Part shown: positions 1 through 64,000 of the stretch, piece by piece
How positions within the stretch are numbered: position 1 is the first letter of the stretch
Layout of the letters: each line of letters begins with the position of its first letter
Notes under the pieces: model-generated
Told to the model about the DNA's origin: nothing
Database searches by the model: none
Seen by the model: only the letters and a program-made list of their open reading frames with translations
Assembly: GCF_900107195.1 (NCBI RefSeq)
Contig: NZ_FNPB01000001.1
Span: 310,001 to 374,000, forward strand
Direction: 5' to 3'
From: Halobellus clavatus
GTDB taxonomy: Archaea; Halobacteriota; Halobacteria; Halobacteriales; Haloferacaceae
DNA: 64,000 nt
Translations under genes and position numbers: made by a program

Positions 1-61
1 CGCTGAGACGCTCGGGATCCGGGCAGTAGGCGGGGACCACGATCCCGACGGAGCGAGTCAT
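1..61 (-). CDS. Family 2 glycosyltransferase, N-terminal fragment (cut by window edge)
   Basis: The first 20 codons read MTRSVGIVVPAYCPDPERLS on the minus strand. The segment VGIVVPAY is the first beta strand and PAY(N)-like turn that opens the nucleotide-sugar-binding domain of GT-A family 2 glycosyltransferases. The rest lies outside the window, so donor, acceptor and length are unknown. It is divergent from a DUF2298 membrane protein, which in haloarchaea often sits with dolichol-phosphate-sugar transferases (family knowledge, not shown here). The call rests on a short motif. Confidence 0.6.
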   Translation of the reverse strand, partial: MTRSVGIVVPAYCPDPERLS

Positions 62-177
62 TACTCGCCGATACCGGCTTCTGCGTGAAAAGCGAACCGC
101 TACGCGTCGCAGGGTGGTATTCACGAGCGCCATCACAAAGCGTATGTTCCGCCGTCTCGCTCCCTGAGACACGAAGA

Positions 178-2583
178 ATGGAGTACGCGCTCGTCCTCCT
201 GTGGGTCGCCCTCTACGCGGTGCTCTTCGCACTCGGCCTGCCGCTCGCTGCCAGGTTGCTCCCGGGCGCACAGGGCCGCGGCGCGGGGTTCGCCGTTCCC
301 ATCGCGCTCGTCGTCCTCAGCGTCCCCGCCTACTGGCTCGGCCACGTGTCGTGGGGCCCGCTCGCGCTCGCTGGCGGCGTCCTCGCCCTCCTCGTCGCGA
401 GCGCGCTCGCAGGCCTCGATATCGACGGCCTCCGGAGCGGGACGCTCAGGCTCGCGGTCGACATCGATCGCGACGCCGCGACCGACGCGGCCGCCGTCTT
501 CCTCCTCGGGTTCGCGCTCGTCGTCGCGATCCGGGCCCTCGATCCGGCGGTTCACCCCGGCGGAGGCGAGAAGTTCCTCGACTTCGGGCTCCTGAAGACG
601 CTCGCCCAGTCGCCGACGCTCCCTCCCGAGGACTTCTGGTTCGCCAACGAGCCGGTCCAGTACTACTACGGCGGCCACCTGACGGCGACGCTGCTGTCGT
701 GGCTCACCGGCACCCCGCCGCGGTTCGCGTACAACCTCGCCCTCGCGGGGTTCTACGCGGCGCTCGCGAGCGCCGCCTTCGAACTGGCGGGGGCGATCGG
801 CGCCGACCGACTGCCCGGCGTCCCGGACTCGCTGTCGCCCCGGCGCGCGCGACGGCTGGCGGGAGGCATTGCCGTCTTCTTCGTCGGCATCGCGAGCAAT
901 CTCGTCACTGCCGGCCGGTTCGCGCTCCTCGCGCTCCCGGAACCGGTGCAGCGGCCCGTGGTGGCAGCCGTCGCGGCACAGAGCCGATACGCCGTCGAGG
1001 ACATCCTCGCGGGCGCGGACTCGTTCAGTTACTGGAGCGCCTCTCGGGTCATTCCGGGCACGATCAACGAGTTCCCGCTGTTCGCGTGGGTGAACGGCGA
1101 CCTCCACGCGCATATGATCGGAACACCGACGCTGCTGCTCGCCGCGGCCGTCGGGTACGCCTCTTACCGGACCCCCCAGTCGAACCGTCGCCGGAGGCGG
1201 GCGCTCGTCTTCGGCGTCCTGCCGGTCCTCGCGGCCTGGCAGGCGGTGCAGAACACCTGGAGCTTCCCCAGCGTGCTCGCGCTCGGGTGGTTGGCGGCGA
1301 CGTTCGCGCCGGCCGACCCGGCGACGCTGCTCCCGGGCCCCATCGCAGTGCGGCTCCGCTCGGCCGTCAGGGGAGACGGCGCAGCGGCGTCGACGCCGTC
1401 ACGGCTTCTCGACGAGTGCCGACGCCTCGGTGGAGCGACGCTCGCGGTGTCGATGGCCGCGGCGGTCGCCGTCCTCCTGGCGCTCCCGTTTCTGCTCGGG
1501 GCGGCGACGGGGGGCGGGGGCCGGTCGGTCGAGTTCGTAGAGCGGTCGATGCGGAGCGGCGTCGGCGGCCTGCTCTTGGTCCACGGAGCGTTCGTCGTCG
1601 GGTTCGCGGCGTATCTCCTCTCGCGAGTCCACCTCGAACGCCGCTGGGCGCTCGTCCTCGCAGTGCTGTGGGCCGGATACGTCGGCCAGCAGATCGGGTT
1701 CGCGGCGCTCGGCGTGTCGGTGCCGCTGCTCGTGCTCGCGTGGGTCGGGCTCCGGACCTCGCGATCGCTCGGCTACGAGACGGTCCTGATCGTCGCAGGC
1801 GCGGGCCTCGTCACGCTCGTCGAACTCCTCTACGTGAACGAGCAGGCGGGCCCCGGGCGGATGAACACCGTGTTCAAGACGTATATGCAGGTGTGGGTGT
1901 TCTGGGGGACCGCGATGGGCGTCGCAGTGCCCGGATTCGTCCTCGCGGTCGTAGAGCGTGACGCGACCGGGGCGGCGCGGCGCTCCATCGGCGGTCTCCC
2001 GTGGCGACGCGTCGGGGCCGTCGCGCTCGCCGTCGTCCTCGTCGTCTCGACGGGCGTCTACGGGGTGCTCGCGCTCGGGTCGCACGCGCAGTCGTCGCCG
2101 GCCGGTGGGCCGACGCTGGACGCGACGCAGTTCGTCGAGACGCAGCACCCGGGCTACGACCGGGCGATCGCGTGGGTCGACGAGCTGGGGGGGCAGCCGA
2201 CAGTGCTGGAAGCGCCCGGGACGGGGTGGTACTCCGGCGGCACCGATGACCGTGGACGGGTGATGTACACGTGGCAGGCGAACCCGGTCTCGAGTCTGAC
2301 CGGAGTGCCGACCGTCGCCGGGTGGCAACACGAGGTGGGCTATCGCGGCCAGGACTCGTATCGCGAGCGCGTCCGCGACGTGGACGCAATCTACACCGGG
2401 AGCGCGTCGGTCAGGGCAGACCAACTCGACGCGTACGGCGTCGAGTACGTCGTCGTGGGGCCGAACGAGCGGGCGCGCTACGGGTCGATTGCGTTCGAAG
2501 ACGAGGCGTTCAGCGTCGTCCACCGATCGGGCGACGTTCGGATCTACGCCGTCGATCACGACGCGCTGCCGACGCGGTCCTGA
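178..2583 (+). CDS. DUF2298 multi-spanning membrane protein (Chlor_Arch_YYY family)
   Basis: An 801-residue membrane protein with more than ten hydrophobic segments. It carries hallmarks of the DUF2298 family: GGEKFLDFG followed by a loop with EPVQYYYGG (the YYY signature), NGDLHAHM, and RMNTVFKTYMQVW before the last membrane block. The C-terminal ~150 residues are soluble-looking and end in a small alpha/beta region. Members resemble GT-C-fold glycosyltransferases in topology; the reaction is not established. ATG 178 is preferred because the first hydrophobic helix (MEYALVLLWVALYAVLFAL) begins exactly there; an in-frame GTG at 85 would add an unlikely basic leader. It is divergent from a glycosyltransferase, consistent with an envelope glycan role (inference). 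Confidence 0.85.
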   Translation: MEYALVLLWVALYAVLFALGLPLAARLLPGAQGRGAGFAVPIALVVLSVPAYWLGHVSWGPLALAGGVLALLVASALAGLDIDGLRSGTLRLAVDIDRDAATDAAAVFLLGFALVVAIRALDPAVHPGGGEKFLDFGLLKTLAQSPTLPPEDFWFANEPVQYYYGGHLTATLLSWLTGTPPRFAYNLALAGFYAALASAAFELAGAIGADRLPGVPDSLSPRRARRLAGGIAVFFVGIASNLVTAGRFALLALPEPVQRPVVAAVAAQSRYAVEDILAGADSFSYWSASRVIPGTINEFPLFAWVNGDLHAHMIGTPTLLLAAAVGYASYRTPQSNRRRRRALVFGVLPVLAAWQAVQNTWSFPSVLALGWLAATFAPADPATLLPGPIAVRLRSAVRGDGAAASTPSRLLDECRRLGGATLAVSMAAAVAVLLALPFLLGAATGGGGRSVEFVERSMRSGVGGLLLVHGAFVVGFAAYLLSRVHLERRWALVLAVLWAGYVGQQIGFAALGVSVPLLVLAWVGLRTSRSLGYETVLIVAGAGLVTLVELLYVNEQAGPGRMNTVFKTYMQVWVFWGTAMGVAVPGFVLAVVERDATGAARRSIGGLPWRRVGAVALAVVLVVSTGVYGVLALGSHAQSSPAGGPTLDATQFVETQHPGYDRAIAWVDELGGQPTVLEAPGTGWYSGGTDDRGRVMYTWQANPVSSLTGVPTVAGWQHEVGYRGQDSYRERVRDVDAIYTGSASVRADQLDAYGVEYVVVGPNERARYGSIAFEDEAFSVVHRSGDVRIYAVDHDALPTRS

Positions 2584-2622
2584 GACGGCGACGCGCTGGT
2601 GAGAAGGGAGCCGGCGCCGGCG

Positions 2623-2880
2623 TTACGCGCCGCGCTCGACGATCACGTCGATCGCCTCGGCGTCGACGGCGACGACGTCGAGGAAGTGCGGGACGAACTC
2701 TCGTTTCTCGAAGGTCTCGCGTTCGTCTTCGCTGCCGACCGTGCACCACAGTTGCGGTCGGTCCGCGCCGTGGTAGTCGCTCTGTCGATCGATCGAGAAG
2801 CAGACGACCTCCTCGCCGTCGAGTTCGATGGTCGCGCCGCGACCGATGCCGGGATCCCCGCGGATGATGACCTTCTTCAT
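2623..2880 (-). CDS. Small conserved haloarchaeal protein (HAH_0734-like)
   Basis: An 85-residue acidic soluble protein beginning MKKVIIRGDPGIGRG and containing the conserved-looking block DRPQLWCTVGSEDER and a PHFLDV stretch. From memory it matches the uncharacterised haloarchaeal family annotated as HAH_0734; no function is known. The frame stays open much further upstream, but that extension runs antisense through the dehydrogenase gene, so ATG at 2880 is chosen. The 138-bp gap to the divergent dehydrogenase would hold both promoters. Confidence 0.7.
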   Translation of the reverse strand: MKKVIIRGDPGIGRGATIELDGEEVVCFSIDRQSDYHGADRPQLWCTVGSEDERETFEKREFVPHFLDVVAVDAEAIDVIVERGA

Positions 2881-3018
2881 ACGACGACGTTGGCTCAGTC
2901 GGGGCTTAATCGCTTCGGAGACGGCTCGCCGGTGACACCCGGTCGAAACGGCGGTGGAGACAGCGAGCGCTGACGCACCCGAAACGGTAAGCCCAACTCG
3001 GGTGAATCGGGGGCCACG

Positions 3019-4080
3019 ATGACAGCCGAGAACCGGATGACCGTGCTGGAGAAGCGCGACGCGGCCGAAGGAATGACGCTCTCGGACCGGCCGGTACCGA
3101 CGCCGGGCGAGAAGGAGGTCCGAATCGCCGTCAAATCCGTCGGTATCGACGGCGGCGTCGAAGGGCCGCTGTACCGCTGGGAGGAGTCCTATCACCGCTA
3201 CGAACCGCATCTCCCGCAGGTGTTCGGCCACGAGTTCGCGGGCGTGGTCGATGCCGTCGGGTCGCGCGTCGACGGGTGGAGGGGCGGCGAGCGCGTCGCC
3301 GTCGAGCCCCGGATCTCCTGCGGTCGGTGTCGGAACTGCCGCGACGGGCGATCGAACCTCTGCACCGAAGAGACCGGCTTCTCGCCCCACGGGCGAAAGT
3401 CGATCGGGATCGACACCGAGGTGCCAGGTGCGCTCGCGGAGTACGTCACCGTCCCCGCGCGGAACCTCTATGCGCTCCCCGAGGACGTCACGTTCGACGA
3501 GGGCGTGTTCCTCGAACTGCTCGCTATCGGCGTCCACGGCGTCGACGTCTCGTCCTTCGGAATCGGCGACCGCGTCGCGATCACGGGCCCGGGCTCGGCG
3601 GGGATGAGCGCGCTCCTCGCGGCGCGGGAGGCCAGCGCGAGCGAAATCGTGATGATCGGCGCCGACGCCGACGAGGCGACGCGGCTCCCGACCGCCCGCG
3701 AGATGGGGGCGACGTCGACGCGGACCGTCGGCGAGGGGCCGCTCGACGACCCGGTCGACGTCTTCCTCGAAGCGTCCGGTCACCAGTCCGCGCTCGAACT
3801 CGCGGAGGCGAGCATCCGTCCGGGCGGCGAACTCGTCCAGATCGGCGTCTACCACGGTGCGAATCGCGTGCCGGTCGATCTCAACGAGTTCGTGAACGAG
3901 GAGATCTCGGTCCGACCGATCAACGCCCGCCGTGAGTCCGACTGGCGGCGAACGCTGGCGATCGCGTCCTCGATCGACCTCTCGCCGGTCGTTGGGCCGG
4001 CCTTCGAGATGAGCGACTACGAGTCGGCGTTTGCCGCCGAGGCCGACCGAGCGGGGGTGAAGGTAGTGTTACGTCCCTGA
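3019..4080 (+). CDS. Zinc-dependent medium-chain dehydrogenase (MDR family), alcohol/sugar type
   Basis: A 353-residue MDR enzyme, probably oxidising an alcohol, polyol or sugar with NAD(P). The structural zinc lobe is intact (Cys101, Cys104, Cys107, Cys115 in CGRCRNC...C). The catalytic zinc site has His71-Glu72 (GHE) and Glu166, but the first ligand, normally Cys in VGICGTD, is Asp44 in VGIDGG. An Asp ligand at this place is also known in Haloferax glucose dehydrogenase, so the site may still bind zinc. A Rossmann nucleotide loop reads GPGSAG (190-195). Overall layout is closer to threonine/sorbitol dehydrogenases than to the haloarchaeal glucose dehydrogenase. The substrate is unknown. It is a single gene, convergent with the next one. 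Confidence 0.8.
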   Translation: MTAENRMTVLEKRDAAEGMTLSDRPVPTPGEKEVRIAVKSVGIDGGVEGPLYRWEESYHRYEPHLPQVFGHEFAGVVDAVGSRVDGWRGGERVAVEPRISCGRCRNCRDGRSNLCTEETGFSPHGRKSIGIDTEVPGALAEYVTVPARNLYALPEDVTFDEGVFLELLAIGVHGVDVSSFGIGDRVAITGPGSAGMSALLAAREASASEIVMIGADADEATRLPTAREMGATSTRTVGEGPLDDPVDVFLEASGHQSALELAEASIRPGGELVQIGVYHGANRVPVDLNEFVNEEISVRPINARRESDWRRTLAIASSIDLSPVVGPAFEMSDYESAFAAEADRAGVKVVLRP

Positions 4081-4094
4081 GTGACGCCGCCGCC

Positions 4095-4802
4095 TCACGC
4101 GTTCTCCACGGTCGAAGACGGCCCAGTGCGCCCGCCGAGGGTGCGCGCAACGCGGCGGAGCCCGCATCCGAGGACGAACCCGGCGACGGCGATCGGCACG
4201 CCGAACGCGAACGCGAAGAGAACCGCCGTCCCGACCGCGTCGGGGAGCGAGACGACCCGCTGTCCCCAAGAGTACGTGACGGTCGTGGCGTACCGCGTCA
4301 CCGCAGCGCCGAAGACCGGCGCACTCACGAGCAGTCCGGTGGGGAGTAGCCCCGAGTTGATGCCGGCGCTGATCGCACCGAGCGCGAGCAACCCGGCGAC
4401 GGCGAGAAAGAGGGCTACTGCGGGATCGGTGCCGTACCAGGTCCCGCGGACCCAGGCGGTCAGCGTCTGGTATCCGACCTGTGAACCGACCCACGAGGCG
4501 GTGCCGAGCGCCAGCACCGGCGACACGAGGACCACGAGCACCGACACGTCCCGGCGCATACCGAAGAGGCCGACGCGAAGCGGCCCGTAGACGAACGCCG
4601 TCACGGGTCCGGAGAACACGTCGCCTGCCCGTCGGACGGCGGCTGCTCCCAGTGACCGGAGGGGGCTGAGAAGTCGGCGGAGTGCGTGCCACGCGAGCCG
4701 AGTCAGCGAGCGCGTCGCGCCGGCTGTTCGTCGGACGAGACGCGCCACGAACGCGACGGCGACGCTGGCCGCTGAGTGGAGGGAGGACCAATTCGGGCGC
4801 AT
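4095..4802 (-). CDS. Four-helix membrane protein of unknown function
   Basis: A 235-residue protein with an arginine-rich amphipathic N-terminus (~60 residues) followed by about four hydrophobic helices in the second half (around VSVLVVLVSPVLALG, ALFLAVAGLLALGAI, TGLLVSAPVFGAAV and AVLFAFAFGVPIAVAG). No recognised motif or catalytic residue is visible. It converges on the MDR dehydrogenase with 14 bp between stops and is divergent from the ribosomal operon. The basic N-terminus is unusual for a haloarchaeal protein and suggests it faces the cytoplasm (positive-inside rule, inference). Confidence 0.7.
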   Translation of the reverse strand: MRPNWSSLHSAASVAVAFVARLVRRTAGATRSLTRLAWHALRRLLSPLRSLGAAAVRRAGDVFSGPVTAFVYGPLRVGLFGMRRDVSVLVVLVSPVLALGTASWVGSQVGYQTLTAWVRGTWYGTDPAVALFLAVAGLLALGAISAGINSGLLPTGLLVSAPVFGAAVTRYATTVTYSWGQRVVSLPDAVGTAVLFAFAFGVPIAVAGFVLGCGLRRVARTLGGRTGPSSTVENA

Positions 4803-4922
4803 ACTTCATCGTACCGACGGATCGGACTTAATGATTCGGTGTGTGCCGCCGGCGGCCGTCCGTCAGGGAGAGTTAACGGCCGGAGCGTCCCCCGAACAGA
4901 CCGTCGCTCCGAACCAAACGGG

Positions 4923-4929
4923 TTTTAAC
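4923..4929 (+). promoter_or_regulatory. Probable TATA box of the eL42-eS27-aIF2a-nop10 operon
   Basis: The sequence TTTTAAC lies 41-35 bp before the eL42 start, giving a predicted transcript start about 10 bp ahead of the ATG. A purine-rich AAGG lies about 12 bp before the ATG and could serve as a weak ribosome binding site. It is the only AT-rich element in the 160-bp divergent gap pointing this way. Confidence 0.5.
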
Positions 4930-4963
4930 CGACGGTGTCGAAACGACGGCAAGGTCGATATCT

Positions 4964-5245
4964 ATGGAGATGCCACGCCGATTCAATACGTACTGCCCGA
5001 ACTGTGACGGGCACCACGAGCACGAGGTCGAGAAGGTCCGAACGGGCCGCTCGACCGGGATGAAGTGGAATGCACGACAGACTCGCCGCGGCAAGGCGGT
5101 CATCGGGAACGCCGGGAAGTTCTCGAAGGTGCCCGGTGGGGACAAGCCGACGAAGAAGACCCACCTGAAGTACATCTGCGCGGACTGCGGCAAGGCCCAT
5201 ATGCGTGAGGGCTGGCGCGCCGGGCGACTCACCTTCCAGGAGTAA
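4964..5245 (+). CDS. rpl44e: 50S ribosomal protein eL42 (L44e)
   Basis: A 93-residue basic zinc-ribbon protein beginning [22 protein letters not shown], typical of archaeal L44e. One CxxC pair is CPNC near residue 11, the second is CADC near residue 76. The central lysine-rich block ([15 protein letters not shown]) contacts rRNA near the E site in the family. It is the first gene of a compact archaeal operon; only 2 bp separate its stop from the eS27 start. Length matches the family. Confidence 0.97.
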
Positions 5246-5247
5246 CG

Positions 5248-5433
5248 ATGGCCGGGAACTTCTACCGCGTCCGGTGCCCGGACTGCGACAACGAACAGGT
5301 CACCTTCGGCAAAGCGTCGACCGCCGTCAACTGCGCCGTCTGCGGAACGACGCTCGCGACGCCGACCGGCGGCGACGCGGCGCTTCACGGCGAAGTCGTC
5401 GAGACAGTCGAACGCCGCGCCACCGAGGCGTAA
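5248..5433 (+). CDS. rps27e: 30S ribosomal protein eS27
   Basis: A 61-residue zinc-ribbon small-subunit protein with CPDC (residues ~10-13) and CAVC (~29-32) pairs, preceded by MAGNFYRVRCPDC, which is characteristic of archaeal S27e. It follows eL42 by 2 bp and precedes aIF2-alpha by 24 bp, the standard archaeal order. Expression is presumably co-transcriptional with eL42. Confidence 0.96.
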   Translation: MAGNFYRVRCPDCDNEQVTFGKASTAVNCAVCGTTLATPTGGDAALHGEVVETVERRATEA

Positions 5434-5457
5434 CGCTCCCTTCAGAGGTTTCAATAT

Positions 5458-6255
5458 ATGCAGTACAGCGGCTGGCCCGACGCAGGTGAACTCGTCGTCG
5501 GTGACGTCGACGAGATCACGGACTTCGGGGTCTTCGTCGACCTCGACGAGTACGAGAACAAGCGCGGCCTCTGCCACATCAGCGAGGTCGCGAGCGGCTG
5601 GATCAAGAACGTTCGCGACCACGTCGGTGAGGGACAGACGGTCGTCGCGAAAGTGCTGGAGGTCGACGAGGGGTCCCAACAGATCGATCTCTCGATCAAG
5701 GACGTCAACGAACACCAGCGCAAAGAGAAGATCCAGGAGTGGAAGAACCAGCAGAAGGCCGACAACTGGATGGAGATCGCCTTCGGCGACGACATCGACG
5801 ACGAGCGCTACAGCGCCGTCGCGAACGCGATCCTCGCGGAGTTCGAGTCACTCTACGACGGCTTCGAGTCCGCGGCAATCCACGGCACCGACGCCCTCGA
5901 GGACGTCGAGCTCGACGACGAGGAGATCGAGGCGATCGTCGACACCGCCCGAAAGAACGTCTCCGTTCCCTACGTGAACGTCACGGGCTACGTCGACCTT
6001 CGGTGCCCCGTCGGCGACGGCGTCGACCGGATCAAAGAGGCGCTGCAGGCCGCCGAGGGCGACGACGTCCCCGAGGAGATCGACCTCGAAGTCACCTACG
6101 TGGGCGCCCCCGAATACCGGATCCGGGTCCAGGCACCCGATTACAAGACCGCCGAAAACGCGCTCGAGTCCGCTGCCGACCGCGCCAGCGAGTCGATCGT
6201 CGCCGACGGCGGCACGGCCGAGTACCACCGCGAGCGGAACGAGGACGAAGAGTAG
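5458..6255 (+). CDS. eif2a: Translation initiation factor aIF2 subunit alpha
   Basis: A 265-residue protein with an N-terminal S1 OB-fold (residues ~8-85: [20 protein letters not shown] and [18 protein letters not shown]), a helical middle domain and a C-terminal alpha/beta domain ([19 protein letters not shown]). This is the full three-domain layout of aIF2-alpha, which with beta and gamma subunits brings initiator Met-tRNA to the 30S subunit. The highly acidic tail (ERNEDEE) is normal for haloarchaea. It sits third in the ribosomal operon; the gene after it, nop10, starts 20 bp downstream. Confidence 0.97.
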
Positions 6256-6275
6256 CGATCCGCCGTTTTCGATAG

Positions 6276-6458
6276 ATGAAATCCGACATTCGGGTCTGTT
6301 CGGTCTGGCGCGACGCCCACGACCGCCCGGTGTACACGCTTTCAGATACCTGTCCCGAGTGCGGAGCCGACGCCGAGAACTCCACGCCTGCCCCGTTCGA
6401 TCCCGAAGACGCCTACGGGGAGTACCGACGCGCTCTTAAACGCCGCGGCCGCGAATGA
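6276..6458 (+). CDS. nop10: H/ACA ribonucleoprotein complex protein Nop10
   Basis: A 60-residue protein with a CPEC half-site (TLSDTCPECG) and the linear C-terminal helix (EDAYGEYRRALKRRGRE) that wraps Cbf5 in H/ACA RNPs. These guide pseudouridylation of rRNA. Its position directly after aIF2-alpha is conserved across archaea. The N-terminal zinc-binding part keeps one Cys (RVCSVW) before the CxxC pair, so it may be a degenerate ribbon, as in other haloarchaea. Four bases separate it from the next gene. Confidence 0.93.
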   Translation: MKSDIRVCSVWRDAHDRPVYTLSDTCPECGADAENSTPAPFDPEDAYGEYRRALKRRGRE

Positions 6459-6462
6459 GGGT

Positions 6463-7221
6463 ATGGACGATATCGAGGTCGAGACGCTCGAAGAGCCCAC
6501 GCTCCGGGATCCGGTCCTGATCGAGGGACTGCCGGGAGTCGGGCACGTCGGGAAGTTGGCCGCAGAGCATCTGCTGGAGGAGTTCGAATCCGAGACCGTC
6601 GCCCGGGTCTACTCGGACGAGTTCCCGCCACAGGTGGGCGTCGACGACGACGGCGTCACGTCGCTCGCCTGCGCGGAGTTCCACGCCGTCGAAACCGACG
6701 AGCGCGACCTTCTCGTTCTCACGGGCGACCACCAGGCGCAGTCGCACTCGGGTCACTACCACCTCACTGACGCGTTCCTCGATCTCGCGGCGTCGTTCGA
6801 CGTCGGCGGCATCTACGCGCTCGGCGGCGTCCCGACGGGCGAACTCGTCGAGGAGCCCGACGTGCTGGGCGCGGTCAACGACGCCGACACGGTCGAGGAA
6901 CTGACCGACGCCGGCGTGGAGTTCCGCGAGGGCGAACCGGCCGGCGGGATCGTCGGCGTCAGCGGTCTCCTCTTGGGACTCGGCGAACGGCGAGACCTCT
7001 CGGGCGCGTGTCTGATGGGCGAGACCAGCGGCTACCTCGTCGACCCCACGAGTGCACAGGCGGTGCTCGAAGTCCTGGAGACGGTGCTCGGCTTCGAGGT
7101 CGGCTACGACTCCCTCGAAGAGCGCGCCGAGGAGATGAAAGAGGTCGCCGAGAAGATCCAGGAGATGCAGAATCAACAGCAGGGGATGCCGACCGACGAC
7201 GATCTGCGGTACATCGGCTGA
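6463..7221 (+). CDS. Proteasome assembly chaperone family protein (PAC2/DUF75)
   Basis: A 252-residue acidic protein opening with DPVLIEGLPGVGHVGKLAAEHL, the signature glycine-rich strand-loop of the PAC2 (DUF75) superfamily. A second conserved region, GIYALGGVPTGEL, lies near the middle. The C-terminal ~35 residues form a charged helix rich in Gln and Glu (AEEMKEVAEKIQEMQNQ). PAC2 proteins assist 20S proteasome assembly; archaeal homologues bind proteasome core particles in some species, but this one's role is inferred. It closes the translation operon, 4 bp after nop10. Confidence 0.88.
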   Translation: MDDIEVETLEEPTLRDPVLIEGLPGVGHVGKLAAEHLLEEFESETVARVYSDEFPPQVGVDDDGVTSLACAEFHAVETDERDLLVLTGDHQAQSHSGHYHLTDAFLDLAASFDVGGIYALGGVPTGELVEEPDVLGAVNDADTVEELTDAGVEFREGEPAGGIVGVSGLLLGLGERRDLSGACLMGETSGYLVDPTSAQAVLEVLETVLGFEVGYDSLEERAEEMKEVAEKIQEMQNQQQGMPTDDDLRYIG

Positions 7222-7230
7222 CTGCGTTCT

Positions 7231-8130
7231 TCAGGCCTCCAGAATGTCGTCGTCCTCGTCGTCAGGGACGGTGAGCGTGCCGTCGAAGGAGGTCACGCCG
7301 TGGCCCCCGACGCGGACCTCGGTCGTCGCTTCGACGCGGATCCGGCCCGGTCGATCCAGGAAGTGTCCCTGTTCGAAGCGCATCTCCGCCGGGAAGTCGT
7401 CGAACGCGCCGACCTCACGGAGGTACGCGCCGCAGGCGCCCGCGGCGGTCCCCGTGACCGGATCCTCAGTGATCCCGAGCGCCGGCGCGAACGCGCGGGC
7501 GTGGAGCGTGGCGTCGCCGCCGAGCGTGTCGAAGGTGAACGCGTAGACGCCCGCAGCGCCGTGCTCGTCGGCGAGGTCCTCGATCGCGCCGGCGTCCGGT
7601 GACGCCTGACTCAGGTTTTCGAGGAAGTTCACGGGGACGAGCACGAAGGGGAGTCCGGTCGAGGCGACCGCGATGGGGGCGTCGGCGCCGACGTCCCGGA
7701 GCGCCGCCGGGTCGATCCCCAACGCCGCGCCGAGGCGGTCGTAGTCGGGAGCGATGCGCTCGACGGTCGGGCGGTCCTGGTTCATCCAGACGGTGCCGTC
7801 GGCCTCGATTTCGACGTCGAGAACACCCACGTTCGTCTCGACGGTCCCCTCACCGGCGTCGATCGCCCCCGACTCGTGGAGAAACGCGTGCGCTGCGATC
7901 GTCGCGTGACCGCAGAGGTCCACCTCCTGAGTCGGCGAAAAGTATCGCAATCGCCGGTCGGCGGTCGCCGACGAGCGGACGAACGCAGTCTCGCTGACGG
8001 CCAGTTCGCGGGCGATCGCCTGCATCTGTGCGTCCGAGAGATCGTCCGCGTCGGGCACGACGCCCGCGGCGTTCCCGGCCAGCGGTTCGGCGGCGAAGGC
8101 GTCGACGAGCAGCGCACGGCGGGTGTCCAT
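7231..8130 (-). CDS. PhzF family isomerase/epimerase-like protein
   Basis: A 299-residue two-domain DAP-epimerase-fold protein. Family motifs are present: N20 in PLAGNAAGVV, the catalytic-type Glu47 in AVSETAFV, DLCGHAT (71-77) and the second-half EDPVTGTAAGACGAYL. PhzF itself isomerises a phenazine precursor; most homologues in archaea have unknown substrates, so no pathway is assigned. The gene is convergent with the PAC2 gene (9 bp between stops) and divergent from a phosphoribosyltransferase. Confidence 0.88.
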   Translation of the reverse strand: MDTRRALLVDAFAAEPLAGNAAGVVPDADDLSDAQMQAIARELAVSETAFVRSSATADRRLRYFSPTQEVDLCGHATIAAHAFLHESGAIDAGEGTVETNVGVLDVEIEADGTVWMNQDRPTVERIAPDYDRLGAALGIDPAALRDVGADAPIAVASTGLPFVLVPVNFLENLSQASPDAGAIEDLADEHGAAGVYAFTFDTLGGDATLHARAFAPALGITEDPVTGTAAGACGAYLREVGAFDDFPAEMRFEQGHFLDRPGRIRVEATTEVRVGGHGVTSFDGTLTVPDDEDDDILEA

Positions 8131-8243
8131 ATCCGTTCGAGGCGGTGTCGGGTGAAAAATCCTGCCGGGTCACCCGGTGGGACCCCCGAGACGAACAGAT
8201 TAAGTCGTCGGCCGGCCCGTTACCCGAACGGTGACAGAACGCT

Positions 8244-8948
8244 ATGGGCGACCTGCCCGATCAGTTCAATTGCACGATCACTAACTGGGAGTACATCTAC
8301 GGGCTCTGCCGCGACGTCAGCGACCAGGTCAAGACGGCCGACTTCGAACCGGACGTCGTCGTCGCTCTGGCCCGTGGTGGCTGGTTCGCGGGGCGGTGCA
8401 TCTGTGACTTCCTCGGCCTCGACGACCTCACGAGTCTGAAGATGGAGCACTACGTCGGCACCGCCGAGAAGGCCGACGAACCGGAGGTTCGCTACCCGAT
8501 GCCCGAAGGCAGCGTCAAAGACAAAGACGTCCTCATCATCGACGACATCGCCGACACCGGCGGGTCGATCGAGCGGGCCTACGAGTACGTGACCGACCGC
8601 GACGCGGGCGAGGTCCGAACGGCGACGCTCCAGTTGCTCCAGACGAGTGCGTTCGAGCCGGATTTCGTCGGTGAACGGCTGAGTGAGTGGACCTGGGTCG
8701 TCTACCCTTGGAACTTCATCGAGGATATGATCGACCTGATCTCCGGCGTGATGATGAAGGCCGACGAGGAGACCTTCACGATCGAGGGCATCCGGAACCT
8801 CCTCTCGGCGTTCCACTCGGTGGACCGGATGGAAATGGAGATCGCACAACCCGGCCGGATGGACGAGGTGATGGCCGAGATGGAGCGCCGCGGCGTCGCC
8901 GAGGCGGTCGGCGAGGAGCAGTGGCGACTCGCTGACGGCGAGGCGTAG
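8244..8948 (+). CDS. Purine-type phosphoribosyltransferase
   Basis: A 234-residue type I PRTase. The PRPP-binding loop is VLIIDDIADTGGS (residues 96-108), with the two acidic residues preceding DTGGS that bind the ribose. The PPi loop is VALARGGW near residue 40-47. The Trp-rich segment WTWVVYPW follows the core, a feature of xanthine/guanine PRTases, so purine salvage is likely. The last ~70 residues (ETFTIEGIRNLLSAFHSVDRM) form an extension beyond the core fold whose role I cannot assign. A weak TATA-like GATTAAG lies about 50 bp upstream of ATG 8244. Confidence 0.82.
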   Translation: MGDLPDQFNCTITNWEYIYGLCRDVSDQVKTADFEPDVVVALARGGWFAGRCICDFLGLDDLTSLKMEHYVGTAEKADEPEVRYPMPEGSVKDKDVLIIDDIADTGGSIERAYEYVTDRDAGEVRTATLQLLQTSAFEPDFVGERLSEWTWVVYPWNFIEDMIDLISGVMMKADEETFTIEGIRNLLSAFHSVDRMEMEIAQPGRMDEVMAEMERRGVAEAVGEEQWRLADGEA

Positions 8949-9031
8949 CGGGGACCACCGCGACGCATCGCTGGACGGATCGGCCACGAGTGGATCGAAG
9001 CGTTTGAGTAGCGACTGGCGGTTGCTCCGCT

Positions 9032-9988
9032 GTGGTCTCTCTCGTCTCCGTCTTCGCGACAGCCATTCTCCCGATCGTCGTCGTCGGCGGTGTCGGCTAC
9101 CTACTCGGCCGATTTCGAACCGTAGACACGGATGCGATCAACACGCTCTTGATCTACGTGCTCGTCCCGGCACTGATCTTCCACAGCCTCACGACCACGA
9201 CGCTCGCGCAGTCGACACTCGCGCGGATCACGGTCGCGATTCTGCTCTTTCACGTGCTCGCGATCGCCGTCGCGGAGGCCGCCGGACGCCTCTTCGGCGC
9301 GTCGAAGACGGCGCTCGCGGCCGTCGTCCTGGTCACGGCGTTCCCGAACACGGGCAACTACGGCGTCCCCGTCTCGAACTTCGCGTTCGGGGCGACGGGG
9401 CGAGCGACGGCCGTCGTCTACCTCTCGGTACAGGCCGTTCTCATCTGGACCGTCGGCGTCTACATCGCCTCCCGCGGGAGCGCCGAGAGCCGCCTGGACG
9501 GACTCAAGCGCGTCTTCAGCGTCCCGCTCGTGTACGCCGTTGTGGCGGCACTCCTCGCTCGCGGCCTCGGCGTGGTGCCGCCGACCGGGTCGACCGCGAT
9601 GTCGACGGTGCAACTCGTCGGTGACGCGTCGATCCCGGTGATGTTGCTCCTGCTGGGGATTCAACTCGCTCGGACGGACGTCGGGTCGACGCTCTCAGCC
9701 GTCGGCGGCGTCGTGGCCCTGAAGATGCTCATCGCGCCGCTGCTCGGGATCGGCGTCGCGCTCGTCGTCGGATTCACCGAGCCGGCGGTCGCGCGGACGT
9801 TCGTACTCGAATCCGCGATGCCCTCGGCGGTGACGACCGTGATTCTCGCTGCGGAGTTCTCGGAGGGAGAGGTGGCCGGCGTCCCCGTCACGGAGTTCGT
9901 CTCGACGGCTATCTTCGCGACCACGCTCGTCTCCGTGGTCACGCTGACGGCGCTCATCGCGCTCTTGCAGAGCGGCGTCGTCGTGTGA
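9032..9988 (+). CDS. AEC family transporter (auxin efflux carrier type)
   Basis: A 318-residue integral membrane protein with about ten helices in two halves of five, as in the AEC/Mem_trans family. The first half carries the broken-helix motif TAFPNTGNYGVPVS; the second has AMPSAVTTVILAAEF, the matching crossover region. Family members export or import small organic anions; the substrate is unknown. The start is GTG at 9032 because the first helix (LVSVFATAILPIVVVGGVGYLL) begins immediately after it and no ATG precedes it in frame. Confidence 0.85.
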   Translation: MVSLVSVFATAILPIVVVGGVGYLLGRFRTVDTDAINTLLIYVLVPALIFHSLTTTTLAQSTLARITVAILLFHVLAIAVAEAAGRLFGASKTALAAVVLVTAFPNTGNYGVPVSNFAFGATGRATAVVYLSVQAVLIWTVGVYIASRGSAESRLDGLKRVFSVPLVYAVVAALLARGLGVVPPTGSTAMSTVQLVGDASIPVMLLLLGIQLARTDVGSTLSAVGGVVALKMLIAPLLGIGVALVVGFTEPAVARTFVLESAMPSAVTTVILAAEFSEGEVAGVPVTEFVSTAIFATTLVSVVTLTALIALLQSGVVV

Positions 9989-10170
9989 GAGCGTCACCGA
10001 TCCCTCCCTGACCGGCAGTCGGCTGCGCGACGACAGCGGGCGCTGGAACTGGCGGACAGTCGGCACGATCAGATCGCGATCCGCACACCCGCGTCGCTGT
10101 GCCGAACAACCGCGTTCGACGCGGGGCCGTTGTCAACGCATAGCGCCTCTGGCCGCGTGATCGCTGATAA

Positions 10171-10191
10171 ACGTTCGTCCGGACGTTCGTC
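10171..10191. repeat. Tandem ACGTTCGTC direct repeat upstream of mtnP
   Basis: Two exact copies of ACGTTCGTC, 12 bp apart, lie 49-69 bp before the mtnP start. A TATA-like GATTTTAG lies between them and the gene. The spacing is close to one helical turn, which would suit an activator bound upstream of the TATA box; this is inference. The rest of the 251-bp gap shows no ORF or RNA signature. Confidence 0.35.
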
Positions 10192-10239
10192 ACGGGCCAG
10201 GACCCACGGATTTTAGCGCCCGCGGCCGAACCGTCGCCT

Positions 10240-11100
10240 ATGGCCATCGGATTCATCGGCGGGAGCGGGATCTACGACGCGCTCCCCCTGCAGGACACGC
10301 GCGAAGTCGACGTCGACACCCCGTTCGGGAACCCCTCGGCCCCGCTCACAGTCGGAGAGTTCGGCGATACCGGCCGCGAAGTCGCGTTCGTCCCCCGGCA
10401 CGGCACCGACCACGAGTACTCGCCCACGACGCTGCCCTACCGGGCGAACGTATTCGCGCTGAAGGAACTCGGCGTCACGCACATCATCGCCTCGAACGCC
10501 GTCGGGAGCCTCCGAGAGGACCTCCCGCCCCAGACCCTCGTACTCCCCGATCAGATCTACGATCGGACCAAGCACCGGGACCTGACGTTCTTCGACAGGG
10601 ACGTCGTCGTCCACCAGCAGTTCGCCGAACCGTACTGCGCCGAACTCAACGGGATCCTCGCCGACGCCGCCGAAGCAGCGAGCGACGCCGACGTCGTCCG
10701 CGGCGGCACCTACGTCTGCATCGAGGGGCCGCAGTTCTCGACGCGCGCCGAGAGCGAGTTCTACCGCTCACAGGGCTGGGACGTCATCGGGATGACGACG
10801 ATTCCGGAAGCGAAACTCGCCCGTGAGGCCGAGATGGCCTACGCGACGATCACGGGCGTCACCGACTACGACGTCTGGAAGGAAGACAGCGAAGTCTCCT
10901 TAGAAGAGGTGCTCGAGAACGCCGCCGCGAACGAGACCGCGATCAAAGAGACCGTCGAGGCCGCCATCGAGTCGATCCCCGAAGACCACGAGTGCGACTG
11001 TCACACGGCGCTCGCGGGGACGATCAACACGCCCGACGAGGCGATCCCCGAGTCGACGAAAGCCGACCTGGAGCCGCTGCTCGGCACGTACGTCGAGTAG
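10240..11100 (+). CDS. mtnP: S-methyl-5'-thioadenosine phosphorylase
   Basis: A 286-residue purine nucleoside phosphorylase superfamily II member. Motifs: phosphate loop GGSGIYD (7-13), RHG (53-55), SNAVGSL, the purine site EGPQFSTRAES and GMTTIPEAKLAREAEM. The last distinguishes MTAP/PNP-II. It cleaves methylthioadenosine with phosphate to adenine and methylthioribose-1-phosphate, returning methionine and adenine from polyamine and methyltransfer side products. A TATA-like element about 25-30 bp ahead of ATG 10240 suggests a leaderless transcript. The downstream smc-operon gene is convergent. Confidence 0.93.
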   Translation: MAIGFIGGSGIYDALPLQDTREVDVDTPFGNPSAPLTVGEFGDTGREVAFVPRHGTDHEYSPTTLPYRANVFALKELGVTHIIASNAVGSLREDLPPQTLVLPDQIYDRTKHRDLTFFDRDVVVHQQFAEPYCAELNGILADAAEAASDADVVRGGTYVCIEGPQFSTRAESEFYRSQGWDVIGMTTIPEAKLAREAEMAYATITGVTDYDVWKEDSEVSLEEVLENAAANETAIKETVEAAIESIPEDHECDCHTALAGTINTPDEAIPESTKADLEPLLGTYVE

Positions 11101-11187
11101 ATCGACCGGTGACAGCGATCTGACACGCAGGCCGCGGTCATCGAGTCAGACGGTGACGATCGAGGGTGGGGGCTGCAACCGCCGGAG

Positions 11188-12183
11188 TCAGTCGTCGTCG
11201 GCGGCCGGAACGGGGGCCTCTGTGTTCGCCGCCGCGTCATCGTCTGCCACGGCTGCTTCGACGGTGTCGGGATCACGGATCCAGAGGTCGCCGAAGAGGT
11301 CGTCCTGCTGCAGGTGGAGTTCGCCGCGGTGCGAGAGAAAGAGCAGGGCGAGATACGTCGTCACCGGCGTCGCCGCGGCATCATCGATCTCCGCGAAGAG
11401 GACTTCCTCGCGGCCGTTGTCGTAGTGAACGGTGACTGCCGCACGGACCGATTCGATCGACGTTTCGATGTCTTCGCTGTGGGCCGTCTCGGTCACGTCG
11501 GCGGCCGTCGGTTCGTCCGCGCCCCGGAACTCGTCGGCCGAGCGGTAGTCCAGCGTCTGCGTTCCGCCGCGGTCGCTGCGCGACGTACTGGAGGTGTCGT
11601 ACTCGCGGCGGCGCTTCCACCACGACTCCCGCTCGGCCTCGCGGAGTTCGCGGACCAGTTCGTCCAGCGTCTCCGGCGAACCGCGCGCCTGCTTCCGTTC
11701 GAGGCGACGGTCCATCTCGGCTTCGAGCGCGTCGACGGGGTCGAATCCCGGCCCGGCAGCCCCGTCGTCGCCGCCGGCGATGGGGGCGCTCCCGCCGCGT
11801 TCGAGCGCCTCTTCCCACGGTTCGAGTTCGTCGTCCTCCTCGTCGTCGGATTCGAGCAGGGCGTCGCTCTTCATCCGCAGGAGGACCGCGGCGTAGAACA
11901 GCGCCCGCCCCGACGTGCGGAGATCGGTCTCGTCGAGTCGGTCGAGGAACGCGTCGGTCGCCTCGACGAGGTCGACGTCCCAGGGGTCGATCTCGCCCTC
12001 TTCGGCCAACTGGACGAGCAGTTCGACGGGCTCGACCTCGTCGTCGTCGACGTCGCCGTTCCCGCCGGGGGGATCGCCCGGTCCGCCCGAGAAGCCGTCG
12101 GGGTCGGAGTCGCCACTGAGTCCGCGAGCCAGTCCGTTCGTTCCGGGCGGCGCGGAGCCGGTCGAGCCGGCGGAGTCAGTCAT
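11188..12183 (-). CDS. scpA: Segregation and condensation protein A (kleisin)
   Basis: A 331-residue kleisin. The N-terminal region after a Gly/Asp-rich linker reads EPVELLVQLAEEGEIDPWDVDLVEATDAFL, the helical ScpA domain that contacts the SMC neck. A long charged linker follows, and the C-terminal winged helix (TPVTTYLALLFLSHRGELHLQQDDLFGDLWI) binds the SMC head. It overlaps the end of smc by 8 bp, so the pair is translationally coupled and presumably forms the archaeal condensin ring. I see no scpB in the window. The first ~45 residues are low complexity and probably disordered. Confidence 0.93.
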   Translation of the reverse strand: MTDSAGSTGSAPPGTNGLARGLSGDSDPDGFSGGPGDPPGGNGDVDDDEVEPVELLVQLAEEGEIDPWDVDLVEATDAFLDRLDETDLRTSGRALFYAAVLLRMKSDALLESDDEEDDELEPWEEALERGGSAPIAGGDDGAAGPGFDPVDALEAEMDRRLERKQARGSPETLDELVRELREAERESWWKRRREYDTSSTSRSDRGGTQTLDYRSADEFRGADEPTAADVTETAHSEDIETSIESVRAAVTVHYDNGREEVLFAEIDDAAATPVTTYLALLFLSHRGELHLQQDDLFGDLWIRDPDTVEAAVADDDAAANTEAPVPAADDD

Positions 12184-15100
12184 CGGCGGGCACCTCCGGC
12201 TCCTCGCGTTCGCCCAGTTGGATCCCGGTGACGGCGCTGACGTTGTCGCCCTGCATCGTCACGCCGATGGCGCGCTCGGAGCGCTCTAAGAGCGCCGACC
12301 GGTGCGAGACGACGACGAACTGCGCGTCGGCCGAGAGATCGTCGACCATCTGGCCGACGCGCTCGGCGTTGGCGGCGTCGAGGAAGGCGTCGACCTCGTC
12401 GAGCGCGTAGAACGGCGCGGGGTTGTGCCGCTGGATGGCGAAGATGAACGCCAGAGCAGTGAGGGACTTCTCGCCGCCCGACATCGCGTTCAGCCGCTGA
12501 ATCGGCTTGTCGCCGGGCTGGGCCTTCATCGTCAGTCCGCCCTCGAAGGGGTCCTCCGGGTCTTCGAGGTGCAGTTCGCCCGTCCCATCCGAGAGGCGCT
12601 CGAAGATGTCCGTGAAGTTCTCGTTGATCGCGTCGAAGGCGGTCATAAACGTCTGCTTCTTCTGCGCCTCGAAGCGGTCGATCCGGTCCTCGATCGCCTC
12701 CCGCTCTTCGACGAGGACGTCGCGGCGCTCCTGGAGGTCGTCTAAGTCCGCTTTCACGTCGTCGTACTCGTCGATCGCGAGCATATTCACCGGTTCGAGC
12801 GCCTCCATCTCCTCGGTCAGCCGCTCGATCTCGGCTTCGACCTCGTCGTGGTCGGGGATCTTCGCGGGGTCGTACTCGCCGACCTCGGCTTCGAGTTCGT
12901 CGATCTCCCAGGCGAGGCGCTCGGCGGTGTCCTCGAGCGAATCGAGTGTCGACTCGATGCGGTCGACCGTGTCGCGCTTCTCGTCGCGGTCGGTCTTGGC
13001 TTCACGCAGCGTCGCCTGCAGGTCCGAGCGCTCGGCTTTGAGATCTTCGAGCTCGGCCTCGAGTTCTTCGACGGCCTCGCGTTTGGCCTCGAGGTCCGCC
13101 TCGTGGTCTTCGATCTCGGCTTCCTTCTCCCGGATGGCGTCGCGGGCGTCGGCCTTCCGCTCCTGTGCGGTCTCGATCGTCTCCTCGAGGTCCTCGATCG
13201 CGTCCTCGGCGTACTCCTTCTCTAGGCCGAGTTCGTTGAGTCGCCCGTCGAGGTCATCCATCCGATCCTCCTTCGCCTCGATCTCCGCGCGGATCTCGTC
13301 GGCGCGGCTCGTGAGTTCGGGGATCTTCGAATCGGCGAGTTCGCCCTCCAGGTCGTCGATGTCGGCCTCGACCGAAGCGATTTCGGCTTCGTAGTCGTCG
13401 ATTTCGGCGTCGACCTCGCGCATCTCCGCGTCGACGTCGGCGCGCTCCTCGCGGAGGTCTTCGATCTCCGTGCCCAGTTCGTCGATCCGCCGCTCCGCGT
13501 CCGCGACGGCCGCCTCGGCGTCTTCGATTTGGGCTTCGACCTCGCGGACGCGTTCGCGGGCGTCGGCGGCGCGCCCCCGGGCGTCCTCGATGTCCTCGTC
13601 GAGTTCTCGGATCTCCGCCTGGAGCCCCCGTCGCTCGTCTTCGAGGTCTTCGATCTCCTCGGCGAGGCGTTCGAGTCGACCGTTGCCGGACTTCGAGAAC
13701 GAGTAGCGCGACCCGCCGCCGGAGCCGCCCGTCATCGCGCCCGAGCGCTCGACGAGGTCGCCGTCGAGCGTCACCATTCGGTAGTCGCCCATCAGGTCCC
13801 GCGCGGTCTGCATATCCTCGACGACGAGCGTCGAGCCGAGGACGTACGAGAAGACCGAGTCGTACTCGCTGTCGTAGTCGACGAGGTTTCGCGCGAAGTC
13901 GACGACGCCGGGGTGTGACGGCAGCGAGGGGAGCCCGCGATCGTCCATCTTCGTGATCGGCAGGAACGTGGCTCGACCGGCGTTCCGTGATTTGAGATAG
14001 TCGATGCAGTCCGATCCGACGCCGTCGTCGTCGACGACGACGTGTGCGAGTCGCCCGCCGGCGGCCGTCTCACAGGCGGTCGCGTACTCGCCGTCGACCG
14101 CGCCCAACTGGCCGACCGTGCCGTGGACGCCGCCTTTGCCGGCGTTGAGGGTCGTCGTCACCGCCCGCGGCCAGGAGTTGTCGCCGTCGTCGCTCGCACG
14201 GGCCTCCAGCGTCGCGTACTCGGACTGCTTGGATTGGATCTCCTCGACGACCGCGTCGAGGTCGGACTTCAGTTCAGCCTTCTCGTCTTGAAGCTCGTCG
14301 ACGACCCCCTCGATCTTCGATTCGTTCTTCTCGGCTTTGTCCAGTTCGGAGTGGAGGTCCGACACCTCAGCCTGCAGGTCCGGAAGCCGCTCGCGGAGGT
14401 CGTCGATCTCCGATTCGAGGTCGTCGATCTCGCTGGCGCGGCGGCGCGTCTCGTCGAGGAGCCGATCTTTCTTCCGCTGGCTCTCGTTTCGCTCGGTCTT
14501 CAACTCCTCGAGCCGTTCTTTCTTCGACTCCAGTTCGGACTTCAGTTCGTCGTACTCGGTGTCGACGTTCTCGATCTCGGCTTTCACCTCCGCGAGGTCG
14601 GTCTCCAGCGATCCGATGTCGGATTTGACCGACGCCTTTTCGACTTTGACCGAGCGGATCTCCTCGTCGAGTTCCTCGATCGTCTCTTGCTTGCGGTCGA
14701 GTTGGACGAACGCCTCCCGGCGGTCGCTCTCGACGTCGTCGATCCGCTCCTCGGCGGCCTCGATCTCGTTTTCGACCCGGTTGATCTCGCCTTTGATCTC
14801 CTCGATCTCGGCTTTGATCCGGAGTTGCTCGTCTTCGCCCTTCCGTTCGATCTCTTTGGTCAGTTCGTCGAGTTCGTCTTCCAGGCGGGTGACGCGGCCC
14901 TCGCGGCGGTCCAGTTCCGCGCGCTCCTCGGCGAGGTCCGCCTCCGTCGACTCGATCTTCGATTCGGTCTCCGCGAGGTCGTCGCGTTTGTCTTCGAGTT
15001 CGGCCGCTTTCTTGTAGCTCTCGTACGCCTCACGGTCCTGACGGAGCGACTGGTATTCGAGGGCGGTCTCGCGCTCGTCCGCCAACTGATCGAGTCGCGT

Positions 15101-15775
15101 CTCCTTCTCTTCGATCCGAAGGTCCGCCTCCTCGATCCGGTCTTCGACCGCCTCCAGTTCCTCGAAGGCGTCCTCCTTCTTGGCGTCGAACTCCGCGACG
15201 CCGGCGATCTCGTCGATGATCCCCCGGCGCTGGTACGGCGTCATATTGATGATCTCGGTCACGTCGCCCTGCATCACGACGTTGTAGCCCTCGGGGGTGA
15301 TGCCGGCCTGCGCGAGAAGGTCCTGGATGTCGGAGAGGTTGCAGGCGCGGCCGTTGAGGTAGTAATAGGAGTAGTAGTTGTCTTCGGTCTCCTTGACGCG
15401 TCGCCTGACGCTGATCTCGGAGACGTCGCCGACGTCTTCGCTGCCGGCCGCGTTGACGACCTGCGATCGGTCCAACGTGCGGTCCTCGTTGTCGAGGACG
15501 ACGGTGACAGTGGCCTCTCTGGGGCCGGACTGCGGGCCGGCACCGCCGCCGTCGCTGCCGTCGGCGTGGCCGGGGTTGTAGATCAGATCAGTGAGTTTCT
15601 CCGCGCGGATGCCGCGCGTCCGCGCGAGGCCCAGCGCGAAGAGCACCCCGTCGATGATGTTCGACTTCCCGGAGCCATTCGGCCCGGTGACGACCGTGAA
15701 GTCCTCGTAGAACGGAATCTCGGTGGTCCGCCCGAAGCTCTTGAAACCGTCGAGGACGAGCTTTTTGATGTGCAT
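12176..15775 (-). CDS. smc: Chromosome segregation ATPase SMC
   Basis: A 1199-residue SMC protein, full length for the family. The Walker A is GPNGSGKSN (31-39). A first long coiled coil (~170-500) leads to the hinge (~515-690), with the Gly-rich turn MTGGSGGGSRYSF just after it, then the second coiled coil. The C-terminal head has the ABC signature LNAMSGGEKSLTALAF and Walker B PFYALDEVDAFLDA. With ScpA it forms the condensin that compacts and segregates the chromosome. It is the middle gene of a three-gene operon: 29 bp after a coiled-coil protein and overlapping scpA. Confidence 0.97.
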   Translation of the reverse strand: MHIKKLVLDGFKSFGRTTEIPFYEDFTVVTGPNGSGKSNIIDGVLFALGLARTRGIRAEKLTDLIYNPGHADGSDGGGAGPQSGPREATVTVVLDNEDRTLDRSQVVNAAGSEDVGDVSEISVRRRVKETEDNYYSYYYLNGRACNLSDIQDLLAQAGITPEGYNVVMQGDVTEIINMTPYQRRGIIDEIAGVAEFDAKKEDAFEELEAVEDRIEEADLRIEEKETRLDQLADERETALEYQSLRQDREAYESYKKAAELEDKRDDLAETESKIESTEADLAEERAELDRREGRVTRLEDELDELTKEIERKGEDEQLRIKAEIEEIKGEINRVENEIEAAEERIDDVESDRREAFVQLDRKQETIEELDEEIRSVKVEKASVKSDIGSLETDLAEVKAEIENVDTEYDELKSELESKKERLEELKTERNESQRKKDRLLDETRRRASEIDDLESEIDDLRERLPDLQAEVSDLHSELDKAEKNESKIEGVVDELQDEKAELKSDLDAVVEEIQSKQSEYATLEARASDDGDNSWPRAVTTTLNAGKGGVHGTVGQLGAVDGEYATACETAAGGRLAHVVVDDDGVGSDCIDYLKSRNAGRATFLPITKMDDRGLPSLPSHPGVVDFARNLVDYDSEYDSVFSYVLGSTLVVEDMQTARDLMGDYRMVTLDGDLVERSGAMTGGSGGGSRYSFSKSGNGRLERLAEEIEDLEDERRGLQAEIRELDEDIEDARGRAADARERVREVEAQIEDAEAAVADAERRIDELGTEIEDLREERADVDAEMREVDAEIDDYEAEIASVEADIDDLEGELADSKIPELTSRADEIRAEIEAKEDRMDDLDGRLNELGLEKEYAEDAIEDLEETIETAQERKADARDAIREKEAEIEDHEADLEAKREAVEELEAELEDLKAERSDLQATLREAKTDRDEKRDTVDRIESTLDSLEDTAERLAWEIDELEAEVGEYDPAKIPDHDEVEAEIERLTEEMEALEPVNMLAIDEYDDVKADLDDLQERRDVLVEEREAIEDRIDRFEAQKKQTFMTAFDAINENFTDIFERLSDGTGELHLEDPEDPFEGGLTMKAQPGDKPIQRLNAMSGGEKSLTALAFIFAIQRHNPAPFYALDEVDAFLDAANAERVGQMVDDLSADAQFVVVSHRSALLERSERAIGVTMQGDNVSAVTGIQLGEREEPEVPADD

Positions 15776-15804
15776 AGATTGCTCGTAGCGGGCGGAGGGC
15801 CCGA

Positions 15805-16278
15805 TTACGCGACGATGATGTCGTCGTCTTCGGTCGCCGCCTCGTCTTCCTCGTCGGCGTCGTCCGCCTTATCACCGTCGCCGCTGGGTTCGGCGGTTCC
15901 CTCCGCTTCGCTCGGGATCGGGTCGGCGGCGTCGGCGTCGATGAAGTCGGCGTCGTCGGCCGTCTGCGCAGAGGTCTCGCGGCGGGACTTCTTCTGGGCC
16001 TCCGATTCGCTGAGCGGCCCAGTCGCCGTCGACTCCGGTTCGCTCGCTTCTGTGGGCTGGCTGGACGAGGTGGATTCCTCACTCGTCGCGGCCGACGCGG
16101 TGGCGTCGTCCGCCGGCTCGTGGCCGACCGGACGGTTCCCAGTGGCGAGGTCGACCTCGACTTCCTCTTCGAGGAGGCGGACTCGCTCCTTCGTCTCGAC
16201 GAGCTCTTCTGTCAGACCGTTGACTGCAGCCTGCAACTCGGCGACTTTGGACTCGAGTTCCTCCACGCGGTTGCTCAT
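15805..16278 (-). CDS. Small N-terminal coiled-coil, acidic-tail protein upstream of smc
   Basis: A 157-residue protein. Residues 1-38 form a strong heptad coiled coil (MSNRVEELESKVAELQAAVN and following), then ~110 residues of acidic, Ser/Thr-rich disordered sequence ending EDDDIIVA. ATG 16278 is chosen because a TATA-like TTTATG (16302-16309) lies 27 bp upstream, implying a leaderless transcript; an in-frame codon at 16323 would put that TATA inside the gene. The position 29 bp before smc, same strand, makes co-transcription likely. Function unknown; family name not certain (possibly the haloarchaeal DUF7518 group, from memory). Confidence 0.75.
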   Translation of the reverse strand: MSNRVEELESKVAELQAAVNGLTEELVETKERVRLLEEEVEVDLATGNRPVGHEPADDATASAATSEESTSSSQPTEASEPESTATGPLSESEAQKKSRRETSAQTADDADFIDADAADPIPSEAEGTAEPSGDGDKADDADEEDEAATEDDDIIVA

Positions 16279-16301
16279 AGGGTAGATAGCCTGTCTCCGC
16301 C

Positions 16302-16309
16302 CACATAAA
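16302..16309 (-). promoter_or_regulatory. Probable TATA box of the smc operon
   Basis: On the minus strand CGTTTATG is centred about 27 bp before ATG 16278, the standard distance for a leaderless haloarchaeal transcript. No Shine-Dalgarno sequence is visible ahead of that ATG. It would drive the coiled-coil gene, smc and scpA together. Confidence 0.5.
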
Positions 16310-16394
16310 CGTACGTCAGACACCTACCCGAAAAATGATATCTCTCGTGAATGTGTGAATCCGCCTCACGGATAGAGGACGCTCCCGGCGGGGG

Positions 16395-17354
16395 CTACCG
16401 GAGGTGTCGGTCGAGGAACCCGCTCGTCCACTGAAGCACGAACGCCCGCTGCGTCACGTGCACGTCGTGGCCGGCGTCCGCGGCGACGACACACTCCGCC
16501 GGAACGTCGTGAGCCTCCAGCAGATCGTAGAAGAGTTCCGAGGCCATCGGCGGGACGACGGCGTCGTCTCCGCCGTGAAGCAGGAGGATCGGGGGACGGT
16601 CGTCGCCCGGGTCAGCGCTCTGGCCCCCGTCGGCGTCTGTATCGCCGGTCGTGTCGCCGGACTGGGCGCGGTCGCCGTCGTCACCCGGGGCGGTCGGCGG
16701 TCCACCAGAACCGAGATACGTCGACGGCGACGCTCGGGTCCACGCGTCGGGTTCGGCCTCGCGGTCGCCGCCGAGCAGGCTGACGAGCGCGTCGGTCTCG
16801 GGCTGCTGTTCCAGCGCGTAGGTGCCCGCGACGCCCACGACGGCGGTGAGTGCGTCGCTCGCGGTCGCGGGGTCCGACGGTGTGTCAACCCCCCCAAAGG
16901 CGGTCGGGGCGGGCGCGAGCGACGCGTCGTCGGGTGTCAGCGCCGCCAAGACGGCCAGGTGTGCCCCCGCAGCGTGGCCGAACACGCCGATCCGTGCGGG
17001 ATCGACGCCGAGCTCGGCCGCGGACGCCCGCAGCCACCGGATCGACGCCTTCAGATCGCGGATCTGCGCGGGAAACGCGGCCGTGTCGCTGCCGCGGTAC
17101 TCGGGAACGACGCAGACGTACCCTCGTTCCGCCAGGTCGAGCGCGTACCGAGCCAGGTCGTCGCGGTCTGGAGCCTGCCAGTCGCGGCCCGAGGCGAGCA
17201 CGACCGCAGCGCGGCGGGCGGTCGACGGGGTCGCCTGCGTCGGCTCCCGGGTTCCCGGCCGGTAGAGATCCAGGCGGAGCGATCGTTCGCCCGGCGTGGC
17301 GAAAGGGACTCCGCGGTCGACGTCGATCGCGGTGGCATCGCCGAACCCGATCAT
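16395..17354 (-). CDS. Alpha/beta-hydrolase-fold protein lacking the nucleophilic serine
   Basis: A 319-residue hormone-sensitive-lipase/kynurenine-formamidase-like fold. The elbow that should read GxSxG is GHAAG (residues 126-130), so the serine nucleophile is Ala128. The usual oxyanion HGGGW is replaced by ASGRDW (54-59). The acid and histidine regions remain: GGDDAVVPP and DAGHDVHV near the C-terminus. A Gly/Asp-rich insertion interrupts residues ~230-255. As read it should not work as a normal esterase; binding, scaffold or a different chemistry are possible. ATG 17354 is chosen; the in-frame upstream part (to 17420) is basic and unlike a haloarchaeal protein. Confidence 0.78.
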   Translation of the reverse strand: MIGFGDATAIDVDRGVPFATPGERSLRLDLYRPGTREPTQATPSTARRAAVVLASGRDWQAPDRDDLARYALDLAERGYVCVVPEYRGSDTAAFPAQIRDLKASIRWLRASAAELGVDPARIGVFGHAAGAHLAVLAALTPDDASLAPAPTAFGGVDTPSDPATASDALTAVVGVAGTYALEQQPETDALVSLLGGDREAEPDAWTRASPSTYLGSGGPPTAPGDDGDRAQSGDTTGDTDADGGQSADPGDDRPPILLLHGGDDAVVPPMASELFYDLLEAHDVPAECVVAADAGHDVHVTQRAFVLQWTSGFLDRHLR

Positions 17355-17456
17355 CGCTCGCTTCGTTGCTGCGGGCCGCAGAATAGGTTTCGCTTCGGCC
17401 GTGCGAGGCCGCGTCGGCACGGGAATCGACCGAGAGATCGGGACATACGTAGGAAA

Positions 17457-17464
17457 TTTTATAT
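17457..17464 (+). promoter_or_regulatory. TATA box for the membrane protein at 17487
   Basis: TTTTATAT is centred 26 bp before ATG 17487, preceded by a purine-rich GGAAA that fits a BRE. No Shine-Dalgarno sequence precedes the ATG, so the transcript is probably leaderless. Confidence 0.65.
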
Positions 17465-17486
17465 GATCTGTCTTAGTTTTCGCACT

Positions 17487-18257
17487 ATGTCGATCGACAT
17501 CGGCGCGATCGTTCGGACCGGTTACGAGCGCACCGTGACGCGAAACGGACTGCTGTTCGCCGCGATGCTGTTCGGGATCTCGGTACTCGACGCGATGTTC
17601 TCGGTGGGCGTGGCAGAGCGCACGATGTCGTTCGGCGAGATGGGGCCGGGGGGGACAGCGCCCGTGTCGGACCTCGCCGGGGGCGCACCACCGATCTCGC
17701 TGGGGCTGTCGGCGGTCATCGCGACCCCGGTATCGCTGCTCCTCGGACTGGTCTCGATCGTGATCACGATCGCCGCGATTCGGACGTTCGTGACCGACGA
17801 GACCGAGGCGCTTCCGCGGGAGTATTTCACTGAAGACCTCCTGTGGCCGGTGATAAACCTGATCGTCGGGGGCATCGTGTTCGGGATCGCTGTCGCCATC
17901 GGATTCTCGCTACTGGTCATCCCGGGGCTGTTCCTCCTCGTGAGCCTCTTTTTGTGGGGGGTGTTCGTCGCCGTCGAGGGCGACAGTTTCATCGAGGGGT
18001 TCAGACGCAGTTGGGGCCTGACCGGGGGCCGACGACTGCGGTTGTTCGCGCTCGGGATCGTCGTCATCTTCGTCGCCCTGGTGGTGAGCGTCGCGTTCGC
18101 GGTCCCCGCCGCCGTGCTGCCGGGTATCGTCGGATTCCTACTCGAACAGGTCGGTTCGGCGCTCATCGGCGTCTTCACCTTGGCCGCCGTCGCGGAGACG
18201 TACACCCGGCTCCGGGCGGCGAGCGCGCCGGGAGAACCGGACACAGTCGTCGAGTAG
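17487..18257 (+). CDS. Haloarchaeal integral membrane protein, six-helix type
   Basis: A 256-residue protein with about five or six hydrophobic helices: residues ~18-32, 60-95 (two), 120-160 (two long, including GFSLLVIPGLFLLVSLFLWG) and 185-235. The segment SFIEGFRRSWGLTGGRRLRLF between helices resembles the glycerophosphoryl-diesterase-associated / DUF7847-like membrane domain seen in many haloarchaea. No catalytic motif is visible. ATG 17487 is fixed by the TATA box 26 bp upstream. It precedes gatB by 54 bp but need not share its role. Confidence 0.72.
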   Translation: MSIDIGAIVRTGYERTVTRNGLLFAAMLFGISVLDAMFSVGVAERTMSFGEMGPGGTAPVSDLAGGAPPISLGLSAVIATPVSLLLGLVSIVITIAAIRTFVTDETEALPREYFTEDLLWPVINLIVGGIVFGIAVAIGFSLLVIPGLFLLVSLFLWGVFVAVEGDSFIEGFRRSWGLTGGRRLRLFALGIVVIFVALVVSVAFAVPAAVLPGIVGFLLEQVGSALIGVFTLAAVAETYTRLRAASAPGEPDTVVE

Positions 18258-18311
18258 TCCGTCCCGGTCGTCCCGTTAGCCTTTAGCCGCGCTACGTCGA
18301 ACCACGCGGTA

Positions 18312-19802
18312 ATGACCGCGAAGGCGCTCTCGAAGGGCGATCTCGCCACCGTCATCGGGCTGGAGGTCCACGTCCAACTCGAGACGGACACGAAGATCTT
18401 CTGTGGGTGTTCGACCGAACCGGCCGACGACGAGGACCCGAACAGCCGGACCTGTCCGGTCTGTCTGGGATTACCGGGCGCGTTGCCGGTCCTGAACGAG
18501 GGGGCCGTCGAGGCCGCCGTGAAGGTGGGCAAAGCGCTCGACGCCGACGTGGCCGAGCACACCCGGTTCCACCGGAAGAACTACTACTACCCCGACCTCC
18601 CCAAGAACTTCCAGATCACGCAGTACGACGCCCCGATCTGTGCGGACGGCAGTCTCGAAGTCGCCGTCGAGGGCGAGCGCCGCGAGATCGGCATCGAGCG
18701 CGCACACCTCGAGGAGGACCCCGGCAGCCTCCAGCACAAGGGGGGGAGCATCGACACCGCCGACTACACGCTCGTCGACTACAACCGCGCTGGGACGCCG
18801 CTGATGGAGATCGTCACGAAACCGGACTTCCGCAGCCCGCAAGAGACCCGCGCCTTCCTGGCGAAACTGGAGGAAGTGCTGGAGTACCTGGGCGTCTTCG
18901 ATTCGACGCGCGACGGCTCGCTCCGCGTCGACGCCAACATCTCGCTCGTTCCCGAAGAAGCGGTCGAAGACGACGGTTCGATCGCCGTCGAGTCGCTCGA
19001 AGCGGCCAACCGGACCGAAGTGAAGAATATCTCCAGTCACAAGGGCGCAGAGCAGGCGCTCGCCTACGAGGTGACGCGACAGAAGAACGCGGTCCAGCGC
19101 GGCCGCGCCGTCGAACAGGAGACGCGCCACTGGGACGAGGCGCGAGGGATCACGGTCTCGATGCGCTCTAAAGAGGAAGAGAAGGATTACCGCTACTTCA
19201 GCGAGGCCGACCTGCCGCCGCTGGAAGTGTCCGACTGGAAAGCGAAGATCGACATCCCGGAACTTCCCGACGCCCGTCGAGAGCGCTTCCGCGAGGAGTA
19301 CGGTCTCGACGCCGAGTCGGCGGCGAAACTCACCTCGACGAAGGAGGTCGCGGACTTCTTCGAGGACGTCGCCGAGGCGTTCGACCCCGACCTGGCAGCG
19401 ACGTGGGTCGCCGACAATCTGCTGGGCGAACTGAACTACCGCGATATGGCGATCACCGACGTCGATCACCGCCTCGACGAGTTCACCCGCCTGGTCGAAC
19501 TCGTCGACGCCGGCGAGATCACGACGAAGAACGCCGAGGAAGTCGTGCTCAGGCGGATGCTCGACGACAACACCGACCCCGACGCGGTCATCGAGGCCGA
19601 GGGACTCGGAACGGCCGACGACGACGAGGTCGCCGTCGCCGTCACGGAAGCGATCGAGGAGAACCCCGACGCCGTCGAGGACTACCACGCCGGCGAGGGT
19701 GGCGCGATCAACTTCCTCGTCGGCCAGGTGATGCAGAAGACCGGCGGGAGCGCCGACCCGGGCGACGTGAATCAGTTGCTCCGCGACGAACTCGACGGGT
19801 AG
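18312..19802 (+). CDS. gatB: Asp-tRNA(Asn)/Glu-tRNA(Gln) amidotransferase subunit B
   Basis: A 496-residue GatB. The N-terminal cradle domain shows GLEVHVQLETDTKIFCGCST, the zinc-site cysteines CGC...CPVCLGLPG, and HRKNYYYPDLPKNFQITQYD. The catalytic pocket region reads DYNRAGTPLMEIVTKPD; the C-terminal YqeY-like tail domain is GGAINFLVGQVMQKTGG. With GatA and GatC (not in this window) it converts mischarged Glu-tRNA(Gln) or Asp-tRNA(Asn) to the amide form. A T-run terminator follows within 15 bp. Confidence 0.97.
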   Translation: MTAKALSKGDLATVIGLEVHVQLETDTKIFCGCSTEPADDEDPNSRTCPVCLGLPGALPVLNEGAVEAAVKVGKALDADVAEHTRFHRKNYYYPDLPKNFQITQYDAPICADGSLEVAVEGERREIGIERAHLEEDPGSLQHKGGSIDTADYTLVDYNRAGTPLMEIVTKPDFRSPQETRAFLAKLEEVLEYLGVFDSTRDGSLRVDANISLVPEEAVEDDGSIAVESLEAANRTEVKNISSHKGAEQALAYEVTRQKNAVQRGRAVEQETRHWDEARGITVSMRSKEEEKDYRYFSEADLPPLEVSDWKAKIDIPELPDARRERFREEYGLDAESAAKLTSTKEVADFFEDVAEAFDPDLAATWVADNLLGELNYRDMAITDVDHRLDEFTRLVELVDAGEITTKNAEEVVLRRMLDDNTDPDAVIEAEGLGTADDDEVAVAVTEAIEENPDAVEDYHAGEGGAINFLVGQVMQKTGGSADPGDVNQLLRDELDG

Positions 19803-19810
19803 GCGTTCGG

Positions 19811-19827
19811 CCCGCCGTTTTTTTTTA
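19811..19827 (+). terminator. Poly-T terminator after gatB
   Basis: A GC-rich CGGCCCGCCG is followed at once by nine consecutive T residues, 15 bp after the gatB stop. Archaeal RNA polymerase stops at such T-runs without needing a long hairpin. Confidence 0.75.
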
Positions 19828-19870
19828 TCCGCGCACTGCCACGACGTGGCCCCCTCGCGTTCAGCCTGTT

Positions 19871-19906
19871 CCTACTATATTGGAATCACTACACAATACT
19901 AATAGG
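19871..19906. promoter_or_regulatory. Imperfect inverted repeat overlapping the TATA region of the sulfur operon
   Basis: The left arm CCTACTATATTG (19871-19882) and right arm CAATACTAATAGG (19894-19906) are inverted repeats with one mismatch and one inserted base, 11 bp apart. The right arm contains the only TATA-like sequence (ACTAATAG), about 27 bp before ATG 19929. A dimeric repressor bound here would block TFB/TBP, so this is a candidate operator for the TusA-SQR-DUF1641 operon. Confidence 0.4.
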
Positions 19907-19928
19907 TGGCGCGCGAATAGTCACGTGT

Positions 19929-20171
19929 ATGAGCGACACTGCACTCGAAGCTGACGAGACAGTCGACGCACGAGGCGCGACCTGTCCCGGTCCGCTGATG
20001 GACCTCATCGGCGCCGTCCGCGGAGCGGAGACAGGGACCGTGATCCGGCTGTTGAGCGACAACGACCAGTCGCTCACCGACGTCCCGGCCTGGGCGGACG
20101 AGTCCGGAAACGACGTGCTCACGACCGAAGAGACCGACGACTACTACGAGATCTACGTGGAGACGGCGTGA
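19929..20171 (+). CDS. TusA-family sulfurtransferase
   Basis: An 80-residue two-layer alpha/beta protein with the TusA signature ATCPGPLMDL: reactive Cys19 in the CPxP motif. TusA proteins carry persulfide sulfur between donors and acceptors, for tRNA thiolation or sulfur oxidation. Here it is followed, 6 bp on, by an SQR-like flavoprotein, which favours a role in sulfide/persulfide handling over tRNA thiolation (inference from context). A TATA-like element 27 bp upstream suggests a leaderless start. Confidence 0.9.
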   Translation: MSDTALEADETVDARGATCPGPLMDLIGAVRGAETGTVIRLLSDNDQSLTDVPAWADESGNDVLTTEETDDYYEIYVETA

Positions 20172-20177
20172 TGCACG

Positions 20178-21320
20178 ATGACTGAACACATCGCCATCGT
20201 CGGGGGCGGGACCGGCGGGACCGTACTCGCCAACGACCTCGCCGACCGCCTCGGCACCGAGCTCGACGCGGGTGACGTGCGCGTCACCCTCATCAACGAC
20301 GATCCGGATCACGTCTACAAACCGGTGTGGCTGTACGTCCCGTTTGGACAGCGCGAGCTCGCCGACGGACGGCGGCCCCTCGCGGAGTTGGTCGACGACG
20401 CCGTCGACCTCCGGATCGACCGCGTGACCGATATCGACACCGACGCACAGGAACTCCAGTACCGCGAGGGCGAGAGCGAGGCCTACGACCACCTCGTCCT
20501 CGCGACGGGATCGACGCTCGCGCCCGATGAGATCCCCGGGCTCAACGACGCTGGTCACGACTACTACAGCGAGTCGGGCGCGACGGCGCTCCGGGAGGAA
20601 CTGCTCTCGTTCACCGAGGGGCGGATCGTCCTGAGCGTCATCGGGACGCCGCATATGTGCCCGGCCGCGCCGCTGGAGTTCGTGTTTATGCTCGACGACT
20701 GGTTCCGCGAGCGGGGCCTCCGCGAGGACGTCGACATCACGTACACCTACCCGATCCAGCGGGTCCACGGCAACCCGCACATCGCGGAGTGGGCGCGGCC
20801 GCTGATGGACGAGCGCGGCATCGAGGTGGAGACGTTCTTCAACGCCGACGCGGTCGATCCCGACGCACAGACCCTCTCGTCGATGGAGGGGACCGACCTC
20901 GAGTACGACCTCCTCGTGTCGATCCCGCCGCACCGCGGCGTCGATCTGATCGCGGAGGCCGGCCTCGGCGACAAGGGATGGGTCGACGTCGACAGGCACA
21001 CGCTCGAAGCCACGGGCGCACAGAACGTCTACGCGCTCGGCGACACCGCCGACACGGGCGTCCCCAACGCGGGGAGCGTCGCGCACTACCAGGCCGGCGT
21101 CGTCGGCCAGCGACTCGCCAGCGAGGTCCACGGTCGCCCCGCGACGGCGACGTACGACGGCAAGACGCTCTGCTTCATCGAGACGGGGATGGACAGCGCC
21201 TCGTTCGTGGAGTTCGACTACGAGAACCCGCCGTCGCCGGCCCCGCCGTCCCAGAAACTCCACTGGTCGAAACTCGGCTACAACGAAGCCTACTGGCTCA
21301 CCGCACGGGGGTTGTTGTAG
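20178..21320 (+). CDS. Sulfide:quinone oxidoreductase-like FAD protein
   Basis: A 380-residue flavoprotein of the SQR/NDH-2 group. The FAD Rossmann loop is IVGGGTGGTVLAND (residues 7-20); VLATGST (108-114) and NVYALGDTAD are the second and third FAD/NAD contacts. Cys162 (PHMCPAAPLE) matches one redox cysteine of SQR and Cys332 (TLCFIETG) another; canonical bacterial SQR has a third, which I do not see. It probably oxidises sulfide to persulfide, passing electrons to menaquinone. The neighbours TusA and DUF1641 are on the same strand with 6-bp and 0-bp gaps. Confidence 0.85.
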   Translation: MTEHIAIVGGGTGGTVLANDLADRLGTELDAGDVRVTLINDDPDHVYKPVWLYVPFGQRELADGRRPLAELVDDAVDLRIDRVTDIDTDAQELQYREGESEAYDHLVLATGSTLAPDEIPGLNDAGHDYYSESGATALREELLSFTEGRIVLSVIGTPHMCPAAPLEFVFMLDDWFRERGLREDVDITYTYPIQRVHGNPHIAEWARPLMDERGIEVETFFNADAVDPDAQTLSSMEGTDLEYDLLVSIPPHRGVDLIAEAGLGDKGWVDVDRHTLEATGAQNVYALGDTADTGVPNAGSVAHYQAGVVGQRLASEVHGRPATATYDGKTLCFIETGMDSASFVEFDYENPPSPAPPSQKLHWSKLGYNEAYWLTARGLL

Positions 21321-21980
21321 ATGGCGGACGCCGAATCCGACGACACCGGCGGGGCCGCCCTCGGACTCGACCACGACGACCTCGAAGCCGCAATCGAGGA
21401 GAATCCCGAGGCGGTCGCCGCGTTCGTCCGCCGACTCGACGCGGTCAACGAACTGCTGGACGTCCTCGCGCTCGGCGAGAGCGCGCTCTCCGACGAGATG
21501 GCGCGCGAACTCGCCTCGACGGGGGCGACGCTGGCGGAGTCGGCCGACGGCCTCGCGACCGACGAGACCGTCGCCCTGGCCGAGACCGTGGGGAAGAACG
21601 GCGAGGAACTCGGCGACGCGCTGGAGACGGTGCTCGAACTGCAACGGGGCGGGACGCTCGACGACCTGGCCGAACTCGCGTCCGTCCTCTCGCTGCTGTC
21701 GAGCGCCCTCGACGACGAGATGGTCCGCTCGCTGGCCGGGACGGGATCGGCCCTCGGTGAGGTCGCGCAGACGGCGAGCGACGACGACGTGCGGAACGGA
21801 CTCGAAACCGTGCTGGGCAGCGTCGCGGCGGCCGAGCGACAGCCGACAGACCAGGTCGGCGCGGTCGGCCTCCTGAAGGCGACGCGCGATCCCGACGTGC
21901 AGCACGGGCTGGGCTACGTCCTCGCGCTGGCCGGAGCCATCGGCCGGGCGCAGTCCGACGACGCGTCCGGATCGCGGTGA
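21321..21980 (+). CDS. DUF1641 domain-containing protein
   Basis: A 219-residue, almost wholly helical, acidic protein containing repeated Leu/Ala heptads (AVNELLDVLALGESALSDEM, GGTLDDLAELASVLSLLSSALDD) and ending in the DUF1641 block VGAVGLLKATRDPDVQHGLGYVLALAGAIG. DUF1641 proteins occur next to SQR-like flavoproteins and formate-dehydrogenase accessory genes in bacteria and archaea; the molecular role is unknown, though a membrane anchor or scaffold for the flavoprotein has been suggested by context. It begins directly after the SQR stop codon. Confidence 0.85.
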   Translation: MADAESDDTGGAALGLDHDDLEAAIEENPEAVAAFVRRLDAVNELLDVLALGESALSDEMARELASTGATLAESADGLATDETVALAETVGKNGEELGDALETVLELQRGGTLDDLAELASVLSLLSSALDDEMVRSLAGTGSALGEVAQTASDDDVRNGLETVLGSVAAAERQPTDQVGAVGLLKATRDPDVQHGLGYVLALAGAIGRAQSDDASGSR

Positions 21981-22088
21981 GCGGTTCGCGCACGTGACGG
22001 CCGTTTCGTGCGCACGAGCACGCTGTCCTGCGGTTTTCTCGTTCGCGCCGCGAAAGGTTTAGGCCTACCCCTCGCATATCGCTGCCCA

Positions 22089-24611
22089 ATGAGCCAGGGG
22101 CCGGAACTGATCATCACCGAGAAGGACAACGCCGCTCGGCGGATCGCCGACATCTTGAGCGGCGGGTCCGCCGAGGCCGACCGTCAGAACGGCGTGAACG
22201 TCTACAAGTGGGGCGGCAAGCGCTGTATCGGCCTCTCGGGCCACGTCGTCGGTGTCGACTTCCCGCCGGAGTACAACGACTGGCGCGACGTCGAGCCAGT
22301 CGAACTGATCGAGGCACCGATCGACAAGCACCCGACCCAGGAGAACATCGTCTCGACGCTCCGACTGCTCGCCCGGAAGGCGGGGCGCGTCGTCATCGCG
22401 ACGGACTACGACCGCGAGGGCGAACTCATCGGCAAAGAGGCCTACGAACTGGTCAGAGAAGTCAACGAGGCGGTTCCCGTCGATCGGGTCCGCTTCTCGT
22501 CGATCACCGAGAACGAGGTCACAGACGCGTTCGCCAACCCCGACGAACTCGATTTCGACCTCGCGGCCGCCGGTGAAGCGCGCCAGATCGTCGACCTCGT
22601 GTGGGGGGCGGCGCTGACGCGGTTTCTCTCCCTGTCGGCCCGCCAACTGGGCGACGACTTCATCTCGGTCGGGCGGGTCCAGGGCCCGACGCTGAAGCTC
22701 ATCGTCGACCGAGAGCGCGAGATCGAAGCGTTCGATCCCGAGGCGTACTGGGAACTGTTCGCCGACCTCGAAAAGCACGACGGCGACGCCGAGGGCTCGT
22801 TCGAGGCGCAGTACTTCTACCTCGACGACGACGGCAACGAAGCCGAGCGCGTCTGGGACGAAGACGCCGCCGAGACCGCCTTCGAGGCGCTGGCGGCGTC
22901 GTCGTCGGCGACCGTCGATGCCGTCCGCCGTCGGACCCGGACCGACGACCCACCCGCGCCGTTCAATACGACCCAGTTCATCCGTGCGGCGGGTTCGCTC
23001 GGCTACTCCGCGCAGCGGGCGATGAGCATCGCCGAGGACCTCTACACCGCCGGCTACCTCACGTATCCCCGAACCGACAACACCGTCTACCCGGACGACC
23101 TCGACCCCCGGGAACTGCTGGACTCGTTCACCGGGACCCGCACGTTCGGCGACGACGCACAGTCACTCCTCGATCAGGAGTCGATCGAACCCACGGCGGG
23201 CGACGAGGAGACCACCGACCACCCGCCGATTCACCCCACTGGGGAACTGCCGAGCCGCGCTGACCTCACCGAAGACGAGTGGGAGGTCTACGAACTCGTC
23301 GTGCGGCGCTTCTTCGCGACGGTGGCCGAACCGGCAACGTGGGAGCACCTGCGCGTGGTCGCGATCGTCGCGGACGACCGCTCGCTGAAGGCGAACGGCA
23401 AGCGCCTGCTGGAACCGGGCTATCACGCGGTCTACCCGTACTCAAACGCCAGCGAGTCGTTCGTGCCGGACGTCGTCGAGGGCGAAGAACTCGCCGTCAC
23501 CGACACCAGTTTCGAGGCGAAGGAGACCCAGCCGCCGCGGCGCTACGGCCAGTCGCGGCTCATCGAGACGATGGAGGAGATGGGCATCGGCACCAAGGCA
23601 ACCCGCCACGACGTCATTCAGAAGCTCTACGACCGCGGGTACATCGAGAGCGATCCGCCGCGGCCGACCCGACTGGCCCGCGCCGTCGTCGAGGCGTCCG
23701 AGGAGTTCGCCGATCGGATCGTGAGCGAGGAGATGACCGCGCAACTGGAAGCAGATATGCAGGCCATCTCCCGCGGCGAGTCCTCTCTGGCGGAAGTCAC
23801 CGAAGAGTCCCGCGAGATCCTGGAGTCGGTCTTCGAGGGGCTGATGGAGTCCGGCGACGAGGTCGGCGAACACCTCCAGAAGTCGCTGAAGGCCGACAAG
23901 ACGGTCGGAGAGTGCCCCGACTGCGGCGGCGACCTGGTGATCAGAAAGAGCCGGCAGGGGTCGTACTTCATCGGCTGTGACTCCTACCCCGACTGCGAGC
24001 ACACGCTCCCGCTGCCGTCGACCGGCAAGCCCCTGCTCTTAGAGGAGACCTGCGAGGAGCACGGCCTCCACCACATCAAGATGCTGGCAGGGCGCAAGAC
24101 CTTCGTGCACGGCTGTCCGCTCTGCAAGGCCGAGGCGGCCGACGAGCAGGAGGACGAGGTGATCGGCCCGTGTCCGGACTGCCACGAGGAGCACGGGGGC
24201 GAACTCGCGATCAAGCGCCTCCGGTCGGGATCCCGGCTGGTCGGCTGTACGCGGTATCCCGACTGCGACTACTCGCTGCCGCTGCCCCGCCGCGGCGACA
24301 TCGAGGTGACAGACGAGACCTGTGAGGATCACGACCTCCCGGAGGTCCGGATCACCTACGAGGACGGCGACGAGCCCTGGGACCTCGGCTGTCCCATCTG
24401 CAACTACCGCGAGTACCAGGCTGAGCAGAGCGAGAGCGGTACCGACCTCGAGAGCGTCAGCGGCATCGGTGCGAAGACGGCGGAGAAACTGAAAGACGCC
24501 GGCGTCGAAGACGTCGACTCACTGAAATCCGCCGAACCCGACTCGCTGGCCGAGCAGGTCGACGGTGTTGGCCCCGACACCGTGCGGAAGTGGCAGACCG
24601 AGGCCGACTGA
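22089..24611 (+). CDS. topA: DNA topoisomerase I (type IA)
   Basis: An 840-residue enzyme. The Toprim metal site is DYDREGE (106-112); the catalytic tyrosine is Tyr326 in TYPRTDN. Two C-terminal zinc ribbons are seen (CPDCGGDLVIRKS...CDSYPDC and CPDCHEEHGGELAIK...CTRYPDC), with further Cys pairs between and after, then a helix-hairpin-helix module (SGIGAKTAEKLKDAGVEDVD) at the end. It relaxes negative supercoils via a 5'-phosphotyrosine. ATG 22089 is chosen because the core domain (GPELIITEKDNAARRIAD) begins four residues later and an AAGGTTTAGG TATA-like stretch lies about 28 bp upstream. Confidence 0.96.
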   Translation: MSQGPELIITEKDNAARRIADILSGGSAEADRQNGVNVYKWGGKRCIGLSGHVVGVDFPPEYNDWRDVEPVELIEAPIDKHPTQENIVSTLRLLARKAGRVVIATDYDREGELIGKEAYELVREVNEAVPVDRVRFSSITENEVTDAFANPDELDFDLAAAGEARQIVDLVWGAALTRFLSLSARQLGDDFISVGRVQGPTLKLIVDREREIEAFDPEAYWELFADLEKHDGDAEGSFEAQYFYLDDDGNEAERVWDEDAAETAFEALAASSSATVDAVRRRTRTDDPPAPFNTTQFIRAAGSLGYSAQRAMSIAEDLYTAGYLTYPRTDNTVYPDDLDPRELLDSFTGTRTFGDDAQSLLDQESIEPTAGDEETTDHPPIHPTGELPSRADLTEDEWEVYELVVRRFFATVAEPATWEHLRVVAIVADDRSLKANGKRLLEPGYHAVYPYSNASESFVPDVVEGEELAVTDTSFEAKETQPPRRYGQSRLIETMEEMGIGTKATRHDVIQKLYDRGYIESDPPRPTRLARAVVEASEEFADRIVSEEMTAQLEADMQAISRGESSLAEVTEESREILESVFEGLMESGDEVGEHLQKSLKADKTVGECPDCGGDLVIRKSRQGSYFIGCDSYPDCEHTLPLPSTGKPLLLEETCEEHGLHHIKMLAGRKTFVHGCPLCKAEAADEQEDEVIGPCPDCHEEHGGELAIKRLRSGSRLVGCTRYPDCDYSLPLPRRGDIEVTDETCEDHDLPEVRITYEDGDEPWDLGCPICNYREYQAEQSESGTDLESVSGIGAKTAEKLKDAGVEDVDSLKSAEPDSLAEQVDGVGPDTVRKWQTEAD

Positions 24612-24654
24612 CGCGCGTCGAATCGACGAGCGCACGTGGAAAGGGGGACCGGCC

Positions 24655-25698
24655 TCAGTCGGCGCGGGGAATCCTGACGACGAATACGCTTCCCCTGGGC
24701 TCGTTGTCTTCGATGGCGACCGTGCCGTCGTACTGATCGACGAGTCGCTGCACGAGGTGCAACCCGAGTCCCTCGCCCCCGCTCTTGATCCCCTTTTTGC
24801 CACGCTGGAAGATCAGTTCCTGTTCGTCTTCGGGGATTCCGGGACCGTTGTCCGCGATTCGAACAACCGCGTCGTCGCCGTCGAGTTCACAACTGACCGT
24901 CACGACCGGGTCGTCTGTGTCGTTGTGCTGGACGCCGTTGTTCAGGATGTTTTTGAACACCGACCCCAGCATCTCGTTCGCCCGGACGTCGGCGTCGGGG
25001 ATCGATCCCTCCACGACGAACCTCGCCTCCGGGAAGGCGTCTCGCCGGGTCTCGAGCTCGGTTTCGAGCAGTTCTCGGAGGGAGACGGGGACGACGTCCA
25101 CCGCTCTTCCTCCCGCAATCGCTTCGGCGTAGTCCCGGGCGATCTCGGTGAGTTCGACGATGTGCTCGCCGGAGCGGGAGATCTTCTGGAGTTGTTCGCG
25201 ACCGTCGTCGTCGACGTGAGATTCGAGCAGTTCGGCCCAGCCGAGGACGATGCTGATGTCGTTGCGGATGTCGTGTCGGATGATCCGGTTCAGGACTTCG
25301 AGTTCCTGCTCGCGGGTCTTGAGTTCGGTGACGTCAACCGAGATGCCGACGACGTCGTACCCGCCGTCCTCGCGCTGGATCGGAAACTGTCGATTCTGTG
25401 TCCACCGGACAGTCCCGTCGGGGCGGACGACCCGACTCTCGTACGTCGTCTCGATGGGCCCCTCGTCGGTCTGTTCGACGAGCGACCGGACGCGCTCGCG
25501 GTCCTCCGGGTGGATCGTCTCGTAGAGTCGCGAGACGTCGGATTTGACTTCTTCTGCGGGGATCCCCCAGATGTCTTCGAACCCGTCGCTGATGTACTCG
25601 AACGTCTCGGGCCCGGAAGCGATCCAGATCGCGACGCCGTCAAGATTATCTATCAGGGTCCGAAAGTCGGAGCGCTCGCTGAGCGAGGGTTCTGGCAC
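24655..25698 (-). CDS. PAS-domain sensor histidine kinase
   Basis: A 347-residue soluble kinase: PAS (residues ~10-125, with the PAC end TVRWTQNRQFPIQREDGGYD), dimerisation helix with phospho-acceptor His142 (IIRHDIRNDISIVLGWAELL) and HATPase_c (N-box NILNNGVQHN, G1 ADNGPGIP, G2 GGEGLGLHLV). No membrane segment, so it senses a cytosolic signal. The start is GTG 25698, 29 bp downstream of a TTTATCGA TATA-like element, which would be leaderless; the frame stays open to 25824 but that part is basic and lacks domain homology. No adjacent response regulator. Confidence 0.88.
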   Translation of the reverse strand: MPEPSLSERSDFRTLIDNLDGVAIWIASGPETFEYISDGFEDIWGIPAEEVKSDVSRLYETIHPEDRERVRSLVEQTDEGPIETTYESRVVRPDGTVRWTQNRQFPIQREDGGYDVVGISVDVTELKTREQELEVLNRIIRHDIRNDISIVLGWAELLESHVDDDGREQLQKISRSGEHIVELTEIARDYAEAIAGGRAVDVVPVSLRELLETELETRRDAFPEARFVVEGSIPDADVRANEMLGSVFKNILNNGVQHNDTDDPVVTVSCELDGDDAVVRIADNGPGIPEDEQELIFQRGKKGIKSGGEGLGLHLVQRLVDQYDGTVAIEDNEPRGSVFVVRIPRAD

Positions 25699-25898
25699 GT
25701 TTCCCCTTGCAGTAGTCGATCGATAAAACTTCGGTGGCAGTGCCCCAGAGGACACACGAATCAGGGTGCCGGTACGCCGTCCGTACGAAGCCCCCGGGTC
25801 GCGGCTGCCGCTTTTGAAACGCACTTCCGTCCGGAAGGCGATGCAACGCGTATGTGGATACCGTGGCGATCGACGGAAACTGTCGCCAGTGACACACG

Positions 25899-27215
25899 GT
25901 GCGGGAGTGGGTCGAGCGAATGATCCGTGACACCGACAGCCGTGTTATCGCGCTCGGGCTCGCCCGGATGGCTGATGCGCTCGGCAACTCCTTTCTCATC
26001 ATCGTCCTCCCGCTGTACATCGCCAGCGGACAGGTGTCGATCGACGCCCTCGTCGGCGGGGAGGTCCTCGGATTCGTCGTCGGCCAGGAGTTCCTGATCG
26101 GCCTCGTCCTCTCGCTGTTCGGGTTTCTCAACAGTTTCGGACAACCGTTCACCGGCCGGCTCTCGGACCGACTGGGTCGGCGCAAGGCGTTCGTCCTCTT
26201 CGGCCTAGTGCTGTTCGCGATCGGAAGCGTCGCGTACCCCTTCCTGAGCGACTACTGGTCGATCGTCGTCGCCCGGGGGTTCCAGGGCATTGGGGCCGCG
26301 TTCAGCGTCCCGGCGACGGTGGCGCTCGTCAACGACTACGCGCGCTCGGACAGCGAGCGCGGCGGCAACTTCGGCGTGTTCAACACCTTCCGGCTGATCG
26401 GCTTCGGCTTCGGGCCGATCGTCGCCGGGATCGTCATCCGATTCGGGCCGTATGCCACCCCGCTCGGCACGCTCTCGGGCTTCAACGCCGCGTTCGGCAT
26501 CGCCGTACTCGGCGCGCTCGTGAGCTTCGCGCTCGTCTACGCGCTGGTGAACGATCCCCCGGCGATCGACGCCGAAGCGGGCGACGATCTCTCGGTCCGG
26601 ATCCTCGGAGGCGCAGGCCCGGGCGCACTCGATTCAGTGTTCGTCCTCGGGCTCGGGACGTTCTTTATGGCGACGACGATCGCGCTGTTCGCGCCGCTGG
26701 AGGCCCCCATCCGCGCCCGCCTGGGCGAGGGGACGTTCCTGTTCAGCGTCCAGTTCGCTGCGGTCGTCATCGCGAACGTCCTGTTGCAGATCCCGATCGG
26801 AAACGCCAGCGACACCTACGGCCGCCGCCCGTTCCTCCTGGCGGGGTTCGTCATCCTGATCCCGTCGGTGCTCGCACAGGGGTACGTCTCGACGCCGTTC
26901 ACGATGCTGGCGGCGCGGTTGCTCCAGGGCGTCGCGGTCGCGCTCGTGTTCGCTCCCTCGCTGGCGCTCGCGGGCGATCTCGCGCGCAAGGGGCGATCGG
27001 GGACCACACTCTCTATCTTGACGATGGCGTTCGGCCTCGGCGTCGCGGTCGGGCCGCTCGCGGCCGGCTTCCTGTACAACGTCGGCAGTCTGGCGACGCC
27101 GTTCACCGTCGGAGCGGCCGCGGCAGTCGTCGCGCTGTTGCTCGTGTACACGCAGGTCCGCGAGTCACTGTCGGACGAGCCGGGCGGTCCCGCGATGCCG
27201 ACGGCCGAAGACTGA
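25899..27215 (+). CDS. Major facilitator superfamily transporter
   Basis: A 438-residue twelve-helix MFS protein. The loop 2-3 signature is GRLSDRLGRRKAFVLFGL; the loop 8-9 counterpart is GNASDTYGRRPFLLAGF. The N-terminal half contains GFQGIGAAFSVPATVALVND, resembling drug-efflux motif C regions, so a drug:H+ antiporter-like exporter is likely, substrate unknown. GTG 25899 is used here; ATG 25920 (MIRDTDSRVIALGL) is an alternative and has a GGGAG stretch about 10 bp upstream. Convergent with the gene at 27222. Confidence 0.85.
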   Translation: MREWVERMIRDTDSRVIALGLARMADALGNSFLIIVLPLYIASGQVSIDALVGGEVLGFVVGQEFLIGLVLSLFGFLNSFGQPFTGRLSDRLGRRKAFVLFGLVLFAIGSVAYPFLSDYWSIVVARGFQGIGAAFSVPATVALVNDYARSDSERGGNFGVFNTFRLIGFGFGPIVAGIVIRFGPYATPLGTLSGFNAAFGIAVLGALVSFALVYALVNDPPAIDAEAGDDLSVRILGGAGPGALDSVFVLGLGTFFMATTIALFAPLEAPIRARLGEGTFLFSVQFAAVVIANVLLQIPIGNASDTYGRRPFLLAGFVILIPSVLAQGYVSTPFTMLAARLLQGVAVALVFAPSLALAGDLARKGRSGTTLSILTMAFGLGVAVGPLAAGFLYNVGSLATPFTVGAAAAVVALLLVYTQVRESLSDEPGGPAMPTAED

Positions 27216-27221
27216 CCGCGA

Positions 27222-28130
27222 TCAGACGGCGATCTCAGTCTCGTGGCCGTCGGCTGCCAGGGCCTCGCGAACGCGATCGGCGGCGTCGAGCAGACGCGCC
27301 TCGGTGACGTTCTCCATCAGCACGGTCTCGGAGGGAAAGAGGTGTTCGCCCAGAATCAGGCCGTGGTCCCGCGCAGTCGACCCGGTCATCGTCAGGTAGA
27401 CGCCGAGTCCGACGTCGGCGATGGCGGCTTCCTCCTCGCGGTCGTCGTCGGGGTACGCGAAGGTGATGTTCTCGAGGGGTCGCGTCCCGAGCACGGCCTC
27501 GACGAGCCGTTCGTATCGGGGCGAGATACAGAGCCGTCCCTCGTAATCGGCGACGAACTCCCGGTCGAGCGCCGCCCCCGGCGGCAGGATTTCCGGACGA
27601 GCCATCAGCGTGTGATACACCGTGTCACCGAGTCCCGAGACGACGCGGACGTCGGTGTTCATCGGATCGATCCGGGCGTTGACGTCGCTGATCGACTCCA
27701 CGCCCTCGGGTTCGAGTTCGACGACCTCCTCTAAGACGAGATCGGCGCTGTCGAATCCGAGTGCGAACTCGTGCGTCCGGAGCGCGCGGAACGGCTCCTC
27801 GCGGCCGACGAACTGCACCGGGATCCCGGCGATGTCGACGGTGAGGCTGTCGAAGACGATCCGTCGGGGCATCCCTTCGCGCTGATCGCGGAGGAGCGTG
27901 TACTCCGGGGCGTAGTCGTCGTCAAGATCGGAGTACGTCGCGAGCCGCTGATAGACGTCCGCCGCGGGCGCTGTCTGCCCCTTCGTGATCGCCTTCTCGT
28001 GGCGCAGCGTCGAGATGATCTCGTCGGCTTGCGCCGAGCGGTCGCTGACGTCTGCGACGCGCTCGAGGACGGCTTCGAGGGGGCGGCCCTTGCGGGGGAC
28101 GGCGACGCGAATCGCCTCCGTCTGGCTCAT
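27222..28130 (-). CDS. HisG-like (periplasmic-binding-fold) protein of uncertain function
   Basis: A 302-residue acidic protein. The opening AIRVAVPRKGRPLEAVLERV and the later HEFALGFDSADLVLEEV resemble the N-terminal (MRIAVPNKGRL) and DLGITGxDxV segments of ATP phosphoribosyltransferase HisG. Between them is ~80 residues not found in HisG, and the PRPP-binding loop is not evident. It could be a divergent HisG paralogue that binds a different ligand. ATG 28130 is preferred (MSQTEAIRVAV); an in-frame ATG at 28142 adds four residues. No histidine-biosynthesis gene is adjacent. Confidence 0.5.
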   Translation of the reverse strand: MSQTEAIRVAVPRKGRPLEAVLERVADVSDRSAQADEIISTLRHEKAITKGQTAPAADVYQRLATYSDLDDDYAPEYTLLRDQREGMPRRIVFDSLTVDIAGIPVQFVGREEPFRALRTHEFALGFDSADLVLEEVVELEPEGVESISDVNARIDPMNTDVRVVSGLGDTVYHTLMARPEILPPGAALDREFVADYEGRLCISPRYERLVEAVLGTRPLENITFAYPDDDREEEAAIADVGLGVYLTMTGSTARDHGLILGEHLFPSETVLMENVTEARLLDAADRVREALAADGHETEIAV

Positions 28131-28209
28131 TATCGGAGCCACGCGACGGCGCGCTAAACCGATTGCGCTTCGGCGGAGCGGGCGCGCGGTGCGCCGACCG
28201 CCGACGAGA

Positions 28210-30273
28210 TCACTCGCCGTCGCCCGGACCGGGACCGAAGGCGCTGTTGAGGCGTTCGCGGAACTCCATCAGCACCTCGATGTCGGATTCGATGGACTCG
28301 ATGCGGTCGAGTTCCGCCGAGAGCGAATCGATCTCCGCGCGGAGATCCGCGACGTCGGCGTCGATCGACTCCCGGGTGTCGACGATGTCAGCGTCGAGGG
28401 CGGCGATGTCTTCGCGCACGTCGCCGATCTCCTCGTCGAGTGTGGCGACCCGGTCGTCCGTCCCCGCGAGGTCGCCGGCAACCTGGTCGACGTCGTCCGC
28501 GACGACATCGACGTCGGCAGACACGTCGTCGACGTCGTTCGCGAGCGCGTCGACTTCCGCGGCGACGTCGTCAACGTCCCGGTCCACGTCGTCGAGGCGG
28601 TCGACGGTCTCGTCGAGGCGATCCTCGATCGCGTCGGCCTGCTCCTGGAGGTTGGCGACGCCGGCGGCGGCCGCAGCGGCGGTCTCGTCGACGTCGGCGA
28701 GTTCCGATTCGGTCTCGTCGACGCGGTGCCCGACGTCGTCGACAGCGCCGCGGACCCCCTCGACGTCGTCGCGGATCGACGCCCGGTCCGCCTGGGCCGC
28801 GCGGATCTCTGCGCGGAGTTCGTCGAGTTCGTCCGCCACTTCTGAGAGTTCGGTGTCGACGCGTTCGACGAGCTCCGCGCCGGTGCCCTCCTCGTCGATG
28901 AACTCCGCGATCGCGTCGGCGTAGGCGTTGAGGTCCTCCATCTGCGCCTGGACGCGGCGGATGCGCACGTCCGCACTCCGCGGGAGCCCCACGTCGAGTT
29001 CGCCGCGGAGGGTCTCGAGGTCGTCCTCGTCGACGTCGCCGGCTCTGATCTCCGCGGCGAGGGTCGCCGCGAGTCCGGCCTCGGACGTCGCGGCGTCGGC
29101 TCCGGTTCCGGACGCCACAGCGGTTCCGGAGGGGCCCTTGTCAGCGGTCGCTGCGGCCGCGTCCGCCTGAACGTCGGTTTCGGCTTCGATGTCGACGTAC
29201 TCGTCTTCGGCCGGCCCCTCGTCAGTGTCGGCCGCAGCCGCCGCGTCGTCGTCCGCTGGCTCGGCCGCCTCTACGTCGTCCGCTGGCTCGGCCGCCTCCA
29301 CGCCGTCCGCTGGCTCGGCCGCCTCCACGCCGTCCGCTGGCTCGGCCGCTTCCGTGTCGTCCACCGACTCGGATTCGGCGTCTCCCGGAGCGTCGGTCTC
29401 GGCTACTGTGTCGGCGGCGGTGACCGGTCGGACCGTCGGTTCGTCCGTCGGATGAACCGCAGGCGTCACATCGGAGGTGACAGACCGGGGCGCTGCGGCC
29501 GGTTCGTCGCCGGGGTCGGCGTCGGGGGCCGGTTCGACCTCGTCGGTCCCGGTGTCGGGGTCGACGCTCGGCGCGTCGTCCGCCGCGTCTTCGGGGTCGG
29601 CGGCCGGCGCGTCGTCCACAGTGTCGACGGCGGACGCGTCGTCATCGGTGGCGACACTCGCCTCGGGTGTGTGGTCGTCGAGTTCGACGTCGGGTGCCGG
29701 TGCGTCTTCGACGACCGGGTCGGCGGCGGCGTCCACGTCGACAGCGGGATCGTCCGCTGCCGCGGGCTGGCCGGGCTCCTCACCTGCCGGGTCCGCGTCG
29801 CCGGCGAGACGGCCGCGACCCTGGAGGGCGTCGCGGACGAGTTGGCTCCGGTCCGAGCCGAGGATGTCCTCGACGTTCGACCCGCGATCTTCGGGCGTCT
29901 CGTCCCGACGCGGGGGCCGTTCGAGGATCGGCTCTCCGAGGAACCGCTCGACGTCGCTCGAATCCTCGAGGCGGATCCCGTACACCGTGGTCACGCTCTC
30001 GGTGGGTTCGAGCGTCCGCTCGTACTCGACGCGGTGATCCTTGTAGGCAGTCCAGTTCTCGCTCTCGTAGTCGGGGTGGAAACCGACCCCCTCCATCGGG
30101 AAGTCTTCGGGGATGGCGTCGACGATGCGGATGTGGACGGGGTCCTCGCTCTCGGACACCAGTTGGAACTTGATCGCCGGGACGGGAAATTCCTCGCCGG
30201 CGAACGTCTTCTCGACGCGCACCTCCTCGTCGGAGACGGAGACCGTCTGGTCGGCGTCGGGGTCGTGGCTCAT
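28210..30273 (-). CDS. Acidic coiled-coil protein with N-terminal beta domain, divergent from pilB
   Basis: A 687-residue protein in three parts. Residues 1-110 look like a beta-rich domain (VRVEKTFAGEEFPVPAIKFQ ... ESVTTVYGIRLE). Residues ~120-420 are Asp/Ala/Pro/Glu-rich and probably disordered, with a 9-residue tandem repeat (EPADGVEAA type). Residues ~420-687 form a long heptad coiled coil (DVRIRRVQAQMEDLNAYADA onward, ending in a chain of V/D/I heptads). No catalytic motif. A TATA box 28 bp before ATG 30273 suggests a leaderless start. It shares a 102-bp divergent promoter region with the pilB-like gene, so it may belong to the same pilus system. Confidence 0.75.
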   Translation of the reverse strand: MSHDPDADQTVSVSDEEVRVEKTFAGEEFPVPAIKFQLVSESEDPVHIRIVDAIPEDFPMEGVGFHPDYESENWTAYKDHRVEYERTLEPTESVTTVYGIRLEDSSDVERFLGEPILERPPRRDETPEDRGSNVEDILGSDRSQLVRDALQGRGRLAGDADPAGEEPGQPAAADDPAVDVDAAADPVVEDAPAPDVELDDHTPEASVATDDDASAVDTVDDAPAADPEDAADDAPSVDPDTGTDEVEPAPDADPGDEPAAAPRSVTSDVTPAVHPTDEPTVRPVTAADTVAETDAPGDAESESVDDTEAAEPADGVEAAEPADGVEAAEPADDVEAAEPADDDAAAAADTDEGPAEDEYVDIEAETDVQADAAAATADKGPSGTAVASGTGADAATSEAGLAATLAAEIRAGDVDEDDLETLRGELDVGLPRSADVRIRRVQAQMEDLNAYADAIAEFIDEEGTGAELVERVDTELSEVADELDELRAEIRAAQADRASIRDDVEGVRGAVDDVGHRVDETESELADVDETAAAAAAGVANLQEQADAIEDRLDETVDRLDDVDRDVDDVAAEVDALANDVDDVSADVDVVADDVDQVAGDLAGTDDRVATLDEEIGDVREDIAALDADIVDTRESIDADVADLRAEIDSLSAELDRIESIESDIEVLMEFRERLNSAFGPGPGDGE
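29251..29358 (-). repeat. Four tandem 27-bp repeats inside the coiled-coil protein gene
   Basis: Four units of 27 bp begin at 29251, 29278, 29305 and 29332, each reading GTCCGCTGGCTCGGCCGC plus nine variable bases on the plus strand. They encode the nine-residue unit EPADxVEAA. The middle two are almost identical, so recent slippage or unequal exchange is likely and copy number may vary between strains. Confidence 0.85.
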
Positions 30274-30297
30274 ACGGCTTCGTACCCGAACAGTTCA

Positions 30298-30304
30298 CAT
30301 AAAA
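30298..30304 (-). promoter_or_regulatory. TATA box of the coiled-coil gene
   Basis: TTTTATG on the minus strand is centred 28 bp before ATG 30273 with no Shine-Dalgarno sequence, the leaderless arrangement. Confidence 0.55.
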
Positions 30305-30375
30305 CAACCGGGGAAAATACCGTGTTTGAGAACTCGGAGCAAGTCTTTTTCCGTAGGCGACTCCTCCGACGAACG

Positions 30376-33300
30376 ATGGCAACCGACGACGACGCGTCGG
30401 GCGCCGACCCCGAGGGGGACGGCACAGACGCGTCGGGGGGGGACGGCGAGGATTCGCCGTCGACCCTTCAGGGGGACGCCGTCGATCGGGGCACCGACGA
30501 CGAGGGGGCAGGGGACCTCCCGGCAACCGACGACGAGCGCCGCACGGCCAACTCGGCCGAGCAGCCGCCGGCTCGTCCCGACGAGACGGCCGACACCGAG
30601 GACGACGCCCACGCGGCTGGCGGAGACACGGACGCCGCGGAAGCGACCGACGAGTCGAGTTCCGGCCCGGGAGTCGTCCGCGACGAGTACACCTGGGCTG
30701 ACTTCCTCGACGAGTACGGCGTCGACGGCGACGTTAAAACGCTCTACCGCGGGATCGACCCGCGAGAGATCGACGACGAGGAGGACGAAGGGAGCGAGCG
30801 TTGGGACGACGGCGAGCCGGTAGAGGTGCCGACGCCGACGCGCGAGGACTGGGATGCGGTGAGCCTCGATCCCGAGTCGTATCTCGGCTTTCACCCCGTC
30901 GAGGTCGACGACGAGGTCGACTCGGCCCTCGAGGAAGCGGTTCGGATCCAGCGCGAGTTCGAGTCGTTCTGCGATCCGGCGACCACGCCAGTCGTCAAGG
31001 ATGTCTGGCTCTGGGAACACTACAAGCGCGAGTACTACTACGAGGAGGACGGCTCCCGGCCGCGCGACGAGGACGGCGAGATCGAACGGTTCGACTCGAC
31101 CGCGGCGCTCGGATTCGATCCCGACGACATCGAGAGCGTCCTCGATCACGGCAATCAGCGAGCGAGCGAACTGCAGGAGATCGTCGACAAGCGGACCGTG
31201 GACGTCGATCCCGAGTTCGACGAGGACGCGTTCTTCACCGACGAGCGGGGCGCGACGACGGTCGTCAACCGCTACGACCTCGAGAAGGCCGTCCCGATGG
31301 AGAAGAAGGGACACTTCCGCGAGGTCGAGCGCTACTGGGTCAACGAACCCCACTCGTTCGTGATCATCTTCCACTCCCGAAAGGAGAACGAGAAGAAGTA
31401 CTACGTGATCGAACCCCACCAGAACCGGATCGAGGCGGATCTCACGGAGTTCCTCACCGGCAAACTGCGCACGGCGATCAAGTACGACGACGGGAGTGTG
31501 GCCGACGACACGCCGAGCAGTCGGCGGCGGGTGATCGAGCAGCAGGCGCTCGAACTCCTCGAACGGTACAATCTGTACAAGACGCCGGATCGACCGCGTC
31601 AGGCGGGGCTGTCGATCCTCGCAACGGGGCCGACCGGCGACACCGACGAGGACGACGGCCTGCTGTCGGGCCTCGACGTGGACCTCGGTCTAGGTGCCGA
31701 AGACGCGGCTGAGGACGCGAGCGGCAGGACCCAGCGGGAGCGACGGCTCGCGTCGTTCGCGCGAACGCTCGGCCTCCGCGAAGGATCGCTCGGCGGACGA
31801 TTCGACGACCTGTTCGAGTCGTCGCCGTCGACCGGCGAGAGCGACTCCTCGCTCGAAGGGATCGCGGCCCGACCCGAACCGGCCGTGCTGGCGGAGGATT
31901 CGACCGACCTGACGGACTACCAGGTCGAGAAGTTGCTGTACGCGCTCCGCCGGGACTTCATCGGCTACGAGCGGATCGACGGCATCAAACACGACGTGAA
32001 CGTCGAGGACATCTCCTGCGACGGCTACAACTCGCCGGTGTTCGTCTATCACTCCGACTACGAGCAGATCATCACCAACGTCTATCACGGCGAGGAGGAA
32101 CTCGACGACTTCGTGGTCAAACTCGCCCAGCGTTCGGGGAAGGGGATCTCGAAGCGCCGCCCGCAGGTCGACGCGACGCTCCCGGACGGGTCGCGGGCGC
32201 AACTGACGCTCGGGCGTGAGGTCTCCGACCACGGGACGAACTACACGATCCGGCAGTTCAAGGACGTCCCGTACACGCCGATCGACCTGGTGAACTGGAA
32301 GACGTTCTCCCTAGAGGAGATGGCGTTCCTCTGGCTCTGCATCGAGAACGACAAGAGCCTGATCTTCGCCGGCGGGACCGCGTCGGGGAAGACGACGTCG
32401 CTGAACGCGGTCTCGCTCTTCATCCCCTCGAACTCGAAGATCGTCTCCATCGAGGACACCCGCGAGGTCGAACTGCCCCAGCGGAACTGGGTCGCCTCCG
32501 TCACCCGGCCGTCGTTCAGCGACGACGACCGCGGCGACGTCGACGAGTTCGACCTCCTCGAAGCGGCACTGCGGCAGCGCCCAGACTACATCGTGATGGG
32601 CGAGATCCGCGGCGAGGAGGGGCGGACCCTCTTTCAGGTGATGTCGACGGGGCACACCACCTACACCACGTTCCACGCCGACAGCGTCGGCGAGGTGCTC
32701 AAGCGGTTCACCACGGACCCGATCAACGTCTCGAAGACGATGTTCACCGCGCTGGATCTCGTGTCGGTACAGACCTCGACCCGGGTGCAGGGCGACAAGG
32801 TCCGGCGGAACAAGGCGCTGACCGAGATCAACCACTACGACGCCGAGAACGACGAGATCAACGTTCAGGACGTCTACCAGTGGCAGGCCGAGGGCGACGA
32901 GTTCCTGAAGATGGGTTCTTCGAACACCTTAGAGGACATCCGGTTCGACCGCGGGTGGACCCGTGAAACCCTCGACGACGAACTGTTCAAACGCCACGTC
33001 GTCATCGCGTACCTGATCGATCGCGGTCTCAACACCTACACCGAGGTCGCGGCGACGCTGCAGGCGTTCATCAACGACCAGGAGACGATCCTCGCGCTGA
33101 TGGCGCGGGACGAACTCGAGCGGAGCCTCGAAGACCTCCGCGAGATGGAGTCGGTGCAGATCGACGTCGATCCCGAGAAGGAGGAGATGGTTCCCCGACC
33201 GAGTCCCAGCGACGACGTCCGAGAGCGCTGTCAGGAGATCCTCGAACGCGCTGAATCGGAGGTGTGGCCCGAGTATCGCGACCTCGAGGACGTCGACGTC

Positions 33301-34236
33301 GCAGACGCACTGCTCGACATCGATACCGCACCCGACGTCACGGCCGCGATGGGGGACCATCCGGAACTCGACGCACTCGAAGAGCGGACCGAAACGCCGG
33401 AACTCGACGCGGACCCGGACGGCGAGGGGGAGCCCGACGCCCTCGAGTCCGACAACGAGGGACCGCCGGCACTCGACGCGGCGGGGCCCGACGACGGGTC
33501 GGTTGGTGACGACGGTGGAGCGCAAGATGATGGACCGACCGGGGACGGTGAGGCAGACCGGGACGGCGACGTCGCGGCCGGCGACGACGTCGCAGCCGCA
33601 TCCGGCGGCGTTGCAGCGGCCGACCCCAACGACGACGCGTCGGGTGACCCGACCGACGAGGTGACAGAAGCGTCCGGTGAGCAACTCGGCGAGGCGATCG
33701 ACGCGTCCGGTGAGGAACCGGCCGATGCGGCCGACGATGCGTCCGGCGACGACCCCGGCGACGACCCCGACGACGCGGCGGGAAGTGACGGCCCGTTGGA
33801 CGGCGCGCTCGCCGACGAACCGGCACCGGACGACGAGAGCCCGGCACGGCCGACCAGCGGTGGGTCCGACGAGGAGCTCTCCTTCGAAGAGCTGTTGTCT
33901 GAGGGCGATTCAGCAGACGAGTCAGACAGCGTATCGAGCGGCGGTGCCGACGACGAGGGGGCCTGGGACTTCGGCGACGTGGAGCGTCCCGACTCGGAGA
34001 CGGACGCCCGCGACGACGAGACGAGCGCGGACGGCGGCCGCCTCGATCGGCGCGACGACGGTATCGGAAGCGAATCCGACGGACACATCGAGGGTGATGC
34101 GCTCGACGGGAGCGGGACCGGCCGCGACGACGGGGATGAGTCGGTCGAGAGCGAATCCGCCGAAGACGAGTCGACCGAAGACGAACCGACCGAACCGGGA
34201 TCCGTCGACATCGACGATACGGAGGACGAGCCGTAA
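30376..34236 (+). CDS. pilB: Large type IV pilus/secretion assembly ATPase (PilB/TadA type) with acidic tails
   Basis: A 1286-residue protein. Residues 1-~110 are acidic and disordered. Residues ~115-560 hold the N-terminal domains (ERYWVNEPHSFVIIFHSRKE; a second acidic linker at ~430-490). The ATPase core carries VEDISCDGYNSPVFVYH, Walker A GGTASGKTT (666-674), Asp box SIEDTREVELPQRNW, Walker B MGEIRG (741-746) and His box GHTTYTTFHAD (759-769). Residues ~985-1286 are an Asp/Glu/Ser-rich tail with repeated DASG units. It powers pilin extraction and assembly. Typical PilB homologues are 550-900 residues. The stop overlaps the pilC start by one base (TAATG). Confidence 0.92.
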   Translation: MATDDDASGADPEGDGTDASGGDGEDSPSTLQGDAVDRGTDDEGAGDLPATDDERRTANSAEQPPARPDETADTEDDAHAAGGDTDAAEATDESSSGPGVVRDEYTWADFLDEYGVDGDVKTLYRGIDPREIDDEEDEGSERWDDGEPVEVPTPTREDWDAVSLDPESYLGFHPVEVDDEVDSALEEAVRIQREFESFCDPATTPVVKDVWLWEHYKREYYYEEDGSRPRDEDGEIERFDSTAALGFDPDDIESVLDHGNQRASELQEIVDKRTVDVDPEFDEDAFFTDERGATTVVNRYDLEKAVPMEKKGHFREVERYWVNEPHSFVIIFHSRKENEKKYYVIEPHQNRIEADLTEFLTGKLRTAIKYDDGSVADDTPSSRRRVIEQQALELLERYNLYKTPDRPRQAGLSILATGPTGDTDEDDGLLSGLDVDLGLGAEDAAEDASGRTQRERRLASFARTLGLREGSLGGRFDDLFESSPSTGESDSSLEGIAARPEPAVLAEDSTDLTDYQVEKLLYALRRDFIGYERIDGIKHDVNVEDISCDGYNSPVFVYHSDYEQIITNVYHGEEELDDFVVKLAQRSGKGISKRRPQVDATLPDGSRAQLTLGREVSDHGTNYTIRQFKDVPYTPIDLVNWKTFSLEEMAFLWLCIENDKSLIFAGGTASGKTTSLNAVSLFIPSNSKIVSIEDTREVELPQRNWVASVTRPSFSDDDRGDVDEFDLLEAALRQRPDYIVMGEIRGEEGRTLFQVMSTGHTTYTTFHADSVGEVLKRFTTDPINVSKTMFTALDLVSVQTSTRVQGDKVRRNKALTEINHYDAENDEINVQDVYQWQAEGDEFLKMGSSNTLEDIRFDRGWTRETLDDELFKRHVVIAYLIDRGLNTYTEVAATLQAFINDQETILALMARDELERSLEDLREMESVQIDVDPEKEEMVPRPSPSDDVRERCQEILERAESEVWPEYRDLEDVDVADALLDIDTAPDVTAAMGDHPELDALEERTETPELDADPDGEGEPDALESDNEGPPALDAAGPDDGSVGDDGGAQDDGPTGDGEADRDGDVAAGDDVAAASGGVAAADPNDDASGDPTDEVTEASGEQLGEAIDASGEEPADAADDASGDDPGDDPDDAAGSDGPLDGALADEPAPDDESPARPTSGGSDEELSFEELLSEGDSADESDSVSSGGADDEGAWDFGDVERPDSETDARDDETSADGGRLDRRDDGIGSESDGHIEGDALDGSGTGRDDGDESVESESAEDESTEDEPTEPGSVDIDDTEDEP

Positions 34237-36281
34237 TGAGTCTCGACGTCGACGACGGCGAGGAGTACGACCGGAGCACCGATCCGCTCGGAGACGCCTT
34301 TTACCCGGTCTTTCAGTTCCTCTTCGACGAGGACGGCGACTTCGTCGCGGACGTGGGAACGAAACTCGAACAGGCCCGGATGGCCGCGACCGTCGAACTG
34401 TATCTGTCGCGCGCACTCGCAGTCGGAATTCTGGTCGGCGGGGCGCTCTGGGTGGTCGGGTCGCTCGTGAGTTGGGGGCTCTTCGAGTTCGGACTGGTCG
34501 ACCCCGACGTGTTCAGCATCGGTCTCCCGACTGGAGACGCGGCGACCGCCGAGGCGCTCAACGCGCTCACGGCCCCGGCGGTCACGATCGTCTCGGGGAT
34601 CGTCTTCGGCGCGATCGGATTCGGAATCGGGTTCGGGACGCTCGTCGCGATCCCGTACTCGAACGCCTCGACCCGACAGCGGGAGATCAATATGCTGCTT
34701 CCGGACGCGATTTCGTTTATGTACGCGCTGTCGGTCGGCGGCCTGAACCAACTCGAGATTCTGGAGGCGATGGCGCGCGCCGACGACACCTACGGCGAGG
34801 TCGCGAAGGAGTTCCAGAGCATCGTCCGCGAGACGGAGTACTTCGGGACCGACTACCGGAACGCCATCCGCGATCAGGCGATGACGACCCCCTCCGAGGA
34901 GCTCTCACAGTTCCTGACTGATATGCTGTCGATCGTCAACTCGGGCGGCAATATGGAGCAGTTCCTCGACGACAAGAAGGAAAAGCACCTCCGCACAGCA
35001 AAGCAGGAACAGGAGACGATCCTCGAGACGCTGGAACTCTTCGGCGAGATGTATATGACGCTGTCGCTGTTTCCGCTGCTGCTCATCATCATCCTCGTGA
35101 TTATGAGTATGCTCGGGAACGCTCAAGAGCGGCTGCTGTACGCGACGGTCTACGCGCTGATCCCGCTCACGGGCGTGGGGTTTCTCGTACTCGTCTCGAC
35201 GGTGAAGCAGGACGAGCCCGGCGACGGCTACCTCCAGCCCGCGAACAGTTCAGACCGGCTCGAACAGGTGAACCGCGAGGGACTCATCCATATGGGGCTG
35301 ATCGAGAGCTTCGTCGGCGAGTTCCGGCTGTTCGATCGGATCCGGAGCCGGGAGGGAACGTACAAGACCCGCGAGCTGTTGCGTCGTCCGCACATCTTCT
35401 TCCGGGATCACCCGATGTACACGCTCGTGGTGACCGTGCCCGCAGCGCTGTCGCTGCTCGCGGTGGCGGTCCGCAACGGGGCGGCACCGCTCACCTGGCA
35501 GCAGATGCTGAACAGCCCCATCTGGGGGACCTTCATCTGGTGGTACGTCCCGACGTACATCATCGGAATACCGCTGGCGATCTTTCACACCTGGAACGTC
35601 CGCTCGCGGAAGGCGATCACCGGAAAGCTCTCCGACGATCTCAGAAAACTGTCGAGTGCGAACGATACCGGGCAGACGCTCCTGGAGTCGGTCGAGACTG
35701 TCGCCGACACCTCGTCGGGGAAACTCGCCGACGAGTTCGAGGTGATGCACGCGAAGGTGAACTACGGGATGAGCCTCCGCAGCGCACTGGTGGAGTTCAA
35801 TAACAAGTACCACATCCCGCGGCTGGCCCGGACAGTCAAGCTCATCTCGAAGGCGCAGGAGGCCTCCAGTCAGATCACCGAGGTCCTGACGACCGCGGCG
35901 CAGGCCTCAGAGACCCAAGACGACATCGAGCGCGAGCGGAAGTCGCGGACCAGGATGCAGGTCGCGATCATCCTGATGACGTATCTCACGCTGCTCGGCG
36001 TGATGGCGATCCTCAAGACGCAGTTCCTCGACGTGATGACCGGCTTGACGTCGCAGGCGTCCTCAGCGGGTGGAAGCGAGCTCTCTGGGCAGGGCCTGAG
36101 TTTCGGCGACGGGGTCGACACCGCCGTCCTGTCGGTGCTCTTCTTCCACGCCGTCACGCTCCAAGCAGGACTGTCGGGGTTCATCAGCGGGTACATCCGC
36201 GACGCCGACATCGTGAGCGGTGTGAAGTTCCTCGTCGTCCTCCAGACGATTGCGCTCGCCGTGTGGATGGTGGTGGGGTGA
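34236..36281 (+). CDS. pilC: Type IV pilus/type II secretion inner-membrane platform protein (PilC/TadC)
   Basis: A 681-residue membrane protein with two T2SF (GspF) domains. The first follows a long first helix pair and contains ISFMYALSVGGLNQLEILEAM; the second has GQTLLESVETVADTSS and VKLISKAQEASSQITEVLT. About nine hydrophobic helices, the last pair near the C-terminus (TAVLSVLFFHAVTLQAGLSG). It is the membrane anchor that the PilB ATPase rotates or pushes. It starts within the stop of pilB and overlaps the first pilin-like gene by four bases, so the whole block is translationally coupled. Confidence 0.93.
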   Translation: MSLDVDDGEEYDRSTDPLGDAFYPVFQFLFDEDGDFVADVGTKLEQARMAATVELYLSRALAVGILVGGALWVVGSLVSWGLFEFGLVDPDVFSIGLPTGDAATAEALNALTAPAVTIVSGIVFGAIGFGIGFGTLVAIPYSNASTRQREINMLLPDAISFMYALSVGGLNQLEILEAMARADDTYGEVAKEFQSIVRETEYFGTDYRNAIRDQAMTTPSEELSQFLTDMLSIVNSGGNMEQFLDDKKEKHLRTAKQEQETILETLELFGEMYMTLSLFPLLLIIILVIMSMLGNAQERLLYATVYALIPLTGVGFLVLVSTVKQDEPGDGYLQPANSSDRLEQVNREGLIHMGLIESFVGEFRLFDRIRSREGTYKTRELLRRPHIFFRDHPMYTLVVTVPAALSLLAVAVRNGAAPLTWQQMLNSPIWGTFIWWYVPTYIIGIPLAIFHTWNVRSRKAITGKLSDDLRKLSSANDTGQTLLESVETVADTSSGKLADEFEVMHAKVNYGMSLRSALVEFNNKYHIPRLARTVKLISKAQEASSQITEVLTTAAQASETQDDIERERKSRTRMQVAIILMTYLTLLGVMAILKTQFLDVMTGLTSQASSAGGSELSGQGLSFGDGVDTAVLSVLFFHAVTLQAGLSGFISGYIRDADIVSGVKFLVVLQTIALAVWMVVG

Positions 36282-36805
36282 GTGCGATGCGTCGGCGTGC
36301 AGACCGCGAGCAGCGCACGGAGTCCGAGCGCGCACAGACGACGATCGACTTCGCGATCGGCATCGGGCTGTTTCTGGTCGTCGTCGCCGCCGTCCTCGCG
36401 TTCGTCCCGACCATCTTCGCCCCGTTCGAGAGCACCGACGGCCCGCAGACTGCCGATCGGATCGCCACGTCGCTGTCGACGGACCGGCTCGGTGATCCGG
36501 CGAAACCGTACACGGTGAACGAGACCTGCACGAACGCGTTCTTCGTCCAGTTGGACAACGGGACGAACGCGCCGGCGACGTGTCAGTTCGACGTAACGGC
36601 GGAGACGACGTCCGAACTGTTCGCGCTCTCGGGGACGCGTGCGGTGAACGTCTCGATCCGGACACTCGACGGCGCGGCCGCCACCCGCCCGGGCGGCGAG
36701 TACGTCGCCGGGCCGCCAGTCTCGGACGTGGGCTCCGTGAACGCCGCACAACGAATCATCAGTCTCGACGGCGAGACCTATCGGCTGCTCGTGAGGGTGT
36801 GGTGA
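36278..36805 (+). CDS. Pilin-like protein 1 of the pil operon
   Basis: A 175-residue protein with one N-terminal transmembrane helix (TTIDFAIGIGLFLVVVAAVLAF) after a short basic, Gln-containing leader (RTESERAQ), then an extracellular-looking beta-rich domain with several N-x-S/T sites. This is the prepilin-like layout of haloarchaeal minor pilins; from memory it belongs to the uncharacterised DUF7287 group. GTG 36278 overlaps the pilC stop (GTGA), which fits coupling; ATG 36287 is an alternative. Its stop overlaps the next start (TGATG). Confidence 0.78.
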   Translation: MSAMRRRADREQRTESERAQTTIDFAIGIGLFLVVVAAVLAFVPTIFAPFESTDGPQTADRIATSLSTDRLGDPAKPYTVNETCTNAFFVQLDNGTNAPATCQFDVTAETTSELFALSGTRAVNVSIRTLDGAAATRPGGEYVAGPPVSDVGSVNAAQRIISLDGETYRLLVRVW

Positions 36806-37389
36806 TGGACCGCGGCCAGGCCCACACGCTGGAGGCGATCACCGCCGCGATGATTCTCGTCTCGAGTCTCGTCTTCGCGCTGCAGGTGACCGCAGTGACA
36901 CCCCTCACCGGGAGTACGTCGAGCCAACACATCGAGAACCAGCAGGCCGCCGTCGCCGAGGGGCTACTCGCGACTGCGGAGGAGAACGGCACGTTGACGC
37001 CGACGCTCCTGCACTGGAACGACTCGGCCGGGACGTGGCACAACGCGACACAGGACGGATACGTCCAAGGGGCGCCACCGACAGCGTTCGGTGCGACGCT
37101 CGCGGACGCTCTGAGCGACCGTGGCGTAGCCTTCGATCTGACGATGCACTACGTCGACGCGGCCGGCAACCGCAGGAGTCGGGCGATCGTCGATCTGGGC
37201 GAACCGAGTGACCACGCCACTTCGGCGACGCGGCTGGTCACGCTCGAAGACGACGATCGACTCCGAACACAGGGCGGATCGGTCTCGGGCACGACGCTCA
37301 AAAACGCCTCGTACGTCGTCGACGACACCGTCGCAGAACAGAATCTGTACGCGGTCGTGGAGGTGGAGTTAGTCGTATGGCGGATCTGA
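36805..37389 (+). CDS. Pilin-like protein 2 of the pil operon
   Basis: A 194-residue protein starting MDRGQAHTLEAITAAMILVS: a one-turn basic leader, then a single hydrophobic helix to ~residue 30, then a soluble domain with N-glycosylation-type sites (NDS, NAT, NAS). The DRGQ-helix start is the short class III/pilin-type signal seen in these haloarchaeal families (DUF7288-like, from memory). It overlaps pilin-like 1 by one base and the next gene by 13 bases. Confidence 0.78.
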   Translation: MDRGQAHTLEAITAAMILVSSLVFALQVTAVTPLTGSTSSQHIENQQAAVAEGLLATAEENGTLTPTLLHWNDSAGTWHNATQDGYVQGAPPTAFGATLADALSDRGVAFDLTMHYVDAAGNRRSRAIVDLGEPSDHATSATRLVTLEDDDRLRTQGGSVSGTTLKNASYVVDDTVAEQNLYAVVEVELVVWRI

Positions 37390-38327
37390 ACGGCGTCCGT
37401 CGGGGCGGTTCCGATGCCGACCGCGGCCAACTGCTGCTCGTGGGCGCACTCTCGCTCGCGGTGCTCTTCGTCGCGCTCGCACTGCTCTTGAACACCGCCA
37501 TCTACACGGGGAACCTGGCGACGCGCGAGGCCGGTGTCGAGGGGACCGAAGCCATCGAGTACACGTCGGCGTCCCGGGAAGGCGCGGTCGCCGCGATCGA
37601 GTCAGTGAACCGCCGCAACGACAGTTCGCACGCGACGCTGTCCAGCGCACTCCGGGAGACGATGGCGGCCTGGGACGACACCGCCGCACACCACCGGGCG
37701 GTGAACGGCGACGCGGCCAACGCCGCGGTCGTCGGCACCACGAACGGGACGCGAATCCGACAGCGCGAGGCGAACCGGAACTTCTCCAGCGTCGGCGGCG
37801 CGCCGGACTGGACGGTCGTCGACGGCGCGACGGGGATCCGGTCGATCCGGTTCGAGGTCAACGCCACACGGCTCAAAAACGGGCCGACCGACAGTTTCCG
37901 GATGAACGTCTCCTCGGCCGAGGGGACGCGGAGCCTCTCGCTGTACAACAACTCCACGGACGATCCGCGGGCCCTGATCGACGGACCCGAGGGGACGTCG
38001 GTCTGCCCGGCCGGATCGGTGACGGGCGGGACGTTCGCCGTGGACGTCGCGAACGGATCCATCGGCGGCGCGTCTTGCTCAGCGCTGACCCGACTGGACG
38101 ACACCAGCGGGACCGTCACCGTCGAATACGACGATGGTGACGTCGGGGGCGGAGCGTACTCGATGGTCGTCAACGGGACGAGTTCGTCGCTCTCGCTGCC
38201 GGGACTCGCGTCGCCCGGAACGGACGACCCCGACTGGACGGACGCGCTCTACGGCGCGTCGATCCGGATCTCCTACCGGACTCCGCAGTTGGAGTACACG
38301 ACGACGGTGGCGGTGGTGCCCGCGTGA
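37377..38327 (+). CDS. Pilin-like protein 3 of the pil operon
   Basis: A 316-residue protein: short leader with DADRGQ, one helix (LLLVGALSLAVLFVALALLL), a charged helical stalk (NLATREAGVEGTEAIEY...AAIESVNRR), then a beta-rich C-terminal domain with many N-x-S/T sites and a likely disulfide pair (CPAGSV...ASCSAL). This resembles a larger minor pilin or tip subunit (DUF7261-like, from memory). Its end overlaps the next GTG start by 4 bases. Confidence 0.76.
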   Translation: MADLNGVRRGGSDADRGQLLLVGALSLAVLFVALALLLNTAIYTGNLATREAGVEGTEAIEYTSASREGAVAAIESVNRRNDSSHATLSSALRETMAAWDDTAAHHRAVNGDAANAAVVGTTNGTRIRQREANRNFSSVGGAPDWTVVDGATGIRSIRFEVNATRLKNGPTDSFRMNVSSAEGTRSLSLYNNSTDDPRALIDGPEGTSVCPAGSVTGGTFAVDVANGSIGGASCSALTRLDDTSGTVTVEYDDGDVGGGAYSMVVNGTSSSLSLPGLASPGTDDPDWTDALYGASIRISYRTPQLEYTTTVAVVPA

Positions 38328-38857
38328 CGCGAGATCGCGCGGTCTCGATCACCGTCAACTACGTGATCGCGCTGGCGATCACCGCGGTGCTCATTTCGGG
38401 ACTTCTCATCGGCGCTGGCGGCTACGTCGAGGACCAGCGTGAGGCAGTCGTCCGGGAGGAACTGCGCGTCGTCGGCGAGCAACTCGTCGCCGGAATCGAC
38501 GACGCAGATCGGCTGTCTCGAGTCGGTGACCCCGGCGCGGTCCGCGTCGGCATCGATCTCCCAGAACGGGTCGCCGGCGAGACGTACCTGATCGAGGTGA
38601 CCGAGGTGCGACCATCCGGGTCGAATCCGTCGCGTCACGACCTGACGCTCCGCTCCTCGCGGACAGACGTGAGCATCACCCTTACCATCTCGACTCTCGT
38701 AGATCTCGAAGAGACCTCGGTCACCGGGGGATGGACCGCGGTCAGACTCGATACCGGGGGGGCAGCTCACGCGCTCGTGCTCGCAGAGGGCAACGCGTCG
38801 TCGACGCTGGCGCTGACAGCGCCCGAGGCGGACCTGGGGAGGGAGACACTGGGATGA
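38324..38857 (+). CDS. Pilin-like protein 4 of the pil operon
   Basis: A 177-residue protein with GTG start in a GTGA overlap, then MTRDRAVSITVNYVIALAI...GLLIGAGGYVEDQREAVVREEL: one transmembrane helix followed by an amphipathic stalk and a small beta domain. RAVS before the helix resembles the haloarchaeal pilin processing site. DUF7266-like from memory. The stop overlaps the next ATG (ATGA). Confidence 0.76.
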   Translation: MTRDRAVSITVNYVIALAITAVLISGLLIGAGGYVEDQREAVVREELRVVGEQLVAGIDDADRLSRVGDPGAVRVGIDLPERVAGETYLIEVTEVRPSGSNPSRHDLTLRSSRTDVSITLTISTLVDLEETSVTGGWTAVRLDTGGAAHALVLAEGNASSTLALTAPEADLGRETLG

Positions 38858-40377
38858 CATCGCGCGCGCAGTCGTCGAACATCGGACTCGTGCTGCTGTT
38901 GGCACTGACGATCACGAGCGCCGGCGTCGTCGTCGCCATCGGCGGCACGGCACTCACAGACGTCCAGCAGGAGGCCTCGAACGATCGTGCCACCCACGCG
39001 ATGACACTGTTCGACGCCCGGGCGGCCGTCGTCGGACTGGGAGAGGGGTCAGTCCAGACAGTGCGACTGGGCCGGTCGAACGACGGTCAGTACACGGCCG
39101 AGTCCGAGAGCGGGTGGCTCAGGATCAGACACACGAACTACACGGGGACGTCGACTGAGGAGGTCTACAACGCCTCGCTGGGGTCCGTATCGTACCGGAG
39201 CGGCGACACGACGATCGCCTACCAGGGCGGTGGCGTCTGGCGACACCGCAACGGGGGGACGACGATGGTGTCGCCGCCGGAGTTCCACTACCGGGGGACT
39301 ACCCTGACGCTCCCGGTGCTCCGCATCCGCTCGGACGATGCCGCGAGCGGCGGGACCACAGCGACGATCCGGCGCACCGAGGAGACGGTCCGGGTCTTCC
39401 CGAACGAGACCGCAGCGACCGACACCGGCGAGGGTGCGCCCTACGACGTCGATAACCCGGACGGGTCCACGCGGCAGTATCGGAACCCCGTCCGCAACGG
39501 GACCGTCTCGGTGACGGTCCACAGCCAGTTCTACCAGGGATGGGCCGACTACTTCCGAACGCGGACGACCGGCAACGTCTCCGTCGACGACGACAATCGG
39601 ACCGCGACGGTGGTGCTCAAAACGACTCGCGGCGTCGGGCAGTTCGATCTCCCGGCGAAGGGCGAGAGCGTCTCGGTCCGTGGAATCGCAGCGGGCCACG
39701 CCGTCACCGACTTCCAGATCGGCGTGAAGAAGGACAGCGGGACGTTCAACAACCTCGACTTCTCGCTGTACATTCAGGACGGCACGAAGTCCTGGGAGAC
39801 GATGGTCAGCGTCCCGAACGGGATCGGGAACAGCTACTGTCCGAGCGAGTCGCCCGCCGTCCAGTTCCCGGTGCGGATCTATTACTACGATTCGTCGACG
39901 CCGGAAGGCGTGCACCTGTGGGAAAACGAGACGGTCAATTCGAGTACTGGGCCGGTGCAACTCGGCTGCGACGGCAACGATATGATCATCGAGGTCGATC
40001 TCACCGGAGCGGGGCAGACGTTCACGTACAAGGACGGAGATTTCAACGAGGACACCGCACTCGACTGGGAGGCGTACAACGACTCCGCATCACAGGCACC
40101 GAGTCCGACCTCGTTCAACCACACTGGCGACGACGGCGAGAACACGACGTACCGGTTCGGCGATACGCAGAACCTCCGGATCCTCACCCGGCACTACTTC
40201 GCCTTGTTCGATTCCGACTTCGAACTCACCGTCTCTCACGGGCCCGGGAACCGCGGAACCACGCAGATCGACACCAGCGCGTCGAGCGGGACGCTCCGCT
40301 ACAACGCCACCAGCGGGGGCTCGTACATCACGTACCTGCACGTGACCGAGAACAACGTGAGCGTCGCGCTCGACTAA
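38854..40377 (+). CDS. Pilin-like protein 5, large putative adhesin/tip subunit
   Basis: A 507-residue protein beginning MTSRAQSSNIGLVLLLALTI with one helix, a short stalk, then ~440 residues of beta-rich sequence with more than a dozen N-x-S/T sites and two well-separated cysteines (NSYCPSES, QLGCDGND). It is the last and largest of the five overlapping pilin-like genes, so a tip adhesin or major subunit is likely (inference). ATG 38854 overlaps the previous stop by 4 bases. Confidence 0.76.
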   Translation: MTSRAQSSNIGLVLLLALTITSAGVVVAIGGTALTDVQQEASNDRATHAMTLFDARAAVVGLGEGSVQTVRLGRSNDGQYTAESESGWLRIRHTNYTGTSTEEVYNASLGSVSYRSGDTTIAYQGGGVWRHRNGGTTMVSPPEFHYRGTTLTLPVLRIRSDDAASGGTTATIRRTEETVRVFPNETAATDTGEGAPYDVDNPDGSTRQYRNPVRNGTVSVTVHSQFYQGWADYFRTRTTGNVSVDDDNRTATVVLKTTRGVGQFDLPAKGESVSVRGIAAGHAVTDFQIGVKKDSGTFNNLDFSLYIQDGTKSWETMVSVPNGIGNSYCPSESPAVQFPVRIYYYDSSTPEGVHLWENETVNSSTGPVQLGCDGNDMIIEVDLTGAGQTFTYKDGDFNEDTALDWEAYNDSASQAPSPTSFNHTGDDGENTTYRFGDTQNLRILTRHYFALFDSDFELTVSHGPGNRGTTQIDTSASSGTLRYNATSGGSYITYLHVTENNVSVALD

Positions 40378-40411
40378 CACAGCGCGGGCGGCAGTGGCGG
40401 TGCGTCGCTCG

Positions 40412-40804
40412 TTACCGTGGGAACCCCTCGGTGAGGCTGACGACGCCGTTGCCGACCTCGATCACGGCCGTCTCGTCGGGCGCGTCGCCGATACGACACC
40501 GGGTGCGGGCGGTGCGCGCTTCGCCGAGCGTCGCTCGGATCTCATAGACGCCCGGCAGGAGCGTGTTGATCTCGCTCTTCACCGAACCCGGTTCGAGCCG
40601 GTATCGCGTCTCGAAGACTGCCTCGCCGTCAGGCGCGTACACGCCCACCTCGAGATCGCGTGCCGCCTGGTGTTCGTAGCTCCGGACGTGGAGGTCCTCG
40701 CTGTTCAGCGTCAGTGGGTCGACCGCGGCGCCGTCGTCCGGGGTGGTGGTCGCGTTCGCGTCGGTCCGCTTGGAGGAGGATCGCACCGTCTGTTGGGGGG
40801 CCAT
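40412..40804 (-). CDS. Small soluble beta-rich protein beside the pil operon
   Basis: A 130-residue protein with no membrane segment: a ~35-residue polar start, then a predicted beta-sandwich (DLEVGVYAPDGEAVFETRYR ... GVYEIRATLGEARTARTRCR). It could be a carbohydrate-binding or Ig-like domain but no signature is decisive. It converges on pilin-like 5 (34 bp between stops). ATG 40804 is set by a TATA-like AAATACT complement 29 bp upstream. Confidence 0.65.
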   Translation of the reverse strand: MAPQQTVRSSSKRTDANATTTPDDGAAVDPLTLNSEDLHVRSYEHQAARDLEVGVYAPDGEAVFETRYRLEPGSVKSEINTLLPGVYEIRATLGEARTARTRCRIGDAPDETAVIEVGNGVVSLTEGFPR

Positions 40805-40829
40805 ATTCGATACTTGGGGGGCTACCCAC

Positions 40830-40836
40830 AAATACT
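40830..40836 (-). promoter_or_regulatory. TATA-like box of the gene at 40412-40804
   Basis: AGTATTT on the minus strand, centred about 29 bp before ATG 40804; no ribosome binding site is visible. Confidence 0.45.
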
Positions 40837-40887
40837 CACCTGAGGCTCAAACCGTCTTTTGAGTATCAACTCGGGGGTCCTGCCCCG

Positions 40888-41655
40888 CTACTCGAACGAC
40901 GTCGTAATCCGGGTCCACACGATCGTGACGCGCTGGATCCCAGCGATCGTACACGAGGTCGTCCCGGGCGTCCCGGCGGTCGGAGCGCTCACCTCGGTGC
41001 ACGAGAAGCCCAGTGACTCGTAGTGGCGGGCCCACGCGTCCGTGTAGGGGCTCGTTACGTTCACTCGCACGGAGTGGTTGTCCGGATTCGCCTCGTCGTA
41101 GAACACCCGCGGCCCGCTGGTCGCCATCCGGATCCGGACCGTCCCGGAGCCGCCGACGGCGCCCGAGCCGACGTGTTCCTGTTTGACGAGGCGCAACAGG
41201 AGTTGGTCGTCGTCGACGACGATGGGCGTCCCGCGGACGACCGACGCGCTGCCACGTGCGCTGTCGCGGAGCACCGCACCGTTACTGAGCCGGATCTGGC
41301 CGCCGGCCTCAACGTCGTATACGATCGGCGAGAGTCGGTATTCCCACGACTGCGGGGTCCCGCCGCCACCGGGATCAACAGTCACGTTCATCTCGGCGTC
41401 GTCCGCGGACCTGACCGTCGCGCCGGCGATCTTGACCTCGGTCCCGCGGCTCGGGGCCCCCTCGAACAGGTCTAAGACGTTGTCCGCCAGGACGTCGAAG
41501 GCTCGCTGAGCGTTCTCGACCCGCTCGGCGTCACGGGTCGATTCGAGTTCGGAGACGCCGATGGCGTAGACCGTCCCGACGCTGGCGATGACGAGCGAGA
41601 AGATGAGGACGAAACTGACTGTCTCGCTCACCCCACGGTCGCCATCGCTGCGCAT
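40888..41655 (-). CDS. Pilin-like secreted protein with class III-type signal
   Basis: A 255-residue protein starting MRSDGDRGVSETVSFVLIFS: the DRG|VSETV junction is a good match to the archaeal prepilin peptidase (PibD) site, followed by one helix, a coiled stalk (SELESTRDAERVENAQRAFD) and a beta domain with N-x-S/T sites and two cysteines near the end. DUF7289-like from memory. A TATA box 27 bp before ATG 41655 indicates its own leaderless transcript. It probably makes a pilus component used by the neighbouring PilB-PilC machine. Confidence 0.78.
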   Translation of the reverse strand: MRSDGDRGVSETVSFVLIFSLVIASVGTVYAIGVSELESTRDAERVENAQRAFDVLADNVLDLFEGAPSRGTEVKIAGATVRSADDAEMNVTVDPGGGGTPQSWEYRLSPIVYDVEAGGQIRLSNGAVLRDSARGSASVVRGTPIVVDDDQLLLRLVKQEHVGSGAVGGSGTVRIRMATSGPRVFYDEANPDNHSVRVNVTSPYTDAWARHYESLGFSCTEVSAPTAGTPGTTSCTIAGIQRVTIVWTRITTSFE

Positions 41656-41676
41656 ACCTGCAGTTTCGCGCTGACG

Positions 41677-41687
41677 AGGATAAGTGT
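41677..41687 (-). promoter_or_regulatory. TATA box of the pilin-like gene at 40888-41655
   Basis: CACTTATCCTC on the minus strand has its centre 27 bp before ATG 41655, the standard leaderless distance. Confidence 0.55.
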
Positions 41688-41758
41688 GCTGTCGTCCCGG
41701 CCTGTACCGGTCTCTTATATGCGATGACGCGACCACACCCGCAGTGACGTAGCGTTCG

Positions 41759-41799
41759 CCTCACGACGTGTCGCGGGTGTTCGGCACAGCGTCGTGAGG
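41759..41799. repeat. Perfect 10-bp inverted repeat (hairpin) in intergenic DNA
   Basis: CCTCACGACG (41759-41768) and CGTCGTGAGG (41790-41799) are exact inverted repeats. Three more inner pairs (TGT/ACA) form after a one-base bulge, leaving a 14-17 nt GC-rich loop. As RNA it would be a stable stem on either strand. No T-run follows, so it does not look like a plain terminator. Confidence 0.6.
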
Positions 41800-42065
41800 G
41801 CGTCGGCAGCGGGGCGGCCGGCGAGCGGGTGCCGACTGTTCGCCAACGCGGTCCGACAGCGACTGGACTCTCGAAGCGCGCTGGTCGATAGGGGTGCCAG
41901 CCGCCGACAGCGATGCCAAGCGAACTCCGGCGGCTCAGTCGACTCGTCGGACGATAGCAGGGGTTCAATCAGGGATCTGCGGTCGGCCGGGAACGTCGAT
42001 CAGGGGTTCGTCGATCAGGGGTTCGAAACCGGTGAGAGGACGAGGGGAGGGCGCTCGATCGGTCG

Positions 42066-45000
42066 TCAGTCGTCGCTGGTCTGTGCGGCGGTCGGACTGT
42101 CGTCACCGGCGACGGCGGTCGCCGCGGGCGGGAGTTCCTTCCGGACGTCGTCGCGAGCGCGCTCTTCGATGACTTCGGCGTAGGCGTCGGGCATCACCTT
42201 CACGAAGTCGTCGACGACCTCGCTCCAGTCGTCGAGCATCCACTGCGCACGGGTGCTGTCGGTGTAGCCCGCGTGGTTCTCGATCAGCCGACGGAGCATC
42301 TGGAGGTCCGAGTCGTCCAGTTCCGTCGAGAGCGAGACCATTCCGGTGTTGGTCTTCGATTCGAACTCGTCGTCGGGGTCGTAGACGTACGCGATGCCGC
42401 CTGACATCCCGGCCGCGAAGTTGCGGCCGGTGTCACCGAGCACCGCGACGACGCCACCGGTCATATACTCGCACCCGTGGTCGCCGACGCCCTCGACGAC
42501 TGCCTTCACGCCGGAGTTGCGGACGGCGAAGCGTTCGCCAGCGACGCCGTTGACGTAGAGTTCGCCCTGGGTCGCACCGTAGAGGGCGACGTTGCCGATG
42601 AGGACGTTCTCGTCGGCCTCGTAGGCCGCGTTCTCCGGGGTTTCGACGACGATTCGGCCGCCGGAGAGCCCCTTCCCGAGGTAGTCGTTGGCCGCGCCCG
42701 TGAGATCCATCGTCACGCCGCTCGCGAGAAACGCACCGAACGACTGTCCGGCGATGCCGTCGAAGGTACAGTGGATCGTATCGTCCGGGAGCCCCTCGTT
42801 GCCGTGGGCCTTGGAGATCCGGTTCGAGAGCATCGCCCCGACCGCGCGGTCGACGTTCGAGATGTCCGAGTCGATCGCGACGGGCTCGCCCGACTCCAGC
42901 GCGGATTCGGCGCGCTCGATGAGTTCGTGATCGAGTTGCGCCTCGACACCGGCGTGAATCTGCTCTTCGGTCTTCCGCCGCGAGTCGCCGGCGGGTTCGG
43001 CGATGACGTCCGAGAGATCGAGGTGTCGCGCCTTTTCGTGGTCGGTCTCGCGCTGCGTGAGCAGCGACGGTCGGCCGATCATCTCATCGAGCGACGTGAA
43101 GCCGAGATCGGCCATAATCTCGCGCAGTTCCTGCGCGATGAACGTCATATAGTTGATGACGTGATCCGGCTGTCCGGGGAAGCGGTTCCGGAGGTTCTCA
43201 CGCTGCGTGGCGACGCCGACGGGGCAGGTGTTCTCGTGGCACTGTCGAGCCATAACACAGCCCGAGGTGACGAGTGAGGCCGTCCCGAAGACGTACTCCT
43301 CGGCCCCGAGCAGTGCGCCGACGGCGACGTCGCGGCCGGTCTTCATCCCGCCGTCGACGGTGACGCGGATCCGAGACCTGAGGTCCGTCGCGCGCAGCAT
43401 CTGGTTGGCCTCCGCGAGTCCGAGTTCCCACGGCAGGCCCGCGTTCTTGATCGACGTCTTCGGCGACGCCCCGGTCCCGCCGTCGTGGCCCGAGATGTGG
43501 ACGACGTCGGCGTTAGCCTTCGCGACGCCGGCAGCGATCGTGCCGATGCCGGCCTCGGAGACCAGTTTCACGTTGATGTCGGCGTCGGGGTTCGCCGCCT
43601 TGAGATCGTGGATGAGCTGCTTGAGATCCTCGATCGAGTAAATGTCGTGCAGCGGCGGCGGCGAAATCAGGCCCACACCCGGCGTCGCGAAGCGGACGTG
43701 CGCGATCATCTCGTTGACCTTCTTGCCGGGGAGATGGCCGCCCTCGCCGGGCTTCGATCCCTGGGCCATCTTGATCTGGATCTCCTCGGCGTTGGTGAGG
43801 TACTCGGAGGTGACGCCGAAGCGGCCGGAGGCGACCTGCTTGACGTTGCACTCTTTCTCCGTGCCGAACCGCTCTGGCGGTTCGCCACCCTCGCCGGTGT
43901 TTGACTTCCCGCCGAGCCGGTTCATCGCGATGGAGTTGTTCTCGTGGGCCTCCGGTGAGAGGCTCCCGAGCGACATCGCCGCCGTGGAGAACCGTTCGAC
44001 GATGTCCGCGACCGGTTCGACCTCCTCGACAGGGACGGACTCCCGATCGGAGTCGAACTCGAGCAGACCGCGGAGAGTCTGCAGCTCCTCGCTCTGGTCG
44101 TTGATGAGTTCGGCGAACTCCTGGTACTTCTCGTAGTCGCCCGACCGAACCGCCTGCTGGAGCGTACCGACCGTCTGGGGGTTCCACTGGTGGTGTATCC
44201 CGTCGGAGCGGTGCTCGTACTCTCCCTGTCGGTCGAGTTGGGGGTCGTCGCCGTAGGCGACGGTGTGACGGGTCAGGACGTCCTCCTCGATCACGTCGAT
44301 GCCGATCCCTTCGGTCCGGATCTCCGTGCCCTCGAAGTACTCGGCGACGAAATCAGAGTCGAGGCCGACGGCCTCGAAGATCTGCGCACCCTGGTAGGAC
44401 TCGACCGTCGAGATGCCCATCTTGGCCATCGTCTTCAGCAGGCCGTCCTCCAGCGCTTTCTTGTAGGCCGCGATGGCCTCACTCTCGTCTGCGCCGTCGG
44501 GGCCGGCGACGACGTCTGCGATCGTCTGGTAGGCCAGGTAGGGATTCACCGCGTCCGCGCCGTATCCGACGAGTGTGGCGAGGTGGTGTACCTCGCGGGG
44601 GTCACCCGATTCGAGTACGAGTCCGGCGTGGTTGCGGTAGCCGTTCCGGACGAGGCTGTGGTGGACCGCGCCCGTCACCAGAAGGCTCGGAATGGCGACC
44701 CGGTCGGGACCGGCGTTGCGGTCCGACAGCACGATGACGTTCGCGCCGTCTTCGATGGCGGCCGCGGCGTCGTCACGGACCCGTTCGACCGCGGCTTCGA
44801 GATCGGTCCCGCGCTCGTAGGAGATGTCGACGATCGTCGACTTCATCTGATCGCTGTCTCGGTCGCCCAGCGATTTGATGCCAGCCGTCTGTGCGTCCGT
44901 CAGAACGGGTGAGTCGAGGACGAGCTGTCGAGCGTGTTCGGGTGACTCATCGAGGAGGTTCTGCTGCGCCCCGAGCCGTGATTCGAGCGACGTGACCAAC

Positions 45001-46610
45001 TCCTCGCGGATGTAGTCCAGCGGCGGGTTGGTGACCTGCGCGAACAGTTGCTTGAAGTACGTGAACAGGGGTCGGTTGAAGTCCGACAGTACCGACAGCG
45101 GCGTGTCGTCACCCATCGAGCCGACGGGGTCTTTCCCGTCTTCGGCCATCGGTTCGATCAGGTGGCTCAGTTGGTCGTGAGTGTACCCGAACGCGGCCTG
45201 CGCCGCGCGGAGGTGTTCGATCTCGTCGCGGGGCGCGTACTCGTCGCTATCGGCCAGTTCGTCGAGTTGGCGCTGTTCCGTCTCGACCCACTCGCCGTAC
45301 TTCTCGTCGGTCAGCGACTCGAAGACTTCCTCGTCGGGAATGACCCGGCCCTCGTCGGGGTCGGCGACGAATAGTTGGCCGGGCTGGAGTCGTCCGCGGG
45401 TCTCGATCTCACTCGGGTCCGTGTCCAGCGCGCCTACCTCGCTGGCCATCACGAGCGTGTTGTCCGTGGTCACGTCGTAGCGGCAGGGCCGCAGCCCGTT
45501 TCGGTCCAGGACGGCCGCGACGCGGTCACCGTCGGTGGCGGCGACGAGTGCGGGGCCGTCCCACGGTTCGAGCAGCGAGGCGTGGTAGTCGTACCAGTCG
45601 CGGCGGTCCTCGTCCATCCGGTCGTCGCCGCGGTAGGCCTCGGGGATCAGCATCCGGAGGACGTGCGGCAGGTCGCGACCGCCCTGCAGGAGCAGTTCGA
45701 CGGCGTTGTCGACGGAGGCGGTGTCGGACTGGTCGGGGTCGTTGATCACCGGCTTCAGCGTCTCGAGGTCCTCGCCGAAGTCGGGGTGTTCGAGATCCGT
45801 CTCCCGGCTCCGCATCCAGTTGATGTTGCCCTGGATAGTGTTGATCTCGCCGTTGTGGATGATGTGTCGGTACGGGTGGGCGAGGTGCCACGCGCCGAGG
45901 GTGTTCGTCGAGAATCGCGCGTGGACGAGCGTGAGGGTCGTCTCGAGCCGTTCGTCGGCGAGATCGAGGTAGTACTCGGCGAGCTGATCGCCTTTCAGGA
46001 GACCCTTGTAGACGAGCGTCTTCCGCGAGAGCGAGCAGATGTAGAACCGTGCCGCCCCCGCCGAGTCGAGTTCCTCGACTTCGTTCTCGACCGCGCGGCG
46101 CGCGACGTACAGCGCTCTGTCGAACTCGTCGTCGGAGAGATCGCCGTTCGGGACGACAAACGCCTGCCAGACGTCGGGTTCGGATTCGAGCGCGGTGGCG
46201 CCCAGATCGGAGTTGTCGGTCGGGACGTCGCGCCAGTGGCGGACGTTCAGCCCGTGCTCCGAGAGGATGCGCTCGAAGATAGCGATGAGTCCCTCGCGGG
46301 CGGCGTCGTCCTGCGGCATAAAGATCGAGCCGACGGCGTACTGGTCGGGAAGCTCGGTATCGACGACAGCATCGAAGAACTCGTCGGGGCGTTGTACCAT
46401 AATTCCGGCCCCGTCGCCGGTGTTCTGTTCGGCACCGGTGGTACCGCGGTGTTCGAGGTTCTCTAAGAGTTCTAGGCCGTCCGCGACGGTCTCGTGCGAT
46501 CGGCCACCGTCGAGATCGATGACGGCGCCAACGCCGCAGTTCGACCGCTCGTCCGTCGGGTCCGCGAGCCCGACGGACTCGCCAGTCGTGTGTTTGTGTG
46601 GCTTGGTCAT
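42066..46610 (-). CDS. gltB: Glutamate synthase, large subunit
   Basis: A 1514-residue GOGAT. The class II glutamine amidotransferase domain begins at Cys25 (SNCGVGAVID), so a 24-residue propeptide is expected to be cleaved. The FMN domain contains GEGGEPPERFGTEKECNVKQ, GSKPGEGGHLPGKKV and the cofactor run HDGGTGASPKTSI. The 3Fe-4S site is CVMARQCHENTC (Cx5Cx4C). The C-terminal beta-helix has repeated GxxxGG turns (GGIAYVYD). It makes two glutamates from glutamine and 2-oxoglutarate. No small subunit (gltD) is adjacent; ferredoxin or a distant partner may supply electrons. ATG 46610 is chosen over 46694 because a 5' region with AT-rich boxes lies between. Confidence 0.95.
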   Translation of the reverse strand: MTKPHKHTTGESVGLADPTDERSNCGVGAVIDLDGGRSHETVADGLELLENLEHRGTTGAEQNTGDGAGIMVQRPDEFFDAVVDTELPDQYAVGSIFMPQDDAAREGLIAIFERILSEHGLNVRHWRDVPTDNSDLGATALESEPDVWQAFVVPNGDLSDDEFDRALYVARRAVENEVEELDSAGAARFYICSLSRKTLVYKGLLKGDQLAEYYLDLADERLETTLTLVHARFSTNTLGAWHLAHPYRHIIHNGEINTIQGNINWMRSRETDLEHPDFGEDLETLKPVINDPDQSDTASVDNAVELLLQGGRDLPHVLRMLIPEAYRGDDRMDEDRRDWYDYHASLLEPWDGPALVAATDGDRVAAVLDRNGLRPCRYDVTTDNTLVMASEVGALDTDPSEIETRGRLQPGQLFVADPDEGRVIPDEEVFESLTDEKYGEWVETEQRQLDELADSDEYAPRDEIEHLRAAQAAFGYTHDQLSHLIEPMAEDGKDPVGSMGDDTPLSVLSDFNRPLFTYFKQLFAQVTNPPLDYIREELVTSLESRLGAQQNLLDESPEHARQLVLDSPVLTDAQTAGIKSLGDRDSDQMKSTIVDISYERGTDLEAAVERVRDDAAAAIEDGANVIVLSDRNAGPDRVAIPSLLVTGAVHHSLVRNGYRNHAGLVLESGDPREVHHLATLVGYGADAVNPYLAYQTIADVVAGPDGADESEAIAAYKKALEDGLLKTMAKMGISTVESYQGAQIFEAVGLDSDFVAEYFEGTEIRTEGIGIDVIEEDVLTRHTVAYGDDPQLDRQGEYEHRSDGIHHQWNPQTVGTLQQAVRSGDYEKYQEFAELINDQSEELQTLRGLLEFDSDRESVPVEEVEPVADIVERFSTAAMSLGSLSPEAHENNSIAMNRLGGKSNTGEGGEPPERFGTEKECNVKQVASGRFGVTSEYLTNAEEIQIKMAQGSKPGEGGHLPGKKVNEMIAHVRFATPGVGLISPPPLHDIYSIEDLKQLIHDLKAANPDADINVKLVSEAGIGTIAAGVAKANADVVHISGHDGGTGASPKTSIKNAGLPWELGLAEANQMLRATDLRSRIRVTVDGGMKTGRDVAVGALLGAEEYVFGTASLVTSGCVMARQCHENTCPVGVATQRENLRNRFPGQPDHVINYMTFIAQELREIMADLGFTSLDEMIGRPSLLTQRETDHEKARHLDLSDVIAEPAGDSRRKTEEQIHAGVEAQLDHELIERAESALESGEPVAIDSDISNVDRAVGAMLSNRISKAHGNEGLPDDTIHCTFDGIAGQSFGAFLASGVTMDLTGAANDYLGKGLSGGRIVVETPENAAYEADENVLIGNVALYGATQGELYVNGVAGERFAVRNSGVKAVVEGVGDHGCEYMTGGVVAVLGDTGRNFAAGMSGGIAYVYDPDDEFESKTNTGMVSLSTELDDSDLQMLRRLIENHAGYTDSTRAQWMLDDWSEVVDDFVKVMPDAYAEVIEERARDDVRKELPPAATAVAGDDSPTAAQTSDD

Positions 46611-46672
46611 AGGCTCTCTAGTGACTGCCCCGTAAAGCATCTTCTCCTGTAAGCATAAGGGTTCACTAACCA

Positions 46673-46688
46673 CATATAAGGTTATATG
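46673..46688. promoter_or_regulatory. CATATAAGGTTATATG palindrome upstream of gltB
   Basis: Seven-base arms CATATAA and TTATATG flank GG, 63-78 bp before ATG 46610. A further AT-rich CCATATATATTC follows at 46691. The arms themselves look like TATA elements, so this could be both promoter core and operator; a transcript would then have a ~35-nt leader. A nitrogen- or Lrp-type regulator is an obvious but unproven candidate. Confidence 0.45.
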
Positions 46689-46778
46689 GGCCATATATAT
46701 TCTGCTGGCGTCGGAACGACAGTTGACGAATCGTCGGTGGCGCTCGGGGGCCGTCCAGGACAGCCGTGTGCGGCCCCG

Positions 46779-48545
46779 CTACGGTGAGGACGCCGCCGAC
46801 GGGGCCTCGACGACGCCAGTGAACTCGAAGCGCGCACCGCCGTCCGTGCTGTCGGTGATACAGACGTCCCACCCGTGCGCGTCAGCGATCTCCCGCACGA
46901 CCGCGAGCCCGATCCCGGTCCCGTCCTCGCTCGTCGAGTATCCGCGATCGAACACCCGGTCTCGGTTCGTCTCGGCCACGCCCGGTCCGTCGTCGGCGAT
47001 GGCGAAGCCGTCCGACAGCGCGACGACCCGAACGGTCGTCCCGCCGTGTTCGATCGCGTTCGAGAGGAGGTTCTCGAGGAGCTGACGGAACCGATCGGCG
47101 TCGGCCTCGATCGACCCCAGACCGTCGTCGATTTCGAGCACCATCGATCGTTCCGCGCCGCCGACGATCTCCCACGCGTCGTCGATAGCCGCTTCGAGTT
47201 CGATCTGTTCGAGGCTGCCGATTTCGCGCCCCTCGCGAGCCAGCCAGAGGACGTCGCCGACGATCCGCTCCATCCGTTCGAGACTCCGCTCGATCCGATC
47301 GAGGTGCTCGGGGGTGTCGCTTTCGCGCGCGAGTTCGACGTAGCCCTGCGCCGTCGCGAGGGGAGTCTTGAGATCGTGACTGACGGTGCTCGCGAACGCT
47401 TCGAGGCGTTCGTTCTGTCGCTTGATCTCACGCTTCTGCGCCTTGTGTTCGCTGACGTCCCGGGTGATCACGAGGAACCGATCGCGGCCCTGGAGGTCGA
47501 GCCGGCGGACGTGGACCTCGGCGGGGAACGTCGAACCGTCGAGTCTCCGAAAGGTGGTGTCGACGTGGAACATCTCAGTGATATCGGTCCCGGAGAGGAG
47601 GTCCATCAGTCCGTCCCGATCGAGGTTCACGTCGATCTCCCAGACGTTCTTGCCGACGAGTTCGTCCTCGGTCGCGCCCATCGATTCGCAGAACCGCTGG
47701 TTCACCTCGAGAATCGTCCCCTCGGCGTCGTGGATGTTGATCATATCCGGGGACTGCTCGAAGAGTACCTCCAGCCGAGCGGTTTTACGTTCGAGTTGCC
47801 GCTCGCGCTCTTTGCGATCGGTGACGTCGCGGATGGTGCACACGATGTCTCCCTGCTCGGTCTTCGACAGCGTGTGTGCCTCGGTAAAGGTGCTTCCGTC
47901 GGCTCGGAGTCCGATGGTCTCACCCTGCCAGGATCCCTCCTCGTACACCGTCGGGAGCACCTCTGATTCGATCCAGTCGATGTCCCCGTTGCGGTAGAGC
48001 AGCGACCAGTGTTCGCCCTCCAGCTCGGCCGGGTCGTAACCGTAGATGTCGGCGTACGCCTCGTTCACGTAGACGAACCGTTCGTCCTCGCTGAGGATAC
48101 TGATGCCCTCCCTGGCGGTCTCGATGGCGTTGAGGTGCCGTTGCTGCTCTCGCTTGGCGCGGGTCCGTTCGACGTTGTTCCGGATCCGGTTCGCCAGCAG
48201 TTCGTACTGCTCGGTCCCCGGATTCTTCTGGAGGTAATCAGAGACCCCGGCGGAGATCGCTTCGCTCGCGACCTCCTCGGACCCTTTTCCGGTGAACAGG
48301 ATGAACGGCAGTTCCGCGTCGCGTTCGCGGACCTGCTTGAGAAATTCGATCCCGTCTATGACCGGCATATCGTAGTCGCTGACGACGCAATCGATGTCGA
48401 TCTCCGAGAGGCGGTCGAGTCCCTCCTCGGCCGACGTCGCGGTCTCGACCTGAAACCGCGAGTCGATCCGTTCGAGGAAATCCGCGGTCAGGTCGCCGAT
48501 GCTCGGGTCGTCATCGACGTGGAGCACGCGGATGGGATGGCTCAT
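46779..48545 (-). CDS. REC-PAS-PAS hybrid histidine kinase
   Basis: A 588-residue soluble signal protein. Residues 1-~125: receiver domain with acidic pair Asp11-Asp12, phospho-acceptor Asp57 (VVSDYDMP) and Lys in FTGKGS. Residues ~140-265 and ~270-375: two PAS/PAC domains. Then HisKA with His390 (STVSHDLKTPLATAQGYVEL) and HATPase_c (N-box NLLSNAIEHGG, ADDGPGV, GTGIGLAVV). The N-terminal receiver suggests it is itself controlled by another kinase. ATG 48545 lies 27 bp after a TATA box (leaderless). It is upstream of gltB on the same strand but separated by 168 bp; a link to nitrogen control is only speculation. Confidence 0.92.
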   Translation of the reverse strand: MSHPIRVLHVDDDPSIGDLTADFLERIDSRFQVETATSAEEGLDRLSEIDIDCVVSDYDMPVIDGIEFLKQVRERDAELPFILFTGKGSEEVASEAISAGVSDYLQKNPGTEQYELLANRIRNNVERTRAKREQQRHLNAIETAREGISILSEDERFVYVNEAYADIYGYDPAELEGEHWSLLYRNGDIDWIESEVLPTVYEEGSWQGETIGLRADGSTFTEAHTLSKTEQGDIVCTIRDVTDRKERERQLERKTARLEVLFEQSPDMINIHDAEGTILEVNQRFCESMGATEDELVGKNVWEIDVNLDRDGLMDLLSGTDITEMFHVDTTFRRLDGSTFPAEVHVRRLDLQGRDRFLVITRDVSEHKAQKREIKRQNERLEAFASTVSHDLKTPLATAQGYVELARESDTPEHLDRIERSLERMERIVGDVLWLAREGREIGSLEQIELEAAIDDAWEIVGGAERSMVLEIDDGLGSIEADADRFRQLLENLLSNAIEHGGTTVRVVALSDGFAIADDGPGVAETNRDRVFDRGYSTSEDGTGIGLAVVREIADAHGWDVCITDSTDGGARFEFTGVVEAPSAASSP

Positions 48546-48568
48546 CGAGTACCCCGACTGATCGAGCA

Positions 48569-48576
48569 ATTATAAC
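48569..48576 (-). promoter_or_regulatory. TATA box of the REC-PAS-PAS kinase
   Basis: On the minus strand GTTATAAT is centred 27 bp before ATG 48545; no Shine-Dalgarno sequence is present. Confidence 0.6.
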
Positions 48577-48652
48577 AGTTGGGTCTCGAAAGATGTGAAC
48601 TGAGCTATATATCGACGATGGTCAGGCTGGCTGGGTCGGCCGCTCGGCAGAA

Positions 48653-48668
48653 AGTGCGCCGGCCGGGA
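48653..48668. repeat. Copy of the tRNA-Gly 3' end (possible att remnant)
   Basis: AGTGCGCCGGCCGGGA here is identical to 48726-48741, which holds the last 14 bases of the tRNA-Gly gene plus two flanking bases. The two copies are 73 bp apart. Archaeal integrases commonly recombine in tRNA 3' ends, so this may mark a past integration; no integrase gene lies between or near them. Confidence 0.6.
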
Positions 48669-48727
48669 GTCCCGCGAGCGAACACCGTGGGCGAGGGGGA
48701 CGTCGGCCGGGAGCCGATCGGAGGGAG

Positions 48728-48798
48728 TGCGCCGGCCGGGATTTGAACCCGGGCCATGAGCTTGGAAGGCTCAGGTCCTACCACTAGACCACCGGCGC
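48728..48798 (-). tRNA. tRNA-Gly (UCC anticodon)
   Basis: The 71-nt cloverleaf has acceptor GCGCCGG/CCGGCGC with discriminator A, D arm GTCT...GGAC, anticodon stem TGAGC/GCTCA with loop CTTCCAA (anticodon TCC), and T arm CCGGG-TTCAAAT-CCCGG. CCA is not encoded and there is no intron. A CCTTATCC box about 60 bp upstream on the minus strand may be its promoter. Confidence 0.96.
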
Positions 48799-48892
48799 TC
48801 ACGTGTGGGCAGGCCTCACGGCGCGACCCGACACGCGTTCATTTCCGGTCCCCGGATAAGGGTGTTACTCTTTGGGACCGACGTCGGGCGGA

Positions 48893-49975
48893 CTAGTCGT
48901 CGTCAGCCAGTTCGGGTTCGGGCGACTCGATCGGTGGCGCGCGCGCCTCCGGGAACGCCTCGGCGGCCCCACGGATCTGGCTGCTGATGTCCGGCGTCGC
49001 TGCCGGATCGACCGGTCCGTTCTCGCGGATGTCCTCAAGGTCACGGGGGAACTCCCGCAGGCCGTAGTGGATGTCGATGCCGGCCTGGGCCCCCTTGCCC
49101 ATCGCGACCGGGATCTGGTTGTGACCGGCCGTGATGTCACCGACGGCGTAGACCCCGTCGACCGTCGTCTCCATACTCTCGTCGACGGCGACCGTGCCGT
49201 CGTCGGTCAGTTCACAGCCCAGCTGTTCTGGGAGCGCGGTGTTGTAGTTCGACCCGTACATCGGGAAGCCGCCGCGGTACTCCCGGACGGAGCCGTCGTC
49301 GAACTCGTACGCTTCGAGCCACCCGTCGTCGCTCTTGCGCATCCCGGTGATCTCCGCCTCGACGATGTCGATGGGGTGAGCGCGCAGTTGCTCGTCGGTC
49401 TCCGCGCTCCACTCGGGCGTCTCCCCGCGGAGCAGAACGTCCACGTCGTCGGTGAAGTTGAGCATAATCATCGCGACGTGGGCGGCCGCCTCCCCGGTCC
49501 CCATCACGTAGACCGGGCGGTCGATGAACATATACGCGTCACAGTGGAGGCAGTAGTGGAGGCCTTTGCCGGTCCGCGGGACCGGCGGATCCGGTCGTTC
49601 GTCGTTGAAGCCGACGCCGAGGACCACCCGGTCGGCGAGGAACTCGGCGTCGTTCCCGTGCAGGCGGAAGCGCCCGTCCTCGGTCCGCTCAGCCTCGACG
49701 ATGAAGTCACGGACTACGTCGCCGCCGTAGGACTGCACCTGTTCTTGAGCGGTCTGCAGGAATTCGTTCCCCGACGTCTCCTCGGGCACGCCGATGACGT
49801 TGTGCGTATCGAGCATCATCGCCGCTCGGCCGCCACCGCGGTCGACGACCGCCGTGTCGTGGCCCAGTCGCGTCGTGTACAGCGCCGCCTGCAGTCCCGC
49901 AGGACCGCCGCCGACGACGACGACTTCGTAGTCGCGCACCGCCTGCGTCTCGCTGTCGGCCTCGTTGTCGTTCAT
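48893..49975 (-). CDS. Thioredoxin reductase-like FAD/NAD(P) oxidoreductase
   Basis: A 360-residue flavoprotein: FAD loop VVVVGGGPAGLQAAL (18-32), redox CxxC Cys142-Cys145 (HYCLHCDAY), NAD(P) loop VMGTGEAAAHVAMI, and GVYAVGDITAG for the second FAD contact. This is the TrxB domain order. The last ~50 residues form an extra C-terminal tail (FPRDLEDIRENG...) not usual in TrxB. It likely reduces thioredoxin-like proteins or another dithiol partner; direction of electron flow is not certain. A TTTAAG TATA-like box lies about 30 bp before ATG 49975. Confidence 0.88.
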   Translation of the reverse strand: MNDNEADSETQAVRDYEVVVVGGGPAGLQAALYTTRLGHDTAVVDRGGGRAAMMLDTHNVIGVPEETSGNEFLQTAQEQVQSYGGDVVRDFIVEAERTEDGRFRLHGNDAEFLADRVVLGVGFNDERPDPPVPRTGKGLHYCLHCDAYMFIDRPVYVMGTGEAAAHVAMIMLNFTDDVDVLLRGETPEWSAETDEQLRAHPIDIVEAEITGMRKSDDGWLEAYEFDDGSVREYRGGFPMYGSNYNTALPEQLGCELTDDGTVAVDESMETTVDGVYAVGDITAGHNQIPVAMGKGAQAGIDIHYGLREFPRDLEDIRENGPVDPAATPDISSQIRGAAEAFPEARAPPIESPEPELADDD

Positions 49976-50062
49976 TCACTCCCAGATAGGGGTTGCGGCG
50001 ACTTAAACGCAGAGTTCGCGTGCGTCCCGATCGACCAGCCGTGGCCCGGCCGGTCCGATCGG

Positions 50063-50839
50063 CTACGCGGCGTCGGTCCCAGCGTCGGCCTCGACGACTG
50101 CGTAGCAGTTCCCGCTCGACACGGTGCGTTCGACCGTCCGGAGGTCGCTCGCGTCGAGATCGGCGGCGAACTCCGGGGGGTCGTAGATGTGGTAGTACCG
50201 CGGCACCGATTCCCCACCGGGGAGCGTCCAGGCGACGGTCGTATCGAAGCCGGCGTCGGCCTCGAAGCGGTCGTGAGCGGTCGACCAGACGCCCACGAGC
50301 GCCCGGCCACCGGGTGCCAGCACCCGCGCGAGTTCCGACAGGCTCGCGATCCGGCGGTCTCGCGAGCGAAGGTGGTGCAGCGTCGCCACGTAGACCGCGA
50401 CGTCGACTCGGTCGTCGGCCAGTGGCACCGACCCGGCGTCCCCTCGGAGGAGCGCCAGTGAATCGGCGAAGCCCCGGTCGAGCGCACGCTCGCTCGCGGT
50501 CGCTAGGAGCCCCGCGCTGACGTCGATGCCGACGACACGCCCCGTGACGTCGGCCAACACTTCCGCGTGCCGACCGTTCCCACAGCCGAGATCGAGCCCG
50601 AGGGCCGCCCGGTCGGTGCGTTCGTCGGTCTCCGCGGCCGCGTCGAGCGCCGGGATGGCGCTGCCGTCGAGCGCGTGCAGGGCGTCGTCGTCGAGTCGGT
50701 CCGCTGCGTCGCGGCCGAGGAACGCCGCCACCTCCGGCCAGGGGTACTCCCGCGTCGACGCGAAGTGCTCAGCGATCCGGTCGTACGTCGCAGCGATCGG
50801 CGCGGGTCCGGGGACGTCCCCGTCGCCGTCGTCGTTCAT
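50063..50839 (-). CDS. Trm9-like class I SAM methyltransferase
   Basis: A 258-residue methyltransferase. It opens with ATYDRIAEHFASTREYPWPEV, the YDxIAxHFxxTRxxPWP motif of Trm9/ALKBH8 tRNA wobble-uridine methyltransferases. SAM motif I is LGLDLGCGNGRH; motif II VVGIDVSAGLL; motif post-I AVYVATLHHL. A ~25-residue insertion follows the start motif before motif I. The family finishes mcm5U at the tRNA wobble position; the archaeal substrate is inferred. Confidence 0.85.
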   Translation of the reverse strand: MNDDGDGDVPGPAPIAATYDRIAEHFASTREYPWPEVAAFLGRDAADRLDDDALHALDGSAIPALDAAAETDERTDRAALGLDLGCGNGRHAEVLADVTGRVVGIDVSAGLLATASERALDRGFADSLALLRGDAGSVPLADDRVDVAVYVATLHHLRSRDRRIASLSELARVLAPGGRALVGVWSTAHDRFEADAGFDTTVAWTLPGGESVPRYYHIYDPPEFAADLDASDLRTVERTVSSGNCYAVVEADAGTDAA

Positions 50840-50907
50840 ACGCGAGGGTGTCGCCGGCGGTACAAAGCCGCGACGGTCACCGGTCGCGCCGCCGTGTCGG
50901 GCCCCGC

Positions 50908-53124
50908 TTACAACAGCGCGAAGACGAGATACGTGATCGTCAGCAGCACGGTCGCGTGTTTGACCCCGTCGATCACGTTCCCCTCGCCCAGTTGTCCAGC
51001 GACGAGCCCCGAACAGACGCCCTGGATCGAGGAGACGTGGAAGAACAGCAGTTTGTACGCGTCGGTTTGGACGGTCTGGAGGCCGCCCAGGACGCCCGTG
51101 TTGACGCCGCCGACTTCGCCGGCCGTGCCGCTGGCCGACTGACCCGCCGCCTCGACTGCCGGGATGAACGAGATCGTCAGCGCACCGACGATCCCCAGGA
51201 AGACGAAGAAGGAGACGTAGATGACGATGAGGTACGTCAGCATCTCCTGTCGGCGCTCTCTACGGAGCCGTCGGATCTCCTGGGCTTCGTCCGCCGCGAT
51301 GTGGAGCACCGGGCTGATGTCGCCGCTGGCGGACATCGCGTTTCGAATGAGCGTGACCGCCCGTGAGACTGCCGGTGCGCGGGCCCGCCGCTCCAGCCCC
51401 ACGAGCGCGTCACCGACACGAGAGCCCCAGCGGATGTCGCGCCACACGCGGGAGATCTCGTCGCCCAGCCGACCGAGTTCGGCGTCCGCGAGCCGGCCGA
51501 AACAACCCACGATCGTGACGCCCGCCTCGTTGATGCTCGCCATCCGATCGAGGAAGTCGGGAGTGTCGGCCTCGATGGCGCGGACGCGCCGCTTGTTCAC
51601 TTCGTGCGCCACCGCGATTCCCGCCAACAGTACGATCGTCGCCTGCACGATCGGCCCGTCGATCGCCTCGACGAGCAGTAACAGCGCTGTCGTCGCCGGC
51701 ACCGACCCCGAAGTCAGCGCGGCGATCGCCTCGCGGGTCGGTCCGCCGATCGACAGCACGATGATGAGCAGTCCGATCGGGAACGTCACGACGAGCGAGT
51801 ACGCCGGCTGTCTTAGCACTGTCCCGATGGGATCCGAGAGACGCTGTCTGACCGTTCCGACCCGGTCGTAGACTGCGAGCCGTTCCCAGTTCGTCGCAGC
51901 CGTCACCGAGGCGGACGATCGGACCGTGGCCGATCCCTCTTGGGCGGTGTCGACGCCGCCGTCGCTGCGTTGTGGCGGTTCGTCACCGGCCGTCGTCGTG
52001 GGGTCGCCTTGGCGACCAACGTCTAACTTCGGTGCGGATCGGCCGTCAGTGCTGCCGCGGGTATCGATCGTGATGCTCTCGGTGATGCTGTCGACGTAGA
52101 CGACGAACCCGAACGTCAACAGTGGAATCGCGAGGTAGCTCACGATCCGGAGGAGCGTGAGCGTATCCTGAATGACCAGTCCGATCACCACGAGGACTGT
52201 GATGAAAAACAGGGGGCCGGCGACGAGGACGGTGACGTACACCTCTGCAAACGTCGAGAGCAGTTCGAGGTACTGTCGCTGTTGGGCCTCGGCCTCCTCT
52301 TGGAACCGCTCGTACTGGTCGTGGAGGAAGTCGGAGATGCTCTGTCCCGAGGAGAGCACGCTCGCGAGGTTGCCGGCGAATTCCTCTAAGTTCTCGCTCG
52401 GCGTTCGCTCGGCAGTGTCCTGCAGCGCCGTCAAGATGTCCGTGCCGAACGCGTCGATGTCGCGGACCGTGACGCTGAGTTCTCGCGCGGCCTCGCCGTA
52501 GACGTCTTGGTTCCGCGCGAGGGTCCGAAGCACACCCTGAAAGGGCATTCCCGAACGCGAGAGCGCGTAGACGAACGCGACCGTCCCCGGCAGCGACGCG
52601 TCGATCTCGATCCTACGGGCCCGAGCGCGCTGATCGAGGTACTGCCACCGCCCCCAGTACGCCCCGAGCGAGAGCGCCGAACCGACGGTTGCCCCCGCGA
52701 CGAGGAGCAGCGCGAACAGTTGCAACAGCGAGAGGTTCGGCACTTGAACGATGGCCGCGAGGAAGCCCAGGGTATCCGGTAATGCCGTCCGGATGGCCTC
52801 CTGTTCGATCGAGAGTGAGCGGAGGATGACCGCCCCGAGATAGACGCCGTAGACGCTGCCCGCGATGCCCGCCACCGCAGCGATGAAGAGCGTCTGTGAG
52901 GCGAAGACGCGGTGACTCTCGCCGACGAACGCGGCCCGCATTCGCTCGATCTGGTGGCGGCGGCGCGGGTTCGACTGCGTCACGTATCGGCCGAAGATCG
53001 GGAGCGATAGCCGCGTGACGAGCAGCCGCGCGCTTCGGTTTACGGGGACGAGCGCGACCGGCAGCGCCAGGAGTGTCACCACCACCAACGGCGCGTATCC
53101 GACGAGGAACTCAGTCGTCACCAT
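50908..53124 (-). CDS. pilC: Second PilC/TadC-type membrane platform protein
   Basis: A 738-residue protein with two T2SF domains: the first contains TVAFVYALSRSGMPFQGVLRTL, the second TPDFLDRMASINEAGVTIVG. Eight to ten helices; a Thr/Asp-rich linker (~385-440) separates the halves. It starts within the last 14 bases of the neighbouring pilB-like gene, so the two are coupled. It is a paralogue of the protein at 34236-36281 but with low similarity outside the domain cores. ATG 53124 (MVTTEFLVGYAPL) begins directly before the first helix. Confidence 0.9.
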   Translation of the reverse strand: MVTTEFLVGYAPLVVVTLLALPVALVPVNRSARLLVTRLSLPIFGRYVTQSNPRRRHQIERMRAAFVGESHRVFASQTLFIAAVAGIAGSVYGVYLGAVILRSLSIEQEAIRTALPDTLGFLAAIVQVPNLSLLQLFALLLVAGATVGSALSLGAYWGRWQYLDQRARARRIEIDASLPGTVAFVYALSRSGMPFQGVLRTLARNQDVYGEAARELSVTVRDIDAFGTDILTALQDTAERTPSENLEEFAGNLASVLSSGQSISDFLHDQYERFQEEAEAQQRQYLELLSTFAEVYVTVLVAGPLFFITVLVVIGLVIQDTLTLLRIVSYLAIPLLTFGFVVYVDSITESITIDTRGSTDGRSAPKLDVGRQGDPTTTAGDEPPQRSDGGVDTAQEGSATVRSSASVTAATNWERLAVYDRVGTVRQRLSDPIGTVLRQPAYSLVVTFPIGLLIIVLSIGGPTREAIAALTSGSVPATTALLLLVEAIDGPIVQATIVLLAGIAVAHEVNKRRVRAIEADTPDFLDRMASINEAGVTIVGCFGRLADAELGRLGDEISRVWRDIRWGSRVGDALVGLERRARAPAVSRAVTLIRNAMSASGDISPVLHIAADEAQEIRRLRRERRQEMLTYLIVIYVSFFVFLGIVGALTISFIPAVEAAGQSASGTAGEVGGVNTGVLGGLQTVQTDAYKLLFFHVSSIQGVCSGLVAGQLGEGNVIDGVKHATVLLTITYLVFALL

Positions 53125-55084
53125 CGGCCTCGAGCCCCCCGATTCCGACGTCCCCGTCGGGGTCGACCGTGGCGTCGTCGACGCCCGTCGCGTTCTCCTC
53201 AGCACGTTCGAGTCGCTCCATCACCCGCTCGGGGTCGACGTAGTACTCGTTGACGAGCGCGGTGAACTCCCGGTAGCCGGTCGTGCCGAGATCGACGAGC
53301 AATCTGAGGAAGCGCTTCCGACGGTTCATCTCCCGCTTCCGCTCCGTCCGGTTCCATCCCCGGTCCGACTGGATCTCCTCGATGAGGTTCGAGTCCGACT
53401 CCACGAACGAGTCGTTGTCGGCATCCCAGGTAAACGCGCGCGAGTAGTCGAGTTCGCCGGTCCGCTGGTCGATCTCGCCGATCTCGCCGATCGCTTTCGA
53501 CCGCCGGACCCGCTCGCCGTCGACCCGCGTGAGCGTCTGGACGCAGAGCAGATCCAGCGACTGCACCATCGCCCGCGGGACGTTGATCGGCTCGTTCTCC
53601 AGGCGGTTGATGACCGTCTCGATGCTGTCGGCGTGCATCGTCGAGAACGTGGTGTGACCGGTGTTCATCGCCTGGAACAGCGTCACGGCCTCGTCACCGC
53701 GAACCTCGCCCACGATGATGAACTCCGGGCGGTGCCGCAGGGCCGAGCGCAGCAAGTCGTACATATCGATGTCCGAGCCCTCGTGGAGGCGCTCTCTGGT
53801 GACCGAGGCGAGCCAGTTGTCGTGATACAGCGACAGTTCTCGAGTGTCCTCGATTGTCAGTACCTTCGCGCGCGGCGGGATGAACATCGAGACGGCGTTC
53901 ATCGACGTCGTCTTCCCCGAGGCCGTGCCGCCGGCGAAGATCAGACTCTTGTTGTGTTCGATACAGAGCCAGAGGTACGCCATCTGTTCGACCGAGAACG
54001 TCCCCGTGTCGATCAGGTCGATCGGCGTGAACGGTTCGTCGGCGTACTTCCGGATGGTGAAGGCGGACCCCCGGGGCGTGACTTCCTCGCCGAGGGCGAG
54101 TTCGACGCGCGAGCCGTCCGGGAGCGTCGTGCCCACGACGGGGTCGCCGACGCTGATGTGTCGCCCCGACTCCTGTGCGAGTCGGATCACGAAGTCGTCG
54201 AGCGCCTCGGCATCGAAGGCGACGTTCGTCTCGATGTCGGTGTAGTCGTCGTGATAGACGAAGATCGGGAGGTCATAGCCGTCGCAGGAGATGTCCTCGA
54301 TGTGCGGATCGTTCATCAGCGGGTCGATCCGGCCGAACCCCCGGAAGTCCCGCGAGAGGTAGTACAGCAGCGTGTGGAAGGTCCGCATCGAGACGTCGAC
54401 GCCGTACTGTTCGAGGAGGGTCTGCAGTTCGGTTCGGAGCGTCTCCTCGGCGGTCGGTTCCTCGTCCGTCCGATAGAGCAGCGGATCGCGGATGTCGACG
54501 CGGGCCCGCGACAGCAACTCGGCTTCGATGTCGTCGAGGTCGGGTTCGACGGCGTAGTAGTAGTGCTCGCTCGCCTCGTCGTCGTAGGTGATGACGACGT
54601 ACGCGTACGGCGCGTTCACCCAGTATCGGTCGATGATGGTCTCGCCGTCGGGCAGGTCGAACGACGCGAAGCGTCCGTCGTCGGGGCGGTAGGGCCGGAC
54701 CTCGATCGACGAGCCGCGAAGGACCTCGAAGAGTCGGTCGATCCGCCGCTGGAGGTCGTCGGTCGTCGCTTCGAGTCGGCCGAGGAGCGATCCGTCCGCA
54801 GGGTTCTCAGCCGCCGTCGACGGTGGCGAACGGCCGTCGGAGGGCTGATCCGCCGATGACGCCGTCGTGTCGTCTGATGGCGACGTCGTTTCGTTTGATG
54901 GCGATGTCGTCTCGTCTGATGACGGCGTCGCCTCGTCCCCTGCTGGCGGTGTTGCCGCCCCCGCTGCTAGCGATGAGCCGTCAGTGGGACCGGATTCCGG
55001 TGACGGTGCCGATGACTCTCCGGTAGCATCGTCTTCCCCGTCCGTAGCCGGCCCCCCTCCGGCGTCTGACTCGCGTTCGTCCAT
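53111..55084 (-). CDS. pilB: Second PilB/TadA-type secretion ATPase
   Basis: A 657-residue ATPase with a ~95-residue Ser/Thr/Asp-rich disordered start, then IIDRYWVNAPYAYVVITYDD, the motif HIEDISCDGYDLPIFVYH, Walker A GGTASGKTT (385-393), TIEDTRELSLYHDNW, Walker B VGEVRG (458-463) and His box GHTTFSTMHAD. This is a normal-sized paralogue of the large ATPase at 30376, sharing nearly the same core motifs. No pilin gene follows; the partner is the overlapping pilC-like gene. Confidence 0.92.
   Translation of the reverse strand: MDERESDAGGGPATDGEDDATGESSAPSPESGPTDGSSLAAGAATPPAGDEATPSSDETTSPSNETTSPSDDTTASSADQPSDGRSPPSTAAENPADGSLLGRLEATTDDLQRRIDRLFEVLRGSSIEVRPYRPDDGRFASFDLPDGETIIDRYWVNAPYAYVVITYDDEASEHYYYAVEPDLDDIEAELLSRARVDIRDPLLYRTDEEPTAEETLRTELQTLLEQYGVDVSMRTFHTLLYYLSRDFRGFGRIDPLMNDPHIEDISCDGYDLPIFVYHDDYTDIETNVAFDAEALDDFVIRLAQESGRHISVGDPVVGTTLPDGSRVELALGEEVTPRGSAFTIRKYADEPFTPIDLIDTGTFSVEQMAYLWLCIEHNKSLIFAGGTASGKTTSMNAVSMFIPPRAKVLTIEDTRELSLYHDNWLASVTRERLHEGSDIDMYDLLRSALRHRPEFIIVGEVRGDEAVTLFQAMNTGHTTFSTMHADSIETVINRLENEPINVPRAMVQSLDLLCVQTLTRVDGERVRRSKAIGEIGEIDQRTGELDYSRAFTWDADNDSFVESDSNLIEEIQSDRGWNRTERKREMNRRKRFLRLLVDLGTTGYREFTALVNEYYVDPERVMERLERAEENATGVDDATVDPDGDVGIGGLEADGDD
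54870..54932 (-). repeat. Three 21-bp repeats in the second pilB-like gene
   Basis: Units TCGTCTGATGGCGACGTCGT.., TCGTTTGATGGCGATGTCGT.. and TCGTCTGATGACGGCGTCGC.. each span 21 bp and encode seven-residue SPSxETT-type units in the disordered N-terminus. They have diverged a little, so expansion is not very recent. Confidence 0.75.
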
Positions 55085-55141
55085 AGTGGACGCGTTGCGT
55101 ACGCTTTCACTCGCAGTGACTTATACTGTCGGCTACCACTA

Positions 55142-55645
55142 TCACTCCTGATCGACAGTCAGCAGCAGGCCGCCGAAGATCAAGAGGAAGACGACGCCGA
55201 CCGGCACCGGCACGCCGGGGAACCCCCGGGTGAACAGGAGGGACGTCGCCACGGCGAGCACGACGCCCGAAAGCCCAAGGATGCCGCCGAGCACCCGAAC
55301 CGGGTCTGCCGGACCGGCCTCCAGTCGCTCCTCGTCCCGGTAGTACAGCGTCGCGACGACGACACCGACCGCCAGGACTGCGGCCCCGACTGCCCAGGCC
55401 TGATACGCCACCTGGATCGTCTGTCCCTGCTGGAATGCGATGGCCGAGAGGGGATCGGTGAGCGCGATCCGACGCGCCGGCGTCGCTCCGAACGCGTAGC
55501 GGACCTGAAAGAAGGGAAAGCGCACGAACAGCACCGAACCGCCGGAGATCCCGCTGGAGTACGTGACGTTCCACGGAATGAGCGCGGCCAACCACGTCAC
55601 CACGACGGCCAGTTCGCCCGCGTACTCCGACCGGACCCACACCAT
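55142..55645 (-). CDS. Haloarchaeal membrane protein of unknown function
   Basis: A 167-residue protein starting MVWVRSEYAGELAVVVTWLA with four hydrophobic segments (~10-30, 35-55, 82-102, 115-160) and a short DEERLEAG loop. No catalytic motif is visible. It ends 57 bp before the pilB-like gene on the same strand; whether it belongs to that locus is open. ATG 55645 lies directly before the first helix. Confidence 0.7.
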   Translation of the reverse strand: MVWVRSEYAGELAVVVTWLAALIPWNVTYSSGISGGSVLFVRFPFFQVRYAFGATPARRIALTDPLSAIAFQQGQTIQVAYQAWAVGAAVLAVGVVVATLYYRDEERLEAGPADPVRVLGGILGLSGVVLAVATSLLFTRGFPGVPVPVGVVFLLIFGGLLLTVDQE

Positions 55646-55732
55646 ATCCCGAACCCCGTCGCCGGGTCGGTAAAAGCTACCGGAGCAGGCGGTCCCCGGC
55701 CGAGTGAAAATCGGCCCGTCGTCCGACGGATA

Positions 55733-56776
55733 TCAGTCTGCGAGCCCCAGCAGGTCGAAGGCGTAGCCGTTGCCGTTCGCCGTCGCGTGTTCGTAGGCGA
55801 CGTGAGCGGCGGCGACGTCCTGAATCGCTAACCCGGTCGAGTCGAAGACAGTGATGCCGTCCCCGTCGGTCCGTCCCGATTTCTCCCCCGTGACGATCTC
55901 CCCGAGCGCGCCGTAGAGATCGCCGTCGTCGAGGACGCCCTCGCTCCAGGGGACGTTGATCTCGCCGGAGTGCGTCGTCTGTTCGTAGTCGTCGATCACA
56001 AGTGTCGCGTCGAGTAGGATCTCGTCGGCGAGTTCGTGCTTCCCGGCGGCGTCGGCTCCCATCGCGTTGATGTGTGTGCGGTCGCCGACGGCGTCGCGCG
56101 GGACGATCGGCGACTCGACGGGGGTGACCGTCGAGAGCACGTCGCAGTGAGCGGCCTCGGCGATCGTGCCCCCGCGGACGTCGAAGTCGTCTTCGAACGC
56201 CGCGATGAAGGCTGCGACGCGCTCCTCGTCGAGATCGGAGACGACGACGGTCTCGATGTCACGGACCTCGCTGATGGCGCGGAGTTGCATATACGACTGC
56301 GCTCCCGCGCCGACGATGCCGAGCGATGAGGCGTCCGGAACCGAGAGGTGCTTGGTCGCGACGGCCGCGGCCGCGCCGGTCCGGAGCATCGTCAGCGTCC
56401 GGCCGTCGAGGATCGCCAGCGGAACCGCCGTCTCGGGGTCGGTGTAGATCATCGTCCCCATCACCGTCGGGAGGTCGTACTGGTCGGGGTTGTCGGGGTG
56501 TGCGTTCACCCACTTCACACCAGCGGCGTCCCACCCGCCATCAGCGCCAGCGCGCTCTGCGCCCCCCTGGCTCGCGGCGTCGTCACCGCGAACGTCGAGG
56601 TACGCCGGCATCGACCGGAAATCGCCGTTGTACTGGGGGAGATCGATGTAGGACTTCGGCGGCATCTGCGCGTCGCCGCGTTCGTACGCCACGAACGCGT
56701 CCGCGACAGCAGGCACGAGCTCTGCCATCGTCACGTTCTCGCGGACGTCCTCGTCGTTCAGTAGGAGCGTCTCCAT
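55733..56776 (-). CDS. Ornithine cyclodeaminase / archaeal alanine dehydrogenase family enzyme
   Basis: A 347-residue mu-crystallin-fold dehydrogenase. It shows the substrate region MPPKSYIDLPQYNGDFRSMP, KWVNAHPDNP, the active-site-type LDGRTLTMLRTGAAAAVATK and Rossmann loop GIVGAGAQSYMQLRAI. Between residues ~63 and 85 an Ala/Gly/Asp-rich insertion (DDAASQGGAERAGADGG) is unusual. The family includes archaeal alanine dehydrogenase and ornithine cyclodeaminase; the choice cannot be made from motifs alone. A TTATTA box about 30 bp upstream gives a near-leaderless start. Confidence 0.86.
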   Translation of the reverse strand: METLLLNDEDVRENVTMAELVPAVADAFVAYERGDAQMPPKSYIDLPQYNGDFRSMPAYLDVRGDDAASQGGAERAGADGGWDAAGVKWVNAHPDNPDQYDLPTVMGTMIYTDPETAVPLAILDGRTLTMLRTGAAAAVATKHLSVPDASSLGIVGAGAQSYMQLRAISEVRDIETVVVSDLDEERVAAFIAAFEDDFDVRGGTIAEAAHCDVLSTVTPVESPIVPRDAVGDRTHINAMGADAAGKHELADEILLDATLVIDDYEQTTHSGEINVPWSEGVLDDGDLYGALGEIVTGEKSGRTDGDGITVFDSTGLAIQDVAAAHVAYEHATANGNGYAFDLLGLAD

Positions 56777-57290
56777 ACCGAGTAGTCACACATCATCCAC
56801 CTAATAAGCACCGTTGTCGGATAACAATCCATATTTTTGCTCAAATCGGTAGATTTGTTTAACTCTTACCCGCACCCACCGGACTGTTCTGTGATGTCGG
56901 CGGATCGGTCGAGCGGCAACGGCTCGGTCGAGCGGCGACGGGGCCCGAGCAGTGATGCAGGGTCGGAACCGGTCGGTGGCCGAGACGAGCGGAACACATA
57001 TCGCGCGACGGACGCGGGGAGGGCTGGTCGGTGTCGGAGCGGGGGACAGCGGTGGCTCGCGAGGGAAAAACGGGAATAAGAGAGTGCGTGACGAGGCCGA
57101 TCAGCCGGCCGGGGGAGCGTATCCGGGGCCGGTCAGGCCGGGTGTCGGATCAGTCTGTGCCAGATAGAGAAGCACAGGGCCGAACGCTCACCCGAGACGC
57201 CTCGTCGAAGGCGGCGATTCGTTCGGAGCGATTCGTCGGGGTGGTCGGTCAGGCAGAGCCCGACGGGCTATGTGAGGCAGTTTCCGGCGT
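56777..57290. other. 514-bp gene-free stretch between the dehydrogenase and thermosome genes
   Basis: The AT-rich left end (56800-56865) holds the dehydrogenase promoter and a 16-bp palindrome. The rest is GC-rich with two near-copies of TCGGTCGAGCGGCxACGG (56905-56942) and a 6-bp-stem palindrome at 57257-57269 that might end thermosome transcripts. A plus-strand frame from 56894 encodes 61 basic residues but lacks haloarchaeal composition. I see no supported gene. Confidence 0.55.
56842..56857. promoter_or_regulatory. CAAATCGGTAGATTTG palindrome
   Basis: Perfect six-base arms (CAAATC/GATTTG) around GGTA, about 70-80 bp before the dehydrogenase start and just beyond its likely TATA box (~56806). 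A 6-4-6 AT-rich palindrome is a typical size for a dimeric HTH regulator. It also abuts a plus-strand TTTAAC. Confidence 0.4.
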
Positions 57291-58973
57291 TCACATCGCG
57301 CCGCCCATACCGCCCATGCCGCCCATACCGCCCATACCGCCGCCACCGGGCGCGCCACCCTCGTCGCCGTCGCCGCTGGTGCTCAGTTCGTCGGCGGCGA
57401 TGATGTCGTCAATCTTGAGGACCAGGTTCGCGGCCTCGGTGGCCGAGGAGAGCGCCTGCTCCTTGGCGTGTGCGGGCTCGACGACGCCGGCGTCGAAGGT
57501 GTTCTCTACCTTGCTCGTGAAGACGTTGAGCCCAGCGTGGGTCTCGTCGTCTTCGTGGGCTTCGCGGATCTCGACCAGCGTGTCGATGGAGTCGAGTCCA
57601 GCGTTCTCGGCGAGGACGCGCGGAACGAGTTCCAGCGCGTCGGCGAACGCTTCGACTGCGAGCTGCTCGCGGCCGCCGACGGAGCCGGCGTAGCTGCGGA
57701 GGCGACGCGCGACTTCGACTTCGATCGCTCCGCCGCCCGAAACGACGCGGCCGTCGGAGACGGTCGTCGAGACGACATCGAGCGCGTCCTGGACGCCGCG
57801 CTCGATCTCGTCGACGACGTGGTCGGTGGAGCCGCGCAGCAGCAGCGTCACGCCGTGCGATTCGTCGTCGAGGCCTTCGACGTAGAACAGTTCGTCGTCA
57901 TCGTCGCGGCCAATCGAGGCGGTGCCGAGGTCCGCGGCAGTGACGGTGTCGAGGTCGGAGACGACGCCAGCGCCGACGACGTCGCGCAGGAAGGCCAGGT
58001 CGGACTTCTTCGTCCGTCGGACGGCCAGGATGCCCTCTTTGGCGAGGTAGTGCTGGGCCATATCGTCGATGCCCTTCTGACAGAAGACCACGTCGGCGCC
58101 ACTGTCGACGATCTTCTGAACCTTCTCGCGGAGCTGTTTCTCCTCTTGATCGAGGAACTGCTGGAGCTGGTCCGGGGACTCGACGTTGACCTGCGTGTCG
58201 ACGTCGGTCTCCTCGATCTCGATGGGTTCGTCGAGCAGCAGCACGTCGGCCGCGTCGAACGCGGTCGGCATATCGTCCTGCACGGGGTCCTTGTCGATGA
58301 CCGCGCCCTCGAGGAGTTCGGACTCGCTGGTCGAGCGGCCCGTCTGCGTCTCGATGTTGACGTTTGCTAAGTCGACGACGTAGGAGCCGTCGTCGGCTTC
58401 GACCGTGACGGCCTCGACGGTGTCGACGACCAGTCGGGCCAGCAGCTCCTTGTTGAGCTCGGAGCTCTTGCCGGTCATCGAGGTTTCGGCGACCTTCTGG
58501 AGCACTTCGCTGTCACTGGGCTCGACGCTCTCGGCGACCTCGTTAACGGCCGAGCGGGCCTCCTGGCTCGCGAGGTGGAAGCCCTTGATGATCGCCGTCG
58601 GGTGGATGTCCTGCTCGAGGAGATCCTCGGCGTTCTTGAGCAGTTCACCCGCGATGGCGACAGCCGTCGTCGTGCCGTCGCCGGCCTCGTCTTCCTGCGT
58701 CTCGGCAACCTCGACGATCATCTCGGCCGTCGGGTTGTCGATGTCCATCTCCTGAAGGATGGTGACGCCGTCGTTCGTGATGGTGACGTCTCCCATCGAG
58801 TCGACGAGCATCTTGTCCATCCCTTTCGGGCCGAGTGTCGACCGTACGGCTTCGGAGACGGCTCGGGCCGCCTGAATGTTGTACTCTTGCGCGTCCTTGT
58901 CCTTGACACGCTGGGCGTCCTCGCCCATAATGATCATCGGCTGACCCTGTTGCATTCGCTGACTCATAGACAT
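57291..58973 (-). CDS. thsA: Thermosome subunit (group II chaperonin)
   Basis: A 560-residue chaperonin. Typical start [20 protein letters not shown], nucleotide motifs [14 protein letters not shown] and [52 protein letters not shown], and the C-terminal Gly-Met tail ([11 protein letters not shown]). It folds proteins inside a lidless double ring; haloarchaea have two or three subunit types and this one cannot be placed for certain. ATG 58973 is 25 bp from a strong TATA box; MSQRM at 58967 is an alternative. Confidence 0.95.
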
Positions 58974-58993
58974 TGTTCGATTGTTTGTGATTC

Positions 58994-59002
58994 TATATAA
59001 AT
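58994..59002 (-). promoter_or_regulatory. Strong TATA box of the thermosome gene
   Basis: TTTATATAG on the minus strand, centred 25 bp before ATG 58973. Heat-inducible cct promoters in haloarchaea have a similar strong TATA; I see no separate heat-shock operator I could name. Confidence 0.75.
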
Positions 59003-59175
59003 TCTTTGCTACGGGGCGGCCACCGTCTGTGAATTACGGGATCCGAGGAACGGGGGAATTGGTACGTACACCGCTCGATTCGCTTGTATCCGCGGCCTAC
59101 ACTATGACAATTTGTACCACGACATCGAGTCACAATCGGCGTCGCGATGTGGGATTTATATACGGTTCGGGTAGC

Positions 59176-59775
59176 TCATCGGCGTGCAGGATACGCCTGG
59201 GTGCCGCCGTGGCTGTTGCGTCCGACGAGTTCGACGGTCGCCGAGCGTTTTCCATCCACGAGTTCGCTCGATTCCTCGTAGTACAGCACAGTGAGATCCA
59301 GGCACGCGTGGAGGAGTTCGTTCGAGCAGAACCGGTATCGGTCGGTACTCGGACCGACCGCTGCCGGCGGATCCGAACGGAGGTGGTGCTGGTAGAACAA
59401 CAGGCCGTCCGGCCGGAGTGCCCGTTTGATGTCGCTCAAGCGATCGAGCGTTCGGAAGAAACTGATCGTCACGACGTCGTATCGGTTCGCAGGATACCCG
59501 AACTGGGTCGCGTCCGCCTGTATCAGATTGAGTCGGTCTTCGACGTCCCGCGCTGTGGCGTTGGCCCTCGTGAGACGGAGGCCCTCGATCGACCGGTCCA
59601 GCGCGTCGACCTCGTAGCCCCGTTCGGCGAGGAAGACCGCGTTGCGTCCCGTGCCACAGGCGACGTCGAGCGCTCGGCCGGGAGACGTCTCCTCGAGGTA
59701 ATCGCGCAGGACCGGCGAGGGGTCCGGATCGGACGGATACTCCCCGGAGCGGAACCGCTCGTCCCAGGTGCCCAT
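59176..59775 (-). CDS. TehB-like SAM-dependent methyltransferase
   Basis: A 199-residue class I methyltransferase: MGTWDERFRSGEYPSDPDPS start, motif I ALDVACGTGRNAVFLAERGY (35-54), DALDRSIEGL motif II and the NRYDVVTISFFRTLD segment. The WDERFRxGEYP opening matches the TehB/UbiE-like tellurite-resistance group, which act on small oxyanions or unknown metabolites. ATG 59775 is preferred; the upstream in-frame part (to 59931) overlaps the next gene and is basic. Confidence 0.82.
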   Translation of the reverse strand: MGTWDERFRSGEYPSDPDPSPVLRDYLEETSPGRALDVACGTGRNAVFLAERGYEVDALDRSIEGLRLTRANATARDVEDRLNLIQADATQFGYPANRYDVVTISFFRTLDRLSDIKRALRPDGLLFYQHHLRSDPPAAVGPSTDRYRFCSNELLHACLDLTVLYYEESSELVDGKRSATVELVGRNSHGGTQAYPARR

Positions 59776-59887
59776 ACCGTCACGACAGCCCCCACCCTTG
59801 TCACTGTATCTTTCGGGGCCAACCGAACGGGACGATCGCGACCGGCGGCCTGCGGGGTCGCGGTCGTCGAAGAAGACGGATCCGAAT

Positions 59888-60061
59888 TCACTCCTCGTCC
59901 GGGAGTTCCTCTGCGACGAACGGCTTGTCACCGGAGGGCTCGAACGGCGGCAGTTCCTCGTCGGCCTCGACCGCTTCGATCTCTTCCTCGTAAAGTTCCT
60001 CCTGAAGCTGGCTGCGCTTGTTGCGGCCTTTCCGCTCCCGACCGTTTTTCGTGTCAGGCAT
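59888..60061 (-). CDS. Small charged conserved haloarchaeal protein
   Basis: A 57-residue protein beginning MPDTKNGRERKGRNKRSQLQ: a basic Lys/Arg-rich first third followed by an acidic Glu-rich part ending ELPDEE. It resembles a short conserved haloarchaeal protein of unknown function, perhaps nucleic-acid or ribosome-associated (inference from charge). ATG 60061 or the in-frame ATG 60067 (two residues longer) may be used; a TCATAAC TATA-like box lies about 25-30 bp upstream, fitting a leaderless start. Confidence 0.65.
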   Translation of the reverse strand: MPDTKNGRERKGRNKRSQLQEELYEEEIEAVEADEELPPFEPSGDKPFVAEELPDEE

Positions 60062-60263
60062 TGTCATCCGTGTGGATGCTTGCCACAGTTATGAACCTTG
60101 TGCCGACTGGGCGCTGAATCGGACCGAGCACAGTATCCGGCCGCCTGTGGCCGACCGCCGAGTCGTCTGCTGCGTCGCATCACTGACACTCGTGTTTTGT
60201 CGGGTGGTTCGGTCATTTTTATCGCTCTCGTGGACTTATCGTGTTACTTTCTCTGTGATTGGG

Positions 60264-60304
60264 AATCGAATCAAGGAATATACGGATACTCATTTGATTC
60301 GATT
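60264..60304. promoter_or_regulatory. 11-bp perfect inverted repeat bracketing the TATA box of the PNPOx-like gene
   Basis: AATCGAATCAA (60264-60274) and TTGATTCGATT (60294-60304) are exact inverted repeats separated by 19 bp. The spacer contains the TATA box GAATATAC (60276-60283), about 28 bp before ATG 60307, and the right arm ends two bases before that ATG. Arm centres are 30 bp apart, close to three helical turns. A regulator bound to both arms would enclose the promoter core; this is a strong operator candidate. Confidence 0.7.
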
Positions 60305-60306
60305 GT

Positions 60307-60762
60307 ATGTCCACACCGCACGAAACGCTGCAGGGCAAGCAGCTGACGGAGACCGAGATCGACCAGTTCCTCGAGAGTCAAGGGTTCGGCGTGCTCTCGC
60401 TCGCAGCCGAAGGCGTCCCCTACGCCCTCCCGATGTCGTTCGGGTACGACGGCAGCGACCGGCTGTACTTCGTGTTCGTGGGATACTCCGAAGAGTGGAA
60501 GAAGGTGACGTACGCCGACTCGACGACCGTTGCGGGCTTTCTGACGTTCGACGTCGAATCTGCGGAGACCTGGCGGAGCGTGATCGCAGCGGGCCCATTC
60601 GAGCGTATCGACTACGAAGAGTGGGACGCCGCGCGGGAAGCGATGGCCGACAACGCGTTTCGCCCTGACCTCCTGGTCGGCGACGTCGACATCCAGGAGA
60701 ACCCGCAGGTCTGGGTCCTCGACGCCGAGGAGAAATCGGGGCGGGCGATCGGGACGGAGTAG
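60307..60762 (+). CDS. Pyridoxamine 5'-phosphate oxidase-family flavin-binding protein
   Basis: A 151-residue split-barrel protein: LTETEIDQFLESQGFGVLSL, then VPYALPMSFGYDGSDRLYFVF (strand pair that binds FMN in the family) and GFLTFDVESAETWRSVIAAG. This is the 'general stress/flavin-nucleotide-binding' branch; no PLP-specific residues are evident. It probably binds FMN, F420 or heme; the reaction is unknown. The start ATG 60307 is leaderless by its TATA box, which lies inside an inverted repeat. Confidence 0.85.
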   Translation: MSTPHETLQGKQLTETEIDQFLESQGFGVLSLAAEGVPYALPMSFGYDGSDRLYFVFVGYSEEWKKVTYADSTTVAGFLTFDVESAETWRSVIAAGPFERIDYEEWDAAREAMADNAFRPDLLVGDVDIQENPQVWVLDAEEKSGRAIGTE

Positions 60763-60854
60763 CGAGCGCTGCTGCGGGCGAGCGTCACGCCGGCCGCTAC
60801 TCGGGGAACCGCCGCTCGGCGATGAAAGGCCTCGCAGGATGATGTGCAGAGAAA

Positions 60855-60935
60855 CGCCGGGACAGGGATTTGAACCCTGGATCCCAGAGGGAACACGCTT
60901 TCCAGGCGTGCGCCTTACCACTCGGCCATCCCGGC
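60855..60935 (-). tRNA. tRNA-Ser (GGA anticodon)
   Basis: An 81-nt class II tRNA: acceptor GCCGGGA/TCCCGGC with discriminator G, D arm GCCG...GGC, anticodon stem CACGC/GCGTG with loop CTGGAAA (anticodon GGA), a long variable arm (TTCCCTCTGGGATC), T arm CAGGG-TTCAAAT-CCCTG. No intron. A minus-strand CTTAAAC box at 60961-60967 lies ~28 bp before the 5' end. Confidence 0.96.
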
Positions 60936-60960
60936 TCGGTCGAAACTACCCTACTGATTC

Positions 60961-60967
60961 GTTTAAG
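60961..60967 (-). promoter_or_regulatory. TATA box of tRNA-Ser
   Basis: CTTAAAC on the minus strand is centred about 29 bp upstream of the tRNA 5' end. It overlaps the last codons of the small membrane protein gene at 60963. Confidence 0.55.
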
Positions 60968-61166
60968 TCCTTCCTTTCGACGCGAGACGGGGCTCGGCGA
61001 GGTACGACGCGACGGCGACGACCGCGCCGATCAGGACGGCGAGTCCGAAACTGGTGAACACGTCTACTCCGAGCGTCCCGACAGCCAGGCGATACCCCTG
61101 GACGAGGACCAGAAACGCCAGGGCACCGACGAGGCCCCACAGGATCGCCGATCGGCTTCGGCTCAC
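60963..61166 (-). CDS. Two-helix small membrane protein coupled to ilvA
   Basis: A 67-residue protein: basic start MSRSRSAILWGLVGALAFLV, first helix to ~residue 22, second helix (FGLAVLIGAVVAVASYL) at ~38-56, basic tail (RLASKGRT). Start is GTG 61166, overlapping the ilvA stop by four bases (GTGA), so it is translationally coupled to threonine ammonia-lyase. No known family is recognised; a membrane role linked to amino-acid metabolism would be inference only. Confidence 0.7.
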   Translation of the reverse strand: MSRSRSAILWGLVGALAFLVLVQGYRLAVGTLGVDVFTSFGLAVLIGAVVAVASYLAEPRLASKGRT

Positions 61167-62374
61167 GCCAGCACCTCCACGTCGTAGCCCGCGGCGCGCA
61201 GTGCCGCGAGCAGTTCGTCGATGTGGTCGTGCCCGCGGGTCTCGATGTCGATCTCGACGTCGGCCTCGTTCATCGCGACGTCCCGGGAGGTGCGGTCGTG
61301 CTGGATCGCGTAGATGTTGGCTCTCTGATCCGAGATGATCTCGACGAGGTCCTCGAGCGCCCCGGGTCGGTCACGGAGGACCGTCCGGATCTTGAGATAC
61401 CGGCCGGTCTCGACGAGGCCGCGGACCAGGACCGTCGTGAGCTGATTCGTGTCGATGTTACCGCCGCAGAGCGCCGGGACGATCGTCTCGTCCTCGTCGT
61501 AGTCGAACCGCTCGAACAACAGCGCCGCCATCGGTACCGCGCCCGCCCCCTCGACGAGCGTCTTCGAGCGCTCCAGGAGGTACGTCAGCGCCACCGCGAT
61601 CTCCTCGTCGGGAACGGTCACAACCTCGTCGACGCGCTCGCGGATCACCGCGAACGGCGTCTCACCGACCTTCCGGGTGGCGATCCCGTCGGCGATCGTA
61701 TTCACCGAGTCGAGTTCCTGTATCTCGCCGGCGGTGAGCGACTGCGGCAGCGACGCCGCGCCCTCGGCCTGGACGCCGATCACACGGACGTCCGGGTTCC
61801 GCGCTTTCACCGCCGTCGCGATCCCGCTGATGAGCCCACCGCCCCCGACGGGGACCACGACCGTCTCGACGTCCGGGCAGTCCTCGACGATCTCGAGTCC
61901 GATGGTCCCTTGGCCGGCCATCACCCGCTCGTCGTCGAACGCGTGAACGTAGGTCCGTCCCTCCGCCCGTTCGATCTCGTGCGCCTTCGCCTGCGCGTCG
62001 TCGTAATCCGCCCCGTGCAGCACCGTCTGGCCGCCGTACCGCGCCGTGGCCTCGACCTTCGAGATCGGCGCGTGTTCGGGCATAACGATCTTCGAGTCCA
62101 CGCCCGCCCGGGTGGCCGCGAGCGCGACGCCTTGAGCGTGGTTGCCCGCACTCGCCGTGACGACGCCCGCGTCGCGCTCCGCATCGGAGAGCGTTGCGAT
62201 CCGGTTCGTCGCCCCGCGAAGTTTGAACGCGCCGGTCCGCTGGAACGTCTCGAGTTTCAGATGGACGTCCGCGTCGGTCATCTCCGAGAACGCATACGAG
62301 TACTCCAGCGGCGTGTGACGGACGACGTCGGCGATCCGATCGCGCGCCGCCTCGACGTCGGCGAGAGAGAGCAT
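61163..62374 (-). CDS. ilvA: Threonine ammonia-lyase with C-terminal ACT domain
   Basis: A 403-residue PLP enzyme. PLP Lys51 sits in TGAFKLRGA; the substrate loop is TASAGNHAQG; the phosphate-binding loop is VGGGGLISG. The last ~80 residues (YLKIRTVLRDRPGALEDLVE) are an ACT domain, which in this class allows isoleucine feedback. It makes 2-oxobutanoate from threonine for isoleucine synthesis. A GTATTA box 29-35 bp before ATG 62374 suggests a near-leaderless transcript. It overlaps a small membrane protein gene downstream. Confidence 0.94.
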   Translation of the reverse strand: MLSLADVEAARDRIADVVRHTPLEYSYAFSEMTDADVHLKLETFQRTGAFKLRGATNRIATLSDAERDAGVVTASAGNHAQGVALAATRAGVDSKIVMPEHAPISKVEATARYGGQTVLHGADYDDAQAKAHEIERAEGRTYVHAFDDERVMAGQGTIGLEIVEDCPDVETVVVPVGGGGLISGIATAVKARNPDVRVIGVQAEGAASLPQSLTAGEIQELDSVNTIADGIATRKVGETPFAVIRERVDEVVTVPDEEIAVALTYLLERSKTLVEGAGAVPMAALLFERFDYDEDETIVPALCGGNIDTNQLTTVLVRGLVETGRYLKIRTVLRDRPGALEDLVEIISDQRANIYAIQHDRTSRDVAMNEADVEIDIETRGHDHIDELLAALRAAGYDVEVLA

Positions 62375-62402
62375 CTCACCTATCGATTCCCGCCACCGGA
62401 TC

Positions 62403-62409
62403 TAATACT
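62403..62409 (-). promoter_or_regulatory. TATA-like box of ilvA
   Basis: AGTATTA on the minus strand, about 32 bp before ATG 62374; the nearest AT-rich element in the GC-rich region upstream of ilvA. Confidence 0.45.
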
Positions 62410-62805
62410 GTCGGATAGTCGTCGGCGGGAGCGGAGACGACCGCTCGATCGGGTCCCGTCGGCCCGTTCGCTGCGGCGATCGAAGCAACGGTTCAGGAAG
62501 TGACGTCACTCAGGGATGGAAAGGGAAAGGGGGGGAATGCACGCGTGTGACGTGCACTTGGGTATGTGCCCGGCAGGTACATAAACATCCCCCACGCGAG
62601 GTGAAAGTAAAATCGCTCGACAGCGCCGGGGGAGTCGACGCCGTCTGACGGTTGTCGGGCAGACGTCTGCCGTCTGTCAGCGCGAGCGCGATCGCTGTGG
62701 GTCTCAGTTCGGTCGTTCGCCCACGATCGCGGTCCCGGCTGGCAGACCAAACGCGAGCGAGACGGCTACGGGTCTGTCCGTGCCGAGCGCATCGTCGTTA
62801 CAGGG

Positions 62806-62821
62806 CGAAAAAGACCGAAAA
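62806..62821 (-). terminator. T-rich terminator after citrate synthase
   Basis: On the minus strand TTTTCGGTCTTTTTCG lies about 70-85 bp after the citrate synthase stop. Two T-runs in GC-rich DNA are the expected archaeal termination signal. Confidence 0.5.
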
Positions 62822-62889
62822 CACGCGAGACGCGCGATCGGACTACCACCGGGGGCGGACCGACCCGCCGAACGCGGAGATCCCGACGG

Positions 62890-64000
62890 TTACCGCTGTT
62901 CGAGCGGCGGGAACTCCAGATCTTTGGGGCCGACGTAGCGGGCCCGAGGCCGGATCAGGCGGTTGTCCTCGTACTGTTCGAGGACGTGCGCGATCCACCC
63001 CGCAGCGCGGGACATCGCGAAGATCGGAGTGTAGATGTCGACGGGAATGCCCATCTGGTAGTAGGTCGACGCGGAGTAGAAGTCGACGTTCGGGGCCAGG
63101 CCCTTCTCCTCGGCGATGTACTCCTCGATCGCGACCGAGTAGTCGTACCACTTCGTTTCCCCTGCGGTCTCTGCGAGGGCCTTCGACTTCTCGCCGAGGA
63201 TCTTCGCACGGGGGTCTTTGACGTTGTAGACGCGGTGACCGAAGCCGGGGACGCGTCGGCCCTCATCGAGGGCGGTCTCGACCCATGCCGTCGGGTCGAG
63301 GTCGCTCTCGTCGACCTCCTTCAGCATCCGCATCACGTTGGCGTTTGCACCGCCGTGGAGCGATCCCGCGAGTGTCCCGATCGCGGCGGTGACGGCGCTG
63401 TGGAGGTCCGAGAGGGTCGAGGCGGTCACCATCGCTGAGAACGTCGAGGCGTTGAGCCCGTGGTCGGCGTGGAGGACGAGTGCCATATCGAACGTTTCCG
63501 CCAGGACGTCGTCGGGTTCCTCGTCGTTCAGCATATAGAGGAAGTTGGCGGCGTGACTCAGATCCTCTCGGGGTTCGACCGGCTCTTTGCCCTGACGGAG
63601 GCGCTCGAACGCCGCGAGCGCCGTCGGCATCTTGGCAGTGATCCGGCAGGCCATCCGGAGGTTCGACTCGAGGTCGTCGACGTCCTCGTGGTCGGCGTCC
63701 TCGTCGTACGCCGACAGCGAGGAGACGATGGTCCGGAGGGCTGCCATCGGCACCTCGTCGGCGTCGGCGAGCTTCCGGACCTGAGCGAGGACCTCGTCGT
63801 CGATGTCCCGGCGCTCGGCCATCCAGGATTCGAAGTCCGCAAGCTCCGCAGCGTCGGGGAGCTCGTCGTGCCACAGGAGGTAGACGACTTCCTCGTAAGA
63901 CGCCTCGCGGGCCAGGTCCTCGATCGGGTAGCCGCGGTAGACCAGTTTCCCGGCGTCGCCGTCGATGTGGCTCAGCTCCGACTCGGCGACGAGGACGCCT
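62890..64000 (-). CDS. gltA: Citrate synthase (5' end cut by window)
   Basis: About 369 residues of citrate synthase, open to the window end; about ten N-terminal residues are missing. Visible features: SELSHIDGDAGKLVYRGYPIEDL near the start, HADHGLNASTFSAMV (catalytic His region), HGGANANVMRMLKEV, PGFGHRVYNVKDPRAK (second His and acetyl-CoA/citrate Arg), and the C-terminal RPRARYVGP. It condenses acetyl-CoA with oxaloacetate, the entry of the TCA cycle. It lies on the minus strand upstream of ilvA with an independent terminator. The symbol could equally be citZ. Confidence 0.95.
   Translation of the reverse strand, partial: GVLVAESELSHIDGDAGKLVYRGYPIEDLAREASYEEVVYLLWHDELPDAAELADFESWMAERRDIDDEVLAQVRKLADADEVPMAALRTIVSSLSAYDEDADHEDVDDLESNLRMACRITAKMPTALAAFERLRQGKEPVEPREDLSHAANFLYMLNDEEPDDVLAETFDMALVLHADHGLNASTFSAMVTASTLSDLHSAVTAAIGTLAGSLHGGANANVMRMLKEVDESDLDPTAWVETALDEGRRVPGFGHRVYNVKDPRAKILGEKSKALAETAGETKWYDYSVAIEEYIAEEKGLAPNVDFYSASTYYQMGIPVDIYTPIFAMSRAAGWIAHVLEQYEDNRLIRPRARYVGPKDLEFPPLEQR

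Follow-up and report, generated by a model that had tools for sequence, protein, structure and literature searches.

In archaea, a regulator that binds upstream of BRE/TATA is usually an activator, and one that binds over the TATA box or the start is usually a repressor (PMC4158304, PMC10570040). The TGM sites of TrmB/Tgr in Thermococcales, TATCAC-N5-GTGATA, lie upstream of BRE/TATA when activating and downstream when repressing (PMC4158304). The EnfR operator of the codh cluster of Thermococcus onnurineus is a 36-bp pseudo-palindrome over a TATA-like sequence (PMC10570040). In haloarchaea, CGAAA, with the core CGAA, has been put forward as the BRE (PMC4983044), and the denitrification motif CGAAYATDKTYG is tied to NarO-type regulation (PMC10062603).

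The promoter analysed here lies in a 64,000-nt stretch of the Halobellus clavatus genome (the window) and contains a perfect inverted repeat and an overlapping dyad. Like the EnfR operator, the repeat spans the TATA box and stands close before the start codon. The EnfR footprint runs from −44 to +3 relative to the start and is centred at −21, and the repeat here runs from −43 to −3 with its centre at −23. This architecture, which the original prediction had called unusual, thus has a precedent. However, the EnfR site is imperfect and has a proven repressor, whereas here perfect 11-bp arms form a candidate site in a haloarchaeon, read from sequence. The match is one of layout alone, and we would not class the repeat with the EnfR-type operators. 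The dyad resembles the TGM sites in its symmetry and 5-bp spacer, but the sequences are unrelated and TGM serves sugar metabolism in another order. The published CGAAYATDKTYG motif is likewise a short dyad in haloarchaeal promoters and precedes low-oxygen genes (nirK, nor, nosZ; PMC10062603), but its half-site and spacing differ. By reading of the sequence, CGAAYATDKTYG is absent from the window promoter (60200-60310); CGAAT and ATTCG do occur in the arms of the repeat, but with 25 bp between them.

Promoter of the PNPOx-like gene

The gene at 60307-60762 (+) encodes a 151-aa PNPOx-like protein, assigned to PF12900 (Pyridox_ox_2) by Pfam (E 6.1e-19) and by its orthologues. Judged from the N-termini of the orthologues, which align there, and from an in-frame stop just upstream, ATG 60307 is the right start codon. 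The TATA box AATATAC (60277-60283, +) and a BRE-like CGAA (60267-60270, +) were read from the sequence, and orthologues have TATA regions at the same distance. Because of the TATA spacing, the transcript is predicted to be leaderless, probably starting at or near ATG 60307. The ORF upstream of the gene in the window is small and divergent. Downstream, both the window's own genome (G000) and its sister species (G079) carry tRNA-Ser(GGA), a gene for a 67-aa membrane protein and an ilvA-like gene.

Inverted repeat around the TATA box

The left arm AATCGAATCAA (60264-60274, +) and the right arm TTGATTCGATT (60294-60304, +) are complementary at 11/11 positions and enclose the TATA box with a 19-nt spacer. 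The right arm covers the predicted start region and ends 2 nt before ATG 60307. The first 3 bases of the left arm are the right edge of the dyad described below, and the next 4 are the CGAA. The perfect 11-bp repeat with its 19-bp spacer had been predicted originally, and its coordinates, as well as the positions of TATA box and ATG, were all confirmed. The same prediction placed both arms on one DNA face. The distance of 30 bp between arm centres stands; at 10.5 bp/turn it amounts to 2.86 turns, which puts both arms on the same side of the helix only approximately.

Over all 64 kb of the window, exact inverted repeats this long are nothing unusual: 6 of at least 11 bp with a gap of 3-40 were observed against 4.2 expected. 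The window has 67% GC and the promoter segment 41% GC. Within the 107-bp promoter segment, a repeat of this kind has p ~1.5e-4 as judged from shuffled copies; scaled over ~60 promoters, which is an estimate, the chance is roughly 1%. Exact copies of the arm in the 3.75-Mb genome number two, which are the pair itself, so the many unrelated copies that would have spoken against the predicted element were not found.

Two readings of the arms were considered very improbable. The first takes the repeat for an RNA hairpin or a terminator. The RNA of the copy in the window does fold better than shuffles (z −2.9 on the + strand, −5.1 on the − strand), but the G079 copy does not (z −0.02). With a leaderless start, moreover, the transcript would include no more than the final bases of the right arm, and since the upstream ORF of the window is divergent, no RNA runs up to the repeat to be terminated by it. 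The earlier suggestion that the right arm acts as RNA is weak in view of the G079 fold and of the leaderless start predicted from TATA spacing. The second reading, just as remote, takes the arms as inverted BREs on either side of the TATA box, forming a bidirectional promoter. Each arm carries CGAA on its own strand and a small divergent ORF lies upstream, but the repeat and the TATA box have centres ~4 bp apart, and in G079 the upstream gene runs in the same direction. The right arm is 10 bp from the TATA box and the left arm 2 bp, a spacing that does not suit a promoter in reverse.

To find a regulon of similar arm pairs, we made pattern searches with relaxed pairs across the genus and with AATCGA-N28-30-TCGATT across 170 genomes. 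Such a regulon was rejected: there was about one match per genome or fewer, in GC-rich genomes. Many of the loci read in context lay inside long ORFs, and the strict-pattern matches in two genus members (G005, G104) look like coding sequence. For AATCGA/TCGATT the reversed pattern does not serve as a fair control, given how frequent TCGA is in these genomes. The scan of genome contigs returned no close orthologue. One G079 match precedes a TrpD2-like gene with the same layout; G000 has there a 9-bp repeat with shorter spacing, and the G079 layout was seen in no other genus member read. As a second case this arm pair would be unproven.

Upstream of the TrpD2-like gene (L084/L172 in G079, L175 in G000), AATCGA stands before and TCGATT after the TATA region with different spacings (29 and 18 bp), which was not seen in other genus members read. 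At L092 of G000 (C15:101120 and 101382), two palindromes ATTCCGA-N5-TCGGAAT/A lie ~260 bp apart, one of them 65 nt before an IclR-like gene, and G079 has a single similar site (C1:1547056).

The repeat in orthologous promoters

The comparison comprised 28 orthologous promoters. One was that of the window, and the remaining 27 came from the family and order, at ~50-62% protein identity. The orthologue of G079 has 62% identity, and in the protein tree G000 and G079 form a sister pair (support 99/91). The G079 promoter reads AATCGAATTATGCTATTTATTAGGTGATGTTCAATACGATT, then 2 nt, then ATG, with arms that keep the G000 register relative to TATA and ATG. Between the two species the left arm is identical at 9/11 and the right arm at 8/11 positions. 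This makes 17/22 for the arms versus 6/19 for the spacer; the rest of −100 to −1 has 26/76 (Fisher p 0.0004, arms versus rest). The G079 repeat is paired at 10/11 positions once shifted outward by 2 (p 0.0025, shuffles). The other 26 of the 28 promoters have a TATA region and no repeat of this geometry above chance, with a weak exception in L073 (8/11). On this comparison the repeat is lineage-specific and not a family feature, being found only in G000 and G079. Conservation of the arms holds for one sister, in the same register and with a diverged spacer; an operator of the whole family is not borne out, and orthologues with a TATA box but no arms are what the original prediction had named as speaking against it. 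The arms rest on two species only.

The repeat may not be an element at all, a reading that we regard as a serious contender though somewhat below an even chance. The left arm would be the edge of the dyad followed by the BRE and conserved on their account, and the AT-rich right arm would match it by chance; the right arms of the two sisters would resemble each other since sequence near a leaderless start changes slowly. This agrees with the lack of arms in 26 of 28 orthologous promoters and with the frequency of repeats this long in the window at large. The GAAYCGAA junction also occurs at another gene that lacks a shared repeat. The longer form GAAYCGAAC recurs before the TATA box in TrpD2-like promoters of several genus members. 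In the TrpD2-like promoter, G000 and G079 keep 11/11 and 7/11 of the corresponding positions and yet have no repeat in common, so that a repeat does not follow from these positions being conserved. Against a chance match stand the perfect 11/11 pairing, at p ~1.5e-4 per promoter, the same register in the sister species and the diverged spacer. Because of these three points we kept the reading of the repeat as a functional, lineage-specific second operator at an evenly balanced chance.

A conserved dyad upstream of the TATA box

As many as 21 of the 28 orthologous promoters, across the order, have in common a dyad, RTTC[CT][GC]A-N5-TG[GA]GAAY, which starts ~58-60 bp before the ATG with the TATA region in between. 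The window copy TTTCTCTGTGATTGGGAAT (60248-60266, +; 19 bp) starts at −59. Its left half is degenerate, with 2 mismatches to the consensus, and that of the G079 copy is more so. The original prediction missed this dyad, whose right edge overlaps the left arm of the repeat. A weight matrix was made from 19 of the 21 promoters, leaving out G000 and G079. With this matrix, the two strands of 60248-60266 rank 3rd and 4th of 127,964, which makes it the second-best place in the 64 kb, and only 16 window positions score as high as the dyad copy of G079. The best place in the window is GTTCCTACTATATTGGAAT (19868-19886, +), 42 nt before a TusA gene (19929-20171), which is followed by an SQR-like ORF (20178-21320; sulfide:quinone oxidoreductase, named by reading) and a further ORF.

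A further reading, in line with the original prediction of a factor bound to both arms, would make the repeat the principal operator, served by a regulator of its own encoded nearby and acting without the dyad. The arms occur nowhere else in the genome, which would suit a regulon of one gene, but most orthologues keep the dyad and have no repeat, and no DNA-binding protein gene is evident beside the PNPOx-like gene in the window or in G079. We consider this reading unlikely.

Distribution of the dyad among genomes

Matches to the strict form GTTCYCA-N5-TGRGAAC numbered 85 (a sum over the per-genome table) in 49 of 146 genomes, and its reversed pattern gave 0. Looser searches in seven genomes gave 7-21 forward versus 0-2 control matches. 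Distances from site to start cluster at 38-49 nt, and some are longer. The genes shortly after the sites, named by reading where there was no Pfam match, encode a NirK-like multicopper oxidase, a plastocyanin/halocyanin-like protein, DoxX/DoxD, a universal stress protein, DUF302 and HTH_20 proteins, as well as two HTH_10 regulators with the DmsR N-terminal domain. The dyad also precedes a siroheme decarboxylase-like gene that is divergent from the TrpD2-like enzyme gene. In G000 and G079 the genes after it encode, among others, a chlorite-dismutase-family protein, an SCO1-like protein (by reading, in both species) and a cysteine-synthase-like protein. From these neighbours, the dyad seems to mark genes of heme, copper/nitrite, respiration, stress and low-oxygen functions. 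We did not find the motif reported in the literature searched, which was mostly outside the subscription journals.

In loci L112-L141 and L090-L111, across the order, GTTC[CT]CA-N5-TG[AG]GAAC sites stand at about 1501. Copies of the published CGAAYATDKTYG motif lie beside the dyad in L117, L118 and L129, where, near 1501-1545, CGAACATGTTCG or CGAACATATTCG is found within ~10 bp after it.

Discussion

With the sequences, the conservation pattern, the unique arms and the recurrence of the dyad as observations, we favour, by a little more than an even chance, a composite archaeal promoter. The conserved dyad would govern the gene as an upstream activator-type operator, and the repeat that encloses the TATA box would be a younger second layer. 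From its position, an activator dimer at the dyad probably helps to recruit TFB/TBP, and the other targets of the dyad suggest low oxygen, heme or respiratory stress as the signal. The left arm may have grown out of the edge of the dyad's right half-site and the BRE-like CGAA, with the right arm placed over the start region. A protein on the repeat, if there is one, would most likely be a dimer or two dimers; it would exclude TBP/TFB or polymerase and repress the gene. Any proteins named for the dyad or the repeat are candidates.

More tentatively, and with less than an even chance, the dyad may define a hitherto undescribed, order-wide haloarchaeal regulon for heme, copper/nitrite and low-oxygen respiration. 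Its activator site would be near-fixed in distance from leaderless starts, and one lineage would have gained a TATA-enclosing operator, as promoter rewiring in progress. The putative dyad regulon is more interesting than the repeat. Few haloarchaeal regulators have a known operator, and the near-fixed geometry and coherent targets, including DmsR-like regulators that might bind the dyad, would offer a route to a low-oxygen/heme regulon. The repeat would be a modest example, open to testing, of a promoter that has gained a second site over its TATA box.
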